In this document: positions 1 to 64,000 of the stretch, one piece after another
Layout of the letters: each line of letters begins with the position of its first letter
Numbering within the stretch: position 1 is the stretch's first letter
Origin: Halomonas alkalicola
GTDB lineage: Bacteria; Pseudomonadota; Gammaproteobacteria; Pseudomonadales; Halomonadaceae
Assembly: GCF_030704205.1 (NCBI RefSeq)
Contig: NZ_CP131913.1
Span: 1,364,001-1,428,000 of the forward strand
Length of the DNA: 64,000 nt
Direction of reading: 5' to 3'
Notes under the pieces: model-generated
Seen by the model: the letters and a program-made list of their open reading frames with translations, nothing else
Database searches by the model: none
Told to the model about the DNA's origin: nothing
Program-made: the position numbers and the translations under genes

Positions 1-1
1 G

Positions 2-343
2 GTGGCGCGACATACCTGGAAGGTGCTGGTGACGCTGGTGATCGTGCCCATACTCTTCTGGGTGATCCGCGAACGCCGGCGCTTCGTCACCGAGTTCGCG
101 AGTTACGCCAACAGCTTCTCCTTCGGCCTCTTTGCCGCAGGGGTGCTCACTACCTACGTCTTCTCGCGTCTCTATGGCCGCCAGGACTTCTGGATGGCGG
201 TGATGGAGGAGAACTATGTGCGCACCTTCAAGGATGCCGCCGAGGAGGTGGTGGAGCTGCTCGGCTATGCGCTGATCCTGATCGCCGTCATCGAGCTGCC
301 CCTGCTGGCCCGGCGCTGGGCCCTGGCCCGCCGCAAGGCCTGA
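2..343 (+). CDS. C-terminal part of a membrane protein, probably truncated by the window edge
   Basis: The frame is open from the first bases of the window to a TGA at 341-343. A GTG at position 2 could be a start, but no upstream sequence is visible, so I treat this as the 3' end of a longer gene. The 113 visible residues hold three hydrophobic segments, at about residues 8-22, 37-57 and 85-104, with a basic arginine-rich stretch after the first and an RRKA tail. This fits an inner-membrane protein. I recognise no catalytic motif and cannot name the family. An inverted repeat lies about 40 bp downstream. Confidence 0.5.
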   Translation: MARHTWKVLVTLVIVPILFWVIRERRRFVTEFASYANSFSFGLFAAGVLTTYVFSRLYGRQDFWMAVMEENYVRTFKDAAEEVVELLGYALILIAVIELPLLARRWALARRKA

Positions 344-383
344 ATCACCCGCTACTCCGCTAGCCCGCCACCCGCTACTTCAC

Positions 384-421
384 CACGCAGAGCGGTCTCC
401 TCAGGGAGATCGCTCTGCGTG
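384..421. terminator. Stem-loop downstream of the first gene
   Basis: An 11-base arm CACGCAGAGCG (384-394) pairs perfectly with CGCTCTGCGTG (411-421). A second inner pairing, TCTCC with GGAGA, sits inside the loop. It lies between the first gene and the AbgT-family gene. No T-tract follows directly, so it could be a factor-dependent terminator or an RNA-stabilising structure. Confidence 0.45.
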
Positions 422-488
422 AGGTCATGGACAAGAGAGATTGAGTTTGCAGACGCCGGCACTTCGAAGTAATGTCGCGCCATGCCTT

Positions 489-499
489 AAAAAAAAAAA
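489..499 (+). repeat. A11 homopolymer upstream of the AbgT-family gene
   Basis: Eleven consecutive A residues end 35 bases before the ATG at 535, in otherwise GC-rich DNA. The position fits a promoter or 5' untranslated region. Such tracts are prone to slippage and to sequencing length error. Confidence 0.6.
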
Positions 500-534
500 T
501 ACCACTACAAACTCACTCCTAAAGAGAAACAACC

Positions 535-2106
535 ATGTCCAGCTCCCGTATGCGGGGAGAGCGCATCAGACGCGGTGCCTTCACCCGCTTCCTCAACACC
601 GTGGAGTGGCTCGGTAACCTGCTGCCCCACCCCGTCACCCTCTTTGCCCTGCTCTGCGTCATCGTGGTGGTGGCCAGCGGCATCGCCGGCGCCCTCGGCG
701 TTTCGGTCGCCGACCCCCGTCCCGCCAACGAGGGCGAGTGGATCGCCGTCAACTCCCTGATGAACGCCGATGGTCTGCGGCGACTGGTTACCGAGATGGT
801 GACCAACTTCACCGGTTTCGCACCGCTTGGCACCGTACTGGTGGCCATGCTCGGGGTCGGGGTAGCCGAGCACTCCGGCCTGCTCTCGGCCAGCATGCGA
901 GCCCTGGTGCTGAACCGCTCCCCGCGGATCGTCACCTATGCGGTGGTGTTCGCCGGCATCATGTCCAACATGGCCGCCGAACTCGGCTATGTGGTGCTGA
1001 TTCCGCTGGCGGCGATGATCTTCCACTCCCTGGGCCGCCACCCCCTGGCGGGGCTGGCCGCCGCTTTCTGCGGGGTGTCAGGCGGCTATAGCGCCAACCT
1101 GCTGATCGGCACCGTGGACCCGCTGCTCTCCGGCATTACCCAGGAAGCGGCTCGGCTTCTCGACCCGGCCTATGTGGTCGGCGCCGAGGCCAACTGGTTC
1201 TTCATGATCGTCAGCACCTTCGCCGTGACCCTGATCGGCGGCCTGGTGACTGAGCGTATCGTCGAACCCAAGCTGGGCCGCTTCGATGCCGCCTATGCCG
1301 AGGCCGATATCGACAGCCAGCAGATGGCTACACTCTCGGCGACGGAGAAACGGGCACTCAAGGGCACCGGCCTGGCGACCCTCGCCCTGGTGGCCGGCCT
1401 GGCCCTGCTGGTGGTCCCGGAGTGGGGCGTGCTGCGCCACCCTGAGACCGGCCTGGTCAGCGGGTCGCCCTTCCTCAGCGGCATCGTGGTGATCGTCGCC
1501 GTCTCCTTCTCTCTCCTCGGCTTCGTCTACGGCCGGCTGGCCGGCACCATGCGCAACGATCGCGACGTGATCGACGCCATGTCGCGCAGCATGAGCAGTC
1601 TCGGCCTCTATATCGTTCTGGTGTTCTTCGCCGCGCAGTTCGTGGCGCTGTTCAACTGGAGCAACTTCGGCACCGTCATCGCCGTGGCCGGCGCCGACGT
1701 GCTCGAGTCGCTGGGGCTTGGCGGTCCGGCACTGTTCGCGCTGTTCATCCTGATGTGCGCCTTCGTCAATCTCTCCCTGGGCAGCGCTTCGGCGCAGTGG
1801 GCGGTGACCGCACCGATCTTCGTGCCGATGCTGATGCTGATGGGCTATGCGCCGGAAGTGATCCAGGCGGCCTACCGCATCGGCGACTCGGTGACCAACC
1901 TGATCACGCCGATGATGAGCTACTTCGGATTGATCATGGCGGTGGCGGCACGCTATCGGAAGGATCTCGGCATCGGCACCCTGGTGGCGCTGATGCTGCC
2001 TTACACCCTCTTCATGCTGATCGGCTGGAGTCTGCTGTTCTTCGTCTGGGTCTTCCTGCTCGGCCTGCCGGTGGGCCCCGGCGCCGCGACCCACTACACG
2101 CTGTAA
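535..2106 (+). CDS. AbgT-family transporter (p-aminobenzoyl-glutamate type)
   Basis: The 523-residue product is strongly hydrophobic with about a dozen predicted membrane segments. It shows AbgT-family features: an N-terminal [15 protein letters not shown] segment, a conserved [10 protein letters not shown] region near residue 105, [17 protein letters not shown] near 145, and a C-terminal [15 protein letters not shown] segment. E. coli AbgT imports p-aminobenzoyl-glutamate; other members (MtrF, YdaH) have been described as antimetabolite exporters, so substrate and direction are not settled by sequence. Length matches the family (about 500-520). The ATG at 535 follows an A-rich leader with a weak ribosome site. 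The gene stands alone and is followed by a stem-loop shared with rpoD. Confidence 0.88.
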
Positions 2107-2139
2107 CGTAGCGCCCAGGCACGCGCATACGCATACGAA

Positions 2140-2168
2140 GACGCCCGCAGGTCTGACCTGCGGGCGTC
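2140..2168. terminator. Bidirectional terminator between the AbgT-family gene and rpoD
   Basis: A perfect 14-base inverted repeat, GACGCCCGCAGGTC and GACCTGCGGGCGTC, is separated by one base. It lies between two convergent genes, 34 bases after one stop codon and 20 bases beyond the other. Short A/T runs flank it on both sides, which fits termination in both directions. Confidence 0.8.
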
Positions 2169-2187
2169 CTTGTATCGGCTGCGACGT

Positions 2188-4038
<1,851 letters not shown>

Positions 4039-4276
4039 AGAAACCCTATCTCGACGAAGAAGAATGAAGCACCTGAAGCGCTCGGTGGAGAAAACTCGTG
4101 AAGCCAAACAGTATAGCGCCGTAACGCCCCTTTCTGCCAGTTCGCTCTATTTGCGCAGTCAATCAGGTGTGTTAGGTTGTCAGGTTGCCCCTGGGGTGGC
4201 GCTCTCTCCTATGTGGTGATGGTAGGAGAAAAATCAACCCTGGCGCCAACCTGAATAATGCTAGTTGACCTTCCGG

Positions 4277-6128
4277 TCAGCCATGCAGTTCGGTGAGCAG
4301 GACCATCAGCCGCTGCTTCTCCTCCCGCGAAAGCCGTTCCCCGCTCCTCTCCCTGGCCAGCAGGGCGTCGATCTCCTCCTGGGGAGAGCGCCGCTGCCGC
4401 GTCCTGCGAAAGTGAGCCACCAGCCCTTCCAGCTCGGCGCCACGCGCCTCTCTCGGGATCAGCAGCTCGCGGCGCGCCAGGGCGGCGAGGCGCTCGCCCT
4501 CGGCGCTGCCATGGAAGTGGGCCAGCAGCACCTGGGCGCTGCGATAGCGACCGGCCCGCAGCAGGCGAATCACCTCACGGCACAGGCGGCCGTCGGGCTC
4601 CTCCTCCGGGCACCAGTCGTCCTCCTCCGGCAGCCGCGCCACCAGCGCCGGCTCGTGAACCAGCAACTGCAGGGCGCGGGCCACCAGGCTCAGCGCCCCG
4701 CCGGAGGGCGCCACCGGGGCCGCACTCTCCCCCAGCGGCGGCGCTTCGGACATGCCGGCGGGCTCGTCCAGCGGCGCACCCGCACCGGGCACCTCCCGCC
4801 CCGGCGCAGGCTCGGCGGCAGCCGAGCGCGCCAGCAGAGCGCTGAAGTCTGCCGCCTCGACGCCGGTACGCCGCGAGAGCTCGCTGAGCATCAGCGACTT
4901 CAGCACCCCCTCCGGCAGGCGGGCCAGCGCCGCCAGCACCTGGCTGGCATAGCGCTCGCGATCCTCGATCCTCGCCAGGTCGCGCCCCGCCGCCGCCTGG
5001 TCGAAGAGGAACTCCGACAGAGGACTGGCGCAGGTGATGCGGTCCTGGAAGGCCTCGGCCCCCTCGCGACGCACCAGGGTGTCCGGATCCTCCCCCTCGG
5101 GCAGGAACAGGAAGCGCGCCTGGCGCCCGTCGATCATCAACGGCAGTACCGTCTCCAGCGCCCTTGCGGCGGCCTGCCGCCCGGCGCGGTCGCCGTCGAA
5201 GCAGAACACCACCTCCCTGACCAGGCGGAATAGCCGGGTCAGGTGCTCCTCGCTGGTGGAGGTGCCCAGGGTAGCCACCGCATTGCGGATGCCGAACTGG
5301 GCCAGGGCCACCACGTCCATGTAGCCCTCCACGATCACCAGGCGCTCCAGGCGATGGTCGGCCTGGCGGGCTTCAAAGAGGCCGTAGAGCTCGCGCCCCT
5401 TGTGGAACACCGGGGTCTCGGGCGAGTTGAGGTACTTGGGCTTGGCATCGCCCAGCACCCGGCCGCCGAAGGCGATGGTGCGGCCCTTGATGTCGCGGAT
5501 CGGAAACATCACCCGGTCGCGGAAGCGGTCGTAGGTGCGTCCGCTCTCCTCGCGATGCACCAGCAGGCCATACTCCACCTGCACCGCCTCGCCGATGCCC
5601 CGCTCGGTCAGGTGGCGCTTGAGCGCCTCCCAGTCGTCCGGGGCATAGCCGATGCCGAAGGTCTGCTGTACCTCCGGCGAGAGGCCGCGCCGCTCCAGAT
5701 AGCCCCGGGCGCCCTGGCCCTCGGGCATCTTCAGCCGCTCGCGGAAGAAGCTGGCGGCCAGCTCGAGCAGGTTGACCCCCTCCTTGCGCTTGCGTCCCCC
5801 GCGCCTGGGCCCGCGGGTCATCGGCGCCCTCGCGAGGCACCTCCAGACCCAGCCGGCCGGCGAGCTGCTCCACCGCCTCCGGGAAGCGCAGCTTGTCGTA
5901 CTCCATCAGGAAGCGCAGGGCGTTGCCGTGGGCGCCACAGCCGAAGCAGTGATAGAACTGCTTGTCGGCGCTGACGGTGAACGACGGCGTCTTCTCCTGA
6001 TGGAAGGGGCAGAGCCCGGAGTAGTTGCGGCCGGCCTTCTTCAGCTTGACCCGCTCGCCCACCAACTCGACCACGTCGACGCGGGCCAGCAGGTCATCGA
6101 GGAAGCGCTGGGGAATCTGTCCTGCCAT
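4277..6128 (-). CDS. dnaG: DNA primase DnaG, reading frame broken by one extra base
   Basis: Synthesises RNA primers at the replication fork. The N-terminal part, starting MAGQIPQRFLDDLL at 6128, carries the CHC2 zinc finger (CPFH then CFGC). The rest, in another frame, carries the Toprim domain (LVIVEGYMDVVAL, then FCFDGDRAGRQAA) and a C-terminal helicase-binding region. The frames switch in a run of five C on the plus strand at 5796-5800. Removing one base gives QARGRKRKEG across the join and one open frame of 616 residues, the normal DnaG length. The total length, 1852 bases, is three times 617 plus one, as expected for one surplus base. dnaG is essential, so a sequencing or assembly error is the likeliest cause, but a real indel cannot be excluded from sequence. 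Confidence 0.9.
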
Positions 6129-6210
6129 GGAATCGGATCACCTCGACGAGCCGCGATGCGATCGCTTCAGGGCGTCGGCACCCGCTGGGTACCGCCACCC
6201 AGGAAAAAAC

Positions 6211-6236
6211 AAGCGGCCACCGGATGGCGGCCGCTT
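6211..6236 (-). terminator. Intrinsic terminator or attenuator after rpsU
   Basis: Read on the minus strand, a GC-rich hairpin with arms AAGCGGCC and GGCCGCTT is followed by GTTTTTTCC. It lies between rpsU and dnaG. This is the classic place for partial termination in the macromolecular synthesis operon, making S21 more abundant than primase. The last point is known for E. coli and inferred here. Confidence 0.8.
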
Positions 6237-6288
6237 GGCGTCCTCCTGAGACGGCCGGGTCCGGAGCCCCGACTATCTCCAGCACGGA

Positions 6289-6504
6289 TCAATAGAGCCG
6301 TTCGAAACGCTTGCGCTCACGCTGGACCTTCTTGGCGTGACGCTTGACGGCAGCCGCCGCCTTGCGCTTGCGCTCTGCGGTGGGCTTCTCGTAGGACTCG
6401 CGACGACGTACCTCGGAGAGAACACCGGCTTTTTCGCAGGAACGCTTGAAGCGACGCAGTGCGACGTCAAACGGCTCGTTATCACGTACTTTGACAGAAG
6501 GCAT
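6289..6504 (-). CDS. rpsU: 30S ribosomal protein S21
   Basis: A 71-residue, very basic protein starting [20 protein letters not shown] and ending in a lysine/arginine-rich tail, matching bacterial S21 in length and sequence. S21 joins the 30S subunit near the mRNA exit channel and helps initiation. The ATG at 6504 follows AGGTGAG at good spacing. It heads the rpsU-dnaG-rpoD operon and is divergent from tsaD, a common gammaproteobacterial arrangement. A terminator-like hairpin separates it from dnaG. Confidence 0.97.
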
Positions 6505-6764
6505 TAAGCACTCACCTACCTTAGGTAACTAGAGTTCGGTTAGTACGCACACCCCTGCGGGTGGCAGCTTTCGCGACGAGAAAGCACCCGGAACGCCGGG
6601 AGGCGAGCCGGAAGGCGAAAACGGTCGCGGGAAATCGCCACCTGGGTGCACGACCCAGTCTTGCAGCGCACAATAGTCTAGTCGTGCCCCCCACCCTTTG
6701 CAAATGCTTTCCACCCCCAAACCGCGTAGAATGCCGGGCTGTTCCGCACAACCGAGCCGACACC

Positions 6765-7793
6765 ATGCGCGTACTGGGCATCGAGACCTCCTGCGACGAG
6801 ACCGGCGTCGCCCTCTTCGACACCGAGCACGGCCTCGTCGCCGATGCGCTCTACAGCCAGGTGGCCATGCACGCCGAATACGGCGGCGTGGTGCCGGAGC
6901 TGGCCTCCCGCGACCACACCCGGCGCCTGCTGCCGCTGATCCAGCAGGTGCTCGACGAGGCGAGGCTCTCCCGCGACGAGCTGGACGCCATCGCCTACAC
7001 CGCGGGGCCCGGCCTGGTGGGCGCCCTGATGGTGGGCGCCGCCACCGCCCATGGCATGGCCCGGGCGCTGGGCATCCCGGTGCTCGGGGTTCATCACATG
7101 GAGGGCCACCTGCTGGCGCCCATGCTGGAGGATGAGCGCCCCGAGTTCCCCTTCGTGGCGCTGCTGGTCTCAGGCGGCCACACCCAACTGGTCGAGGTGA
7201 GGGGCCTTGGCGACTACACCCTGCTGGGCGAGTCCGTGGACGACGCCGCCGGCGAGGCCTTCGACAAGGCGGCCAAGATGCTCGGCCTGGACTACCCCGG
7301 CGGTCCCCAGGTGGCGCGACTGGCCGAGCAGGGAGACCCCAAGCGCTTCCGCTTCCCGCGGCCGATGACCGACCGCCCGGGGCTCGACTTCAGCTTCTCG
7401 GGCCTCAAGACCCACACCCTGACCGCCATCCGCCAGCTGGAGGAGGCGGGCGAACTGGACGATCAGGCCCGCGCCGACGTGGCCCGCGCCTTCGAGGAGG
7501 CGGTGGTGGACACCCTGGTGATCAAGTGCCGCCGCGCCCTGGATCAGACCGGCCTCAAGCGCCTGGTGATGGCCGGCGGGGTCAGCGCCAATGCGCGGCT
7601 GCGCGAGCGGCTGGAGCACGAGTGCGCCAAGCGCAGCGCCAGGGCCTACTACCCCCGTGGGCGCTTCTGCACCGACAACGGCGCGATGATCGCCTATGTG
7701 GGGGCACAGCGGCTGCTGGCCGGCGAGCGCGACGAGCAGGGCGTGATGAAGGCGGTGCCGCGCTGGCCGATGGATACGCTGAAAGCGCCTTAA
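6765..7793 (+). CDS. tsaD: tRNA N6-adenosine threonylcarbamoyltransferase TsaD
   Basis: Transfers the threonylcarbamoyl group to A37 of tRNAs that read ANN codons, working with TsaB and TsaE. The 342-residue product starts [18 protein letters not shown], the family signature. It has the metal-binding HHMEGH motif near residue 110, [15 protein letters not shown] and a C-terminal [14 protein letters not shown] chose the ATG at 6765; 68 open codons upstream have no family similarity and run into the promoter region shared with rpsU. Confidence 0.97.
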
Positions 7794-7808
7794 AGCCTAC
7801 GCCTGAAC

Positions 7809-7991
7809 GCCGGGTAACGAGACTCGCGATCCCGGGGGCGAAACCCTGCCACTTCGCTTGCCGCTTGCACGTCGGGGCACAACATAATCCTTCACGGGTG
7901 CCCCTCAATCGACATCCCTGTCGATTGACGTGCGCGGCGGCGCTCGTTGCCAGCCCCCCCGGGTAGATATCGCTTCGCTTCGTTACCCGGC
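7809..7991. other. Multi-branched inverted-repeat element between tsaD and plsY
   Basis: This non-coding stretch between two convergent genes can fold into nested stems. The outer stem is 7809-7820 with 7980-7991 (12 perfect pairs), extended by 7826-7830 with 7969-7973 and by 7831-7838 with 7956-7963. Inside, 7861-7873 pairs with 7927-7937, with two bulged bases. That stem encloses 7874-7880 with 7898-7904 and 7905-7914 with 7919-7928. The three inner stems meet with almost no unpaired bases, like a three-way junction. No T-tract is present. It could be a structured transcript end, a small RNA or a MITE-like repeat; I cannot decide. Confidence 0.5.
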
Positions 7992-8016
7992 CGTCCTCGG
8001 CACACACCAGACAAGG

Positions 8017-8625
8017 CTAAAGCCCTGGTTCGTCGCCGCGCCCCAGGCGCTGGATATTGAGCACGTGACGCACCAGCACCAGCAGCGTGAAGGCGATCAC
8101 CACGACCACATAGTCCGGCGCCAGCCACAGGCTGGCGAGGGGAGCGGCGGCGGCGCTGGCCAGCGACGCCACCGCGGCGGTGCGCACGCGCCAGGCGAGC
8201 AGCGCCCAGAGCAGCGCGCATACCAGCGCCACCCCCGGCGTCAGCACCAGCATCACCCCGAAGGCGCTGGCCACCGCCTTGCCCCCCCGGAAGCGGTGCC
8301 AGAGCGGGTAGCTGTGGCCCAGCAGGACCGCCAGCCCCACCAGGCCCTGGGCCCAGGGGGGCATTCCCAGCAGGATCGCCAGCAGCAGCACCGGCATGCC
8401 CTTGGCGGCATCCACCAGCAGGGTGGCCAGCGCCAGGCGGCGCCCGTGGAGGCGCAGCACGTTGGAGAACCCCGGGTTGAAGGAGCCGTCCAGGCGGGGG
8501 TCGCCGACGCCAGCCAGCCGGCAGACGGTCAGGGCTCCCAGCCAGCTCCCGCTGAGATAGCCCAGCGCCACCAGAGGCAGCATCGGGGCCCAGAGCGGCA
8601 GCGACAAGATGAGCGGCGCTTCCAT
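8017..8625 (-). CDS. plsY: Glycerol-3-phosphate acyltransferase PlsY
   Basis: Inner-membrane enzyme that acylates position 1 of glycerol-3-phosphate from acyl-phosphate, the first step of phospholipid synthesis. The 202-residue product has five to six membrane segments, starting MEAPLILSLPLWAPML; the ATG at 8625 follows GGGAGG. Family landmarks are GYLSGSWLGA, motif 1 as GSFNPGFSNVLR, motif 2 as GHSYPLWHRFRGGKAVAS, and motif 3 as RHVLNIQRLGRGDEP. Motifs 1 and 2 depart from the usual GSGNPGATN and FKGGKGVAT forms, including two glycine replacements. It is divergent from folB, and plsY next to folB is a frequent neighbourhood. Confidence 0.88.
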   Translation of the reverse strand: MEAPLILSLPLWAPMLPLVALGYLSGSWLGALTVCRLAGVGDPRLDGSFNPGFSNVLRLHGRRLALATLLVDAAKGMPVLLLAILLGMPPWAQGLVGLAVLLGHSYPLWHRFRGGKAVASAFGVMLVLTPGVALVCALLWALLAWRVRTAAVASLASAAAAPLASLWLAPDYVVVVIAFTLLVLVRHVLNIQRLGRGDEPGL

Positions 8626-8792
8626 GGCCGGCCTCCCGAGAAGGAACAGGCTCCATTCTGCCAGGCACAGCGAAGCGCGCCCAGCACCTGCGGTGTTCGC
8701 CAGCGGGCGGCTCGCGTACAATCCCGCCACGCCTGCCGCAGGCGATTCGACGACTGCGGCGCCCACCCTCTGACTGCGGAAGTAACTCCACC

Positions 8793-9158
8793 ATGGATCT
8801 CGTGCTGATCGAGTCCCTCGGCGTCGACACCGTCATCGGGGTCTACGACTGGGAGCGCACCATCACCCAGCGCCTGGTGCTCGACCTGGCGCTGGCCACG
8901 GATATCCGCCCGTCCGCGGCCGCGGACGACATCACCCTGACGCTGGACTATGCCGCCATCAGCGAGCGCATCCAGGCCTTCGCCGCCGCGCACGACTTCG
9001 CCCTGGTGGAGACCTTCGCCGAGCGGCTGGCCGACACCCTGCGCGAGGAGTTCGCCATTCCCTGGCTGCGGCTGACCGTGCGCAAGCCGGGAGCGGTGCC
9101 CGCCGCGGCGGCCGTCGGCGTACAGATCGAACGCGGCACTCGCCCGGAGGCAAGCTGA
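8793..9158 (+). CDS. folB: Dihydroneopterin aldolase FolB
   Basis: Converts 7,8-dihydroneopterin to 6-hydroxymethyl-dihydropterin and glycolaldehyde in folate synthesis. The 121-residue protein has the family N terminus (IESLGVDTVIGVYDWERTITQRLVLDLALATD), the central DYAAISERI segment and VETFAERLAD with the active-site glutamate region, plus a C-terminal VRKPGAV loop holding the conserved lysine. Its stop overlaps the folK start in TGATG, so the two are translationally coupled and catalyse consecutive steps. Confidence 0.95.
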   Translation: MDLVLIESLGVDTVIGVYDWERTITQRLVLDLALATDIRPSAAADDITLTLDYAAISERIQAFAAAHDFALVETFAERLADTLREEFAIPWLRLTVRKPGAVPAAAAVGVQIERGTRPEAS

Positions 9159-9676
9159 TGGCCCTGGTCACGGTGAGCATCGGCAGCAATATCGAGCGCG
9201 ACCGCCACGTGCACGCCTGCCTGGATGCCCTGGCGGAGACCTTCGGAGAGCTCCGGATCTCGCGGGTGTTCGAGAGCGAGCCGGTGGGCTTCGAGGATGG
9301 GCGCAACTTCTACAACCTGGTGGCGGCCTTCGACAGCGACTGGACGGTGGGGGAGCTGCAGGCCTGGTGCAAGCGCCTGGAATTCGCCAACGGCCGGCGC
9401 AAGGCGAGCCCCAAGTTCAGCCCGCGCACCCTGGACATCGACCTGCTCACCGTGGGGGAACTGACCGGCGAGCATGACGGCGTCGCCCTGCCCCGCGACG
9501 AGATCAGGCATCACGCCTTCGTGCTGCAGCCCCTGGCCGAGCTGCTGCCCGAGGCCCGCCACCCCGAGAGCGGCGAGACCTATGCGGCGCTGTGGGCCGG
9601 CTTCGAGGCCGGCAGCCAGCGCCTGTGGGCAATCGAGTTCCACTGGGCCGGGCGAATGATCTCCCGGGCCGACTGA
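9158..9676 (+). CDS. folK: 6-hydroxymethyl-7,8-dihydropterin pyrophosphokinase FolK
   Basis: Transfers pyrophosphate from ATP to the FolB product, giving the substrate of dihydropteroate synthase. The 172-residue protein begins MALVTVSIGSNIERD, has FYNLV near residue 50 and the signature RTLDIDLLTV near residue 90, where the aspartates bind magnesium. A PLAELLPEARHP region is near the C terminus. It overlaps folB by one base and ends six bases from the convergent cca stop codon, so there is almost no room for a separate terminator. Confidence 0.95.
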   Translation: MALVTVSIGSNIERDRHVHACLDALAETFGELRISRVFESEPVGFEDGRNFYNLVAAFDSDWTVGELQAWCKRLEFANGRRKASPKFSPRTLDIDLLTVGELTGEHDGVALPRDEIRHHAFVLQPLAELLPEARHPESGETYAALWAGFEAGSQRLWAIEFHWAGRMISRAD

Positions 9677-9682
9677 CCCGAC

Positions 9683-10837
9683 TCAGGACGCCGGGGGCGC
9701 CAGCGCCGCCTCGATGACCTCGCACCGCCGGCGGGCCAGCTCCTCGCCCAGCGCTCGCCCCTGGAAGCCCTCCTCCACCAGCGTCGTCGGCAGCACCTGG
9801 GCCGCCAGCCGCCAGGCCAGCGCCAGGTCGTCGGCCAGCGCCGGCGCCTCGAGGCTCACCAGGCTCACCAGCGGGGCCACCCGCTCGCCGCGCCGCCAGG
9901 CATCGATGGCATCCAGCCAGCCCAGTATCCGCTGCCCCGGCAGCGCCCCCTCGCGCGCCTCCCGACACAGTTCCCGGGTCAGCGCCGCCTGGCGAGCCAG
10001 GGCGGCATGGGCCCTGGGCAGGCGCAGCCGTTCGGCCAGGGCGCTTCGCGCCGCCTCGTCCAGGTGCTCCACCAGTCGCGCCCAGCGCCAGCGCGCCAGC
10101 GCCTCGCCATCGAGCTCTTCCGGCAGGCAATGGAGCCTGCCCAGGGCCTCGTCCAGCGCCTCGGGGTCGGCCGCGAGTTCCGGCATCAGTACCGCCAGGG
10201 CACCGCACGCCTCCAGCGCCTGGAAGTAGACCTCCGGCCAGGGCTCGGCGAGCGCCTTCTCGGTCTCGGTCCAGACCCGCTCGGCCACCAGGTGGCCGAT
10301 CTCACCGCTGGCCACCAGCTCCCGCATCAGCGCCCGGGTCTCCTCGGCGATAGTGAAGCCGAGCCCGGCATAGCGGGCCAGGAAGCGCGCCGCCCGCAGC
10401 ACCCGCAGCGGGTCCTCGACGAAGGCCGGCGAGACATGGCGCAGCACTCGCGCCTCCAGGTCGGCCAGGCCGCCGTAGGGGTCGATCAGCTCCCCCGCGG
10501 GGCTCTCGGCCATGGCGTTGAGGGTCAGGTCGCGGCGCGCCAGGTCCTCCTCCAGGGTCACCTCGGGGCTGGCGTGCACCACGAAGCCGGTGTAGCCGTG
10601 GCCGGCCTTGCGCTCGGTGCGCGCCAGGGCGTACTCCTCGTGGGTCTCGGGATGCAGGAAGACCGGGAAGTCGCGCCCCACCGGCTTGAAACCGCGGCGG
10701 TGCATCTCCTCCGGCGTGGCCCCCACCACCACCCAGTCGTGGTCGTAGACCGGCCAGCCCAGACGCGCATCGCGCACCGCCCCGCGCACGCAGAAGACCT
10801 CGAGGCCCTCCACGGCGGGGTCCCGCGTCACGTCCAA
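9683..10837 (-). CDS. cca: CCA-adding tRNA nucleotidyltransferase
   Basis: Adds or repairs the 3' CCA of tRNAs. The 384-residue protein has the class II nucleotidyltransferase head: [31 protein letters not shown], then [10 protein letters not shown], and [15 protein letters not shown] in the neck helices. It is shorter than E. coli Cca (412 residues), and I see no HH...D metal-phosphohydrolase signature in the C-terminal half, so it probably lacks the HD domain of the multifunctional enzyme. It follows glpE by three bases on the same strand and is convergent with folK. Confidence 0.92.
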
Positions 10838-10840
10838 GGG

Positions 10841-11161
10841 TCAGGCCTCCACGCGGTCGGGGTGGCGAAGCTGCCACTCGGTGAAGCCGCCGTCGAGGCT
10901 GTAGACCTCGGACAGCCCCTGGCCGGCCAGCCAGGCGGCAGCCTGCTGGCTGGAGTGACCGTGATAGCAGACCACCACCACCGGCCGCTCGGCCGGGGTC
11001 TCGCCGAGGAAGGCGCCGACGCTGTCGTTGTCCAGGCGCCGGCTGCCGGGAATGTGCCCCTGGGCGTAACTCATGGGGTCGCGGATATCGACCAGCGCCG
11101 CCTCGCGGCCCTCGTCGAGCCAGGCCTGCAGGGTCGGGATATCGAGATGCTGGAAGCTCAT
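10841..11161 (-). CDS. glpE: Thiosulfate sulfurtransferase GlpE (single-domain rhodanese)
   Basis: A 106-residue single rhodanese domain. Landmarks are the N-terminal VDIRDPMSYAQGHIPGS and the active-site loop VVCYHGHSSQQAA, with the sulfur-accepting cysteine at about residue 65. The CYHGHSSQ loop is typical of GlpE. Rhodaneses move sulfane sulfur from thiosulfate to acceptors such as cyanide or thioredoxin; the physiological acceptor is unknown. It lies between apaH and cca, 41 bases after the apaH stop codon. Confidence 0.9.
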   Translation of the reverse strand: MSFQHLDIPTLQAWLDEGREAALVDIRDPMSYAQGHIPGSRRLDNDSVGAFLGETPAERPVVVVCYHGHSSQQAAAWLAGQGLSEVYSLDGGFTEWQLRHPDRVEA

Positions 11162-11202
11162 GGTGGCCTCTCGTGGTCAGGGCTTGAAGGTTATCGCCGG
11201 CG

Positions 11203-12021
11203 TCAGCGCCGCCGGCTGGGCACGCTTGCGCGCTCGCCGCTCTCGAGGGCCAGGGCGGTGAGCGCCCCGCCCCACACGCAGCCGGTATCCAGGGCCTGGG
11301 CATCGACGCGACTGTGCGGGGTCGCCCCCTGCAGGGCCGCCCAGTGGCCGAACAGCAGCCGGGCGCCGTCGCCGCGGGGGTACTGGAACCAGGGAGCGAA
11401 ACCCGGCGGGGCGCTGTCGAGCCCCTCCTTGGCGGAGAAGTCGAGCCTTCCCTCGGCATCGATGAAGCGCATGCGGGTGAAGACGTTGACGATGGCCCGC
11501 AGCCGGTCGACGCCATCGAGGTCGTCGCGCCACAGCGCCGGGGCGTTGCCGTACATGCGCTCGAGGAAGGCCCCGGCGTGCTCGCCGCCGAGCACGGCCT
11601 GGACCTCCCGGGCCAGGCCGGCGGCCTGGTCCAGCGACCACTGGGGCAGCAGGCCGGCGTGGGTCATCAGGGTGTCCTGCCCGAGGGTGTCGCGCACCAG
11701 CAGAGGCCGCGACTGCAGCCAGTCCAGCAGCGCCTCGCGGTCCGGTGCGGCGAGTATGGCATCCAGGGTGTCCTTGCGGTTGAGGGCCGCGCCGCCGCGG
11801 GCCACGGCGAGCAGGTGCAGGTCGTGGTTGCCGAGCACCACCCGGGCCGCCTCACCCAGTGCCATCACCTCGCGCAGGCAGGCCAGCGACCCCGGGCCGC
11901 GGTTGACCAGGTCACCGGCCAGCCACAGTCGGTCGCGGCGGGGATCGAAGTCGAGGGCCTCGAGGAGCTCGACGAACTCGGCGTGACAGCCCTGGAGGTC
12001 GCCGATGGCATAGGTGGTCAT
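11203..12021 (-). CDS. apaH: Symmetrical bis(5'-nucleosyl)-tetraphosphatase ApaH
   Basis: Cleaves Ap4A to two ADP, and in E. coli also removes Np4-type caps from RNA. The 272-residue protein carries the calcineurin-like phosphoesterase signatures GDLQGCHAEF at the N terminus, GDLVNRGPGS near 38 and VVLGNHDLHLLA near 63, then THAGLLPQW with another metal ligand. The ATG at 12021 gives MTTYAIGDLQG, the family start; an open stretch continues about 220 codons upstream but overlaps apaG and rsmA in another frame. It follows apaG by 32 bases in the conserved rsmA-apaG-apaH order. Confidence 0.96.
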   Translation of the reverse strand: MTTYAIGDLQGCHAEFVELLEALDFDPRRDRLWLAGDLVNRGPGSLACLREVMALGEAARVVLGNHDLHLLAVARGGAALNRKDTLDAILAAPDREALLDWLQSRPLLVRDTLGQDTLMTHAGLLPQWSLDQAAGLAREVQAVLGGEHAGAFLERMYGNAPALWRDDLDGVDRLRAIVNVFTRMRFIDAEGRLDFSAKEGLDSAPPGFAPWFQYPRGDGARLLFGHWAALQGATPHSRVDAQALDTGCVWGGALTALALESGERASVPSRRR

Positions 12022-12053
12022 ATGGCGCTCCCGGCAAGGGTGAAACAGTGGAT

Positions 12054-12452
12054 TCAGTGTACCTGGTTGGGGCCGGCCAGGCGGAAGGGGGCGATGGCCA
12101 CCTCGAAGGGGCGCTGGGAGGCGGTATCCACGCAGGTGTAGTCGCCCTCCATCACCCCCACGGGGCCATCGAGGATCGCCCGGCTGGTGTATCGGAACTG
12201 CTGCCCCGGCCCGATCATCGGCTGCTGGCCCACCACCCCCTTGCCGCGCACCTCCTGGACCTTGCCGCTGCCCTGGGTGATCTTCCAGTGGCGGGCCATC
12301 AGCTGGATGCTGTGGCGCGAGGCGTTGTGCACCGTCACCGTGTAGCTGAAGACGTAGCGCCCCTCGCCCGGTGCGGACTCCTCCTCGCGGAATTCGGGCT
12401 CCACCTCGACCCTGATCTGGCCCTGCAGGGCCTCGGGCAGCACCGGCCTCAT
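12054..12452 (-). CDS. apaG: ApaG (Co2+/Mg2+ efflux-associated protein)
   Basis: A 132-residue protein of the ApaG/DUF525 family with a fibronectin-like fold. It shows [26 protein letters not shown], then [26 protein letters not shown], and GDYTC near the C terminus. Function is poorly defined; Salmonella CorD (ApaG) was linked to cobalt resistance and magnesium efflux. It overlaps rsmA by four bases (ATGA), so translation is coupled, and precedes apaH. Confidence 0.95.
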
Positions 12453-13279
12453 TCCGGCACCTCCTCGCCCGCCTCGGCGCCGCTTTGGGCCAGGTGGTTG
12501 GCGATGCGCACGAACTCTTCCACGGTGAGGGTCTGGGGGCGGCGGGCGGGATCGATGCCGAGCGCCTCGAGCGCCTCCGCCGTGATGCGCCCCTTGAGGT
12601 TGTTGCGCAGGGTCTTGCGACGCTGGCCGAAGGCCTCGCGCACCAGGGTGAAGAGCAGCGCCTCGTCGGTGGCCGGATGGGGCAGCTCGGCATGGGGCGT
12701 CAGGCGCACGATGGCGGAGTCCACCTTGGGCCGAGGCACGAAGGCCTCGGGCGGCACCACGAACAGCGAGTCCACCCGGCAGCGGTATTGGGCCATCACC
12801 GAGAGCCGCCCCCAGTCGGGGCCGCCCGGTTCGGCGGCCAGGCGCTCCACCACCTCCTTCTGCAGCATGAAGTGCATGTCGGCGATGGCATCGCCGGACT
12901 GCAGCAGGTGGGCGATCAGCGGGGTGGAGATGTTGTAGGGCAGGTTGCCCACCACCCGCAGCCGCTCGCCCTCGCCTCGCAGGGCGCGGAAGTCGAACTT
13001 GAGGGCGTCGCCCTCGTGGATCACGAAGCCGGGGTAGTTGAAGAACTGCACCCGCAGCCCGGGGATCAGGTCGCGGTCGAGCTCGATCACCTCGAGATGA
13101 CCCTCGGCGGCCTCCAGCAGCGGCTCGGTGAGGGCGCCCTGGCCGGGGCCGATCTCCACCAGGCGCTCGCCGGGACGCGGCCCGATGGCGCGCACGATGC
13201 GCGAGATGATGCCGCGGTCACGCAGGAAGTTCTGGCCGAAGCGCTTGCGGGCCCGGTGAACCGGGGGGCGAGATGACAT
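12449..13279 (-). CDS. rsmA: 16S rRNA A1518/A1519 dimethyltransferase RsmA (KsgA)
   Basis: Dimethylates the two adjacent adenines in helix 45 of 16S rRNA and acts as a late 30S assembly checkpoint. The 276-residue protein has the expected motifs: [10 protein letters not shown] at the N terminus, [16 protein letters not shown] binding S-adenosylmethionine near 42, [14 protein letters not shown] near 112 as catalytic motif IV, and [14 protein letters not shown] in the C-terminal domain. It lies 68 bases after pdxA and overlaps apaG. Confidence 0.97.
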
Positions 13280-13347
13280 TCAGGGGTGTCCTTCTATCGC
13301 TAGGATCTTGAATTCTTGCATGGAAACGGAGCTTTCCGGCGACCGGC

Positions 13348-14391
13348 TTATGAGCGGCGCCAGGCCATCTCGGCGGCCAGCGCCACGGCCACGCGCAGGC
13401 TGCCGGGGTCGGCGCGCCCCGTGCCGGCGAGATCCAGGGCGGTGCCGTGATCCACCGAGGTGCGCACGAAGGGCAGCCCGAGGGTAATATTGGCCGCGCT
13501 GCCGAAGCCGGCGTACTTGAGCACCGGCAGGCCCTGGTCATGATACATGGCCAACACCGCGTCGACCCCCTCGAGGTGACGCGGCGTGAACAGGGTATCG
13601 GCGGGGAGCGGGCCGTCCAGCCGCAGCCCCTCGGCGCGCAGCGCCGCGAGCGCCGGCTCGATCACCTCGAGCTCCTCGCGGCCCAGGTGGCCACCCTCGC
13701 CGGCGTGGGGGTTGAGCCCGCACACCGCGATGCGCGGCGCCGGGAGGCCATACCAGTGCTTCAGCTCCGCATCGAGGATGCGCAGCACCCGGGAGAGGCG
13801 CCCGGCGGTGATGGCATCGGCCACCTCGCGCAGCGGCAGGTGGGTGGTGGCCAGCGCCACCCGCAGCGCCGGCGAGCCCCGCCAGCCGGGTCGGGTGGCG
13901 TGCAGCGCGAGGTCGGTGGCGAGCATCATCACCACTTCCTCCACCCCGCAGGCGTCGCGCAGGTACTCGGTGTGACCGGTGAAGCCGGCGTGGCCGGCAT
14001 CGAGGATCACCCCCTTGTGCAGCGGTGCGGTGACCATCCCCGCGGCGTGGCCGGCGCGACAGGCGGCGATCGCCACGTCCAGGGTCTCGAGCACGTAAGC
14101 GGCATTGGCCGCGTCCAACTGGCCGGGGCGGGACGGCGCCCGCAGGGCCACCGGCCACACCGGCAGGCGCCCGGGAGCGGCCTCGGACACCGCCTGGCCG
14201 GGGGCGAGCTCGAGCGGCTCGAGGGCGATGCCGAGCCCGGCGGCGCGCTCGGCCAGAAGCCCCGGGTCCCCCACCGCGACCACCCGGGCCGCCGGCCGTG
14301 ACTGAGCCGCCAGCATCACGACCAGCTCCGGACCGATGCCGGCCGGCTCGCCGGTGGTCAGCGCCAGCACCGGGGGCTCGGCCGGCGCCAT
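13348..14391 (-). CDS. pdxA: 4-hydroxythreonine-4-phosphate dehydrogenase PdxA
   Basis: NAD-dependent oxidation and decarboxylation step of pyridoxal 5'-phosphate synthesis. The 347-residue protein begins with [15 protein letters not shown] and includes [11 protein letters not shown], with a metal-binding histidine near residue 140. It continues with [28 protein letters not shown] with another metal ligand, and [16 protein letters not shown]. Its start overlaps the surA stop by one base (TGATG), as in the conserved surA-pdxA-rsmA order. Confidence 0.96.
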
Positions 14392-15065
14392 CAGCGGCCG
14401 TCGAGCCGGTTGTCGACGAAGGCCTGGGAGCGGATCTCCTGCAGCCAGACCTCCAGCTCCTCGTTGGCGCGACGCTGGAAAAGCGCCTGCTGGGCCTGCT
14501 GGCGGCTGGCGCCCTCCTGCTCCATGAAACGCTCCACCTCCCGTTCGGAGAGATTGCCCCGGCTGCCCACCCGGCGCTGCTGCAGCTCGCGCAGCACCAG
14601 CTCGCGGCGGATCTCCTCGCGCACGGTGGCGAGTGCCAGGCCGTCGGCCTCCAGGGCGTCGGCAAACTGCTCAAGGCTCATGCCGTTGCTCTCGGCGATG
14701 GCCCGCACCTGGCGGTTGAGCTCGGTGTCATCGATGGAGAGCCCGGCCTCCCGGGCCATCTGCAGCTGGATCTCCTCAAGGATCATCTGCTCGAGGAGCT
14801 GCTCGCGCAGCACCCGCTCAGGGGGGAGGTCGATCTGCTGGGCGGTGAGCTGGCTGCGGGTCTGGGCCACCCGCTCCTCCAGCTCGCTCGCCATGATGGC
14901 GCCCTGGTTGACCACCGCCACGATGCGATCCAGCGACTGGCGCTGGATCGACTGGAACTCCTGGGCCTGGACGCTCAGCGGCACGGCGGAAAGGCCCAGC
15001 GCCAGGGCCAGGCCGGCGGCCATCGGGGGGGTGCGCCGGCGGCTCACTGTCTGCTTATGTGTCAT
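14391..15065 (-). CDS. surA: SurA-type periplasmic chaperone without parvulin PPIase domains
   Basis: Position between lptD and pdxA and sequence identify SurA, which escorts unfolded outer-membrane proteins through the periplasm. A signal peptide ([20 protein letters not shown] to the VQA cleavage region) is followed by the N-terminal chaperone domain ([40 protein letters not shown]) and a C-terminal helix ([20 protein letters not shown]) like the one completing the SurA core. The product is 224 residues, against about 430 in E. coli. Neither parvulin domain is present; the sequence passes straight from the N-terminal domain to the C-terminal helix in one frame. No frame disruption is visible, so this looks like a natural short form. 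Confidence 0.88.
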
Positions 15066-15106
15066 CTTTCCTCTCTAGAACTTGGCAACGGCGGGTGGCG
15101 CCCGGG

Positions 15107-17536
15107 TCAGAAGGCGGTGGAGCGATAGCCCGGGATGGCCTCCTCGAAGTAGCTGTCGGCCTCGCGGCCCACGCCGCCGAGACCCTTGAACACGAAGCGC
15201 AGGAAGATCCCGCGATCGGTGAAGTCGTCCTCCACCCGGGCCGTGTCGTTGTCATCGACCCACTCCCGCCAGACCAGCTGCAGACCATAGCAGCAGTCGT
15301 TCCACTGCACACCCGCCAGCTGCTCCAGGGAGCGGTCGTTGGTGTGGTCGTAGAGGAAGCGACCGATCAGGTCGACGCGGTGGCTGGCCTTCCAGGCGAA
15401 CGACAGGTCGTACTCCTCGCGGTTGAAGTCGCGGAACTCGTCCGTGGTGTCATCCGTGGTGTTCGGATCGAAGCCTTGGAGCTCCCAGCGGTAGCCGAGG
15501 TTCAATGCGTGGCCCGCGGGCGAGCGATACTGCAGGTCGAGGGAGGTGCGCTCGGTCTGCTCGAAGTTGTCGTCGTAGAGCCACTGCCAGCGGGTGCGCC
15601 AGCGGTCGGTGATCTGCCAGTCGGCACGGGTCACCACCGGCGAGCGGTCGCGGGTGGCCCGGTAGCGATCGATGAAGTTGCCGGGCAGGGTATCGGGATC
15701 GCCGTTCATGTCGATGGTGCGATCCTCAAAGTAGTAGGCCTGGCCTACCCCCACGGAGACGCGCTCGCGGCCGCGGGCGTCCTCCAGCAGCCGCGACTCC
15801 ACCCCCAGAGAGAGGCGATTGAGGTCGCCGACGCGGTCGCTGCCGGAGAAGCGATGGGGCGACCAGAGCTGGCCCCAGGAGAAGGCGCGCTCGCTGGTAT
15901 CGAAGTCGGGGAACTCCGACTGATCCCGGGCCGGCACATAGGCGTAGTTGGCGCGGGGCTCCAGGGTCTGGCGGTAGCCGCTCCCCCCCAGCTCCAGCTC
16001 GCGCTCGAAGACCAGGCCGCCGTCGAGGGAGGCCACCGGCACCTCGCGGGTCAGGGAGGTGTCGCGGTCGGTCTCGCGCTCGCCGTAGTCGAGCTCGTAG
16101 GCGGTGGCCAGCCACTCCAGGCGCGGCTCCAGGTGCCCCCAGCTCTCGTCGAAGCGCCAGCCCATCGCCGGCGTCAGGTGCAGCCGCGAGCCGATGGCGG
16201 ACTCCCTCTCCAAGGGAATACTGTTCTCGTCCACGTCGCGCCAGAAGTAGGTGTAGTTGGAGCCCCACTGCTGGTAGAAGCCTCCCTGGTTCCAGCGCGC
16301 ACTGGCGGAGAGGCTCGGCAGCCGGTAGAAGGGCTTGTCGCGGTCGGCCAGGGGGTCGTCCAGCTTCTGGAAGCCCTGGGCCCGGGCGTCGAGGCGCCAG
16401 ACGTCGCCGCGGTAGTCGATCTGGGCCAGGCGCGGCATGGCGGAGGTGTTCTGCTCGGCGAAGTCGCTGCCGAAGTCGTCGAAGTAGCGGCCGTCGCTGG
16501 CCGCCCCGTAGCGCAGCTGGTAGCGGCTGCGCGGATTGAGCGTACCGGCGTGGCGGTAGTCCACATACCAGCGGTCCTCGCCCTCGTGGCGGCGCGAGGC
16601 GGCGTTGGGGTCGTCGCTGGACCCGCCGTCGTCGCTGCCGAGGAAGGCCCCCTCGATCTGGCCGGCGTCGCTGGGGAAGAGGTAGCGGTATTCGCCGCCC
16701 AGCAGCAGGCCTCGATCGGTGATCCAGCGCGGGGTGATGGTGGCGTCGTGGTTGGGCGCGATGTTCCAGTAGAAGGGCTGGGCGTAGTCCACGGCATCGC
16801 TGGAGATCCCCACGGCCGGCCACAGGAAACCGGTGTGGCGGCGATCGTCGATGGGAAAGCGCACCCAGGGCCAGTAGAAGACCGGCACCCGCCCCACCTC
16901 GAGCCTTGCATTTCGGGCGGTGCCGAAGCCGCTCTCGCGGTCGAGCACCACGTCGCCCCCCACCAGGCGCCAGAGGTTGTCACCGGGGTCGCAGGTGGTG
17001 AAGCTCGCCGAGGAGAGCCGGTAACGACCATCCTCCAGGCGCTCCAGCTGCAGGGCATCGCCGCGCAGGTGGCGGTCGTGGACCACGTAGTGAGCGTTGT
17101 CGATGCGCGCCGCATCGCTGACCAGTGACAGCTCGGCGGCCTCGCCACGCACCAGCAGGTTCTGGTCGCGCAGCGCCAGGGGACCCTCGGCGAAGGCACG
17201 CTCCCGGCTGCCGGGCACTCGTACCTGGGGGGTCTCGAGCTGGGCGGTATCGCGACGCAGCACCACCTCGCCGCGCAGGATCGTCTCGCCATCCTCGCCG
17301 TAGCTGGCACTGTCCGACTCGCTGGCCACGCGGCCCGGCGGCGGCTCGGCAAGGCGGTAGTCGGGCATCACGTAGACGCCGCGGCACAGGGCGCCGGCGG
17401 GGCGGTCATCGCCCCAGGGGCGGAAGTCCAGCGACTCGGCGGGCAGGGAGGCGGGCGAGGCCGCCGCATAGGGAGCGCCGGCCAGGCTCAGGGTCGCCAG
17501 GCCGGCCAGGGCCGTCCATGAGAGTCGCTTGCCCAT
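15107..17536 (-). CDS. lptD: LPS-assembly protein LptD
   Basis: Outer-membrane beta-barrel which, with LptE, inserts lipopolysaccharide into the outer leaflet. The 809-residue protein has a signal peptide ending near ASPASL, an OstA/LptA-like domain (SYGEDGETILRGEVVL onward, about residues 75-200) and a large barrel rich in alternating aromatic strands. Four cysteines, one in GALCRGVY, one in TTCDPGD and an adjacent pair in WNDCCYGL, match the disulfide-forming set that controls E. coli LptD maturation. It heads the lptD-surA-pdxA-rsmA-apaG-apaH run and is divergent from amgK. Confidence 0.96.
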   Translation of the reverse strand: MGKRLSWTALAGLATLSLAGAPYAAASPASLPAESLDFRPWGDDRPAGALCRGVYVMPDYRLAEPPPGRVASESDSASYGEDGETILRGEVVLRRDTAQLETPQVRVPGSRERAFAEGPLALRDQNLLVRGEAAELSLVSDAARIDNAHYVVHDRHLRGDALQLERLEDGRYRLSSASFTTCDPGDNLWRLVGGDVVLDRESGFGTARNARLEVGRVPVFYWPWVRFPIDDRRHTGFLWPAVGISSDAVDYAQPFYWNIAPNHDATITPRWITDRGLLLGGEYRYLFPSDAGQIEGAFLGSDDGGSSDDPNAASRRHEGEDRWYVDYRHAGTLNPRSRYQLRYGAASDGRYFDDFGSDFAEQNTSAMPRLAQIDYRGDVWRLDARAQGFQKLDDPLADRDKPFYRLPSLSASARWNQGGFYQQWGSNYTYFWRDVDENSIPLERESAIGSRLHLTPAMGWRFDESWGHLEPRLEWLATAYELDYGERETDRDTSLTREVPVASLDGGLVFERELELGGSGYRQTLEPRANYAYVPARDQSEFPDFDTSERAFSWGQLWSPHRFSGSDRVGDLNRLSLGVESRLLEDARGRERVSVGVGQAYYFEDRTIDMNGDPDTLPGNFIDRYRATRDRSPVVTRADWQITDRWRTRWQWLYDDNFEQTERTSLDLQYRSPAGHALNLGYRWELQGFDPNTTDDTTDEFRDFNREEYDLSFAWKASHRVDLIGRFLYDHTNDRSLEQLAGVQWNDCCYGLQLVWREWVDDNDTARVEDDFTDRGIFLRFVFKGLGGVGREADSYFEEAIPGYRSTAF

Positions 17537-17692
17537 GTTCCTCGATGTCCTTGGCGGGGTGAATCGGTATTATACAGGCCGCACCGCGCCTGTGCTGCCG
17601 GCGGGCCACGCTGCGCTCAGCATGCGGCGAGCCCCCGCGGCCGTCAACCGACCCGCCGCCGGACCCTTCACGTCACCCAGGAGCCAGCCACC

Positions 17693-19386
<1,694 letters not shown>

Positions 19387-19397
19387 CAGTCTGTCGG
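19387..19397 (+). repeat. Left terminal inverted repeat of the IS
   Basis: CAGTCTGTCGG is a perfect 11-base match to the reverse complement of the right end. It is preceded by CTAG, whose last three bases are the murU stop codon. Confidence 0.88.
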
Positions 19398-19453
19398 GTT
19401 TTCGATAACGTCGTGAGATACTCGCTTCCAGCCGCCACCACCGGAACGTCGCC

Positions 19454-20809
19454 ATGAGCCGCTTCATCCCCGTTGACCGCCAGACCGATTATCTTCTGCC
19501 GCCTTCCGTGGACGAGTGGTTGCCCGATGACCACCTGGCGCGCTTCGTGGTGGATGTTGTCGAGCAGCTGGACCTCTCGGCGTTGACGCGGCGGTACGCC
19601 GGCCGGGGGCATAAGGCCCATCACCCGGCGGTGCTGCTGAGTCTGCTGGTCTATGGCTATGCCACCGGGGTGTATTCCAGCCGCAAGATCGAGCGGGCCA
19701 CCTATGACTCGGTGGCGTTCCGCTACCTGGCCGCCAACACCCATCCCGACCACGACACCCTGGCCACCTTCCGGCGGCGCTTCCTGCCCGAACTGGAGCA
19801 ACTGTTCGTCCAGGTGCTCTTGCTGGCCCGCGAGATGAAGCTGCTCAAGCTCGGCACCATCGCGCTGGATGGCACCAAGCTCAAGGCCAACGCCAGCAAG
19901 CATAGGGCGCTGTCGTACGGCCATGCCAAGAAGCTGGAGGCTCAGTTCAAGGCCGAGGTGAAGGCGCTGACCCAACGGGCCGAGTCCGCGGATCGGGATG
20001 ACGCCGCCGATGGCATGGACATCCCGGCGGAGATTGCCCGTCGCGAACAGCGCCTGGCGGCGATCGCCGAGGCCAAGGCCAAGATCGAGGCGCGGGCCGA
20101 GGAGCGAGACGCCGTCGAACAAGCCGCCTACCAGGAAAAGGTGGCGCGCCGTGAGGCGCAGCGGAAGGCCGGCAAGACGCCTCGGGGGCGGGATCCCGAG
20201 CCACCGACGGGCGGCCCCCGCGACAAGGATCAGGTCAACCTCACCGACCCACAATCACGCATCATGCCGGTCACCGGCAAGGCCTTCGATCAGTGCTACA
20301 ACGCCCAGGCGGCCGTCGATACCGACACCCTGCTGGTCACCCACGTGCATGTCACCCAGGCGACCAACGACAAGCAGCAGGTCATGCCGTTACTGACCGC
20401 ATGGCAGGGCTACCCCGAGGCGTTGGGGCGCCCCAGTTGCCTGCTGGCCGACACGGGCTACTTCAGTGCGGCCAATGTCGATGCCTGCCAGGCCCATGGC
20501 ATCGAACCGCTGCTGGCCATGAAGCGCGATGTCCATCATCTCCCCGTGTTCGAGCGCTTCGCGGCGGATCCGCCCGCCCCGGCGAGTGAGGATCCCGTCG
20601 AGCAGATGGCGCACCGCCTGAAGACCCGGGCGGGACGCGCCCTGTATGCGCTGCGCAAGCATACGGTGGAACCGGTCTTCGGCATCATCAAGCACGTGAT
20701 GGGGTTCCGGCAGTTCTCGCTGCGTGGCCTGGACAAGGTCAGCGGCGAGTGGCGACTGGCCACCCTGGCCTGGAACATCAAGCGAATGCACCGCCTGGCT
20801 GCCGGATGA
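19454..20809 (+). CDS. IS1182-family DDE transposase
   Basis: A 451-residue transposase. The N-terminal DUF772-like domain reads FIPVDRQTDYLLPPSVDEWLPDDHLARFVVDVV and continues through VYSSRKIERATYDSVAFRYLAAN. Candidate catalytic residues are the aspartate in IALDGTKLKANAS (near residue 139), the aspartate in CLLADTGYFSAANV (near 333) and the glutamate in HTVEPVFGIIKH (near 415). A charged, coiled-coil-like insertion lies between the first and second. No frameshift or premature stop is seen. It catalyses movement of the surrounding element. Confidence 0.93.
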   Translation: MSRFIPVDRQTDYLLPPSVDEWLPDDHLARFVVDVVEQLDLSALTRRYAGRGHKAHHPAVLLSLLVYGYATGVYSSRKIERATYDSVAFRYLAANTHPDHDTLATFRRRFLPELEQLFVQVLLLAREMKLLKLGTIALDGTKLKANASKHRALSYGHAKKLEAQFKAEVKALTQRAESADRDDAADGMDIPAEIARREQRLAAIAEAKAKIEARAEERDAVEQAAYQEKVARREAQRKAGKTPRGRDPEPPTGGPRDKDQVNLTDPQSRIMPVTGKAFDQCYNAQAAVDTDTLLVTHVHVTQATNDKQQVMPLLTAWQGYPEALGRPSCLLADTGYFSAANVDACQAHGIEPLLAMKRDVHHLPVFERFAADPPAPASEDPVEQMAHRLKTRAGRALYALRKHTVEPVFGIIKHVMGFRQFSLRGLDKVSGEWRLATLAWNIKRMHRLAAG

Positions 20810-20963
20810 GGGGAGATCCCTCACCGGGTAGCGCGTCACCGGGGTCAGGAGCGGTGCAAGGCGAGGCAGGGAGGGCCAACAGCGACTCTCCCGCCACATG
20901 ACCGACTACCCTGCGAAGAAACCAGAGAGGGGACGTTGCTTCTACGCTTCATGCCCCTCTAAA

Positions 20964-20974
20964 CCGACAGACTG
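20964..20974 (-). repeat. Right terminal inverted repeat of the IS
   Basis: CCGACAGACTG is the exact reverse complement of the left end and is followed by CTAG at 20975-20978. Confidence 0.88.
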
Positions 20975-20979
20975 CTAGA

Positions 20980-21092
20980 GCGAGAGGCGCCGGGGGCAGG
21001 TCTGAGAGGGGGTCCTATGCCAGGGATGGCATCGGTAGCGTACAGGGAAGTATTTACAGCGCCCCCGAACAGGCCTGTCGCCGGAACAGCCT
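20980..21092 (+). repeat. Left copy of the osmC-flanking dispersed repeat
   Basis: About 113 bases align with the reverse complement of 21598-21712. Shared blocks include CCAGGGATGGC, GTAGCGTACA and TACAGCGCC or CACAGCGCC. Similarity extends outward to GAGGCGCCGG on one side and ATCAGCCT or AACAGCCT on the other. The IS lies immediately upstream, so the element may have landed beside or at the edge of this repeat. I see no credible gene in it. Confidence 0.75.
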
Positions 21093-21167
21093 TGAGCGAT
21101 GTGCGGGGCTTAGCAACGACTGCTATGCTGCCGCGATTTCCCGACAATCGAGAAGGAATCAAGAATC

Positions 21168-21587
21168 ATGAAAGCCAGCGTGAAATGGACCGATGGACGT
21201 CAGTTCGTTGCCGAAAGCGGCAGCGGCCACAGCGTGGTGATCGACGGCCCGCCCGACCACGGCGGCCGCAACACCGGCCCGCGCCCCATGGAGATGCTGC
21301 TGATGGGCCTGGGCGCCTGCACCTCCTTCGACGTGCTGGAGATCCTCGAGAAGTCCCGCGCCCCGGTGAGCGACTGCGTGGCGAGCCTGGAGGCGGAGCG
21401 CGCCGATGACGTGCCCAGCGTCTTCACGAAGATCCACGTGCACTTCACCGTCACCGGCAAGGGGCTGAAGGAGAAGCAGGTGCAGCGCGCCGTGGAGCTC
21501 TCCGCGGAGAAGTACTGCAGCGCCTCCATCATGCTGGTGAAGGGCGGCGTCGAGGTGACGCACTCTTATACCATTGTTGAGGAATAA
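21168..21587 (+). CDS. OsmC-family (YhfA-like) protein
   Basis: A 139-residue OsmC/Ohr-fold protein. It has the two conserved cysteines of the family, in LLMGLGACTSFDVLEIL near residue 49 and in SAEKYCSASIML near residue 117, and the RPMEMLLMGLG helix. OsmC and Ohr members reduce organic hydroperoxides with a cysteine pair; the YhfA subgroup, which the length and GGRNTGPRPMEML segment suggest, has no settled substrate. The gene is isolated between two inverted copies of a repeat, whose left copy occupies most of its upstream region. Confidence 0.9.
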   Translation: MKASVKWTDGRQFVAESGSGHSVVIDGPPDHGGRNTGPRPMEMLLMGLGACTSFDVLEILEKSRAPVSDCVASLEAERADDVPSVFTKIHVHFTVTGKGLKEKQVQRAVELSAEKYCSASIMLVKGGVEVTHSYTIVEE

Positions 21588-21597
21588 GCCTGCGCAG

Positions 21598-21712
21598 GAG
21601 GCTGATCCGGAAGTAGGCCTGCGAGGAGGCGCTGTGAATACATCCTTGTACGCTACTTCGGCCATCCCTGGTCCTCAGACCTCCTCTTCGGCCTACCACC
21701 GGCGCCTCCCGC
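21598..21712 (-). repeat. Right copy of the osmC-flanking dispersed repeat, inverted
   Basis: It starts 11 bases after the osmC stop codon and ends about 40 bases before the coq7 stop. Its reverse complement aligns with 20980-21092 along the whole length with scattered mismatches and small gaps. With the left copy it forms a large inverted repeat around osmC. It could serve as a transcript end for both osmC and the convergent coq7. Confidence 0.75.
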
Positions 21713-21753
21713 TGAATCGTGGCCCTTGATCCTTGGTTCCTGGCGCTCGGCGC

Positions 21754-22398
21754 CTAGACCCGATAGACGCTCTTGGTCATCACCTTGGACATCAGCGTCA
21801 TGCCGAACTTGACCGGGGCGGGGAAGCGGGCGCCACCGGCCTCCAGCGCCAGCTGGGCGTGGTGGGCCTCATCGATGGCCATCTGGCGCAGCACCGCCCG
21901 GGAGCGCTGATCCCCCGCCGGCAGCTTCACCAGGTGGTCCTCCAGATGGCGGCCCACCTGCTCCTCGGTGGCGGCCACGAAGCCGAGGCTCACCCGGTCG
22001 CCCACGGCCCCGGCCACCGCGCCAATGCCGAAGGAGGCGGCATAGAAGAGCGGGTTGAGCAGGCTGGGGCGGTCGTGCAGCTCCTGGAGCCGCTCGTCGC
22101 ACCAGGCCAGGTGGTCGATCTCCTCCCTGGCCGCCTCCTCCATCTGGTCACGCACATCGGGCAACTTGGCGGTCAACCCCTGGCCCTGGTAGAGCGCCTG
22201 GGCGCACACCTCGCCGGTGTGGTTGATGCGCATCAGCCCGGCCGCATGGCGGCGCTCCTCCTCGTCCATGGGCGCATCCTGCACCTCGGGGGTCGCCGGA
22301 GACGGCCGTGACGCCTGGGCGGCATGGGGCACCAGGGTGCGCAGCACGGTATCGAACTGGTGGATCAGGTTGTCGCTGGGAGAGAGCTTGCGGTTCAT
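21754..22398 (-). CDS. coq7: Ubiquinone-biosynthesis monooxygenase Coq7
   Basis: Di-iron hydroxylase acting on 2-polyprenyl-3-methyl-6-methoxy-1,4-benzoquinone, the last hydroxylation in ubiquinone synthesis. The 214-residue protein starts [16 protein letters not shown] at 22398. Iron-ligand motifs are visible in two ferritin-like repeats: [27 protein letters not shown], then [14 protein letters not shown] and [10 protein letters not shown]. Many gammaproteobacteria use UbiF instead; Coq7 is typical of Pseudomonas and Halomonas relatives. It is convergent with osmC. Confidence 0.94.
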
Positions 22399-22567
22399 GA
22401 CGATCTCTTCGCGCCTCGGTCCGGAATGGATGCCCCATTGTAGCCGAGGGCCCCTGCCGCCTGAAGCACCGCCCTGAACGGCCGACGCCACCTGGCGGTG
22501 GCGTCGAAAGAAGCTGCACCCGATGCGTCGAACGCCTGGGCTTGCGCGGTTGCCCGCAGGGCGCCGG

Positions 22568-22909
22568 CTAGCCAGCCGGCCAAGTGAAGCGTCGACCGCC
22601 CATCAGGTGCATATGAATATGGTAGACCGTCTGGCCGCCGTCGTCATTGCAGTTCATCACCACCCGGTAGCCCGCCTCATGGAAGCCCCGCTCGCGGGCC
22701 AGCCCGGCGGCCACGATGGGCAGCCGGCCGACCAGGGCGCGGTCGCCCTCGTCGAGGTCGTTGAGGGTGGCGATATGGCGCTTGGGGATCACCAGCAGGT
22801 GGGTCGGGGCCTGGGGAGCGATGTCCTCGAAGGCCAGCACCTCGTCGTCCTCGAAGACGATGGTGGCGGGGATCTCGCGGTTGACGATCCGGCAGAACAG
22901 GCAGGCCAT
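22568..22909 (-). CDS. hinT: HIT-family purine nucleoside phosphoramidase HinT
   Basis: A 113-residue histidine-triad protein with the active-site signature [12 protein letters not shown] near residue 96 and the N-terminal [13 protein letters not shown], whose CxxC resembles the zinc site of some HIT proteins. HinT hydrolyses adenosine phosphoramidates and aminoacyl adenylates; its wider role is not settled. It lies 37 bases after the prkB stop codon and may be cotranscribed with it. Confidence 0.93.
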
Positions 22910-22946
22910 GGCGTCTCTCCCTGGTCGGAGCTCTGGAGGGTGGGGC

Positions 22947-23819
22947 TCAGCGGAAGCGGCGCTGGGCCAGCAGGTGGCGCACCAGCGGCGCGAGGATCAG
23001 CTCCATGGCCAGCGACACCCGCGCCCCTGGCACCACCAGGGTATGGGGACGGCTCATGAAGGAATCCGGAATCATCGCCAGCAGGTAGGGAAAGTCCACG
23101 GTGGCGGGATCGCGGAAGCGGATCACCGCGAAGGACTCGGCATCGGTGGGGATATCCTGCACCTCGAAGGGGTTGGAGGTATCCACCGTGGGGACTCGCT
23201 GGAAATTGATGTGGGTGCGCGAGAACTGCGGCTGGATGTAGCGCACGTTGTCGTCCATGCGCCCGAGGATGGTGTCGATCACCGCCTCCTGGGAGTGGCC
23301 GCGCAGCTTGGTGTCGCGCACGATCTTCTGGATCCACTCCAGGTTGATGGTGGGCGCCACCCCCACCAGCAGATCCACATGGCGAGCGATGTCGTGTTCG
23401 GGCGTCACCAGGCCGCCGTGGAGCCCCTCGTAGAAGAGCAGGTCGGTGCCGTAGGGCAGCGGCTGCCACTCGGTGAAGGTGCCGACCCGGTAGCCGGCCT
23501 CGATCATCCGCTTGTCCTCGGCGTGGATATAGTGGCGATAGGTGCCACTGCCCTGCTCGCCGTACTCCTGGAACAGCGCCTCGAGCTCGTCGAGCAGGTT
23601 GGCCTCCACGGCGAAGGGAGAGAGCTCGTCCTTGCGCTCGGGCTCCTCGCGGAAGATCCGCGCCAGCTCCTCCCGGGTATAGCGATGGAAGGCGTCGCCG
23701 TCGACCACGGCGGCATGGACGTCCTCGCGGGCGAACATGCGCTCGAAGGAACGCTTGACCGTGGTGGTGCCGGCCCCGGAGGAGCCGGTCACGGCGATGA
23801 TCGGATATTCGCGGGACAT
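22947..23819 (-). CDS. prkB: Phosphoribulokinase-family protein PrkB
   Basis: A 290-residue P-loop kinase of the phosphoribulokinase family. The nucleotide-binding loop is VTGSSGAGTTTVKRSF near residue 10, followed by VDGDAFHRYTREEL, YGTDLLFYEGLHGG and a conserved C-terminal segment SRPHTLVVPGARVSLAMEL. Length matches E. coli PrkB (289). No Rubisco gene is nearby, so a Calvin-cycle role is unlikely; the physiological role of PrkB in heterotrophs is not established. The start overlaps the thioesterase stop by one base. Confidence 0.9.
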   Translation of the reverse strand: MSREYPIIAVTGSSGAGTTTVKRSFERMFAREDVHAAVVDGDAFHRYTREELARIFREEPERKDELSPFAVEANLLDELEALFQEYGEQGSGTYRHYIHAEDKRMIEAGYRVGTFTEWQPLPYGTDLLFYEGLHGGLVTPEHDIARHVDLLVGVAPTINLEWIQKIVRDTKLRGHSQEAVIDTILGRMDDNVRYIQPQFSRTHINFQRVPTVDTSNPFEVQDIPTDAESFAVIRFRDPATVDFPYLLAMIPDSFMSRPHTLVVPGARVSLAMELILAPLVRHLLAQRRFR

Positions 23820-24259
23820 CAGGCGCCCCCTGCTCCGGCAAGCGCCGCGACCACGGCCTCGGGCACCGCCACCGGGCGCCCGGTGGCCGGGTCGACCAGC
23901 ATCACGTTGAGCCGGGCGGTGGCCACGGGGCGGCCGCCCTCGGCGTGGCGCACGCGGTGGTAGACGGTGATCGCCCGCCCGACGGGGGTCGGGATCGCCG
24001 TCTCCACGACCAGGGCATCGGGCCAGCGCGCCTCGGACTGGTACTGCACGGCGAGGTCCGCCACCACGCTCGGGTAGCCGCCGAGGTCCCACTCGGTGAG
24101 GCCCAGGGCACCGAAGGCCTGGATCCTCGCCTCGTGGAGCAGCGACACCAGAGTGTCATGGCCCAGATGGCGGCCGTAGTTCATGTCGGTGACGCGCACC
24201 GTCAGCGGATGACGGTGCACGATGGCCGTCTCGGGAAACTCGAGCCTGGCGCGCTCCAT
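23819..24259 (-). CDS. Hotdog-fold acyl-CoA thioesterase (4HBT family)
   Basis: A 146-residue single hotdog domain. The N-terminal HPLTVRVTDMNYGRHLGHDTLVSLLHEARIQAF helix resembles the catalytic region of the 4-hydroxybenzoyl-CoA thioesterase family, with an asparagine-containing MNYGRHLG loop. The rest alternates beta strands ending in a proline/alanine-rich tail. It would hydrolyse an acyl-CoA; the substrate cannot be read from sequence. The ATG at 24259 follows a GGTGCC-type site just downstream of purD, so it appears to belong to a purD-thioesterase-prkB-hinT run. Confidence 0.85.
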   Translation of the reverse strand: MERARLEFPETAIVHRHPLTVRVTDMNYGRHLGHDTLVSLLHEARIQAFGALGLTEWDLGGYPSVVADLAVQYQSEARWPDALVVETAIPTPVGRAITVYHRVRHAEGGRPVATARLNVMLVDPATGRPVAVPEAVVAALAGAGGA

Positions 24260-24269
24260 GGGCACCTCC

Positions 24270-25556
24270 TTAAACACCCTCCCGGGCAATGGCCCGGTAG
24301 GCAATGTCGCGACGGCAGAGCACGCCTTCCCAGCGGATGGCGTCGACGCCGCGGTAGGCCTGCTCGGCCGCGGCCGAGACCCCCTCGCCCAGGGCGGTGA
24401 CGCAGAGCACCCGCCCGCCGGCGGTGACAAGCTGGCCGTCCTGCTCCGCCGTGCCGGCATGGAAGACCTTGCAGCCGGTGGCCTCGGCGGCCTCGATGCC
24501 CTCGATCACATCGCCCTTGCGGTAGCTGCCGGGATAGCCGCCGGCGGCCAGCACCACGCCCACCGCGGCGCGGGGATCCCAGTCGCACGCCTTGCCGGCA
24601 AGCGCACCGGTGGCGCCGGCCAGGCAGAGTTCGGCGAGGTCGGACACGAGGCGCAGCATGATCGGCTGGGTCTCGGGGTCACCGAAGCGGCAGTTGTACT
24701 CGATCACCTTGGGGTTGCCCTCGGCGTCCATCATCAGCCCCGCGTAGAGGAAGCCGGTGTAGGGGTGCCCCTCGGCCGCCATGCCCTTCACGGTGGGCAG
24801 GATCACCCGCTCCATGATGCGGCGATGCACCTCGTCGGTGACCACGGGGGCCGGGGAGTAGGCGCCCATGCCCCCGGTGTTGGGGCCGGTGTCGCCCTCG
24901 CCCACCCGCTTGTGGTCCTGGCTGGTGGCCATGGGCAGCACGGTCTCGCCGTCCACCATGACGATGAAGCTGGCCTCCTCGCCGTCGAGGAACTCCTCGA
25001 TCACCACCCGCGCGCCGGCGTCGCCGAAGGCGTTGGCCTCCAGCATGTCGCGCACCGCTGCCTCGGCCTCGTCGAGGGTCATGGCCACGATCACGCCCTT
25101 GCCGGCGGCCAGGCCGTCGGCCTTGATGACAATGGGGGCGCCCTGCTCGGCGAGGTACGCAAGCGCCGGCGCCACCTCGGTGAAGGTGCGGTAGTCGGCG
25201 GTGGGAATGGCGTGGCGGGCCAGGAAGTCCTTGGTGAAGGACTTGGAGCCCTCGAGCTGGGCGGCGCCGGCCGTGGGGCCGAAGATCGCCAGGCCCGCCT
25301 CGCGGAAGCGATCGACCACACCGACCACCAGCGGCGCCTCGGGACCGACGATGGTCAGGTCGATGCCCTCGTCCCGGGCGAAGGCCACCAGGCCGTCGAG
25401 GTCATCCACCGCGATGTCGACGTTGGCCAGGCCGGCCTCCCGGGCGGTTCCAGCATTGCCGGGCGCCACGAAGACCTGGGCCACCAGGGGCGACTGGGCG
25501 ACCTTCCAGGCCAGGGCATGTTCGCGGCCACCGCCGCCGATGATCAGCACCTTCAT
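24270..25556 (-). CDS. purD: Phosphoribosylamine-glycine ligase PurD
   Basis: ATP-dependent ligation of glycine to phosphoribosylamine, step two of purine synthesis. The 428-residue ATP-grasp enzyme begins MKVLIIGGGGREHALAWK. It has VGPEAPLVVG, the A-loop VIKADGLAAGKGVIVA near residue 140, GEEASF near 195, the signature SQDHKRVGEGDTGPNTGGMGAYSP and YNCRFGDPETQ. The ATG at 25556 follows AGGTGGAA; five upstream codons are also open but lack support. purH is not adjacent here. Confidence 0.97.
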   Translation of the reverse strand: MKVLIIGGGGREHALAWKVAQSPLVAQVFVAPGNAGTAREAGLANVDIAVDDLDGLVAFARDEGIDLTIVGPEAPLVVGVVDRFREAGLAIFGPTAGAAQLEGSKSFTKDFLARHAIPTADYRTFTEVAPALAYLAEQGAPIVIKADGLAAGKGVIVAMTLDEAEAAVRDMLEANAFGDAGARVVIEEFLDGEEASFIVMVDGETVLPMATSQDHKRVGEGDTGPNTGGMGAYSPAPVVTDEVHRRIMERVILPTVKGMAAEGHPYTGFLYAGLMMDAEGNPKVIEYNCRFGDPETQPIMLRLVSDLAELCLAGATGALAGKACDWDPRAAVGVVLAAGGYPGSYRKGDVIEGIEAAEATGCKVFHAGTAEQDGQLVTAGGRVLCVTALGEGVSAAAEQAYRGVDAIRWEGVLCRRDIAYRAIAREGV

Positions 25557-25644
25557 TCGTTCCACCTGCATTCTGCGAATCGAAAGCTCGACGAGCCGTA
25601 ACGAGGCGGCATTATGTCAGAAAGCGTGCGCCTTCGCCCGGGCC

Positions 25645-26097
25645 TCACTTCGTCTCATCATCGTTCTTGCCGCCGGCCTGGCCGATGGTCTGCTGCCAGA
25701 ACTTCATGTTCTCCTCGGCCAGCTCGCGCATCAGCTCCAGGGGCGAGTGGCGCATGGCCTGCTGCCACTGATCCTGCATGCGCTGCTGCTGCTCCATCAT
25801 CAGCCGGGTCCCCTGCTCAAGATAGCGGGCCAGGGGCAGCGGCTGGGCCATATCGTAGACGCGGATGAACTGGGCCAGCAGGTCGTTGGAGAACACCTCG
25901 GCATCGCCGTCGGCCTGCTCCTGCTCGATGATGATCGACAGCAGGATGGTGCGCGTCAGGTCCTCGCCGCTCTTGGCGTCCTCGACGCGGAAGGGCACGT
26001 CATCGAGCACCAGCTGGCGCAGATCCTCGAGGGTCACATAGCGGCTCTGTTCGGTATCATAGAGCCTGCGGTTGGCATACTTGCGAATCGCGCGCAC
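25645..26097 (-). CDS. phaR: Polyhydroxyalkanoate synthesis repressor PhaR
   Basis: DNA-binding regulator that, in known systems, represses phasin genes and itself, and releases DNA when it binds PHA granules. The 150-residue protein has the PHB/PHA accumulation regulator domain IRKYANRRLYDTEQSRYVTLEDLRQLVLDD at the N terminus and LTRTILLSIIIEQEQ next, then a glutamine-rich MMEQQQRMQDQWQQAM helix. The start is GTG at 26097, preceded by GAGGAG; no in-frame ATG fits the domain boundary. It is divergent from rsmE; a GGGGTA..TACCCC dyad lies between them. It suggests the host makes PHA granules. Confidence 0.9.
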   Translation of the reverse strand: MRAIRKYANRRLYDTEQSRYVTLEDLRQLVLDDVPFRVEDAKSGEDLTRTILLSIIIEQEQADGDAEVFSNDLLAQFIRVYDMAQPLPLARYLEQGTRLMMEQQQRMQDQWQQAMRHSPLELMRELAEENMKFWQQTIGQAGGKNDDETK

Positions 26098-26120
26098 GGC
26101 GCTGCTCCTCGGTCGATGTG

Positions 26121-26134
26121 GGGGTATGTACCCC
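26121..26134. promoter_or_regulatory. Dyad GGGGTA-TG-TACCCC between phaR and rsmE
   Basis: A perfect 6-base inverted repeat with a 2-base centre lies 24 bases upstream of the phaR GTG and about 74 bases upstream of rsmE. PhaR is autoregulated in other bacteria, so this could be an operator, but it does not match a PhaR site I know. Inference only. Confidence 0.3.
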
Positions 26135-26207
26135 TGTACGGCTATTGTGCACCGCGACACCATCCATGCAAGGCCATGCACGACATTGCCGCCAACGCGA
26201 GGCACCG

Positions 26208-26921
26208 ATGAACCTGATCCTGCTTGCTCCGGAGGATATCGAGAACCACCGCCTGGCCCGGGTTACCGACCCGCGCCGACTGCGCCACCTGCGCGAGGTG
26301 CATCGCGCCACGCCGGGCGACCGCCTGACGCTGGGGGTACTGGGTGGCGGCATCGGCCAGGGCGAGCTGCTCGCCCTCGACGACCGGGAAGCCACCTTCC
26401 GCCTGGACGGCCTCGACCAGCCGCCGCCCCCGGCCCTGCCGGTACACCTGGTGCTGGCCCTGCCGCGGCCGCGCATGCTGGCGAGAAGCCTGGAGCATGC
26501 CACCGCGCTGGGCGTGAAGGCGATCACCCTGCTGCACACCCGCCGGGTGGAGAAGAGCTACTGGCAGTCGCCGGAGCTGGCCGCGGAGAAGATCCACCAG
26601 CACCTGGTGCTGGGGCTCGAACAGGCCCGCGACACCCTGCTGCCCACGGTCACCCTGGAGAAGGGCTTTCGCCCCTTCGTGGAGGAGCGCCTGCCCGGCC
26701 TGCTCGAGGGGCGGCGCGGCCTGCTGGCCCACCCCGGCATGGCCCAGGCCTGCCCGCGGGGGATAGACGACCCCACCCTGCTGCTGGTGGGGCCGGAGGG
26801 CGGGTTCATTCCCTGGGAGGTGGAGAAGCTGCTCGAGGCGGGCTGCGAGGGCATCCACCTGGGGCCGCGCATCCTGCGCGTGGAGACCGCGGTGACCGCC
26901 CTGCTGGCCCGGCTGTTCTGA
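26208..26921 (+). CDS. rsmE: 16S rRNA m3U1498 methyltransferase RsmE
   Basis: SPOUT-class methyltransferase that methylates N3 of U1498 in 16S rRNA. The 237-residue protein has an N-terminal PUA-like domain (HRLARVTDPRRLRHLREVHR) and the knotted catalytic domain with LLLVGPEGGFIPWEVEKL near residue 188 and LGPRILRVETAVTALLARL at the C terminus. The ATG at 26208 gives MNLILLAPED; a longer upstream frame crosses the phaR promoter and is not credible. It is convergent with the aspartic-protease-like gene. Confidence 0.95.
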   Translation: MNLILLAPEDIENHRLARVTDPRRLRHLREVHRATPGDRLTLGVLGGGIGQGELLALDDREATFRLDGLDQPPPPALPVHLVLALPRPRMLARSLEHATALGVKAITLLHTRRVEKSYWQSPELAAEKIHQHLVLGLEQARDTLLPTVTLEKGFRPFVEERLPGLLEGRRGLLAHPGMAQACPRGIDDPTLLLVGPEGGFIPWEVEKLLEAGCEGIHLGPRILRVETAVTALLARLF

Positions 26922-26935
26922 CCCGGGGGGTGGCG

Positions 26936-27511
26936 TCAGCCGTCGTGGCCCTCGCCCATCTCGTCGGGCTCATGCTCGAGAAGCGGTGACTCCTCGCTGC
27001 AGTTCGGGCGCTGCATGAAGGTCTCGCGCACGTCCAGCAGACCCAGGTGGGAGATGGTGCGCCGCCCCAGCAGCAGCGGATAGTTCATCTCCTCGCGGTC
27101 ACGCAGGCTGAACTGCTCCTCATAGACAGTATCACCCAGGCAGACCTTCATCAGCACCACCGGCCGCTCGTCGCGCCCCCCGGCCCCGCGCACGCGCAGG
27201 TCGCGATAGAGCGGCAGCTCGAGCTCTTCGGTGAAGGCCTCGCCGCTGGCGGTATCCTCCAGCTTGAGCCGGAAGCTCACCCAATCCTCGCCGTCGCGCT
27301 CGAAGGTCTCGATCTCCCGGGCATCCAGCGACGAGGTCAGCGCCCCGCTGTCCAGCTTGGCCTTCACCGCCACGCCCCAGGGTTCGATGGTGGCGCGCTC
27401 GACCCAGCCGAACACCTTGTCGTCGGCGCCGGCCTGGGCCATGCCGGCCAGGAGCCCGGCAGCCAGGGCGAGGGGGCGCACCATGCGGCGCGTCGAGGCA
27501 GCGAAATCCAT
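26936..27511 (-). CDS. Exported retropepsin-like protease / RimK-associated zinc-protease family protein (PF05618-like)
   Basis: A 191-residue protein with an N-terminal hydrophobic export signal (RPLALAAGLLAGMAQAGA). The mature domain begins GWVERATIEPWGVAVKAKLDSGALTSSLDA, where KLDSGA matches the retropepsin D[ST]G catalytic motif. It continues through DWVSFRLKL and NYPLLLGRRTISHLGLLDV. The family is often annotated as ATP-dependent zinc protease, but the motif suggests an aspartic peptidase fold. The start at 27511 follows AGGAGA. Substrate unknown. Confidence 0.8.
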   Translation of the reverse strand: MDFAASTRRMVRPLALAAGLLAGMAQAGADDKVFGWVERATIEPWGVAVKAKLDSGALTSSLDAREIETFERDGEDWVSFRLKLEDTASGEAFTEELELPLYRDLRVRGAGGRDERPVVLMKVCLGDTVYEEQFSLRDREEMNYPLLLGRRTISHLGLLDVRETFMQRPNCSEESPLLEHEPDEMGEGHDG

Positions 27512-27542
27512 GGGTGATCTCCTTTCAGGGGCAGAGAGAAAA

Positions 27543-27557
27543 TGCACAAAACGTGCA
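27543..27557. promoter_or_regulatory. Dyad TGCAC-N5-GTGCA upstream of the retropepsin-like gene
   Basis: A 5-base inverted repeat with an AAAAC centre lies 31 bases upstream of the start codon at 27511. It is a possible operator. No regulator is identified, and short dyads arise by chance. Confidence 0.25.
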
Positions 27558-27590
27558 AATGGACCGCACAGAGAGCCGAGGGTTCCCCGC

Positions 27591-27623
27591 CTGACGCACC
27601 GGGCGGCAGGCCCGGTGCGTCAG
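27591..27623 (-). terminator. Strong stem-loop after the lytic transglycosylase gene
   Basis: A perfect 14-base inverted repeat, CTGACGCACCGGGC and GCCCGGTGCGTCAG, with a 5-base loop, begins six bases beyond the stop codon of the transglycosylase gene. No T-tract follows, so termination efficiency is uncertain, but position and stability fit a transcript end. Confidence 0.65.
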
Positions 27624-27629
27624 CCGCCC

Positions 27630-28901
27630 TCACCGCTGGAGGCGCTCCAGCAGCCGCAGGGTGGCGAAGCCATCCGGCGTGACGCCGATCGACTGCTGGT
27701 AGGCCCGCAGCCCGCGCTGGGTGTTGGGGCCCATGATGCCGTCCGGGGTTCCCACATCGAAACCGCGGGCGTTGAGCGAGCGCTGCATCTCGCGCACCTG
27801 ATCACGGCTCAGCGGCTGCTCATCCCGGGGCCAGCCGGCCTGGATGCCGCCGCGGCCGGCGATCTGGTCGGCCAGGGACCCCACCGCCAGGGCATAGCTG
27901 GTGGCGTTGTTGTAACGCAGGATCGCCCGGTAGTTGGGACCCACCAGGAAGGCCGGGCCGCGGGCCCCGGCGGGCACGATCACCGAGGCCGCGTCGAAGT
28001 CGGGCAGGCGACCGCCGCCGAGCGGGCGCACGCCGAGGTCGGCCCACTCCCGGGCCGAGCGCCGGTTGGCGAGCTCCGCCCGGGCGTAGTCGAAGTCGTC
28101 CGGAAGCACGACCTCCACGCCCCAGGGCTGGCCCGTGACCCATCCGGCCCGAGCCAGGTAGTTGGCGGTGGAGGCCATGACGTCGGGAATGCTGCCCCAG
28201 ATGTCGCGGCGTCCGTCGCCGTCGCCGTCCAGGGCGTAGGCCTCGAAGCTCGAGGGAATGAACTGGGTGTGGCCCATGGCGCCGGCCCAGGAGCCGACCA
28301 TGCGATCCGGGGCGATGTCGCCGGCCTCGATGATGCGCAGGGCGGCGAGCAGCTCGCCGCGGGCGAAGTCGCGACGGCGACCGTCGAAGGCCAGGGTGGA
28401 GAGCGCGTCGAGGGTCGAGAAGCTGCCGAAGTTGCCGCCGTAGTTGCTCTCGATGCCCCAGATCGCCACGACCACCTCGGCGGGCACGCCGTAGCGCTGC
28501 TCCATGCGCCGCGCGGTGTCGCGATGCTCGGCCAGCTTGGCGCGCCCCTGGGTGACCCGCTGGGCGGAGACGGCGCTGTCCAGATACTGCCAGATGGGAC
28601 GCACGAACTCCGGCTGTGAGCGGTCCAGCTCGATCACCCGCGGCCGGTAGCGGACACCGTCCAGGGCCCGCGCCAGGGTCGCCTCGGAGATGCCTTCCTG
28701 GCGGGCCTCCCGGCGGAACTGGGCGCGCCAGGCGTCGAAGTTGGCAGGCGGGGCCGGCTCGGCCTCGCTGGCGGTCGCCTCGGCCGCCGTCGGGGTGGCG
28801 TCGGCGGCAGGCTCATCCGCCGCCTGGGCGTCCCGGGCCGGGCCGCTCTGGCAGCCGGCAAGCAGGCCCAGCATCAGGCCGAGGGTCAGTGTCCGTTTCA
28901 T
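27630..28901 (-). CDS. Lytic murein transglycosylase (MltB-type lipoprotein with peptidoglycan-binding domain)
   Basis: Cleaves the glycan strands of peptidoglycan to 1,6-anhydro products. The 423-residue protein has a lipoprotein signal (MKRTLTLGLMLGLLAGC, lipobox LAGC), an alanine/glutamate-rich linker and an SLT_2 domain. The domain has catalytic VAIWGIESNYGGNFGSF near residue 150 and GSWAGAMGHTQFIPSSF with DGDGDGRRDIW near 205-235. A peptidoglycan_binding_1 domain ends the protein (QVREMQRSLNARGFDVGTPDGIMGPNTQRGLRAYQ). I start at the ATG at 28901 because it places the signal peptide correctly. It follows DUF3429 by 69 bases. Confidence 0.92.
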   Translation of the reverse strand: MKRTLTLGLMLGLLAGCQSGPARDAQAADEPAADATPTAAEATASEAEPAPPANFDAWRAQFRREARQEGISEATLARALDGVRYRPRVIELDRSQPEFVRPIWQYLDSAVSAQRVTQGRAKLAEHRDTARRMEQRYGVPAEVVVAIWGIESNYGGNFGSFSTLDALSTLAFDGRRRDFARGELLAALRIIEAGDIAPDRMVGSWAGAMGHTQFIPSSFEAYALDGDGDGRRDIWGSIPDVMASTANYLARAGWVTGQPWGVEVVLPDDFDYARAELANRRSAREWADLGVRPLGGGRLPDFDAASVIVPAGARGPAFLVGPNYRAILRYNNATSYALAVGSLADQIAGRGGIQAGWPRDEQPLSRDQVREMQRSLNARGFDVGTPDGIMGPNTQRGLRAYQQSIGVTPDGFATLRLLERLQR

Positions 28902-28970
28902 CACGCTTGCGCTCTCCATGGCATGGCATTGCGCCGATCATCGCGCAGAAACGGCACCACCACCACCCCC

Positions 28971-29426
28971 CTAGCCGCCGGCGAGGCGCCAGATCACCAG
29001 CCCGTGGCAGGCCACCACCACCACGGTCAGCAGGGTGCGCAGCGACTGGTACCAGGTGGGCAGCAGCTCGCGGCTCGTCCTGCCGCACTCGTGCAGGCGC
29101 ACCACCAGGAAACCGGCGATCAGCACCCAGGCCCCGGTGGCCGGGTGCAGCAGCAGCGCCGGCCAGGCGATCAGGCTCGGCGCCATGCTCAGGGCCAGCC
29201 GCCTCCGGAAGCCGGCGCTGTCGTCCGGCTCCAGGGACATCGCCACGCCCCACTGCACCCCGCCCAGGAAGGAGAGGATCACGGCGCTGTAGGTGAGGAA
29301 GGCCGGAATGGCCACAAGCTGCCAGGCCAGCGGCGCCAGCCAGGCACTCCCCGCCAACGCGAGGAACGGGAGCAGCCCGGCGAGACCGAGGCCAAGGGGA
29401 AGTCGAGGAAGGCGAGCGGCAGTCAT
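28971..29426 (-). CDS. DUF3429 membrane protein
   Basis: A 151-residue membrane protein with about five hydrophobic segments. The LTYSAVILSFLGGVQWGVAM motif in the middle is characteristic of DUF3429 (PF11911), and a TWYQSLRTLLTVVVVACHGLVIW segment closes it. Function is unknown. Its ATG overlaps the upstream photolyase stop codon by four bases, so it is translationally coupled as the last gene of the DUF2256-photolyase-photolyase operon. Confidence 0.85.
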   Translation of the reverse strand: MTAARLPRLPLGLGLAGLLPFLALAGSAWLAPLAWQLVAIPAFLTYSAVILSFLGGVQWGVAMSLEPDDSAGFRRRLALSMAPSLIAWPALLLHPATGAWVLIAGFLVVRLHECGRTSRELLPTWYQSLRTLLTVVVVACHGLVIWRLAGG

Positions 29427-30976
29427 GGCGTCTCCTGGTCGGGTTCCGAAAAGAGCGAGAGCTGGGGCGAGGCGGCCGGCGTGCCGGGGCGCCGCCCGGG
29501 CCGGCGGCTGGCGAGCCGCTCCAGCAGCGCCTCGCTGGCCTCGTGCGCCCCGGGGGCGCGGCGGGCGGCGTGGAGCTCGCGCTTCCAGCGTCGCGCCTCC
29601 GCCTCGAAGTCATGGATCGGCCGCGGGTAGTCCCGCCCCGGGTGGAAGTTCAGGGCGGCACGCTCGGCGGCCGGCAGGGCCCAGGGACGGTGTCGCCAGG
29701 TCGATGGCAGCCCCGCCAGGGCGGGCAGCCAGCGTGCCACGAAGCGTCCCTCGGGGTCGCGCTCCGCGGCCTGCTTGAGAGGGTTGTAGACCCGCAGGGC
29801 GTTGGTGCCGGTGAGCCCCGCCTGCATCTGCACCTGGGAATAGTGGATGCCGGGTTCGTAGTCGACGAAGAGCCGCGACAGGTGCAGGGCCGGGTCACGC
29901 CATGGCAGCCCCAGCCCGAAGGTGGCGAAGGAGACCAGCATGGAGCGCATGCGGAAATTGAGCCAGCCGGTCTCCCGCAGGGAGATCATGCAGGCATCCA
30001 CCAGGGGCACGCCGGTTCGCCCCTCGCACCAGGCGGCCAGCCGCTCGGGGGCGGGTGTCTCGCGCAGCCCGCGCAGGGCGGGGTGCAGGGTGCGCTGCTC
30101 CAGCGCGGGCTCGCTCTCCAGCTTCTGGATGAAGTGGCAGTGCCAGTGCAGCCGCGACTCCAGGGCGGCCAGGGCCCGAGACCACTCAGCATCGCCGCGC
30201 CGCTCGCCCCTGGCCCGGCGCAGCCCCTGCACCACCTCGCGCAGGGAGAGCGTGCCCCAGGCGAGGTGGGGCGATAGCCGGGAGCCGGCACGACGGGCGC
30301 GGTCGGGGCTGCCGATGTCCCGGTGGAAGCGCACCCCTCGCCCCGCCAGGAAGGAGTGCCAGGCGTCGAGCCCCGCGAGCCGGCCTCCGGCCTGGCGCCC
30401 CGGGCAGGACTCGCGGCCCGCACCGAGCCGCTGGGCCCGCCAGTACGTGCGGGGCAGCGGTGCCAGTCGCTGCCCCCCCTCGGGTGAGCGGGCCGGGCGC
30501 GGGGCCGCCAGTGGCTCGGCCATCAGCGCCTCCCACTGGGTCGCCCAGCCGCGGCGATGCCCCAGCCCGCGGATCACGCCGTGCTGGCGGGTCTCGTGCC
30601 AGGGCACACCCCGCCGCCGGCACCAGTCGGCCACCGCGAGGTCGCGGGCAAAGCTCCAGGCGTTGCCGGTCTCCTGGTGGGAGCGCAGCACGCAGGGGCC
30701 AAGGAGGGCGACCACGCGCTCCAGCACCTCGACCGCCTCGCCCTCCAGCACGCAGAGCGGCAGGCCGAACTCGGCCAGGGCATCGGCCAGCGCCTCGAGG
30801 CTCTCGGCGATGAAGTCCCAGTGGCGCTGGGCGCTGTCGGGCTGCTGCCAGAGCGACGGCTCGATCACGTAGAGCGGCAGCACGGGCCCCGCGGCGCAGG
30901 CCTCGGCGAGGGGCCGGTGGTCGTGGCTGCGCAGGTCGCGCTTGAACCACACCAGCTGGACGGGCGCCTCAGCCAC
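29423..30976 (-). CDS. Cryptochrome/photolyase-family flavoprotein (FAD-binding photolyase, subclass unclear)
   Basis: A 517-residue photolyase-family protein. The N-terminal alpha/beta antenna domain begins VQLVWFKRDLRSHDHRPLAEA. The C-terminal FAD-binding helical domain has RLSPHLAWGTLSLREV near residue 260, then RTGVPLVDACMISLRETGWLNFRMRSMLVSFA, and DYEPGIHYSQVQMQAG with NPLKQAAERDPEGRFVARW. It would use blue light to repair pyrimidine dimers, or sense light. The start is GTG at 30976 inside GTGGCTGA, overlapping the upstream DASH gene stop by eight bases. The YEPGIHYSQVQMQ segment differs from ordinary class I photolyases, so the lesion is uncertain. Confidence 0.85.
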   Translation of the reverse strand: MAEAPVQLVWFKRDLRSHDHRPLAEACAAGPVLPLYVIEPSLWQQPDSAQRHWDFIAESLEALADALAEFGLPLCVLEGEAVEVLERVVALLGPCVLRSHQETGNAWSFARDLAVADWCRRRGVPWHETRQHGVIRGLGHRRGWATQWEALMAEPLAAPRPARSPEGGQRLAPLPRTYWRAQRLGAGRESCPGRQAGGRLAGLDAWHSFLAGRGVRFHRDIGSPDRARRAGSRLSPHLAWGTLSLREVVQGLRRARGERRGDAEWSRALAALESRLHWHCHFIQKLESEPALEQRTLHPALRGLRETPAPERLAAWCEGRTGVPLVDACMISLRETGWLNFRMRSMLVSFATFGLGLPWRDPALHLSRLFVDYEPGIHYSQVQMQAGLTGTNALRVYNPLKQAAERDPEGRFVARWLPALAGLPSTWRHRPWALPAAERAALNFHPGRDYPRPIHDFEAEARRWKRELHAARRAPGAHEASEALLERLASRRPGRRPGTPAASPQLSLFSEPDQETP

Positions 30977-32363
30977 TCTGGCGCGCTCCTGCCTGTCCCC
31001 CCTGGCCGGGCGCCTCCGGAAGGGGGAGTGCAAAGTGCTCGGGCGCCACCGTCCAGGGACGATGCCGGCCGCTGCCCGGGGGCAGCACGGCGATCTCGGG
31101 CAGCCAGTGCGCCACGTAGGCCCCGTCGGGATCGTAGCGCGCGGCCTGCCAGAGCACATCGAAACGGTGCCCGCGGGGGTCACGCCCGACGCCGGCCACA
31201 TAGCGCCAGTTGCCCCAGTTGCTGGACACATCGAAGTCGATCAGCGCATGCTCGAACCAGGCCGCACCCAGCCGCCAGTCGACGCCGAGCTCATGGACCA
31301 GGTAGCTGGCCACGTTCTGGCGAGCCCGGTTGGAGAGCCAGCCGGTGGCGGCGAGCTCGCGCATGGCCGCGTCGATGAAGGGCATCCCGGTGCCCCCCTC
31401 GCACCAGGCCCGGAAGGCGTCACTCCTCGGGGGAAGCCTGCGGGGGCCGAAGAGCGCCGCCCCCTCCTGGCGGGCCGCCCAGTGAAAATAGTCCCGCCAT
31501 AGCAGCTCGAAGATGACCCAGCCGCTCGACTCATTGGCACCATGCCGGGCCTCCCAGGCTCGCACCGCATCGTGCACCTGGCGCGCCGACAGGCAGCCGT
31601 GGGCCAGCCAGGCCGAGAACCGGGTGGAGAAGTCGGCGCCCAGCAGACCGTTACGCGTCTGCTTGTAGCGAGCCACGGCACCGCTTTGCCACAGGTAGTG
31701 ATCCAAGCGCGCCAGCCCCTCGGCCTCGCCGCCGACGAAGCGATAGGCCGTACGCTTGTCGGGGGTCCAGGACGCCGCCCGGCTGCACACCTTGCCCAGG
31801 GGCGGGAAGCCGCGGGGGGCCGCCTCGGGCCAGGGCGGCAGGGTCACGGGGGCCGGCAGCGCCGCCGACACCGCCCCGGCACGCTCCACCCTGCGGCGAA
31901 AGGCCGAGAAGCTCCCCGGCAGGGCCGCCACCGGGACCGGCAGGCTCGCCTCGTCCAGCAGCAGCCCGCTGTCGGGCTGGCACAGCGCGACGCCCTCCCC
32001 CAGGCGCTCGGCCAGCCGGTGTACCTGCTGGGCCTCGTCCCGCCCGGCATCGCGGCGAACCCGCACCTGACTGGCCCCGTGCCGGTCGGCGAGCTCGGCG
32101 ACCACCATCACCGGGTCGCCCACCCGCACCAGCAGGTCGCTGCCGCGCCTGAGCAGCTCCCCACGCAGGGCGATCAGGCTCTCCCACAGGAACCGCAGCC
32201 GGGCCGGCCCGATGCGCGCCGCCTCGAGGCCAGGCAGGGTCTCCAGCCAGGCCCGATCGAGCACGTAGACGCAGAGCAGCTGCTCGGGCGGGGTCTCGAA
32301 CTGGAACAGGGGGTTGTCGGCGAGACGCAGGTCGTGGCGCAGCCAGGCAAGGGTCAGGCTCAT
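30969..32363 (-). CDS. DASH-type cryptochrome / photolyase
   Basis: A 464-residue flavoprotein of the DASH branch. The antenna domain begins LAWLRHDLRLADNPLF. The FAD domain shows YKQTRNGLLGADFSTRFSAW, a DASH hallmark, then GMPFIDAAMRELAATGWLSNRARQNVAS, FDVSSNWGNWRYVAGVG and a YDPDGAYVAHWLPE end. DASH proteins repair cyclobutane dimers in single-stranded or looped DNA and may signal. The ATG at 32363 overlaps the DUF2256 stop in ATGA, so it is coupled to the small upstream gene. Confidence 0.9.
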   Translation of the reverse strand: MSLTLAWLRHDLRLADNPLFQFETPPEQLLCVYVLDRAWLETLPGLEAARIGPARLRFLWESLIALRGELLRRGSDLLVRVGDPVMVVAELADRHGASQVRVRRDAGRDEAQQVHRLAERLGEGVALCQPDSGLLLDEASLPVPVAALPGSFSAFRRRVERAGAVSAALPAPVTLPPWPEAAPRGFPPLGKVCSRAASWTPDKRTAYRFVGGEAEGLARLDHYLWQSGAVARYKQTRNGLLGADFSTRFSAWLAHGCLSARQVHDAVRAWEARHGANESSGWVIFELLWRDYFHWAARQEGAALFGPRRLPPRSDAFRAWCEGGTGMPFIDAAMRELAATGWLSNRARQNVASYLVHELGVDWRLGAAWFEHALIDFDVSSNWGNWRYVAGVGRDPRGHRFDVLWQAARYDPDGAYVAHWLPEIAVLPPGSGRHRPWTVAPEHFALPLPEAPGQGGQAGARQSG

Positions 32364-32512
32364 GTGGCCCTCCCCGCGCGGCGCGCCTCGCGGCGGCAGC
32401 GCTCGCTGCAGAAGCGCACCTCCGCCCAGCAGCGCGCCCACTTGCGTCGCCAGGCAAAGGGTCGTTGGCAGTGGCCGCAGGTCTTGCTGGGCAGGTGAGG
32501 TTTGAGGTGCAC
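32360..32512 (-). CDS. Small zinc-ribbon-like DUF2256 protein
   Basis: A 50-residue protein beginning with GTG (32512): VHLKPHLPSKTCGHCQRPF, then WRRKWARCWAEVRFCSERCR and a basic tail. Two cysteine pairs, CGHC and CSERC, with an intervening WRRKWARCW are the DUF2256 (PF10013) pattern. Upstream, an in-frame stop precedes the GTG, so the start is well bounded. Its TGA overlaps the DASH cryptochrome ATG. DUF2256 is known to occur beside or fused to photolyases. Function is unknown; a structural zinc site is likely. Confidence 0.85.
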   Translation of the reverse strand: MHLKPHLPSKTCGHCQRPFAWRRKWARCWAEVRFCSERCRREARRAGRAT

Positions 32513-32543
32513 GATGGGGCCCCATCTTCATGGACAGAGCCTC

Positions 32544-32572
32544 ATTATCGTACAACAAGTGTATAACTTAAA
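32544..32572 (-). promoter_or_regulatory. Candidate promoter with dyad TACA-N5-TGTA in the spacer
   Basis: On the minus strand a TTTAAG-like -35 and a GATAAT -10, 17 bases apart, precede the DUF2256 gene by about 31 bases. The dyad TACA-N5-TGTA at 32551-32563 lies in the spacer, the position used by MerR-family activators. A related TACA-TT-TGTA dyad precedes the DCC-family gene at 46060. No regulator gene is in the window; light or stress control is inference. Confidence 0.35.
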
Positions 32573-32596
32573 GCCCGCCTGCCCTCCTCACGGCAG

Positions 32597-32618
32597 AAGG
32601 CCGCCCGGAGGCGGCCTT
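32597..32618. terminator. Stem-loop after the minus-strand Mrp operon
   Basis: A perfect 9-base inverted repeat, AAGGCCGCC and GGCGGCCTT, with a 4-base loop, lies 23 bases beyond the mnhG stop codon. No strong T-tract follows on the minus strand. Confidence 0.5.
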
Positions 32619-32640
32619 CGACGGGCAGCGTCAGCATGGA

Positions 32641-33045
32641 TCAGGAGGGGTCGCTCTCCTTCGGCTCGCGCCGGGCGTTGGCCTCGGTCTCGTGGCCGCT
32701 CTTCAGCTCGTGGGTGAGCGGGTCATAGTTGGGACGCAGCTCATCCTTGACCGTGCCGCTCCACAGCTTGGAACCCACGAAGTAGCCGGCTCGGCCGATG
32801 ATGTGGGCCGCCACCGGGGCGGTCATCAGGATGAAGACGATGATGGCGAAGGCGCGAGCCGCCACCCCCACCTCGGCGAAGTGCATCGCCACCGCCAGCA
32901 TGACCAGGATCACCCCCAGGGCCGCGGCCTTGGTGGTGGCGTGCATGCGGGTCAACAGGTCGGGCAGGCGCAGGATGCCCAGCGACGCCAGCAGCATCAG
33001 CAGGGCGCCGGCGATGACGAAGGTGCCCTTGATGAACTCAATCAT
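32641..33045 (-). CDS. mnhG: Mrp antiporter subunit G, minus-strand operon
   Basis: A 134-residue protein with three membrane segments and an acidic C-terminal tail. Family landmarks are LLASLGILRLPDLLTRMHATTKAAALGVILVMLAVA and FILMTAPVAAHIIGRAGYFVG. The ATG at 33045 follows GGAGG and overlaps mnhF by eight bases. MnhG/MrpG is a small accessory subunit of the Na+/H+ antiporter complex. This is the last gene of the operon; a stem-loop follows. Confidence 0.92.
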   Translation of the reverse strand: MIEFIKGTFVIAGALLMLLASLGILRLPDLLTRMHATTKAAALGVILVMLAVAMHFAEVGVAARAFAIIVFILMTAPVAAHIIGRAGYFVGSKLWSGTVKDELRPNYDPLTHELKSGHETEANARREPKESDPS

Positions 33046-33307
33046 CGCGCGGTCCTCCACGTTCCAGGAAGCGGGCGAAACCGATGGCGGCCAGGAAGCC
33101 CATCAGGGCGATGACGATGGCCGCATCGATGAAGCTCGAGACGTCGGACTTGATGGCGTAGACGCCCACCAGGCCCACGACGATGCTGGCGAAGAGCTCC
33201 AGGGCCACCACCCGGTCGGGCAGGCTCGGCCCGCGCACCACGCGCACGAAGCAGAGGATCAGGGCGAGGCTCATGATGACCTGGCTGATCAGTATCACGA
33301 TATCCAT
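33038..33307 (-). CDS. mnhF: Mrp antiporter subunit F, minus-strand operon
   Basis: An 89-residue protein with three membrane segments. CFVRVVRGPSLPDRVVALELFASIVVGLVGVYAI is the conserved MrpF core, and FIDAAIVIALMGFLAAIGFARFLE is the C-terminal helix. It lies 21 bases after mnhE and overlaps mnhG. It is a small membrane subunit of the complex, required for antiport in studied Mrp systems. Confidence 0.93.
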   Translation of the reverse strand: MDIVILISQVIMSLALILCFVRVVRGPSLPDRVVALELFASIVVGLVGVYAIKSDVSSFIDAAIVIALMGFLAAIGFARFLERGGPRDD

Positions 33308-33328
33308 GCGGGTACCTCGCGGCCAGGC

Positions 33329-33802
33329 TCAGCGAAACAGTTCCAGGGCACGGTATTCCATTTCCTTGAGGTTGCGGCGCAGCTCCTCCTCATCGTCGAG
33401 GAACATGGCGTGGATGTAGAGCACCTTGCGGTCGTCGGAGACGTCCAGGCTCAGGGTGCCGGGGGTCAGGGAGATCAGGTTCGCCACCATGGTGATCTCG
33501 AGCTCGGTACGCGCCTCCAGGGGCATGGCGATCACCCCGGGCTTCATGTGCCAGGGCGGGGTCAGGATGTCGAAGGCCACCTTGAGGTTGGCCATCAAGA
33601 GCTCCTTGATGAAGAAGCCGATGAAGCCCAGGATCCTCGGGATACGCGCGGGATAGCCCTGCAGGGCCTCCACCTGGGGCTCGATCAGCACCAGGGCGAT
33701 GAAGCCGAACACCAGCCCCACCACCAGGTTGAGGCCGGTGAAGTCGCCGCTCAGCACGACCCAGGCCAGGGCCAGCAGCAGGTTCCAGATGGCTCCGGTC
33801 AT
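33329..33802 (-). CDS. mnhE: Mrp antiporter subunit E, minus-strand operon
   Basis: A 157-residue subunit. Two to three N-terminal membrane segments are followed by a cytoplasmic domain with FFIKELLMANLKVAFDILTP, ANLISLTPGTLSLDVSDDRKVLYIHAMF and an EELRRNLKEMEYR helix. The NLISLTPGT motif is diagnostic for MrpE. It overlaps mnhD by four bases. Confidence 0.93.
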   Translation of the reverse strand: MTGAIWNLLLALAWVVLSGDFTGLNLVVGLVFGFIALVLIEPQVEALQGYPARIPRILGFIGFFIKELLMANLKVAFDILTPPWHMKPGVIAMPLEARTELEITMVANLISLTPGTLSLDVSDDRKVLYIHAMFLDDEEELRRNLKEMEYRALELFR

Positions 33803-35376
33803 GGGCTTGCCTCCTCGCTTGCCGGCGCCTCGATGAGGGCCTCGCTGACATCCACGTTACCGCCCAGCACGGCCTCGATGTAGCCCTGGGGGTTCATCAG
33901 CTGCTCGCCGATGGTGTTCATCAGGCCCATCAGCGGCTCGGCGAAGACGCCGATCAAAAGCGACAGCGCCGCCAGCACCCCCACCGGCAGGGTCATCAGC
34001 CACAGGCTGGGCTTGACCATGCGGCCATCGTCGCCCACCACGGTCTCCTGCTCGGGCACCAGGTTCTCCTCGGGCAGCGCCTTCCAGAACACCTCGTTCC
34101 AGATCTTGACCATGGAGTAGAGGGTCATCAAGCCCACCGCCAGGGCGATGCCGGTGACCACGTAGGCCTCGGCCTCGATGCCGGCGCGCACGATCACGAA
34201 CTTGGCGAAGAAGCCCGACAGCGGCGGGATGCCGGCCAGGGAGAAGGCGGAGAGGAAGAAGGCCACGGCGAGCCAGGGGCGCTCCTTGTAGAGCCCGCCC
34301 ATCTTCTTGAGCTGGTAGGTGCCCTGCAGGCGCCGGGTGATGCCGCTGATCAGGAAGAGGTTGGTCTTGACCACGATGTTGTGCATCACCGCGAAGATGC
34401 CGCCGGCGATCGCCAGGGGCGTGTAGAGCGCCAGGCCCAGGATCATGTAGCCGATCTGGCTGACGATATGGAACGACAGGATGCGGCGGAACTCGTACTG
34501 GGCCGCCGCCCCCAGCACCCCGGTGACCATGGTCAGGGCCGCGCCCCAGATCAGCAGGTCCTGAGTGTAGTCCAGGGTCTCGTCGAACATCAGGGTGAAG
34601 ACCCGGAACAGCGAGTAGACCCCCACCTTGGTGAGCAGGCCGGCGAACAGCGCCGACACCGCCACCGGCGGCGTGTGGTAGGAGGCCGGCAGCCAGAAGA
34701 ACAGCGGGAAGGCCGCCGCCTTGATGCCGAAGGCCACCATGAACATCACCGCCAGCACCTCCACCATGCCCTGGTGCTCCGCCTCGTGGAGGCGCAGGGC
34801 GATGTCGGCCATGTTGAGGGTGCCTACCATGCCGTAGGTCAGGCCGATGGCGGTCAGGAAGATCACCGAGGCCAGCAGGTTGAGGGTCACGTACTTGATC
34901 GCCCCCTCCATCTGGGCCTTCTCGCCGCCGAGGATCAGCAGCGCGAAGCTCGCCACCAGCATCACCTCGAACCAGACGTAGAGGTTGAAGATGTCGCCGG
35001 TGAGGAAGGCACCGGCGACCCCGGCCAGCAGCAGGTGCATCAGCGGGTAGTAGCCGAACTTCTCGTGATCCGGCCCGGTGGAGGCCAGCGAGTAGACGGC
35101 CAGCGCCAGGCCGATCAGGGCGGTGAGCACGATCATCACCGCGCTGAGCATGTCGGCCACCAGGGTGATGCCATAGGGGGCCTCCCAGCCCCCCATCTGG
35201 ATGGTCACGTAGCCATCCTGGTGCACCGAGGTGAACAGCCACAGCGAGACCACCAGCAGGGCCAGGTTGCCGGCCACGGCGGTGAAGCGTTGCATGGGCC
35301 GCGAGCGCCAGAAGAGCAGCGAGATGGCGCCCGACAGCAGCGGCAGGAGGACGGGAAGTGCGACTTCGGGCCTCAC
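33799..35376 (-). CDS. mnhD: Mrp antiporter subunit D, minus-strand operon
   Basis: A 525-residue polytopic protein related to NuoN/NuoL proton-translocating subunits. Landmarks include [24 protein letters not shown] near residue 122, with the conserved membrane glutamate, [23 protein letters not shown] with the key lysine, [14 protein letters not shown], and [19 protein letters not shown]. It forms one of two large ion-conducting modules of the complex, together with subunit A. It overlaps mnhC by four bases. Confidence 0.95.
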
Positions 35377-35720
35377 GTGTCGGTATCCTTCATCTTGTCC
35401 AGGTCATCGGCCTTGACGATCTCGTAGGCCCGGCGAATCAGCACCACGGCGAAGGCGAGCACGCCGAAGGCGATCACGATGGCGGTCAGCACCACCGCCT
35501 GGGGCAGCGGGTCGGCCACCGCCCCGGCGGGCGCCAGCATGCCCTCGGGAATCAGCGGCGGCGCCCCGCGGGTCATGCCCGCCGAGGTGAAGATCAGCAG
35601 GTTGGCGGCGTTCGACAGCAGCATCAGCCCGATCACCAGCTTGACGATGGAGCGACGCAGCATCAGGAAGATCGCGGCGGCATACATCATGCCGATGGCC
35701 AGCGCCATCACGGGTTCCAT
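35373..35720 (-). CDS. mnhC: Mrp antiporter subunit C, minus-strand operon
   Basis: A 115-residue NuoK-like subunit with three membrane helices. [31 protein letters not shown] is the conserved second helix, and [31 protein letters not shown] is the signature third helix. It overlaps mnhD and follows mnhB by 30 bases. Confidence 0.94.
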
Positions 35721-35750
35721 GGGGCATCTCCTGTCCGGTGGGCGGCGTTC

Positions 35751-36182
35751 TCAGGGCTCATCCTTGTCCACCTCCATCAGCGTCATCACCATGGTCAGCA
35801 CCGAGCCGAGCACGGCCAGGTAGACGCCGATATCGAAGATCAGCGGCGTCGAGGCCTTGAAGTCGATGCCGGGAATCTCCCACCACTGGGCGGTGAGGAA
35901 GGCTTCGCCGACGAACCAGGCCGGCACCACCGAGATCATGCCCAGCAGCAGGCCCATGCCGATCAGGTCGCGGGGGTCGAGCATGCGCAGCACCTCCTTG
36001 GTGGCGCTGACCCCGAAGGCGAACAGGTAGAGGGTGAAGGCACCGGCGGCCACCAGGCCGGCGATGACGCCGCCGCCGGGCTCGTCGTGGCCGCGCAGCA
36101 GCAGGAAGATAGAGAACAACAGTTGCAGCGGCATCAGCATCCGTGCCGCCGTGTTGAGGATGATGGTGCCGGACTTAACCAT
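35751..36182 (-). CDS. mnhB: Mrp antiporter subunit B, minus-strand operon
   Basis: A 143-residue membrane subunit. [32 protein letters not shown] carries the MrpB signature RGHDEPGGG, and [24 protein letters not shown] is the last helix. In this operon B is a separate gene, while in the plus-strand operon the equivalent domain is fused to A. The ATG at 36182 overlaps the mnhA stop by eight bases. Confidence 0.93.
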
Positions 36183-38505
36183 CGGCGTTCTCCTTGGTCG
36201 CAGCACTCTTCTTCGGCTTCTCCGGGGCGCGCAGCTTGAGCATGGCGAAGACCCCGATGGCGGCCAGCGCCAGCACGAAGATCTCGCCCAGGGTATCCAG
36301 CGAGCGGTAGTCCACCAGAATCACGTTGACGATATTGCGCCCGTAGGCCAGCGGCGCGCTGTTGGCGATCATGTAGTCGGAGATCGGCACGAACTGGTCG
36401 ATGCTCCAGGAGGTGAGCACCAGCAGGGTGATCAGCCCGCCCAGGCTGCCGGCCACGGCCACGTCGCGCACCCGCTCCAGGGGAGTGGAGAGGCTCGAGA
36501 AGCGCGGCAGGCGGAACAGCACCAGCACCAGCAGGATCACTGTCAGGGTCTCCACCAGCAGCTGGGTGATGCCGAGGTCGGGGGCGCTGAAGAGGATGAA
36601 GATCAGCGCGATGGAGAAGCCCATGATGCCCACCGAGACCACGGCGCCGAGCCGCGAGCGGGAGATGGTGGCGAACAGGGCGCCCATCACCATGGTGCCC
36701 ACCACGATCGCCTCGTGGAACTGCACGTCCAGGGCGACATGGAACTGGGGCGCATGGCGCAGCAGCAGCGAGTTCCCGACCAGGGCGATCAGGGTGACGA
36801 TCATCACCAGGATGTAGTTGCGCATGTAGCCGTTCTGCAGCACCCGGGTCTGCCACTCGGCGACCACTACCACGCCATCCATGAAGGCGTCGTAGCCGGC
36901 CTCCGGGCCCCGGGCGATGAGCGGGTCGAGGCGCGCCAGCCGCGCCCTGACGCGATCCCAGCGCTTGAACAGCAGGTAGCCCAGCGCCAGGCTGACCAGC
37001 GACATCAGAAGCGGCAGGTTGATGCCGTGCCACAGCGACAGCCTGACCTCCAGCGAGGTGCCGGCCACCGCCGAGGCGGCAGCGGTCAGAAGCCCGGTGC
37101 CGGCCAGGGCCGGCAGCAGGCCAAGCAGCAGCGAGAGCACGGCCAGTACCGCCGGCCCCAGCAGCATGGAGGCCGGGGCCTCGTGGGCCACCCGCGGGGT
37201 CTGGCGACGCTGGCCGAAGAAGGGCCGCAGCACCACGATGGCCGCCACGGCGATGGTCAGGATCGCCGCGGAGAAGGCAAGCAGCAGGATCAGCCACCGC
37301 CAGGCGCTCGCCTCGAGCACCGACTCGAACATCAGCTCCTTGCCGATGAAGCCGAACAGCGGTGGCACCCCGGCAAGCGACAGCGCCGCCACCATGGCCA
37401 CCACCGCGGTGATCGGCATCAGCGGCCTCAGGCCGCCCATGGCGGTGACGTCCTTGGTGCCGGTCTCGTGGTCGAGGATGCCGGCCACCATGAACAGCGC
37501 CCCCTTGTAGAGGGAGTGGGCGAGCAGGAAGGTGACGAAGGCGATCAGCGCCCCCTCGGTGCCGATGCCCAGCAGCATGGTCAGGGTGCCCAGCGCCATC
37601 ACCGTGGAGTAGGCCAGCAGCTTCTTGATGTTGGTGTGGCGGATGGCCAGGAAGGCGCCGGTGAACATGGTCAGCGCCCCCACCACCGAGAGGGTTACCG
37701 TCCACAGCTCGGTGCCGCCCAGGCTCGGCTGCAGGCGCGCCAGCAGGTAGATGCCCGCCTTGACCATGGTGGCCGAGTGCAGGTAGGCCGAGACGGGGGT
37801 GGGCGCCGCCATGGCGTTGGGCAGCCAGAAGTGGAAGGGAAACTGGGCCGACTTGGTGAAGGCGCCCAGCAGCAGGCAGATCAGCAGCGGCGTGTAGAGG
37901 TCATGGTCGCGCAGCACGTCGTCCATGGCATTGAGCTCGGAAAGCGACCAGCTGCCGCCGGCCACCCCCAGCATCGCCAGGCCCGCCATCAGCGCCAGCC
38001 CCCCCGCCACGGTGACGAAGAGCCCCTGGCGGGCCGACTTGCGCGCCTCCAGATCGGTATGGTTGAAGCCGATCAGCAGGTAGGAGGTGATGCTGGTCAG
38101 CTCCCAGAAGACGAACAGGGTGAAGAGACCGTCGGCCAGCACCAGCCCCAGCATGGAGACCATGAAGGCGAGGATCGCCAGGTGGAAGCGCACCAGGTCC
38201 GGGTGCCCCTTCAGGTAGCCCCCGGCGTAGATCAGCACGAAGGTGCCGATGCCGGTCACCAGCAGGGCAAACAGCATCGAGAGGCCGTCGACCACGAAGG
38301 TCAGGCTCATGCCGAGCGACGGCACCCACTCCATGGCGAACACCAGGGTCTCGCCGGCCATCACCGCCGGCAGCTGGGTCAGGAACCAGAGCGCCAGGGC
38401 GGCGGGGAAGGCGGCCAGGAAGAAGCTGGTACGGTCGCCGAACCAGCGATGGAAGAGCGGCGCCAGCGCGGCCAGCAGGAATCCCGATAGCACGGCGAAT
38501 TGCAT
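36175..38505 (-). CDS. mnhA: Mrp antiporter subunit A, minus-strand operon
   Basis: The 776-residue large subunit, related to NuoL with an added NuoJ-like C-terminal region. Landmarks are [21 protein letters not shown] near residue 130, [37 protein letters not shown] near 220, [13 protein letters not shown], and C-terminal [21 protein letters not shown] and [15 protein letters not shown]. With D it is thought to carry the ion pathway for Na+ extrusion. The start at 38505 has AGGAGAG upstream. It is first in the seven-gene operon mnhABCDEFG and divergent from a second Mrp operon. Confidence 0.95.
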
Positions 38506-38900
38506 CAAGGTCACTCTCCTGGTCGGGTTCGTTCGAAGGTCCAAGGTTCGCAGATCGGGCCCAGCTGACCCAGGTCAGCATTCGCCTAATGGATGACGCG
38601 GCGCAGCACCCCGGAGCCTGTTTATCAATAGAGAAAGCCTATAGACTCTCGCCGGCGAGTGGCAAGAACGGGCCACATATCACCTTAAACGAAAGTCGGC
38701 ATTGTATCATTAGTGAATGATTATCATGCAAATTTTCGCCGTGCCCGGTTGCCGCACACCAGCGCCTCGATCCCCCACCAGGGCATCGAGATGAACACGA
38801 GCCGGGCGGTGACGTGGCTGCCCGGGCCACAGCGCACCCCGTACCCCCGGTGCCCGGCCTGGCCAGTTGTGCCCCCGCCATTGCGTGGATGAGCAAACCG
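38506..38900. promoter_or_regulatory. Shared control region between the two divergent Mrp operons
   Basis: This 395 bp gap contains no credible gene. It holds a perfect 7-base hairpin, GCTGACC with GGTCAGC, at 38564-38579 in the presumed leader of the minus-strand mnhA. There is an A/T-rich patch at 38701-38740 containing the dyad ATCATT-N4-AATGAT (38706-38721), probably part of a promoter. The remainder is GC-rich without clear signals. Both operons should start here, so salt- or pH-responsive control would be expected here; I see no motif I can assign. Confidence 0.5.
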
Positions 38901-41716
<2,816 letters not shown>

Positions 41717-41717
<1 letters not shown>

Positions 41718-42058
41718 TGGAAGCCCTCTTCTCGCTGGTGGTCGGCGTGCTCACCGCCAGCGGCATCTACCTGCTGCTGCGCGGGCGCACCTTCCCGGTC
41801 ATCGTCGGCCTCGCCCTGCTCGGCTATGCGGTAAACCTCTTCCTCTTCTCCACCGGCGGCCTGCACACCCACGCCGCGGCGGTGATCGGCGAGTCGATCA
41901 GCCCCGCCGACCCGCTGCCCCAGGCGCTGGTGCTCACCGCCATCGTCATCGGCTTCGCCATGACCGCCTTCGTGGTGATCCTGGCGATCCGCGCGCGCAG
42001 CGAGCTGGGCAGCGACCACGTCGATGGGCAGTCCGGTGAAGCGGGAGACGCGAAATGA
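41717..42058 (+). CDS. mrpC: Mrp antiporter subunit C, plus-strand operon
   Basis: A 113-residue NuoK-like subunit with three membrane helices. GIYLLLRGRTFPVIVGLALLGYAVNLFLFSTGG and DPLPQALVLTAIVIGFAMTAFVVILAIRA correspond to the MrpC signatures. TGATG couples it to the A/B gene, and its stop overlaps mrpD by four bases. Confidence 0.94.
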
Positions 42059-43596
42059 TGCAGCACCTGATCACCCTGCCGGTGCTGATCCCGATGATCG
42101 GCGCCATGGCGCTGCTGCTGGCCAGCCAGGCCAGCGACACCCGGCGGCGCCAGCTGAGCGTGGCGCTGTGCGCGGCCCAGGTGCTGGTCAGCGCCTGGCT
42201 GCTGCATGGCGCCGCCGGCGGCGGGCTGCTCTTCTATGCCCTGGGCAACTGGCATGCCCCCTTCGGCATCGTGCTGATGCTGGATCGGCTCTCCGCGCTG
42301 ATGCTCGTCCTTACCGCGGTGCTGGCGCTGGGCTGCGTGCTTTTCGCCAGCGCCGGCGAGGACGCCCGGGGCAGCAACTTCCATGGCCTCTTCCAGCTGC
42401 AGCTGATGGGGCTCAACGGGGCCTTCCTGACCGGCGACCTGTTCAACCTCTTCGTCTTCTTCGAGATCCTGCTGCTGGCCTCCTATGCCCTGCTGATGCA
42501 CGGCGGCGGCAAGGAGCGCATCGGCGCCGGTCTGCACTACGTGATCCTCAACCTGGCGGGCTCGGCGCTCTTCCTGGTGGCGCTGGGGGTGCTCTACGGC
42601 GCCACCGGCACCCTCAACATGGCCGACATGGCGCGTCGTGTCGCGGTGATGTCCGGCGACCAGGCGGCGCTGGTGACCGCCGGCGCCCTGCTGCTGATCG
42701 TGGTGTTCAGCCTCAAGGCCGCCCTGCTGCCCCTCTACTTCTGGCTGCCACGCACCTATGCCGCCGCCCCGGCGCCGGTGGCCGCGCTGTTCGCCATCAT
42801 GACCAAGGTGGGGCTCTACGCCATCCTGCGGGTGCAGTCGCTGATCTTCGGCGAGTCGCCCGCCGCCGAGGCGATCACCGCCTGGCTGTGGTGGTCGGGG
42901 CTGGCCACCATCGCCCTGGCCGGGGTCGGCGTGCTGGCGGCCCGGGACCTGCGCACCCTGGTGGCCTACCTGGTGCTGGTCTCGGTGGGCACCCTGCTGG
43001 CCGGCCTGGCCCTGGGCTCCGTGGACGCCGTCGGCGCCCTGCTCTACTACCTGCCCCACACCACCCTGGCGTGCGGGGCGCTCTACCTGATCGCCGAGCT
43101 GATCGGCCAGCAGCGCGGCAAGGCGGGCACCCGCCTGGTGCGCGGCCGCCGCCTCTATCAGCGCCATCTGCTGGGCGGCATGTTCCTGGTCGCCGCCGTG
43201 GCGGTGGCCGGCCTCCCCCCCCTGGCCGGCGCCCTGGGCAAGCTGCTGCTGATGCAGGCCACCGAGGGAAGCGCCCGGCTGTGGCTCTGGCCCCTGCTGC
43301 TGCTGGCCGGCCTCTGCGCGCTGATCGCCATGTCCCGCGCCGGCTCGGTATTCTTCTGGGCCAGCTACAAGGGCGAGGTGGAGAGCGGCCGAGTCTCCCG
43401 GCCGCAGCTGGCGGGCGTGCTCTGGCTGCTGGCCAGCGCCCCGCTGCTGGTGGGCTTCGCCGGCCCGGTCAGCGACTACGCCCGTGATACCGCCGAACAG
43501 CTGGCCGCGCCCCAGGTCGTGGTCTCCCGGCTGCTCGGTGAATCCCCGGCCCTGCAGTTCGGCCGGCACACCATCGACGAGGGAGAGTCACCATGA
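42055..43596 (+). CDS. mrpD: Mrp antiporter subunit D, plus-strand operon
   Basis: A 513-residue antiporter-like subunit. FLTGDLFNLFVFFEILLLASYALL has the conserved membrane glutamate, FSLKAALLPLYFWLPRTYAAAPAPVAALFAIMTKVG has the key lysines, and YLPHTTLACGALYLIAELIG follows. The protein is clearly paralogous to the minus-strand MnhD but divergent in sequence, especially after residue 300. It overlaps both neighbours by four bases. Confidence 0.94.
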   Translation: MMQHLITLPVLIPMIGAMALLLASQASDTRRRQLSVALCAAQVLVSAWLLHGAAGGGLLFYALGNWHAPFGIVLMLDRLSALMLVLTAVLALGCVLFASAGEDARGSNFHGLFQLQLMGLNGAFLTGDLFNLFVFFEILLLASYALLMHGGGKERIGAGLHYVILNLAGSALFLVALGVLYGATGTLNMADMARRVAVMSGDQAALVTAGALLLIVVFSLKAALLPLYFWLPRTYAAAPAPVAALFAIMTKVGLYAILRVQSLIFGESPAAEAITAWLWWSGLATIALAGVGVLAARDLRTLVAYLVLVSVGTLLAGLALGSVDAVGALLYYLPHTTLACGALYLIAELIGQQRGKAGTRLVRGRRLYQRHLLGGMFLVAAVAVAGLPPLAGALGKLLLMQATEGSARLWLWPLLLLAGLCALIAMSRAGSVFFWASYKGEVESGRVSRPQLAGVLWLLASAPLLVGFAGPVSDYARDTAEQLAAPQVVVSRLLGESPALQFGRHTIDEGESP

Positions 43597-44090
43597 GAGC
43601 CATGGGTCGCCTGTTGCCCACCCCCACCCTGTCGCTGGTGCTGCTGGTCGTCTGGCTGCTGCTGGTGCGCAGCATCGCACCGGGCCAGCTGCTCCTCGGC
43701 GCCGCCCTGGCGGTGGGCATCCCGCTGCTCACCCGCGGCTTCTGGGAGCCGCTGCCCCAGGTCAGGCACCCCCTCAAGCTGGCCTGGTTCGTGCTGGTGG
43801 TGCTCTACGACATCGTCAAGGCCAACATCCATGTCAGCCTGCTGATCCTGTCACCGAAGCGTGAGCCCCACCCAGGCTTCATCGAGTACCCCCTGCAGGT
43901 CAAGGAACCGCTGACCATCACCCTGCTGGCCAACACCATCACCATGACCCCGGGGACCGTCTCCACCAATATCCGCCTGGACCGCTCATCGCTGCTGATC
44001 CATGTGCTCGACATGGAGGATGAGCAGGCGCTGGTGCGCGAGATACAGGAGCGCTACGAGCGCCCGCTCAAGGAGATCTTCGAATGCTAG
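43593..44090 (+). CDS. mrpE: Mrp antiporter subunit E, plus-strand operon
   Basis: A 165-residue subunit with N-terminal membrane helices, then FVLVVLYDIVKANIHVSLLIL and the MrpE motif TLLANTITMTPGTVSTNIRLDRSSLLIHVLDM. A charged EDEQALVREIQERYERPLKEIF tail closes it. It overlaps mrpD by four and mrpF by seven bases. Confidence 0.93.
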   Translation: MRAMGRLLPTPTLSLVLLVVWLLLVRSIAPGQLLLGAALAVGIPLLTRGFWEPLPQVRHPLKLAWFVLVVLYDIVKANIHVSLLILSPKREPHPGFIEYPLQVKEPLTITLLANTITMTPGTVSTNIRLDRSSLLIHVLDMEDEQALVREIQERYERPLKEIFEC

Positions 44091-44353
44091 AGACCGCGCT
44101 GATGATCAGCCTGGGCCTGATCGTGGCGGCCATGGCCATGAACGTGCTGCGCCTGGCCAGGGGGCCCGACGTGCCCGACCGCCTGCTGGCCCTGGACACC
44201 CTGTACGTCAACTCCATCGCGCTGATCGTGCTGCTGGGGCTGTGGCTCAACACCAAGACCTACTTCGAGGCGGCGATCCTGATCGCCATGCTGGGCTTCG
44301 TCGGTACCATGGCCATCTGCCGCTACCTGCTGCGCGGCGACATCATCGAGTGA
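44084..44353 (+). CDS. mrpF: Mrp antiporter subunit F, plus-strand operon
   Basis: An 89-residue subunit with three membrane helices. VLRLARGPDVPDRLLALDTLYVNSIALIVLLGLWL is the conserved MrpF core. FEAAILIAMLGFVGTMAICRYLLRG follows. It lies in the tightly packed operon, overlapping mrpE, and is followed ten bases later by mrpG. Confidence 0.94.
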   Translation: MLETALMISLGLIVAAMAMNVLRLARGPDVPDRLLALDTLYVNSIALIVLLGLWLNTKTYFEAAILIAMLGFVGTMAICRYLLRGDIIE

Positions 44354-44363
44354 GGAGGCACCC

Positions 44364-44813
44364 ATGAGCTTCACCCTGCTGGCCGAAGGCGTCGTCGCCT
44401 TCCTGCTGGTGGCAGGCGGCGTGTTCGCCTTCACCGGCTCCCTGGGCATGCTGCAGTTCAAGGACTTCTTCATGCGCCTGCACGGCCCCACCAAGGGCAC
44501 CACCCTGGGGATCGGCTGCGTGCTGATCGCCTCGATGCTCTACTTCACGGTGACCCAACGGGAGTTCCACGTGCAGGAGCTGCTGATCACCCTGTTCCTC
44601 TTCATCACCGCGCCGGTTACCGGCCATATGCTGGCCAAGACCGGGCTGCACATGCACCTGCGCTTCACCACCGGGACCCGCGGCTCGCTGCCGGAGCTGC
44701 GCGACGAGGACGTCGGCCAGAGCCGGGTGGCGCGACCCGCCAAGGCGCGCCACCCGTGGCGCACCCGCCAGTCACGCCAGAGGTCTCGCCAGAAGTCCCG
44801 CCTGCCCCGCTGA
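44364..44813 (+). CDS. mrpG: Mrp antiporter subunit G, plus-strand operon
   Basis: A 149-residue subunit. AFTGSLGMLQFKDFFMRLHGPTKGTTLGIGCVLIASMLYF is the MrpG core, and FLFITAPVTGHMLAKTGLHMHL is the third helix. The C-terminal tail is unusually basic (RHPWRTRQSRQRSRQKSR), unlike the acidic tail of the minus-strand MnhG. GAGGAGGC precedes the ATG. Last gene of this operon; hemH is convergent. Confidence 0.93.
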   Translation: MSFTLLAEGVVAFLLVAGGVFAFTGSLGMLQFKDFFMRLHGPTKGTTLGIGCVLIASMLYFTVTQREFHVQELLITLFLFITAPVTGHMLAKTGLHMHLRFTTGTRGSLPELRDEDVGQSRVARPAKARHPWRTRQSRQRSRQKSRLPR

Positions 44814-44824
44814 TACCGGCACAC

Positions 44825-44851
44825 CGCCCGGCGGCCCTCAGGCCCCGGGCG
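44825..44851. terminator. Stem-loop between convergent mrpG and hemH
   Basis: Arms CGCCCGG-C-GGCC and GGCC-CCGGGCG pair over 11 bases with a single bulge and a CTCA loop. One arm covers the last codons of hemH. It may end transcripts from both sides; no T-tract is present. Confidence 0.45.
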
Positions 44852-45938
44852 CTACCCAGCCGGAGAGCTCGTTGCCGATGATGGCGAGCAGCGCCGCGAT
44901 ATGGTCGTCGCGGGCATTCAGGCAGGGCACGTAGGTGAAGGTCTCCCCCCCCGCGGCCAGGAAGGCGTCGCGGATCTCCTCCTCGATCTCCTCCAGGGTC
45001 TCCACGCAGTCGGCGGAGAAGGCCGGCGAGATCACCGCGATATGCTTCTTCCCCTGACGGGCCAGCTCGGCCACGTGCTCCACGGTCTGGGGGCCGACCC
45101 ACTCCTCGGGGCCGAACTGGGACTGAAAGGCGGTCTGGATCGCCTCGCCCTCCCAGCCCAGCGCCTCGCGCAGCAATCGCGTGGTCTTCTGGCACTGGCA
45201 GTGGTAGGGGTCGCCCTCCATCAGGAAGCGCTTGGGCACCCCGTGGTAGGAGGCCACCAGCACCTCGGGCGGCGTCGCCGCGGCCTCGTAAGCCTCGCGC
45301 ACCGTAGCGGCCAGCGCCTCGATGTACTGGGGGTGTTCGAAGTAGGCGGGCACGGTACGCAGGGCCGGCTGCCACTTGAGCTGCATCAGGGTGCGAAAGG
45401 CCTGGTCGTTGGCGGTCGCCGTGGTGGGCGAGGCGTACGGGGGGTAGAGCGGGAAGAATAGGATCTTCTCGCAGCCCGCGGCCTGCATGCGCTTCAGCAC
45501 GCTGTCGGTGGAGGGGTTGCCGTAGCGCATGCAGAAGTCGACCATCACCTGCTCGCCGTAGCGCGCCGCGAGCCCCTCGGCCACCTTGCGGGTCTGCTCC
45601 CGGGTCGTGGTCAAAAGCGGGCTCTCGTCCTTCTCGGTGTTCCAGATGCTCCGATAGGCCTCGCCGGACTTGAAGGGCCGCCGCGCCAGGATGATCAGCT
45701 GCAGCAGCGGCTGCCACTTCCAGCTCGGGTAGTCCACCACCCGCTTGTCGGAGAGAAACTCGCTGAGGTAGCGGCGCATGGACCAGTAGTCGGTGGCGTC
45801 CGGGGTGCCCAGGTTGGCCAGCACCACGCCGACTCGGGCGCGCCGAACGGGCGGATGGTCGCTGGGCGCATGGGCCAGGCGGCCCTCGCCGGGACGGTCC
45901 ATGGCCTGGCTGGCCGAATCCTTGGTCTCAGTGGTCAT
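44838..45938 (-). CDS. hemH: Ferrochelatase HemH
   Basis: Inserts Fe2+ into protoporphyrin IX, the last step of heme synthesis. The 366-residue protein has GVVLANLGTPDATDYWSMRRYLSEFLSD near residue 37, the catalytic histidine in VLVASYHGVPKRFLMEGDPYHCQCQ near residue 240, and the conserved acidic patch CVETLEEIEEEIRD near residue 315. An N-terminal extension of about 35 hydrophilic residues precedes the conserved fold. The divergent DCC-family gene is 121 bases away. Confidence 0.95.
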   Translation of the reverse strand: MTTETKDSASQAMDRPGEGRLAHAPSDHPPVRRARVGVVLANLGTPDATDYWSMRRYLSEFLSDKRVVDYPSWKWQPLLQLIILARRPFKSGEAYRSIWNTEKDESPLLTTTREQTRKVAEGLAARYGEQVMVDFCMRYGNPSTDSVLKRMQAAGCEKILFFPLYPPYASPTTATANDQAFRTLMQLKWQPALRTVPAYFEHPQYIEALAATVREAYEAAATPPEVLVASYHGVPKRFLMEGDPYHCQCQKTTRLLREALGWEGEAIQTAFQSQFGPEEWVGPQTVEHVAELARQGKKHIAVISPAFSADCVETLEEIEEEIRDAFLAAGGETFTYVPCLNARDDHIAALLAIIGNELSGWVAPGA

Positions 45939-46018
45939 GGGGGGGCTCCTTGGTCGATGCGCACGAAGTGATGAGATGCGGCTAGTGTATCAGGCCGCTC
46001 GCCCGACGGGGGATCGAG

Positions 46019-46042
46019 TTGTACTATCAGATACATTTGTAC
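46019..46042. promoter_or_regulatory. TTGTAC direct repeats with TACA-TT-TGTA dyad upstream of the DCC-family gene
   Basis: TTGTAC occurs at 46019-46024 and again at 46037-46042, and the perfect dyad TACA-TT-TGTA occupies 46032-46041. The block is just upstream of the GTG at 46060. A related dyad lies in the candidate promoter of the photolyase operon. It may be a binding site for a common regulator; this is inference. Confidence 0.35.
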
Positions 46043-46059
46043 AGCTTGAGGTAAACCCC

Positions 46060-46458
46060 GTGAATCGACGCCCCGCCCTCTCCGCCACGCCGCCGGTCAT
46101 CCTCTATCACGACGGCCACTGCCCGCTCTGCCAGCGGGAGGTGGCCTGGCTGGCGCGCCATCCGCGGCGCGAGCGCGTGGCCCTGGTGGACATCCAGGCA
46201 GCGGAGTTCGACGCCACGGCGCTGGGGCGTACCTTCGAGGCGATGATCGGGCGGTTGCACCTGAGGGATGCCGAGGGGCGCTGGTTCATCGGCATGGATG
46301 CCAGCCGGGCGCTCTACGCCGTGCTGGGGTATCGGCGGCTGGTCTGGTTGAGCAGCCTGCGGGGGGTGGCGCCGGTGATGAACGCGGGGTATCGCTGGTT
46401 TGCCCGCCGCCGGGTGCGCCTGGGGCGCTGGCTGGAGGGTCGGCGGCGGAAACGGTAG
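46060..46458 (+). CDS. DCC-family thiol-disulfide oxidoreductase-like protein (DUF393)
   Basis: A 132-residue protein with the family-defining motif ILYHDGHCPLCQREVAWLARH near residue 14, containing a CxxC pair, then VDIQAAEFDATALG and DAEGRWFIGMDASRALYAVLGYRRL. The C terminus is basic. DUF393 members are thioredoxin-like by prediction, without a proven substrate. I use the GTG at 46060, preceded by TTGAGGT; there is no in-frame ATG nearby. Relatives are often found with photolyases, and its promoter dyad resembles that of the photolyase operon. Confidence 0.85.
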   Translation: MNRRPALSATPPVILYHDGHCPLCQREVAWLARHPRRERVALVDIQAAEFDATALGRTFEAMIGRLHLRDAEGRWFIGMDASRALYAVLGYRRLVWLSSLRGVAPVMNAGYRWFARRRVRLGRWLEGRRRKR

Positions 46459-46510
46459 GCGGGAAAACGAAGAGGGCGCCCCTCGATGGTGCGGGGGCCG
46501 GATGGAGGGC

Positions 46511-46814
46511 CTAGAAGACCAGCGCATGCGCGCGAGGAGAGCGGGTCGTGGTAGTGGGCGTCGCGGCCGACCACCTCGTCGTGAGGCACGTACTGCACCA
46601 GATAGGCGCGATGGATGCCGGCGCGCTTGAGCTCGAGATAGACGTCGTCGAGGGCGCGGAAGAGCACCGGCTTGCCCTGGCGGGTCAGCATGTGGCGCTG
46701 CCCCTCGATATCCTCCAGCTCCACCTGATAGAAGCGGCTGCCGGCATGACCGATGACACGGATCTCGTAGTTGTCGTGATGGGCCGCGAAGGCCTTGAGG
46801 TCCTTGAATTCCAT
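46511..46814 (-). CDS. Small conserved protein (DUF6482-like), 3' end frameshifted
   Basis: The protein starts MEFKDLKAFAAHHDNYEIRV at 46814 after GGGAGGG and continues through GSRFYQVELEDIEGQRHMLTRQGKPVLFRALDDVYLELKRAGIHRAYLVQYVPHDEVVGRDAHYHDPLSSR. It resembles a small family I recall as DUF6482 from Halomonas and Pseudomonas; I am not certain of the number. After SSR the frame runs on for about 65 arginine/proline-rich codons, antisense to the DCC-family gene. A shift of one base in the GCGCGC run near 46525-46535 instead gives an LVF ending at the TAG at 46511-46513, for a protein of about 100 residues. I therefore report the gene with a frame break. Confidence 0.6.
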
Positions 46815-46933
46815 GCTTCCCTCCCGGGTATCTTGTGATTGCAGTTCCGAACAGCCTGAGGCCACAGCGTGACGCCTGGATGACGGCTGCATGTCGAGAC
46901 TATGACCATCGAGACCCGGGAGGGTTCCGCAAG

Positions 46934-47227
46934 TTACTGATAGCTGGAGGGATCGATCGCCTTGCCCAGGGAGTTGCGGTCGATCCACTTGCCCGCCTTG
47001 GTCTCCTTGTAGCGAAACACCACGCTGTCGCCGACCTGCACCGGCAGTTCGGCGTCCTCGGTCTGGTAGCTGTAGGCCTCGCCCTCCACCACCAGGTGGT
47101 AGCGATAGAGGTCGGGCATGCCCAGCCACTCCTTGAAGGGGCCTTCACGCTCCAGGGACTGGAGCTCGCCGCGCGCCTGTAGCTTGGGGGTACGCTGCCG
47201 ACTGCCGCGCCGAAATCCGCCTGCCAT
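46934..47227 (-). CDS. Conserved hypothetical small protein
   Basis: A 97-residue hydrophilic protein with no signal peptide or membrane helix. It starts with a basic MAGGFRRGSRQRTPKLQARGE segment, then EWLGMPDLYRYHLVVEGEAYSYQTEDAELPVQVGDSVVFRYKETKAGKWIDRNSLGKAID, which looks like a small beta-rich domain. I do not recognise the family. It lies upstream of the DUF6482-like gene on the same strand, 119 bases away. Codon use looks normal for the window. Confidence 0.65.
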   Translation of the reverse strand: MAGGFRRGSRQRTPKLQARGELQSLEREGPFKEWLGMPDLYRYHLVVEGEAYSYQTEDAELPVQVGDSVVFRYKETKAGKWIDRNSLGKAIDPSSYQ

Positions 47228-47326
47228 GCTGCCTCCTCGATTCTCACTGCCCGGCTCGATTTGCCCGGGCCTGGGGGGTTGGCATTATACGGCCCCGCTC
47301 GCCGGGCTCAAGCCGGGCGCCTCGGC

Positions 47327-50300
47327 CTACTCGCCGAAGGTGTCGCCGTAGCTGTCCGGGGCCAGGTCCTCGAAGCGGGTGTACTTGCCGATGAAGGCCA
47401 TGTGCACCGTGCCGATGGGGCCGTTACGCTGCTTGCCGATGATCAGTTCGGCGAGGCCCTGGTTGTCGGGGTTGTCCGGGTTGTAGACCTCGTCGCGATA
47501 GACGAAGGCGATGACGTCTGCATCCTGTTCGATGGCGCCGGAGTTATGAGTGACGATGCCGTCGGCCAGCCAGCAGGCATTGCCGGGCACCGTCAGGTCG
47601 AAGACCTCCTCCTCTCCCTCGGCCACGATCTCGACGATACGATCCCAGAAGAGGTCGTCTTCCAGGCGGGACTTCAGCGCCTCTTCATCCAGCAACTGCG
47701 CGTAACTTGCCAGGGTCGTGCGCGAAGGAGCGAAGCCGAAGTGCGAGCTGCCGCCATAAGACGTCCCTCGCAGGCGCGCCATCTCCCGCTGACTGACGCC
47801 GCGTTCTGCCATCAGGGCCTTGACCTCCCGGAAGGCCTCACGGGGAAGGGTGTCGATATTGGTATTGGGGATGACACCGGCCAGATGCGCCAGCAGCTCG
47901 GCGGCACGAGCCTGCTGCTCGCCGAACGCGCCGACGCGCTCCAGGAAGCGGCGCTGCGGCTCGACCCCCGAGATATCCGCGGTGAACCAGCCCTCACCAC
48001 CCTTCGCAACGATATGCTTGATCCTGGCCTGAATACCGAAGCGTAGCAGCAGGGCCGCCACATCATCGACCAGGCGGCGGCTGGCGGTGCTGAAATAGAT
48101 GCGCCCGCGCCCCCGGGCACTCAGGGTGATGCTGCCATCGGTCGCCCACAGGTGACGCAGGAAGAGCGCCAGCTGATCATCATCGAGGCGGAAGATACCT
48201 TCGGGAAGGTGTTTCTCCCGGGAGCGCTGGCCGAAGATACCCAGCGCCTTGAGCCACTTTCCCACCCCCGCCGGGTGCCAGCGATTGCCGTTGCCGGCAA
48301 TCACCAGCTGGTGCCAGCAGCCGCGCCCGGGATGACGGCTGACTCGGGAGCCGAGCGCTTCGGCGGCTTCCGTCACCGCCCGGCTGTTGGCCTCGCTGGC
48401 GGTGGTATAACGCAGCGGTTGGCCGGAGACATAGCTGCCATCCCCCACCAGATGGGCCAGCAGGATCAATGCCTCGTCATCCCAGCGCTCGGGGCGCGCA
48501 GGCGCCGGCAGATGGCTGGCCAGGGCCAGGCGGTCCCCCTCTCCCAGCTCCGACAGCGTCTTCCAGCCCTCCCAGGCCCGCAGCCGGTGCTCGGCGGTGC
48601 AGCGCAGAGTCCGCCCGCTGGCCAGGCGCACACGCCACACGGGGCGCCGCCCCACCGGCCACACCTTGTCGCTGGCCGCCGGCTCCAGACGTCCGGCGGC
48701 ATTGACCGACCACAGCCGCGGCGTCTGCCCCACCAGCTCCGCGATGGGGCGGCGCGTGCCATCGGTCAGCATGACCAGGGTGTCGCCGGTCACGCACTCA
48801 CGCAGGTCCGACATCACCGGGCGCTTGTTGGGGCGCTGCTCCAGGGAGCGGTTGAGCTGGGAGAGCGCCACCACCGGGCAGCCGAACTCCTTGGCCATGC
48901 CCTTGAGCGAGCGGGAGATCTCGGAGATCTCCCCGGTGCGGTTCTCGGAGAAACCGGGAATCTGCATCAGCTGCAGGTAGTCGATCATCACCAGACCGAC
49001 GTTGCCGTGCTCGCGCACCACCCGCCGGATGCGCGAGCGCATCTCGTTAGGGGAGAGCGCCGCGGTGTCGTCGATGAACAGCTGCTTGTCCTTGAGCAGG
49101 TTCACCGCCGAGGTGAGCCGCGGCCAGTCCTCGTCCTCCAGCTGGCCGGTCCGCACCCGGGTCTGGTCGATGCGCCCCAGCGACGAGAGCATGCGCAGCA
49201 TCAGCGACTCGGCGGGCATCTCCATGGAGAAGACCATCACCGGACGGTCGCTGGCGATCACCGCATGCTCCACCAGGTTCATGGCGAAGGTGGTGTTGTG
49301 GACGCAGACATCCTCGGCGACGAAGTTATGGGTCCCGTCCACGGTCAGGTCATAGACCTGCTGATGCCCCAGAGGGGTGATCTCGACGATCTCGTCCCAG
49401 TAGAGGTCCGAGTCGGCCAGGTTCGCCAGGTACTCATCCTCCAGCACAGCGGCGAGCTCCGCCGCGCGCGCCCGCGACAGGCAGCGCTCGCTGCCGCCGC
49501 TGAGGTGCAGATTACCACCCTCGGGCAGCCGGCGACCGGCCGCTTCGAACAGGTGACGCCAGGAGCGCTCTCCCTTGATCGCCTTCACATAGCGATTGAC
49601 CGAGCGCGGAAGGCTGTCGCGATTGCTGTGATGCCGCTTGCCGCCCAGACACGCCTGGACCTCGGCTAGCCGTGACTCCTTGCCAAAGATCCCGATCTCG
49701 GCGACAAAGGTCTCGATGCTGGCGCGGTCGAGAATCTCCAGCTCCCAGGGCAGGCAGTCAGGACTGGCCTTGGCGTGGGGCTTCTCACGCACCTTGGCCA
49801 GGATGCCGAAGCGCAGCAGCAGGTGCTGCACCTCACGGATCAGTTCCCGGCTGGATGAGGCGTAGCTGACCCTGGCCTGGCCGCTGGCCTGCACGAAGGC
49901 GCTGCCGTCACAGGCGAAAAGCCGGTTGAGGAAGAGTGCCAGCAGCGGCTTCTCGAGGCGGAAGATTCCGGCAGGCATCCGCTTTGCGGTGGCTTTCATC
50001 CCCCATACCCCATGGGCCTCCAGGAAGCGCCGCATCGGGCTGCTGGCATTCTTCGCCGCCCGGGCGTAGTCGTCCACTTCGAGCTCGGCCGGCGGAACCT
50101 CCAGTACGTGGCAGAGCCGCCCGAAGGTTGCCTCGGCGGGCATGGCCCGGCCCTGGCACCAGCCACTCACCGCCGCCTTGCTGACGTTGAGCGCACCCGC
50201 CAGGACCTCCCCGGTCATCCCGGCCCGAGCCAGGGCCCCGCGAAGCGCCCTGCCGAAGGCCTCGCGTGCCGTCACCAGGGCCTGGGGCTCACGGCTCACA

Positions 50301-51472
50301 CGCAGGGCGGGAGTGCGCCCGGCGCTCTCCACCGGCCGGCACACCAGCCCGGGAAAGGCCGCCACCGCCTCGTCGAACTCCGCGCGCAGGCGCGGGTCGG
50401 CGTTGGTGAAGAGCGCATTGGTCTGGGTCGTGCCGCCGTCCGCGATCATGTAGGCCAGCACCTTCACCTGATGCTCCGGCAGGCGCTCCCGGCCGAAGAC
50501 CGGCAACCGCCTCGGCACGGCCACACGCTCCCCTACCGCGAGGCGCTCCAGAGGCTGCCAGCCGTCGCCCGTCAAGAAGGGGTGCGTAAGGGTCGTGCAG
50601 ATCTCGCGGCCCAGCGCCGTGCGAACCCGGAAGACGGGCTTGCACCCATCATCCACGAAGGCGCTGGCGCACGCCGGCGCCAGACGAAAGTCATCACCCA
50701 GAGAGAGCAGGTCGGCCTGCTGTCGGGCCACCAGCTCATCGATGGTGACCAGCGCACCGCTGGCCGGGTCCACCAGGCGCGAGCCGGCCATGATGCATTT
50801 GCCCATGGAGGGCCGCCCCGCGATGATCACCAGGTCCGAAGGCTGCAGGCCCGAGGTCATCTCGTCCAGGTCGCGGAAGCCGGTGGAGAGCCCGGTCATC
50901 TCCCCCTTCATGTTGAAGAGCTCGTCGATGCGATCCACCGCCTTGGCGAGCAGCTCGCTCATGCCGATGGGCCCGCCCGACTTGGGGCGCTCCTCGCTGA
51001 TCTGGAACACCAGCCGCTCGGCTTCGTCGACCAGCTCGTCCGCCGGCCGCCCCTGGGGGCTGAAGGCGCCGTCGGCGATCTGGCTGGCGGCGCGGATCAG
51101 CTTGCGCAGGGTGGCGCGCTCGCGAACGATATCGGCGTAAGCGCGGATGTTGCTGGCCGAGGGGGTGTTGCGGGCCAGCTCGGCGAGGTAGGCGAGCCCC
51201 CCCACGGTATCGAGCTGGTCGCGCCCCTCGAGCGCCTCGGAGAGGGTCACCACGTCCAGCGGGCGGGCCGCCTCGGCCAGCCCCGCCATGACGTTGAAGA
51301 TCAGCCGGTGCTCGTAGCGGTAGAAGTCGTCGGCCACCAGACGGTCGGCGACGTTGTCCCATGCCTGATTGTCGAGCATCAGGCCACCCAGCACCGACTG
51401 CTCCGCCTCCAGCGAGTGGGGCGGCACCTTGAGGGCGGCGGTTTCCTTGTCGTGCTCGAGGAGCTCGTTCAT
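47327..51472 (-). CDS. dnaB: Replicative DNA helicase DnaB precursor with two inteins
   Basis: Unwinds DNA ahead of the replication fork. The 1381-residue precursor contains three DnaB extein segments totalling 462 residues, the normal DnaB length. The N-terminal domain has PPHSLEAEQSVLGGLMLDNQAWD. Walker A (IAGRPSMGK then TTFAMN) is split by intein 1. Walker B is in VGLVMIDYLQLM. The conserved SDLRE-SGAIEQDADVI segment is split by intein 2. Each intein has an N-terminal cysteine and a C-terminal His-Asn, and the next extein residues are Thr and Ser, so both should splice. I prefer the ATG at 51472 with AGGTG upstream; a GTG at 51484 is also open. It is last in rpsF-rpsR-DUF2232-rplI-dnaB. 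Confidence 0.95.
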   Translation of the reverse strand: MNELLEHDKETAALKVPPHSLEAEQSVLGGLMLDNQAWDNVADRLVADDFYRYEHRLIFNVMAGLAEAARPLDVVTLSEALEGRDQLDTVGGLAYLAELARNTPSASNIRAYADIVRERATLRKLIRAASQIADGAFSPQGRPADELVDEAERLVFQISEERPKSGGPIGMSELLAKAVDRIDELFNMKGEMTGLSTGFRDLDEMTSGLQPSDLVIIAGRPSMGKCIMAGSRLVDPASGALVTIDELVARQQADLLSLGDDFRLAPACASAFVDDGCKPVFRVRTALGREICTTLTHPFLTGDGWQPLERLAVGERVAVPRRLPVFGRERLPEHQVKVLAYMIADGGTTQTNALFTNADPRLRAEFDEAVAAFPGLVCRPVESAGRTPALRVSREPQALVTAREAFGRALRGALARAGMTGEVLAGALNVSKAAVSGWCQGRAMPAEATFGRLCHVLEVPPAELEVDDYARAAKNASSPMRRFLEAHGVWGMKATAKRMPAGIFRLEKPLLALFLNRLFACDGSAFVQASGQARVSYASSSRELIREVQHLLLRFGILAKVREKPHAKASPDCLPWELEILDRASIETFVAEIGIFGKESRLAEVQACLGGKRHHSNRDSLPRSVNRYVKAIKGERSWRHLFEAAGRRLPEGGNLHLSGGSERCLSRARAAELAAVLEDEYLANLADSDLYWDEIVEITPLGHQQVYDLTVDGTHNFVAEDVCVHNTTFAMNLVEHAVIASDRPVMVFSMEMPAESLMLRMLSSLGRIDQTRVRTGQLEDEDWPRLTSAVNLLKDKQLFIDDTAALSPNEMRSRIRRVVREHGNVGLVMIDYLQLMQIPGFSENRTGEISEISRSLKGMAKEFGCPVVALSQLNRSLEQRPNKRPVMSDLRECVTGDTLVMLTDGTRRPIAELVGQTPRLWSVNAAGRLEPAASDKVWPVGRRPVWRVRLASGRTLRCTAEHRLRAWEGWKTLSELGEGDRLALASHLPAPARPERWDDEALILLAHLVGDGSYVSGQPLRYTTASEANSRAVTEAAEALGSRVSRHPGRGCWHQLVIAGNGNRWHPAGVGKWLKALGIFGQRSREKHLPEGIFRLDDDQLALFLRHLWATDGSITLSARGRGRIYFSTASRRLVDDVAALLLRFGIQARIKHIVAKGGEGWFTADISGVEPQRRFLERVGAFGEQQARAAELLAHLAGVIPNTNIDTLPREAFREVKALMAERGVSQREMARLRGTSYGGSSHFGFAPSRTTLASYAQLLDEEALKSRLEDDLFWDRIVEIVAEGEEEVFDLTVPGNACWLADGIVTHNSGAIEQDADVIAFVYRDEVYNPDNPDNQGLAELIIGKQRNGPIGTVHMAFIGKYTRFEDLAPDSYGDTFGE
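47543..48796 (-). other. DnaB intein 2 (418 residues) with LAGLIDADG endonuclease
   Basis: It starts at Cys in CVTGDTLVMLTDG directly after SDLRE and ends VTHN directly before SGAIEQD. Splicing block B is RTLRCTAEHRL, with the TxxH motif at intein residues 67-70. Blocks F and G are EEEVFDLTVPGNACWLADG and GIVTHN. A dodecapeptide homing endonuclease is indicated by LAHLVGDGSY near residues 113-122 and LRHLWATDGSI near 213-223. A helix-turn-helix-like stretch, ERGVSQREMARLRGTSYGG, is near 331-349. Confidence 0.93.
49295..50797 (-). other. DnaB intein 1 (501 residues) with LAGLIDADG endonuclease and HTH domain
   Basis: Inserted inside the Walker A loop, between Lys of RPSMGK and Thr of TTFAMN. 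It begins CIMAGSRLVDPASGALVTIDEL and ends DVCVHN. Block B is ICTTLTHPFLT, with TxxH at intein residues 69-72; block F is QQVYDLTVDGTHNFVAED. Endonuclease motifs are VLAYMIADGGT near residues 113-123 and LNRLFACDGSA near 290-300. Between them, at about 180-245, lies an XRE-type helix-turn-helix (MTGEVLAGALNVSKAAVSGW). Confidence 0.93.
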
Positions 51473-51550
51473 GGCGAGGGGCACCTGGGTAACGCGGGGA
51501 GCTCATTCTACCCCAGGCCGCTGGCTCTGCCAGCGGCCGAAAAAGACGCA

Positions 51551-51580
51551 GGGGCGCGAGGATCTCTCCTCGCGCCCCTG
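51551..51580 (-). terminator. Intrinsic terminator after rplI
   Basis: Arms AGGGGCGCGAGGA and TCCTCGCGCCCCT pair perfectly over 13 bases with a 4-base loop. On the minus strand the stem is followed by GCGTCTTTTTCGG. It separates rplI from dnaB, so dnaB may depend partly on read-through or on its own promoter. Confidence 0.85.
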
Positions 51581-51612
51581 GTGTCGCCCCGCAGGGCGAT
51601 GGCGGACCGGTG

Positions 51613-52059
51613 TTACTCGGCCACGACCACCACGCGCACGGTGGCGTCGACTTCCGCATGCAGCTGCAGGTGGATGTCGTATTCGCCGGTGGCGCGGATC
51701 GGGCCTTCCGGCATCTTCACTTCGCTCTTGGCCACATCGAAGCCGGCAGAGGCGATGGCCTCGGCCAGGTCGCGGGGACCGATGGAGCCGAACAGCTTGC
51801 CCTCGTCGCCGGCCTTGGCGACCAGGGAGAGTTCGATCTCGTTGAGCTGGGCGGCACGCGCTTCGGCCTCGGCCTTGCGCTCGGCGGCCTGGGCCTCGAG
51901 CTCGGCGCGCTGGGCCTGGAAGGCCTCGATGTTGTCCTTGGTGGCCGGCACGGCGAGGCCGTAGGGCACCAGGTAGTTGCGGCCGTAGCCAGGCTTGACG
52001 GTGACCTGGTCGCCCAGGCCGCCGAGCTTGCCGATATTGTCGAGCAGAATGACTTCCAT
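51613..52059 (-). CDS. rplI: 50S ribosomal protein L9
   Basis: A 148-residue L9. It begins [40 protein letters not shown], the conserved N-terminal RNA-binding domain, continues with a long alanine/glutamate-rich helix, and ends in the C-terminal domain ([15 protein letters not shown]). L9 binds 23S rRNA near the L1 stalk. It follows the DUF2232 gene by 15 bases and is followed by a strong terminator. Confidence 0.97.
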
Positions 52060-52074
52060 CTCGTTAACCTCTTG

Positions 52075-52926
52075 TCAGTTGCGGCTGGCCAGGCGCCCGC
52101 GGATATCCGCGAAGACGTCGATGAAGGCCAGCAGCAGCACAATCAGAATCATGGGCCAGGTGGTGATCAGCAACACATAGAAGAGGATCAGCCACAGCCC
52201 GTTCATCCCTTTCAGTCCGATATAGCCGTGTACCAGCGCGATGCCGGCGACCAGCAGCGGGATCCACAGCAGCATGCCCAGGCCGACGAGGCCCATCACG
52301 CCGCCGACCACCCCGAGCACCACCAGCACGGCGAGCTCGCGGGGCGTCAGGCGCAGGGCGTGGAACTCCTCGCGGAATCCCCCGGGGTTGTAGACCCCCG
52401 CCTGCCAGCTGCGCGCCAGGGCCAGGCAGGCCACGGCGGCGACCAGCACCACGAGCCCGGTGATGCCACCGATCAGCATCCCGGCCAGCTGCTCGGTATC
52501 GAGCCCCTGGCTGGTCAACTCGCTGAGCAGGCGCTCCACCTCGGGCGAACCCTGGCGAAGCTGCTCCAGCATGGGGCCGGCCCCGCCCGGCGGCAGGAAG
52601 ACGCCGAGCTGGATCATCCCCGCGCCGACCAGGGCGCCGGTGATCAGCGCCTCGCTCCAGCGCATGCGGGAGCGCAGCACGATCGCCATCAGCGTGACCA
52701 GCAGCACGCTGGTCAACGGGATGACGTCGCCCTGGGCCCACCACCATCCGGCCGGCAGCCCGGCCGCCACGATCACCGGCAGCGCCGGGGAGAGACCGCG
52801 ACGCAGGGTGACCAGGGCCGCGATGGCGGCCCCCAGCCAGAACAGCCACGGAATCAGCGTGGAGAGGGCGGCCCCGCCGACGGCATAGGGCGTTCCCCGC
52901 ATCATCCAGCGGGCGATCGCGAGCAT
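52075..52926 (-). CDS. DUF2232-family (YybS-like) membrane protein
   Basis: A 283-residue inner-membrane protein with about eight hydrophobic segments. It is located between rpsR and rplI, a placement seen for a similar membrane protein gene in Pseudomonas relatives. Recognisable pieces are LPVIVAAGLPAGWWWAQGD and a C-terminal LLLVAGIALVHGYIGLKGMNGLWLILFYVLLI, the DUF2232-like end. Function unknown. The start may be the ATG at 52926; a GTG one codon upstream is also possible. The spacing of 12 bases to rpsR implies cotranscription with ribosomal genes. Confidence 0.82.
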   Translation of the reverse strand: MLAIARWMMRGTPYAVGGAALSTLIPWLFWLGAAIAALVTLRRGLSPALPVIVAAGLPAGWWWAQGDVIPLTSVLLVTLMAIVLRSRMRWSEALITGALVGAGMIQLGVFLPPGGAGPMLEQLRQGSPEVERLLSELTSQGLDTEQLAGMLIGGITGLVVLVAAVACLALARSWQAGVYNPGGFREEFHALRLTPRELAVLVVLGVVGGVMGLVGLGMLLWIPLLVAGIALVHGYIGLKGMNGLWLILFYVLLITTWPMILIVLLLAFIDVFADIRGRLASRN

Positions 52927-52938
52927 CACGCCAGCCGC

Positions 52939-53166
52939 TTACTGGTGGCTATCGGTGTAGGGCAGCAGGGCCAGGTAGCGGGCGCGCTTGACGGCGGTGG
53001 CCAGCTGGCGCTGATAGCGAGCCTTGGTACCGGTGATACGGCTGGGAACGATCTTGCCGGTCTCGGTGATGTAGGCCTTGAGGGTGTCCAGATCCTTGTA
53101 ATCGATCTGCTTCACGCCCTCGGCGGTGAAACGACAGAACTTGCGGCGACGGAAAAAGCGTGCCAT
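52939..53166 (-). CDS. rpsR: 30S ribosomal protein S18
   Basis: A 75-residue basic protein: [69 protein letters not shown] is the complete S18 fold. It binds the platform of the 30S subunit as a partner of S6. The gene follows rpsF by 33 bases. Confidence 0.97.
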
Positions 53167-53199
53167 GTGAAGACTCCTTCAGACGTGCGATGGGTGAGA

Positions 53200-53568
53200 T
53201 CAGGCGGTTTCGGCGCGGGGCTTCTCGTCGCGACGGGCGCGCTTCTCTTCCACCGGCTTCATCATCGGGGAAGCTTCAGTGATCGCTTCCTTGCAACGCA
53301 CCACCAGGCTGCGCAGGATGGCGTCATTGAAGCGGAAGATGTTCTCGATCTCGTCGAGGGTCTCGCCTTCGCACTCGACGTTCATCAGCACGTAGTGGGC
53401 CTTGTGGATCTTGTTGATCGGGTAGGCCAGGTGACGACGACCCCAATCCTCGAGACGATGCACGGTACCGCCGTTCTCGGTGACGAGGCTGGTGTAGCGC
53501 TCGACCATGGCAGGAACCTGCTCGCTCTGGTCCGGGTGGACCATGAACACGATTTCGTAGTGACGCAT
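53200..53568 (-). CDS. rpsF: 30S ribosomal protein S6
   Basis: A 122-residue S6: [25 protein letters not shown], then [26 protein letters not shown], ending in a charged [16 protein letters not shown] tail. The ATG at 53568 follows AAGGAG. An open stretch of 26 codons upstream crosses the ribosome site and is not part of the protein. First gene of the rpsF-rpsR-DUF2232-rplI-dnaB run. Confidence 0.97.
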
Positions 53569-53648
53569 GGAATCTCCTTGCGGTTTGGCAGCTTCCGCGG
53601 GAGACCTGAGCTCCGGGGAAGCAAGGAGGTGATAACGGAAAAACACGA

Positions 53649-53675
53649 GCGCCCGTTCGATGGACGAACGGGCGC
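53649..53675 (-). terminator. Intrinsic terminator after rlmB
   Basis: Arms GCGCCCGTTCG and CGAACGGGCGC pair over 11 bases with a 5-base loop. On the minus strand the stem is followed by CTCGTGTTTTTCCG. It separates the rnr-rlmB pair from the ribosomal operon. Confidence 0.8.
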
Positions 53676-53719
53676 AGGTATTCTAGGGAGTGCGGGGCGA
53701 GATAGCAAGCGGCGGCGCG

Positions 53720-54523
53720 TCAGCCACGACGCTGGCGGACCGCCTCGAACAGGCAGATGCCGGTGGCCACCGAGACGTTGAGGCTCGACACGCTGCCGGC
53801 CATGGGCAGCTTGACCAGCTGGTCGCAGGCCTCCCGGGTGAGGCGGCGCATGCCCTTGCCCTCGGCGCCCATCACCAGGGCCGTAGGGCCCGCGAGGTCG
53901 GCCTCATAGACCAGCGCCTCGGCCTCCCCGGCGGTGCCGGTGATCCACACGCCGAGCTCCTTGAGCCTGGCCAGGGCCCGGGCCAGGTTGGTGACCTGGT
54001 AGACGGGCACGCTCTCGGCGGCGCCGCAGGCCACCTTGCGCACCGTGGCATTGAGCGGGGCCGCCTTGTCCTTGGGCACGATCACGCCGTGCACCCCGGC
54101 GGCGTCGGCGCTGCGCAGACAGGCCCCGAAGTTGTGCACGTCGGTGACACCATCCAGCACCAGCAGCAGCGGCGGCTCCTCCCGGGACCAGTCCTCCAGC
54201 CGGAACCACAGCTCCGCCTCGCCGGCGAAGGCCAGCGGCGTGGTGAAGGCGACGATGCCCTGGTGGGCCGCCCCCTGGGCCAGCCGGTCGAGCTCGTCAC
54301 GAGGGCGGGCCTGGATGCGGGCGCCGCGACCGGCGGCCGCCTCCACCAGCTCGGCGAGGCGGCCGCCGGCGCTACCCTCCTGGACCCACAGCTCCCTTGG
54401 CGCTTCACCGCGCTCGAGCAGGGCGCGCACCGCGTGCACGCCGAACACGGCCTCGAGGCCGCCGGGTGTGCCGGAGTTGCCGCCGACGGGGCGGCGGGAT
54501 CGCTTCTGTTTCATCGCATTCAT
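53720..54523 (-). CDS. rlmB: 23S rRNA Gm2251 2'-O-methyltransferase RlmB
   Basis: A 267-residue SpoU-type methyltransferase. The N-terminal substrate-binding domain has VFGVHAVRALLERGEAPRELWVQEG. The SPOUT catalytic domain has LDGVTDVHNFGACLRSADAAGVHGVIVPK (motif 1), VMGAEGKGMRRLTREACDQLVKLPM (motif 2) and GSVSSLNVSVATGICLFEAVRQR (motif 3). It lies 66 bases after rnr, the usual gammaproteobacterial pairing. A second possible ATG at 54514 is equally plausible. Confidence 0.95.
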   Translation of the reverse strand: MNAMKQKRSRRPVGGNSGTPGGLEAVFGVHAVRALLERGEAPRELWVQEGSAGGRLAELVEAAAGRGARIQARPRDELDRLAQGAAHQGIVAFTTPLAFAGEAELWFRLEDWSREEPPLLLVLDGVTDVHNFGACLRSADAAGVHGVIVPKDKAAPLNATVRKVACGAAESVPVYQVTNLARALARLKELGVWITGTAGEAEALVYEADLAGPTALVMGAEGKGMRRLTREACDQLVKLPMAGSVSSLNVSVATGICLFEAVRQRRG

Positions 54524-54589
54524 CCACGCAGGGAAACGAGCAGGGGCGCCAGCGGCAGGCCGCCGGCGCCCCTCACGGATCGGACTCGC

Positions 54590-56995
54590 TCAGCGGCGCG
54601 AGCGTCGGCGGCGACCGCCACCGCGCTTCTTGCCGTCGCCCTCCTCCGCCCGGCCAGCGCCTGCCGCGGCCGGCCCGCCACCGGCCCGGGCCTGCCCCTT
54701 GTCCGGGGCCTCATCGCCCTTGCCGCGACGGCGAGGCGCACGCTTGGGGCGAGGCTTGTCGTCGGCCAGGGCGAAGTCGATCTTGCGATCGTTGAGGTCG
54801 ACCCGGGCCACCTGCACGCTGACGCCATCGCCCAGCCGGTAGCTCATGCCGCTGCGCTCGCCCTTGAGGCGATGCTTCTCCGGCTCGTAGTGGTAGTAGT
54901 CGGAGGGAAGCGAGGTGACGTGCACCAGGCCCTCGACATAGACCTCGTCGAGACGCACGAAGATGCCGAACTGGGTGACCGAGGCGATGGTGCCGTCGAA
55001 GACCTCGCCCAGCTTGTCGGACATGAACTCGCACTTGAGCCAGTCCTCGACGTCGCGGGTGGCATCGTCGGCGCGGCGCTCGGTCATGGAGCAGTGCTCG
55101 CCGAGCTCGAGCATCTGCTCGAAGGTATAGGGGCACCACTTGCTGGGCGGCTCCACCTTGGCGTCGTCGGCGCGCAGCACCGTGTTGGTCTGGCGCGGGC
55201 CGCGGATCACCGAGCGGATGGCGCGGTGCACCAGCAGGTCGGGATAGCGGCGGATCGGCGAGGTGAAGTGGGCGTAGGCCGGATAGGCCAGGCCGAAGTG
55301 GCCCTCGTTCTGGGGCGAGTAGACCGCCTGGCTCATGGAGCGCAGCATCACCGTCTGGATGACGTCGGCATCCGGCCGCCCGCGAATCGCCTCGGCCAGG
55401 TCACGGTAGTGCTGGGGGGTCGGCTCGTCGCCGCCGCCCACCGAGAGCCCGAGCTCGGCGAGGAACAGCCGCAGCTTGTCGAGGCGCTCCGGCGAGGGGC
55501 GCTCGTGGATGCGATAGAGGGCCGGCAGGTCGTGCTTGTCGAGGAAACGCGCCGTGGCCACGTTGGCCGCCAGCATGCACTCCTCGATGATCTTGTGGGC
55601 GTCGTTGCGGCTGCGCGGCACGATCTTCTCGATCTTGCGCTCTTCGTTGAAGACGATGGCGGTCTCGGTGGTCTCGAAGTCGATGGCCCCGCGGGCCTCC
55701 CTCGCCTCGCGCAGCACCCGGTAGAGCGCGTGCAGGTTCTTGAGTGAGGGCACCAGCTCCCGGTACTCCTCGCGCAGCGCATCCCCTGCGGAATCGTCCT
55801 CGTCGAGGATCGCCGCCACCTTGTTGTAGGTGAGGCGCGCATGGGACTGGAACACCGCCTCATAGAAACGGTAGCGGCTGATGGTGCCGCTCTGGGAGAT
55901 GTTCATCTCGCAGACCAGCGCCAGGCGGTCGACGGCCGGATTGAGCGAACAGAGCCCGTTGGAGAGCAGCTCCGGCAGCATCGGCACCACCTGCCCCGGG
56001 AAGTAGACCGAGTTGCCGCGGCGAATCGCCTCCTGGTCCAGGGCACTGCCCGGACGCACGTAGTGGGAGACGTCGGCGATGGCCACCAGCAGCTTCCAGC
56101 TGCCGGACTTGGTCTTCCAGGCGCAGACCGCGTCGTCGAAGTCCTTGGCGCTCTCGTCGTCGATGGTGACCAGCGGCACGTCGCGCAGGTCGATGCGGTG
56201 GTGCTTGTCCGCGTCCACCACCTCGGCGGACATGCCGGCGATCTGGTCGTGGACCTCCGGCGGGAACTCGGCAGGAATCTCGTAGCTGCGGATGGCGATA
56301 TCGATCTCCATCCCGGGATCCATTCGCTCGCCGAGCACCTCGACCACTTCGCCCACCGGCTGCACCCGGGTCTCGGGCTGCTGGACGATCCTTGCCGAGA
56401 TCACCTGGCCATCCTTCGCCCCGCCGCAGGCGCTGTGCGGGATGATCACCTCCTGGGTGATGCGGGGGTTCTCCGGGATCAGCACCCCGAACTCGGGCGT
56501 GTTCTCGCGGTAGACGCCGACGATGGTCTGGGTGTTGTGGGAGAGTACCTCGGCGATGGTCGCCTCGTCGCGGCCACGGCGGTCGCGACCGCTGATGCGC
56601 GCCAGCACGTAGTCGCCGTGAAAGACCCGGCGCATCTGGCGCGGCGGCAGCACCAGATCCGGCTTCTTTCCATCCTCGCGGATCAGGAAGCCGAAGCCGT
56701 CGCGGTGGCCGAGCACCTTACCGCGGATCAGGTCGAGCTTGTCGATCAGCGCATAGGCACCGGCGCGGTTGCGCAGCACCTGGCCATCACGCTCCATGGC
56801 GGCCAGGCGGCGGCGGACCGCCTCCTCGAGGTCCTCGTCATCGAGGCCCAGCAGGCGGCTCATCTTCTCGTGGGTGATCGGCTTGCCATACTCCTCGAGC
56901 CGGGCGAGCAGGTACTCGCGGCTGGGAGCAGGATTGTCGTACTTGTGGGCCTCGCGGCTGGCGTGCGGGTCGTCGCTGAGCGTCCAGTGGGTCAT
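54590..56995 (-). CDS. rnr: 3'-5' exoribonuclease RNase R
   Basis: An 801-residue RNase II-superfamily enzyme that degrades structured RNA and takes part in rRNA quality control and tmRNA-linked decay. It has an N-terminal helix-turn-helix (THEKMSRLLGLDDEDLEEAVRRRLAAM), cold-shock domains around residues 85-230 and the RNB catalytic core (TIDDESAKDFDDAVCAW, near 285, with the metal-binding aspartates). A terminal S1 domain (VFDGTIASVTQFGIFVRLDEVYVEGLVHV) is followed by a lysine/arginine/glycine-rich tail. I chose the ATG at 56995, giving MTHWTLSDDPHASREAHKYDNP; upstream codons do not fit the family. Confidence 0.95.
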   Translation of the reverse strand: MTHWTLSDDPHASREAHKYDNPAPSREYLLARLEEYGKPITHEKMSRLLGLDDEDLEEAVRRRLAAMERDGQVLRNRAGAYALIDKLDLIRGKVLGHRDGFGFLIREDGKKPDLVLPPRQMRRVFHGDYVLARISGRDRRGRDEATIAEVLSHNTQTIVGVYRENTPEFGVLIPENPRITQEVIIPHSACGGAKDGQVISARIVQQPETRVQPVGEVVEVLGERMDPGMEIDIAIRSYEIPAEFPPEVHDQIAGMSAEVVDADKHHRIDLRDVPLVTIDDESAKDFDDAVCAWKTKSGSWKLLVAIADVSHYVRPGSALDQEAIRRGNSVYFPGQVVPMLPELLSNGLCSLNPAVDRLALVCEMNISQSGTISRYRFYEAVFQSHARLTYNKVAAILDEDDSAGDALREEYRELVPSLKNLHALYRVLREAREARGAIDFETTETAIVFNEERKIEKIVPRSRNDAHKIIEECMLAANVATARFLDKHDLPALYRIHERPSPERLDKLRLFLAELGLSVGGGDEPTPQHYRDLAEAIRGRPDADVIQTVMLRSMSQAVYSPQNEGHFGLAYPAYAHFTSPIRRYPDLLVHRAIRSVIRGPRQTNTVLRADDAKVEPPSKWCPYTFEQMLELGEHCSMTERRADDATRDVEDWLKCEFMSDKLGEVFDGTIASVTQFGIFVRLDEVYVEGLVHVTSLPSDYYHYEPEKHRLKGERSGMSYRLGDGVSVQVARVDLNDRKIDFALADDKPRPKRAPRRRGKGDEAPDKGQARAGGGPAAAGAGRAEEGDGKKRGGGRRRRSRR

Positions 56996-57201
56996 GCGGA
57001 GAGCATCCTTGGCAGGGTCGGGGACGGCAGGAAGGAGAAGGCGCACGAGCGCCGCGGGCATGGAATCTTGCTGATAGGGTCTATTGTCATGGCCGCAGTA
57101 TAGCGCTGCGGGCGCCACCACCCAACCTCGGCATGCCGCCAGGCCCCGGCACGGTGGCGAAAGGCGTCGCGAAAAAAACCCGCGAAGCGCTCCCGGCCCT
57201 C

Positions 57202-57229
57202 TTGCAATGGCGATGGAATCGGGTAACAT
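57202..57229 (+). promoter_or_regulatory. Sigma-70 promoter of the tRNA-Leu cluster
   Basis: TTGCAA (57202-57207) and TAACAT (57224-57229) are 16 bases apart, ending 11 bases before the first tRNA. The following CGCGTCGC is a GC-rich discriminator, as expected for stringently controlled stable-RNA promoters. Confidence 0.7.
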
Positions 57230-57240
57230 ACGCGTCGCTT

Positions 57241-57327
57241 GCCCAGATGGCGGAATTGGTAGACGCGCTAGCTTCAGGTGCTAGTGTCCGTAAGGACGTG
57301 GAGGTTCAAGTCCTCTTCTGGGCACCA
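57241..57327 (+). tRNA. tRNA-Leu (anticodon CAG), copy 1
   Basis: An 87-base class II tRNA. The acceptor stem GCCCAGA pairs with TCTGGGC and encoded CCA follows. The D-arm has GGCGGAATTGGTAGACGCG, the anticodon loop CTTCAGG, a long variable arm GTCC-GTAA-GGAC, and the T-arm GAGGTTCAAGTCCTC. The sequence closely resembles E. coli tRNA-Leu CAG. Confidence 0.96.
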
Positions 57328-57396
57328 TCGCTCCCTCGGGATCGATGATCGGGAGTCCGCTCCCCTGCTCTTTATCAGCTCGACTCGCTCGTGTTC

Positions 57397-57483
57397 GCCC
57401 AGGTGGCGGAATTGGTAGACGCGCTAGCTTCAGGTGCTAGTGTCCGTAAGGACGTGGAGGTTCAAGTCCTCTCCTGGGCACCA
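57397..57483 (+). tRNA. tRNA-Leu (anticodon CAG), copy 2
   Basis: Nearly identical to copy 1. The acceptor stem's last pair is changed in a compensatory way, GCCCAGG with CCTGGGC. The variable arm is identical to copy 1. Encoded CCA is present. Confidence 0.96.
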
Positions 57484-57523
57484 TCCTTCGGGAAACCCGC
57501 GAACACGACGAGATGCATGATGC

Positions 57524-57610
57524 GCCCAGGTGGCGGAATTGGTAGACGCGCTAGCTTCAGGTGCTAGTATCCTTACGGATGTGGAGGTTCAAGTCCTCTC
57601 CTGGGCACCA
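57524..57610 (+). tRNA. tRNA-Leu (anticodon CAG), copy 3
   Basis: Same acceptor stem as copy 2 and same anticodon loop. The variable arm differs in a compensatory way, ATCC-TTAC-GGAT in place of GTCC-GTAA-GGAC. Encoded CCA is present. A terminator follows. Confidence 0.96.
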
Positions 57611-57670
57611 CTTTATATCGCTTCATGCCGACTGATCCAGACAAGAGCACCCAGCAAGACCAGCACAGGA

Positions 57671-57697
57671 AGCCGCGACCGAGATCGCGGCTTTTTT
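57671..57697 (+). terminator. Intrinsic terminator after the tRNA-Leu cluster
   Basis: Arms AGCCGCGA and TCGCGGCT with a 6-base loop are followed directly by six T. It ends the tRNA transcript. Confidence 0.9.
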
Positions 57698-57722
57698 GTG
57701 CCTGTCCGCTACGCCCGCCCCG

Positions 57723-58586
57723 TCAGAAGCGACCCGGCCGGCGCGCCACCTCCTCCAGGGCCCAGCCGCGGGTCACCACCTCCCCCTCCAGCGCCTCGGC
57801 GACCGGTTCGGGCAGGTTGGGAAAGAAGTTGAGCCCGGTACGCGCCTCGATCTCGTCCACGCTCACCAGGTAGTCGTCCAGCGGCTCATCCCCACGCACC
57901 TCCTGGGGCATGATGAAGGCCAGCACGCGCGGCTCCTCCCCCGGCACAGCAATGATCTTGTAGAAGGCCTCGGGAATCTCCACGAAGCCCACCCGGTTGA
58001 GCACGTTGTCGAGAAAGCGCTCCGGAAAAACCGGCCCGGTGATTACCTGCACCTCGCCGAAGCGCGGCACGAAGTGGTCGATCACCACCTCCTCCAGGCG
58101 CTGCCACAGCCGCCGATTGAGATCCGGACGCTGAGGCGACATGTTGCTCATGGTGAAGGTGTCGCGCTGGGCATCCGGCCCGTGCACCACGGCGATGGCA
58201 TAGTTGGGCGCCATATGGCCGCGGTCGTAGCCGCTGCCGGCGTAGTGGTCGGTACCGATCGGCCAGAGGGTGCGCCAGTCGCGCTGAAAGTTCGGCCGCG
58301 GCCCCGCCGCGGGGTCATCGACGGCATACAGGCGATAGCTGACCCACAGCGGATTGACCCGCACATCGGACCAGCCCACCAGAAACCCCTCGTTGCGCAG
58401 CACCCGATGCAGGCTTGCGGGCGTGGGGCTCTGCCACTCGGGCACCCCCATCCAGACCAGCTGGTCGCGGACCTGGCGCTCCTGGCCATACCAGAGGCCG
58501 GAGGTGACCAGCACGAACACCAGGGTGATACCGAAGCGGCGCACCTGGCGGCGCCAGCGCGGGACGGGGGAACGACGACGACTCAT
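57723..58586 (-). CDS. Membrane-anchored or exported DNA/RNA non-specific endonuclease (NUC1 family)
   Basis: A 287-residue protein. A basic N terminus and one hydrophobic segment (FGITLVFVLVTSGLWYG, about residues 18-34) indicate export or anchoring. The nuclease domain has the DRGH catalytic motif in GSGYDRGHMAPNYAIA near residue 122 and TFTMSNMSPQRPDLNRRLWQRLEE with the metal-binding asparagine region, followed by VITGPVF. This is the beta-beta-alpha-metal endonuclease family that includes Serratia nuclease and EndoG. It could serve nutrient scavenging or DNA turnover at the envelope. No immunity gene is adjacent. Confidence 0.9.
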   Translation of the reverse strand: MSRRRSPVPRWRRQVRRFGITLVFVLVTSGLWYGQERQVRDQLVWMGVPEWQSPTPASLHRVLRNEGFLVGWSDVRVNPLWVSYRLYAVDDPAAGPRPNFQRDWRTLWPIGTDHYAGSGYDRGHMAPNYAIAVVHGPDAQRDTFTMSNMSPQRPDLNRRLWQRLEEVVIDHFVPRFGEVQVITGPVFPERFLDNVLNRVGFVEIPEAFYKIIAVPGEEPRVLAFIMPQEVRGDEPLDDYLVSVDEIEARTGLNFFPNLPEPVAEALEGEVVTRGWALEEVARRPGRF

Positions 58587-58682
58587 CCTTGAAACGGCTT
58601 CCAGCGACAGATGACGGGAGGGGAGGCAGGCCGACCCGAGCCACCCGCCCCGGGGGCTGACTCGACAGGCGACTCTCGCGGG

Positions 58683-58958
58683 CTACCAGCCCAGCGAGAA
58701 CATGGTCTCCAGGTCGTGGCGGGAGTGCACCTGCATGGCGTTGAGGGTCTCGGTGTCGCGGATACCCTCCACGGCGTTGAGCCGCTCGGTGACCAGCTCC
58801 GCCAGGCTCTCGAAGTCGCGGGTCCGGGCGATGGCGACCAGGTCATAGCGCCCGCAGGTGGAGTAGACCTCGCTGATCCCCTCCACGTCGGCCAGGCGCT
58901 CGGCCACGGCCTTGACCTGGCCCTTCTCGGCATTGATCAGGATCACGGCATTCTGCAT
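58683..58958 (-). CDS. Stand-alone Lrp/AsnC ligand-binding (RAM) domain protein
   Basis: A 91-residue protein: MQNAVILINAEKGQVKAVAERLADVEGISEVYSTCGRYDLVAIARTRDFESLAELVTERLNAVEGIRDTETL. This is the RAM (regulation of amino acid metabolism) alpha/beta sandwich of Lrp/AsnC regulators without the DNA-binding domain. GGGAGAG precedes the ATG at 58958. Stand-alone RAM proteins oligomerise and bind amino acids and may modulate full-length Lrp proteins; the role here is unknown. Confidence 0.88.
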   Translation of the reverse strand: MQNAVILINAEKGQVKAVAERLADVEGISEVYSTCGRYDLVAIARTRDFESLAELVTERLNAVEGIRDTETLNAMQVHSRHDLETMFSLGW

Positions 58959-59065
58959 CGGGCACTCTCCCTGCGAAGGCCCCGCGGGGCCTGGTGGTTG
59001 TCCGGCCGGCGGCGACCGGCGATGGCGCGAGTATAGCAGCGCCGGCAGCCCGGCAGAATCGCGGC

Positions 59066-59533
59066 TCAGCCGGGAAGGCTGCCCTCCAGCTCGAGAAGCC
59101 GACGCTTGAGCGCCAGGCCACCGCTGTAGCCGCCCAGCCCGTCGGCGGCTACCACCCGGTGGCAGGGAATCAGCAGCGGCAGCGGATTGGCGCCGTTGGC
59201 GGTGCCGATGGCCCGCGCCGCCCCCTCGCGGCCGAGCCGGCGCGCCAGCTCGCCGTAGGTGCGTGTCTCGCCCCAGGGGATGCGCAGCAGCGCCGACCAC
59301 ACCTCACGCTGGAAGTCGCTGCCGCCGGGCGACAGGGGCAGGCTGAAGCCATGGCGCCGCCCCTCCAGGTAGGCGAGCAGCTGGTCTCGGGCCTCGGCCA
59401 GGGCGTCATCGTCCCGGCGAGCCGCCTCCGGGTCGGGCTGCCCCTCCGCGGCCAGGGTGAGCCGGCACAGCCCCTCGGGCTCAGCGCACAGCAGGATCTC
59501 GCCGAGGGGGGAGGTAAAACGGGTAAAGATCAT
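59066..59533 (-). CDS. ogt: Methylated-DNA-protein-cysteine methyltransferase (Ogt type)
   Basis: Removes alkyl groups from O6-guanine by irreversible transfer to its own cysteine. The 155-residue protein has FQREVWSALLRIPWGETRTYGELARRLG, the wing and recognition helix, then RAIGTANGANPLPLLIPCHRVVAADGLGGYSGGLALKRRLLELE, with the acceptor cysteine in the PCHRVV motif near residue 124. The N-terminal part lacks the Ada regulatory domain. The ATG at 59533 follows AGGAGG. Confidence 0.93.
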   Translation of the reverse strand: MIFTRFTSPLGEILLCAEPEGLCRLTLAAEGQPDPEAARRDDDALAEARDQLLAYLEGRRHGFSLPLSPGGSDFQREVWSALLRIPWGETRTYGELARRLGREGAARAIGTANGANPLPLLIPCHRVVAADGLGGYSGGLALKRRLLELEGSLPG

Positions 59534-59734
59534 CGGTCCTCCTGGACTCCCGTCTGCCACGCGACAGATTGCCGCACGGCCAATGGCTGGTTCGCATCGC
59601 TACAGGCACTCTACTACCATAGAGCAGCGAACTCCCCGGGGCAGCCCCTGTCGGAGCAAGAGGTGGCTCACCACCCTGCGCAAGAGAAAGAAGAACAGGA
59701 AGCTTTCCTGCAACCGTGACGAAAAGGAGATCCC

Positions 59735-60049
59735 ATGGCCAACCATAGCCGTCGTGACTTCATGCGCAACAGCCTGCTGGGCCTCGCCGCCCTGCCGCTG
59801 GGCGCCGGCATCCTCTCCAAGACCGCCTTCGCCGATACCCTGCCGCGCCTCGATCCGGAAAGCGACCAGGCCCAGGCCCTGAACTACGTCGAAGTCGCCG
59901 AGGACGCCGCCGATCACCCGGCCTACGAGGAAGGCGAGGTCTGCGACAACTGCATGTTCTGGCAGGCCGACAGCGAAGGCTGCCAGCTGTTCCCGCAGAA
60001 CAGCGTCGAACCCAAGGGGTGGTGTCAGTCCTGGACCGCCCAGGCCTGA
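59735..60049 (+). CDS. High-potential iron-sulfur protein (HiPIP), Tat-exported
   Basis: A 104-residue precursor. The twin-arginine signal SRRDFMRNSLLGLAALPLGAGIL ends near residue 33. The mature protein has four cysteines for a 4Fe-4S cluster: CDNCMFW, EGCQLF and GWCQSW, the typical HiPIP spacing. HiPIPs are periplasmic electron carriers, known from phototrophs but also found in halophilic heterotrophs. GGAGATCCC precedes the ATG. It stands alone with its own terminator. Confidence 0.94.
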   Translation: MANHSRRDFMRNSLLGLAALPLGAGILSKTAFADTLPRLDPESDQAQALNYVEVAEDAADHPAYEEGEVCDNCMFWQADSEGCQLFPQNSVEPKGWCQSWTAQA

Positions 60050-60085
60050 TCCGAGGCCGCCGCACACCGCGGCCAAGCAGACAAG

Positions 60086-60110
60086 ACCCGCGCCTTGGCG
60101 CAGGTTTTTT
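60086..60110 (+). terminator. Intrinsic terminator after the HiPIP gene
   Basis: ACCCGCGCC pairs with GGCGCAGGT (one mismatch) and is followed by six T. It lies between the HiPIP gene and the convergent spoVR stop codon. Confidence 0.75.
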
Positions 60111-60137
60111 CGTTTCGTGGCAGCGGCCTGGCCGCCC

Positions 60138-61688
60138 TCAGGCGCGGGCGGCCTCGTCCGGCAGCGGCCATTGATAGCGCCGCACCACCTCGTCTTCCTC
60201 CATCGACTCCAGCGTGACCGGAAAGCCCCACAGCTGGTGCAGGTGGCGGATCACCGGATAGACGCTGCGCGCCAGGGGGCGACGGCTGTCCTGGACGTGA
60301 CGCAGGGTCAGCGAACGGTCGCCGCGGATGTTCGCCGAGTAGACCTGGATATTGGGCTCGCGCAGCGACAGGGCGTACTGGGTGGCCAGCGCCTCGCGGA
60401 CTCGACGGTAGCCGCGCTCGTCATGGATGGCGCTGACCTCGAGCATCTCCTCCTGGTCGTCGTCCACCACCATGAACAGCTTGAGGTCGCGGATCACCTT
60501 GGGCGACAGGAACTGCTGGATGAAGGATTCATCCTTGAAGTTCTTCATGGCGAACTCCAGGGTCTCCCGCCAGTCGCTGCCGGCGATATCCGGAAACCAC
60601 TGGCGATCCTCCTCCGTCGGGGCTTCGCACAGGCGCCTGAGGTCGCTGAAGATGGCGAAACCCAGCGCATAGGGATTGATCCCGCTGTACCAGGGGCTGT
60701 CGAAGGCGGGCTGATGCACCACCGCCGTATGGGACTGCAGGAACTCCAGCATCAGCCCCTCGTCGACCAGCCCCTCCTCATAGAGGCGGTTCATCAGGGT
60801 GTAGTGCCAGAAGGTCGCCCAGCCCTCGTTCATCACCTGGGTCTGGCGCTGGGGGTAGAAGTACTGGGCCAGCTTGCGCACGATGCGCACCACCTCGCGC
60901 TGCCAGGGCGCCAGCAGCGGCGCATTCTTCTCGATGAAGTAGAGCAGGTTCTCCTGGGGCTCGGCGGGGTAGCGCCCGCCCGCGTGCAGCCCCAGCGGGT
61001 CCTCCTCGTCGTGATCGCCGGCCAGCACACCCGCGGGCGCCCGCCCGGGGATGGTGCTCCACAAGGTGTTGACCTGGGACTGCAGGTACGCCTCGCGCTC
61101 CTTCTGGCGGCGCGACTCCTCGGCGGCGGAGATCGGCGAGGGGCGCTTGTAGCGGTCGACGCCGTAGTTCTGCAGGGCGTGACAGGCATCCAGCAGCTGC
61201 TCCACCGCGGCCACGCCGTGGCGCTCCTCGCACTCGGCCACGTACTGCCGCGCGAACATCAGGTAGTCGATGATCGAGCTGGCATCGGTCCAGGTGCGAA
61301 ACAGGTAGTTGCCCTTGAAGAAGGAGTTGTGACCGTAGCAGGCGTGGGCCATCACCAGCACCTGCATCATCAGGGTGTTCTCCTCCATCAGGTAGGCGAT
61401 GCAGGGGTCGGAGTTGATCACCAGCTCGTAGGCCAGGCCCATCTGGCCACGCCGATAGGCCTGCTCCACCGCCAGGAACTGCTTGCCGAAGGACCAGTGG
61501 TGGTAGCCCACCGGCATGCCGACGCTGGCATAGGCATCCATCATCTGCTCGGTGGTGATCACCTCGATCTGGTTGGGATAGGTGTCGAGGCGATACTCAT
61601 CGGCCAGCCGGGCGATCTCGCGCTCGAATTCGGTCAGGGTCTCGAAGTTCCAGTCGGAGCCGGTGGCAATGGGCTTGCGTCGTGTCAT
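60138..61688 (-). CDS. SpoVR-family protein (YcgB-like)
   Basis: A 516-residue soluble protein. Family landmarks are YPNQIEVITTEQMMDAYASVGMPVGYHHWSFGKQF near residue 40, AYELVINSDPCIAYLMEENTLMMQVLVMAHACYGHN near 85, and NEGWATFWHYTLMNRLYEEG near 295. Length matches E. coli YcgB (510). Biochemical function is unknown; the gene co-occurs with yeaH and prkA in stress responses. Third in the prkA-yeaH-spoVR run, 27 bases after yeaH. Confidence 0.93.
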   Translation of the reverse strand: MTRRKPIATGSDWNFETLTEFEREIARLADEYRLDTYPNQIEVITTEQMMDAYASVGMPVGYHHWSFGKQFLAVEQAYRRGQMGLAYELVINSDPCIAYLMEENTLMMQVLVMAHACYGHNSFFKGNYLFRTWTDASSIIDYLMFARQYVAECEERHGVAAVEQLLDACHALQNYGVDRYKRPSPISAAEESRRQKEREAYLQSQVNTLWSTIPGRAPAGVLAGDHDEEDPLGLHAGGRYPAEPQENLLYFIEKNAPLLAPWQREVVRIVRKLAQYFYPQRQTQVMNEGWATFWHYTLMNRLYEEGLVDEGLMLEFLQSHTAVVHQPAFDSPWYSGINPYALGFAIFSDLRRLCEAPTEEDRQWFPDIAGSDWRETLEFAMKNFKDESFIQQFLSPKVIRDLKLFMVVDDDQEEMLEVSAIHDERGYRRVREALATQYALSLREPNIQVYSANIRGDRSLTLRHVQDSRRPLARSVYPVIRHLHQLWGFPVTLESMEEDEVVRRYQWPLPDEAARA

Positions 61689-61715
61689 GGTCCCTCCTCG
61701 GCGCCGCGTCGGCGC

Positions 61716-62999
61716 TCAGCCGCCAGCGGCGCGCCGCTTGAACAGCTCGCGAAACACCGGATAGATGTCCCCGGCCTCGACGATCTGGCGCATGGCGAAG
61801 CGCGACGGAAACTCGGCGGCCACCGTCTCGTATTCCTCCCATAGCGCCTGGTGGGCATGGGGGGTGATCTCCACGTAGGTGTAGTACTGCAGACGCGGCA
61901 TCAGGCGCTTCAGCAGCAGGTCGCGGCAGGCGACGGAGTCGTCGTCCCAGTTGTCACCGTCCGAGGCCTGGGCCACGTAGAGGTTCCACTGGCGGGGGGG
62001 ATAGCGCTTGGCGATGATCTCGTCGACCAGGGTCAGGGCGCTGGAGACGATGGTGCCGCCGGTTTCCCGGGAGTAGAAGAACTCCTCCTCGTCCACCTCC
62101 TTGGCCGCCGTATGATGACGCACGAAGACCAGTTCGACCTTCTCGTAGCTGCGCTCCAGGAACAGGTAGAGCAGCAGGAAGAAGCGCTTGGCGATGTCCT
62201 TGTGGGCCTGGGTCATGGAGCCCGAGACGTCCATGATGCAGAACATCACCGCCTTGCTGGAGGGCATCGGCTGGTTGACCAGGTTGTTGTAGCGCAGGTC
62301 GAAGGTATCGATGAAGGGCACCGCCTCGAGGCGCTTCTCCAGGCGCTCGATCTCCACCTTGAGCTCGGCAATGCGCGCCGGGTTGCGCAGCACCGGGTCC
62401 TTGCTCTCCTCGACCTCCAGGGCCTCGCGCGCCTCGCGCAGGGCGCGGCGGATGGGCGCCCGCATGGCAATGCGTCGCGCCTGGGCCTCGCGCATGGAGC
62501 GCACGATATTGATCCGTGCCGGCACCCCCTCCTTCGACACCCCCGCCCGCACCGGCCTCACCTCGTCGAGGTCCACCAGCGCCTTGCGCTCCAGGTGGGG
62601 CAGCTCGAGGCCGTCGAAGACGAAGTCGAGGAACTCCTCGCGGGAGAGGGTGAAGGCGAACTCGTCCATGCCCTCGCCCTGGTCGGAGGCGCTGCCCTCC
62701 CCGCCCCCGCCACCCCCCCCGCCGCCGGGGCGACGCAGGCGGTCGCCCTCGACGAATTCGCGGTTGCCGGGCGCCACGATACTGCGCCTGCCCCCCGGGC
62801 CATGCTGGAACACCGGCTCGGAGATATCCCGGCTCGGGATCGACACCTTCTCGCCGCGCTCCATATCGGTGATGGAGCGGCGGTTCACCGCCTCCTCCAC
62901 GGAGCGCTTGATATGGGTGCGATAGCGGTCGAGGAAGCGCTGCCGGTTGACCGCGCTCTTGTGCTTGGCATTGGCCCGTCGATCGATGAAATAGGTCAT
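61716..62999 (-). CDS. yeaH: YeaH/YhbH-family protein (DUF444), VWA-like
   Basis: A 427-residue protein. The N terminus [27 protein letters not shown] is typical of DUF444. It has a central glycine-rich linker (about residues 90-100, [12 protein letters not shown]) and a von Willebrand A-like domain, where [24 protein letters not shown] carries the metal-ion-dependent adhesion motif DVSGS near residue 247. It works with the PrkA kinase and SpoVR in many Gram-negative bacteria; the exact function is unsettled. It follows prkA by 16 bases. Confidence 0.93.
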
Positions 63000-63015
63000 G
63001 GAAGACCTCCTCGGC

Positions 63016-64000
63016 CTACTGCGACTTGCGCACCCGCAGGTACCACTCGGAGAGCAGGCGCACCTGCTTCTCGGTGTAGCCCCGATCCACCATCCTGGCC
63101 ACGAAGTCCTCGTGCTTCTTCTGGTCCGCCTGGGAGGCCTTGGCGTTGAAGGAGATCACCGGCAGCAGCTCCTCGGTGTTGGCGAACATCTTCTGCTCGA
63201 TCACCCCGCGCAGCTTCTCGTAGGACTGCCAGCTCGGGTTCATGCCGTTGTTCTGGGCCCGGGCCCGCAGCACGAAGTTGACCACCTCGTGGCGGAAGTC
63301 CTTGGGATTGGAGATGCCGGCCGGCTTCTCGATCTTCTCCAGCTCCTCGTTGAGGGACTGGCGATTGAACAGCTCGCCGGTCTCCGGGTCGCGGTACTCC
63401 TGGTCCTGGATCCAGAAGTCGGCGTAGGTGACGTAGCGGTCGAAGATGTTCTGACCGTACTCGGAGTAGGACTCCAGGTAGGCCGTCTGGATCTCCTTGC
63501 CGATGAAGTCGACGTAGCGCGGCGCCAGGTACTCCTTGATGTAGCGCAGGTAGCGCTCGAAGGTCTCGCGGGGCAGCTGCTCCTGCTCCAGGCGCTTCTC
63601 CAGCACGTAGAGCAGGTGCACCGGGTTGGCCGCCACCTCGTGGCTGTCGAAGTTGAACACCTTGGAGGGGATCTTGAACGCGAAGCGGGTGGAGAGCCCG
63701 TCCATGCCCTCGTCGACCCCGGCGGTGTCGCGATACTCCTGGATCGACTTGGCCTTGGGGTCGGTGTCCTTGAGGTTCTCGCCATCATAGACGCGCATCT
63801 TCGAGTAGACGCTGGAGTTCTCCGGCTCCTTGAGCCGCGAGAGCACCGTGAACTGGGCCAGCATGCGCAGGGTATCCGGGGCGCAGGGCGCCTGGCTGAG
63901 CGAGGAGTGCTCGAGCAGCTTCTGGTAGATCTTGACCTCCTCGGAGGCGCGCAGGCAGTAGGGCACCTTGACGATATAGACGCGGTCGAGGAAGGCCTCG
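63016..64000 (-). CDS. prkA: PrkA-family serine protein kinase (YeaG), C-terminal part
   Basis: The visible part is the C-terminal 327 residues; the frame stays open to the window edge ([22 protein letters not shown]). Landmarks are [32 protein letters not shown] near the middle of the visible part and [34 protein letters not shown], matching the PrkA C-terminal domain. The AAA-like kinase core must lie outside the window; full-length members are about 640 residues. E. coli YeaG acts in nitrogen-starvation and stress responses with YeaH. It is upstream of yeaH and spoVR in a probable operon. Confidence 0.94.

Follow-up and report, generated by a model that had tools for sequence, protein, structure and literature searches.

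The dnaB gene of Halomonas alkalicola very probably holds two separately mobile class 1 inteins, which would splice out of the protein after translation while their nucleases home into empty dnaB alleles, the double state having arisen stepwise. The gene lies in the window (the whole stretch of 64,000 nucleotides that was analyzed) on the minus strand, which the sequence-only reading left unstated; the coordinates, intein lengths (501 and 418 residues), junctions, motifs and 462-residue joined product that it gave are all right. Its view of them as two mobile inteins that sit at essential sites and keep their splicing and nuclease residues is backed by family models, by conservation and structure models, and by relatives whose sites are empty. 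The two-intein arrangement itself is already known, and the present case is ordinary in kind.

Layout of the dnaB Precursor

The minus-strand frame encodes 1381 aa when read from an ATG (47327-51472) and 1385 aa when read from a GTG (47327-51484), with no internal stops, and the plus strand of the same coordinates is interrupted by stops in the one frame that was tried. Intein 1 (CIMAGSRL...CVHN) comprises residues 230-730 of the 1385-aa frame and is flanked by AGRPSMGK and TTFAM, and intein 2 (CVTGDTL...VTHN) comprises residues 897-1314, flanked by VMSDLRE and SGAIEQD (Table 1). Joined to each other, the exteins give 462 aa counted from the ATG. Pfam models identify the DnaB N domain, DnaB_C in three stretches, LAGLIDADG_3 and Intein_splicing twice each, and a helix-turn-helix (HTH) in intein 1. 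Two NCBIfam models match above their cut-offs: PRK07773 (replicative DNA helicase) with a score of 1161.8 (cut-off 780) and TIGR00665 (DnaB) with 531.2 (cut-off 385.25). That dnaB with its inteins is a pseudogene is ruled out by the absence of stops and the low dN/dS (see below). A search of the 3.6-Mb genome with PF14890 and PF14528 (E 0.001) found no further inteins.

Each intein would excise after translation via its Cys1 and the +1 Thr or Ser, and both interrupted loops of the 462-residue helicase, Walker A and the DNA-binding H4, would thereby be restored.

Table 1. Features of the dnaB region, in positions of the window.
Feature	Position	Strand	Remarks
dnaB, chromosomal replicative helicase precursor with two inteins	47327..51472	-	1381 aa from ATG; alternative GTG four codons upstream at 51484 possible
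N-extein	50798..51472	-	DnaB N domain, ends at K of Walker A (GRPSMGK)
Intein 1, 501 aa, site b in P-loop	49295..50797	-	Cys1, TLTH block B, His-Asn end, Thr+1
Intein 1, Xre-like helix-turn-helix module, inside first LAGLIDADG half	50078..50260	-	HTH_31 at residues 409-469; model helices 171-239 of intein 1
Intein 1, first LAGLIDADG motif VLAYMIADGG, Asp120	50432..50461	-	D120 identical in all 62 aligned rows
Intein 1, second LAGLIDADG motif FLNRLFACDGS, Asp297	49901..49933	-	D297 conserved
Middle extein TTFAM...SDLRE, 166 codons	48797..49294	-	
Intein 2, 418 aa, site a in H4 loop	47543..48796	-	Cys1, TAEH block B, His-Asn end, Ser+1
Intein 2, first LAGLIDADG motif LLAHLVGDGS	48434..48463	-	
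Intein 2, second LAGLIDADG motif FLRHLWATDGS	48131..48163	-	
C-extein SGAIEQD... to stop	47327..47542	-	
rplI, adjoins dnaB	51613-52059	-	By reading of the ORF

Intein Class, Nuclease and Splicing Residues

Both inteins have a complete splicing domain and a two-motif LAGLIDADG nuclease. Cys1 is invariant in the 62 (intein 1) and 61 (intein 2) aligned rows, and with block B, the terminal HN and the +1 T or S (Table 1) the class 1 residues are complete in both; the HINT fold of a class 1 intein was likewise found. PF14528 matches once per intein, and the motif aspartates D120/D297 of intein 1 and D119/D220 of intein 2 are conserved. The inteins are inserted before a +1 Ser/Thr in the P-loop and before a +1 Ser in the H4 loop, as are DnaB site-b and site-a alleles. 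These points match sites b and a of Kelley et al. (2018; PMC6195587).

Block F, aligned by eye, reads VYDLTV in intein 1 and VFDLTV in intein 2, each with an Asp. Class 3 inteins, as defined in that paper, have no nucleophile at position 1 and carry a WCT triplet with a block F Cys (PMC6195587). Class 3 splicing, as in Mycobacterium smegmatis DnaBi1, is excluded by Cys1 and the block F Asp in both inteins.

The dN/dS values of intein 1 (0.14-0.18 in 14 of 15 pairs; in the remaining pair, G000 and G004, dN is 0) and of intein 2 (0.095-0.146 in six pairs) indicate that both are under purifying selection; those of the exteins are 0.021-0.105. Among the domains of intein 1, the HTH stretch has the highest dN/dS in G034 (0.35) and, narrowly, in G052 (0.21 vs. 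0.18), but not in G015 (0.26 vs. 0.27). The structure model of intein 1 places a helical stretch (374-461) after the nuclease.

It has to be considered whether the inteins act as switches for the host, with DnaB splicing held back under stress so that replication pauses, and are kept for that reason. Stress-sensitive splicing has been reported for M. smegmatis DnaBi1, which also occupies site b (PMC6195587), and intein 1 has 12 cysteines, including C67 just before block B and C498, which sits three residues before the terminal Asn, in the CVHN of the 62-row consensus, and is a possible redox partner of Cys1. However, the M. smegmatis switch is described there as a class 3 intein with a Cys48-Cys118 pair (PMC6195587), whereas intein 1 belongs to class 1. 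Moreover, 80 of 88 dnaB genes of the genus have neither intein, and both nucleases keep their motifs in the genome of the window (G000), as a mobile parasite needs. We therefore consider a switch function unlikely.

Site States in the Genus and Family

Ninety genomes of the genus were surveyed, and the dnaB gene was read in all but two of them (88; G072 and G084 were left out); 87 of these genes were parsed, and that of G055, which is split by a frameshift, was called empty by eye. Eighty of the 88 are empty, four carry intein 1 only (G004, G034, G052, and G015), two carry intein 2 only (G077 and G078) and two carry both (G000 and G060). The sequence-only reading had proposed such a survey of sister strains for empty sites; with so many genes read without an intein at either junction, the interruptions of dnaB are not due to chance. 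GRPSMGK/TTFAMN at site 1 and VMSDLRE/SGAIEQD at site 2 are common to all 85 genes of equal length (G082 and G014 were left out of this comparison), so that the protein targets of both sites are present. The 821-aa length of an apparent dnaB frame in G002 comes from an upstream extension and not from an intein.

Co-occurrence exceeds the expectation at both levels when kinship is ignored: within the genus, both inteins are found in 2/88 genes against 0.27 expected (p 0.022), and across the family, where intein 1 is matched in 19/275 and intein 2 in 15/275, both occur in five against 1.04 expected (raw Fisher p 0.0018). Some of the family matches are partial (G222, G250, and G212), and the junctions were read in the genus only.

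Two Strains of One Species

G004, labelled as the same species as G000, has intein 1 only. Upstream, the two strains mostly differ at 2-10 per 100 bases (1 to 15 in most bins), rising to 50 and 21 differences in the two bins just before the conserved dnaB start. A tract of about 2018 bp, beginning 42 bp before site 1 and taking in intein 1 together with most of the middle extein, has 3 differences, and the silent divergence of intein 1 is approximately 14 times below that of the extein. Between site 1 and the stop, the 714 bp of extein contain eight differences, all silent, seven of which lie from -25 to +29 of site 2. This 55-bp island is a sharp conversion footprint centred on site 2, within a long shared tract around site 1. 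Such footprints suggest that each nuclease would cut the empty site of another dnaB allele, and that repair would copy the intein in.

Within the island G000 is nearest to G060, the other double carrier (2/61 differences), while the middle and C-terminal extein of G060 is nearest to that of the empty G047, which favors a gain of intein 2 in the G000 lineage; the N-extein of G060 is nearest to that of G000 (35/582 differences; 37 for G047). A G060-like donor of intein 2 to the G000 lineage is the favored reading of these sequences. Possible alternatives are that G004 lost intein 2 or that its entry there failed, or that intein 1 entered an empty allele like that of G004 and left site 2 aside.

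Movement Between Lineages

By the trees and divergences, each intein has moved between Halomonas lineages apart from the host gene. G077 and G078 fall in one host group of nine in the extein tree (support 100), whereas in the intein 2 tree G077 groups with G000 and G060, and not with G078 (AU p 0.015). At least five state changes for intein 1 and at least three for intein 2 are required on the extein tree, in which there are too few independent pairs to assess a mutual dependence of the two inteins. The protein trees were built without P0093, P0085, P0065, and P0049, which the junction pattern did not split, and the genes entered there as SSL-5 and H10-9-1 are those of G077 and G078.

Old vertical inheritance with repeated losses and no movement was weighed against this. 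Between G000 and G060, dS is 0.30 and 0.22 for the inteins and 0.24 for the exteins, and as the divergence is about equal, vertical descent would give the same picture for this pair; loss by conversion with an empty allele would likewise leave a site-2 island in G004. On the other hand, the intein 2 tree rejects the host grouping, the extein tree requires the state changes given above, and intein 1 of G000 and G004 has the roughly 14-fold lower silent divergence already described. Inheritance without movement is, in our judgment, improbable. We instead favor separate mobility, with the double state most likely reached stepwise, one intein entering an allele that already held the other.

A permutation across species gave no sign of co-conversion, the flanks of carriers being no more alike than random ones (936/5000 random sets as low at site 2 and 3656/5000 at site 1). 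No close phage or plasmid carrier of intein 1 was found: matches had 29-36% identity in 5 of 72,556 plasmid records and 28-43% in 4 of 50,697 phage records. In viral contigs, intein 1 matched at three loci (27% and 30% identity, and 65% confined to its last 40 residues) and intein 2 at two (21%, and 46% over 37 residues).

A Second, Intein-Free DnaB

G000 also encodes a second, uninterrupted DnaB of 467 aa (G000:C1:1856423-1857823; PF03796, 314.7 bits), which is full length and has GRPSMGKT intact. The sequence-only reading had counted such a gene as evidence against itself; the gene exists, but it refutes neither the inteins nor their splicing. For the cell as a whole, it goes too far to say that helicase activity is impossible before splicing, as this intein-free protein is encoded elsewhere in the genome.

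The second dnaB appears to lie among the genes of a PFGI-1/SPI-7-type integrative element. Its neighbors encode ParA, a PFGI-1-type ParB, a STY4528-family replication protein, AcaB/PFL_4669, TopB, and PFL_4695, and beside it TIGR03764, NF040582, TIGR03761, TIGR03765, and TIGR01056 score above their curated cut-offs; the best model of the second DnaB itself, NF040583, stays below its cut-off (575.4 vs. 655). A tRNA-Thr adjoins the parA gene. The element genes span about 1838500-1858700 of G000:C1, beside a tRNA-Thr/Gln/Phe cluster and mutY. Compared with the listed N-terminal stretches of chromosomal DnaB proteins, the second DnaB has 54% identity to that of G000 and mostly 53-58% to those of the genus, and at each intein site 27 of 40 bases are identical between the two genes. 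A third DnaB-like match, at C1:1871845, reads as RadA in translation. G078 has, besides its intein 2 gene, two PFGI-type ParB genes and an extra DnaB-like copy with one internal TGA.

At 92% identity or more, the second DnaB is present in 12 of the 90 genomes of the genus, namely in 5/8 intein carriers vs. 7/82 others (raw Fisher p 0.0008). Within a 19-genome clade that includes six of the eight carriers, the counts are 5/6 vs. 4/13 (p 0.05), and outside the genus the protein is not linked to inteins (3/21 carriers vs. 17/164 others at E 1e-165, p 0.40); at the same threshold a DnaB of this type is absent from 21 of the 29 carriers of the family. The clustering of carriers in one clade, the lack of a link outside the genus and the many carriers without the protein point to shared gene flow rather than need.

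These counts also bear on the idea that the element-borne DnaB can take over, so that the chromosomal gene tolerates inteins or even poor splicing. The completeness of the second protein and its association with carriers in the genus are in line with this, but the values within the clade and outside the genus, the 21 carriers without it and its 54% identity to the N-terminal stretch of the chromosomal protein argue against it, and we regard a takeover as very unlikely. Where the second dnaB is present, the cell nevertheless has a helicase gene that needs no splicing, and may have more than the spliced protein to rely on. G015 (Halomonas cerina), G052, and G077 (Halomonas sp. SSL-5), draft genomes in which a weaker or unassembled copy is possible, show no other DnaB at E 1e-60; close intein alleles presumably splice there, since the cells would otherwise die. 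These are not the same alleles as those of the window, to which intein 1 of G015 and G052 is 77-79% and intein 2 of G077 is 93% identical. With its second DnaB on a mobile element, the strain is poorly suited for equating splicing with viability, and relatives without it are better.

It would go much further to propose that, in the Halomonas clade, an element with its own intein-free DnaB helps to carry chromosomal dnaB alleles from strain to strain and at the same time makes two inteins in the resident gene less costly; this combination is highly improbable. If true, a conjugative element and two parasitic inteins would share a niche, and the 55-bp island would record one intein entering with the neighboring site left out.

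Comparison with Known Two-Intein Helicases

The DnaB protein of M. smegmatis has the same two sites filled, site b in the P-loop by DnaBi1 and site a in H4 by DnaBi2, and in both organisms site a is occupied by a class 1 intein that has a homing nuclease (Kelley et al., 2018; PMC6195587). They differ at site b, where that source describes a class 3 mini-intein without a nuclease, in contrast to the class 1 intein with a two-motif LAGLIDADG nuclease and an HTH in Halomonas.

Database searches at E 0.001 gave 2676 relatives of intein 1 (of 7989 candidates scored) and 3542 of intein 2 (of 7994), with 120 listed for each. Among those listed, DnaB proteins with two inteins at the same sites come from Vreelandella aquamarina, V. 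vilamensis, Alkalilimnicola ehrlichii, Thiothrix subterranea, Methylomarinovum, and Leptothoe (P0004, P0008, P0010, P0083, P0114, and P0098, respectively), with 497-507 aa for intein 1 and 416-422 aa for intein 2. Identity to the inteins of the window is 64-67% in the Vreelandella and Alkalilimnicola proteins; in the remaining three it is 44-48% for intein 1 and 53-65% for intein 2. Judging from the genera named in the databases, the pairing is present in more than one phylum; a search by title or abstract found no literature on these six proteins.

Of the two nuclease-bearing inteins in Haloferax MCM, each homes well on its own, whereas homing of both at once into an empty allele is very poor (Turgeman-Grott et al., 2023; PMC10643990). 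That paper names M. smegmatis dnaB as different, one intein there being without a nuclease, and states that generality needs further research. In both Haloferax MCM and Halomonas dnaB, a single gene for a replicative helicase has two inteins with nucleases, and there are relatives with no intein or with one; the former is an archaeal MCM, not a DnaB, and its homing and interference were measured (PMC10643990). Halomonas dnaB fits the stepwise picture from Haloferax, as single carriers outnumber double carriers in the genus (6 vs. 2) and one species has both; a counterpoint is that doubles are commoner than expected under independence. The gene therefore offers a bacterial case for asking whether two nuclease-bearing inteins help or hinder each other, with both nuclease motif sets intact, four site states in one genus and two within one species. 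Members of Halomonas are culturable halophiles and in general harmless.

The best structural matches to the model of intein 1 are TliVMA, PI-TkoII, and PI-PfuI (7qss, 2cw7, and 1dq3; 17-22% identity over the aligned part), which likewise combine a splicing domain, a LAGLIDADG nuclease and an accessory domain. The accessory domains of TliVMA and PI-TkoII resemble an HTH (PMC8966425). Intein 1 may differ from these three in having its HTH inside the first LAGLIDADG half and, in addition, the helical stretch after the nuclease.

Reduced and Decayed Inteins

Intein 1 has lost the HTH module in four listed relatives (G060, Halomonas mongoliensis P0011, P0012, and P0082), with three different sets of ends; two of them, G060 and H. 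mongoliensis, also lack part of the first LAGLIDADG half. G222 has an intein 1 remnant (G222:C1:3095500-3097018) with five stop codons in the N-terminal match, which is either decayed or badly assembled. In Ectothiorhodospira sp. PHS-1 (P0020), the junction pattern delimits an intein 1 of 501 aa and an intein 2 of 182 aa, the latter too short to hold a nuclease.
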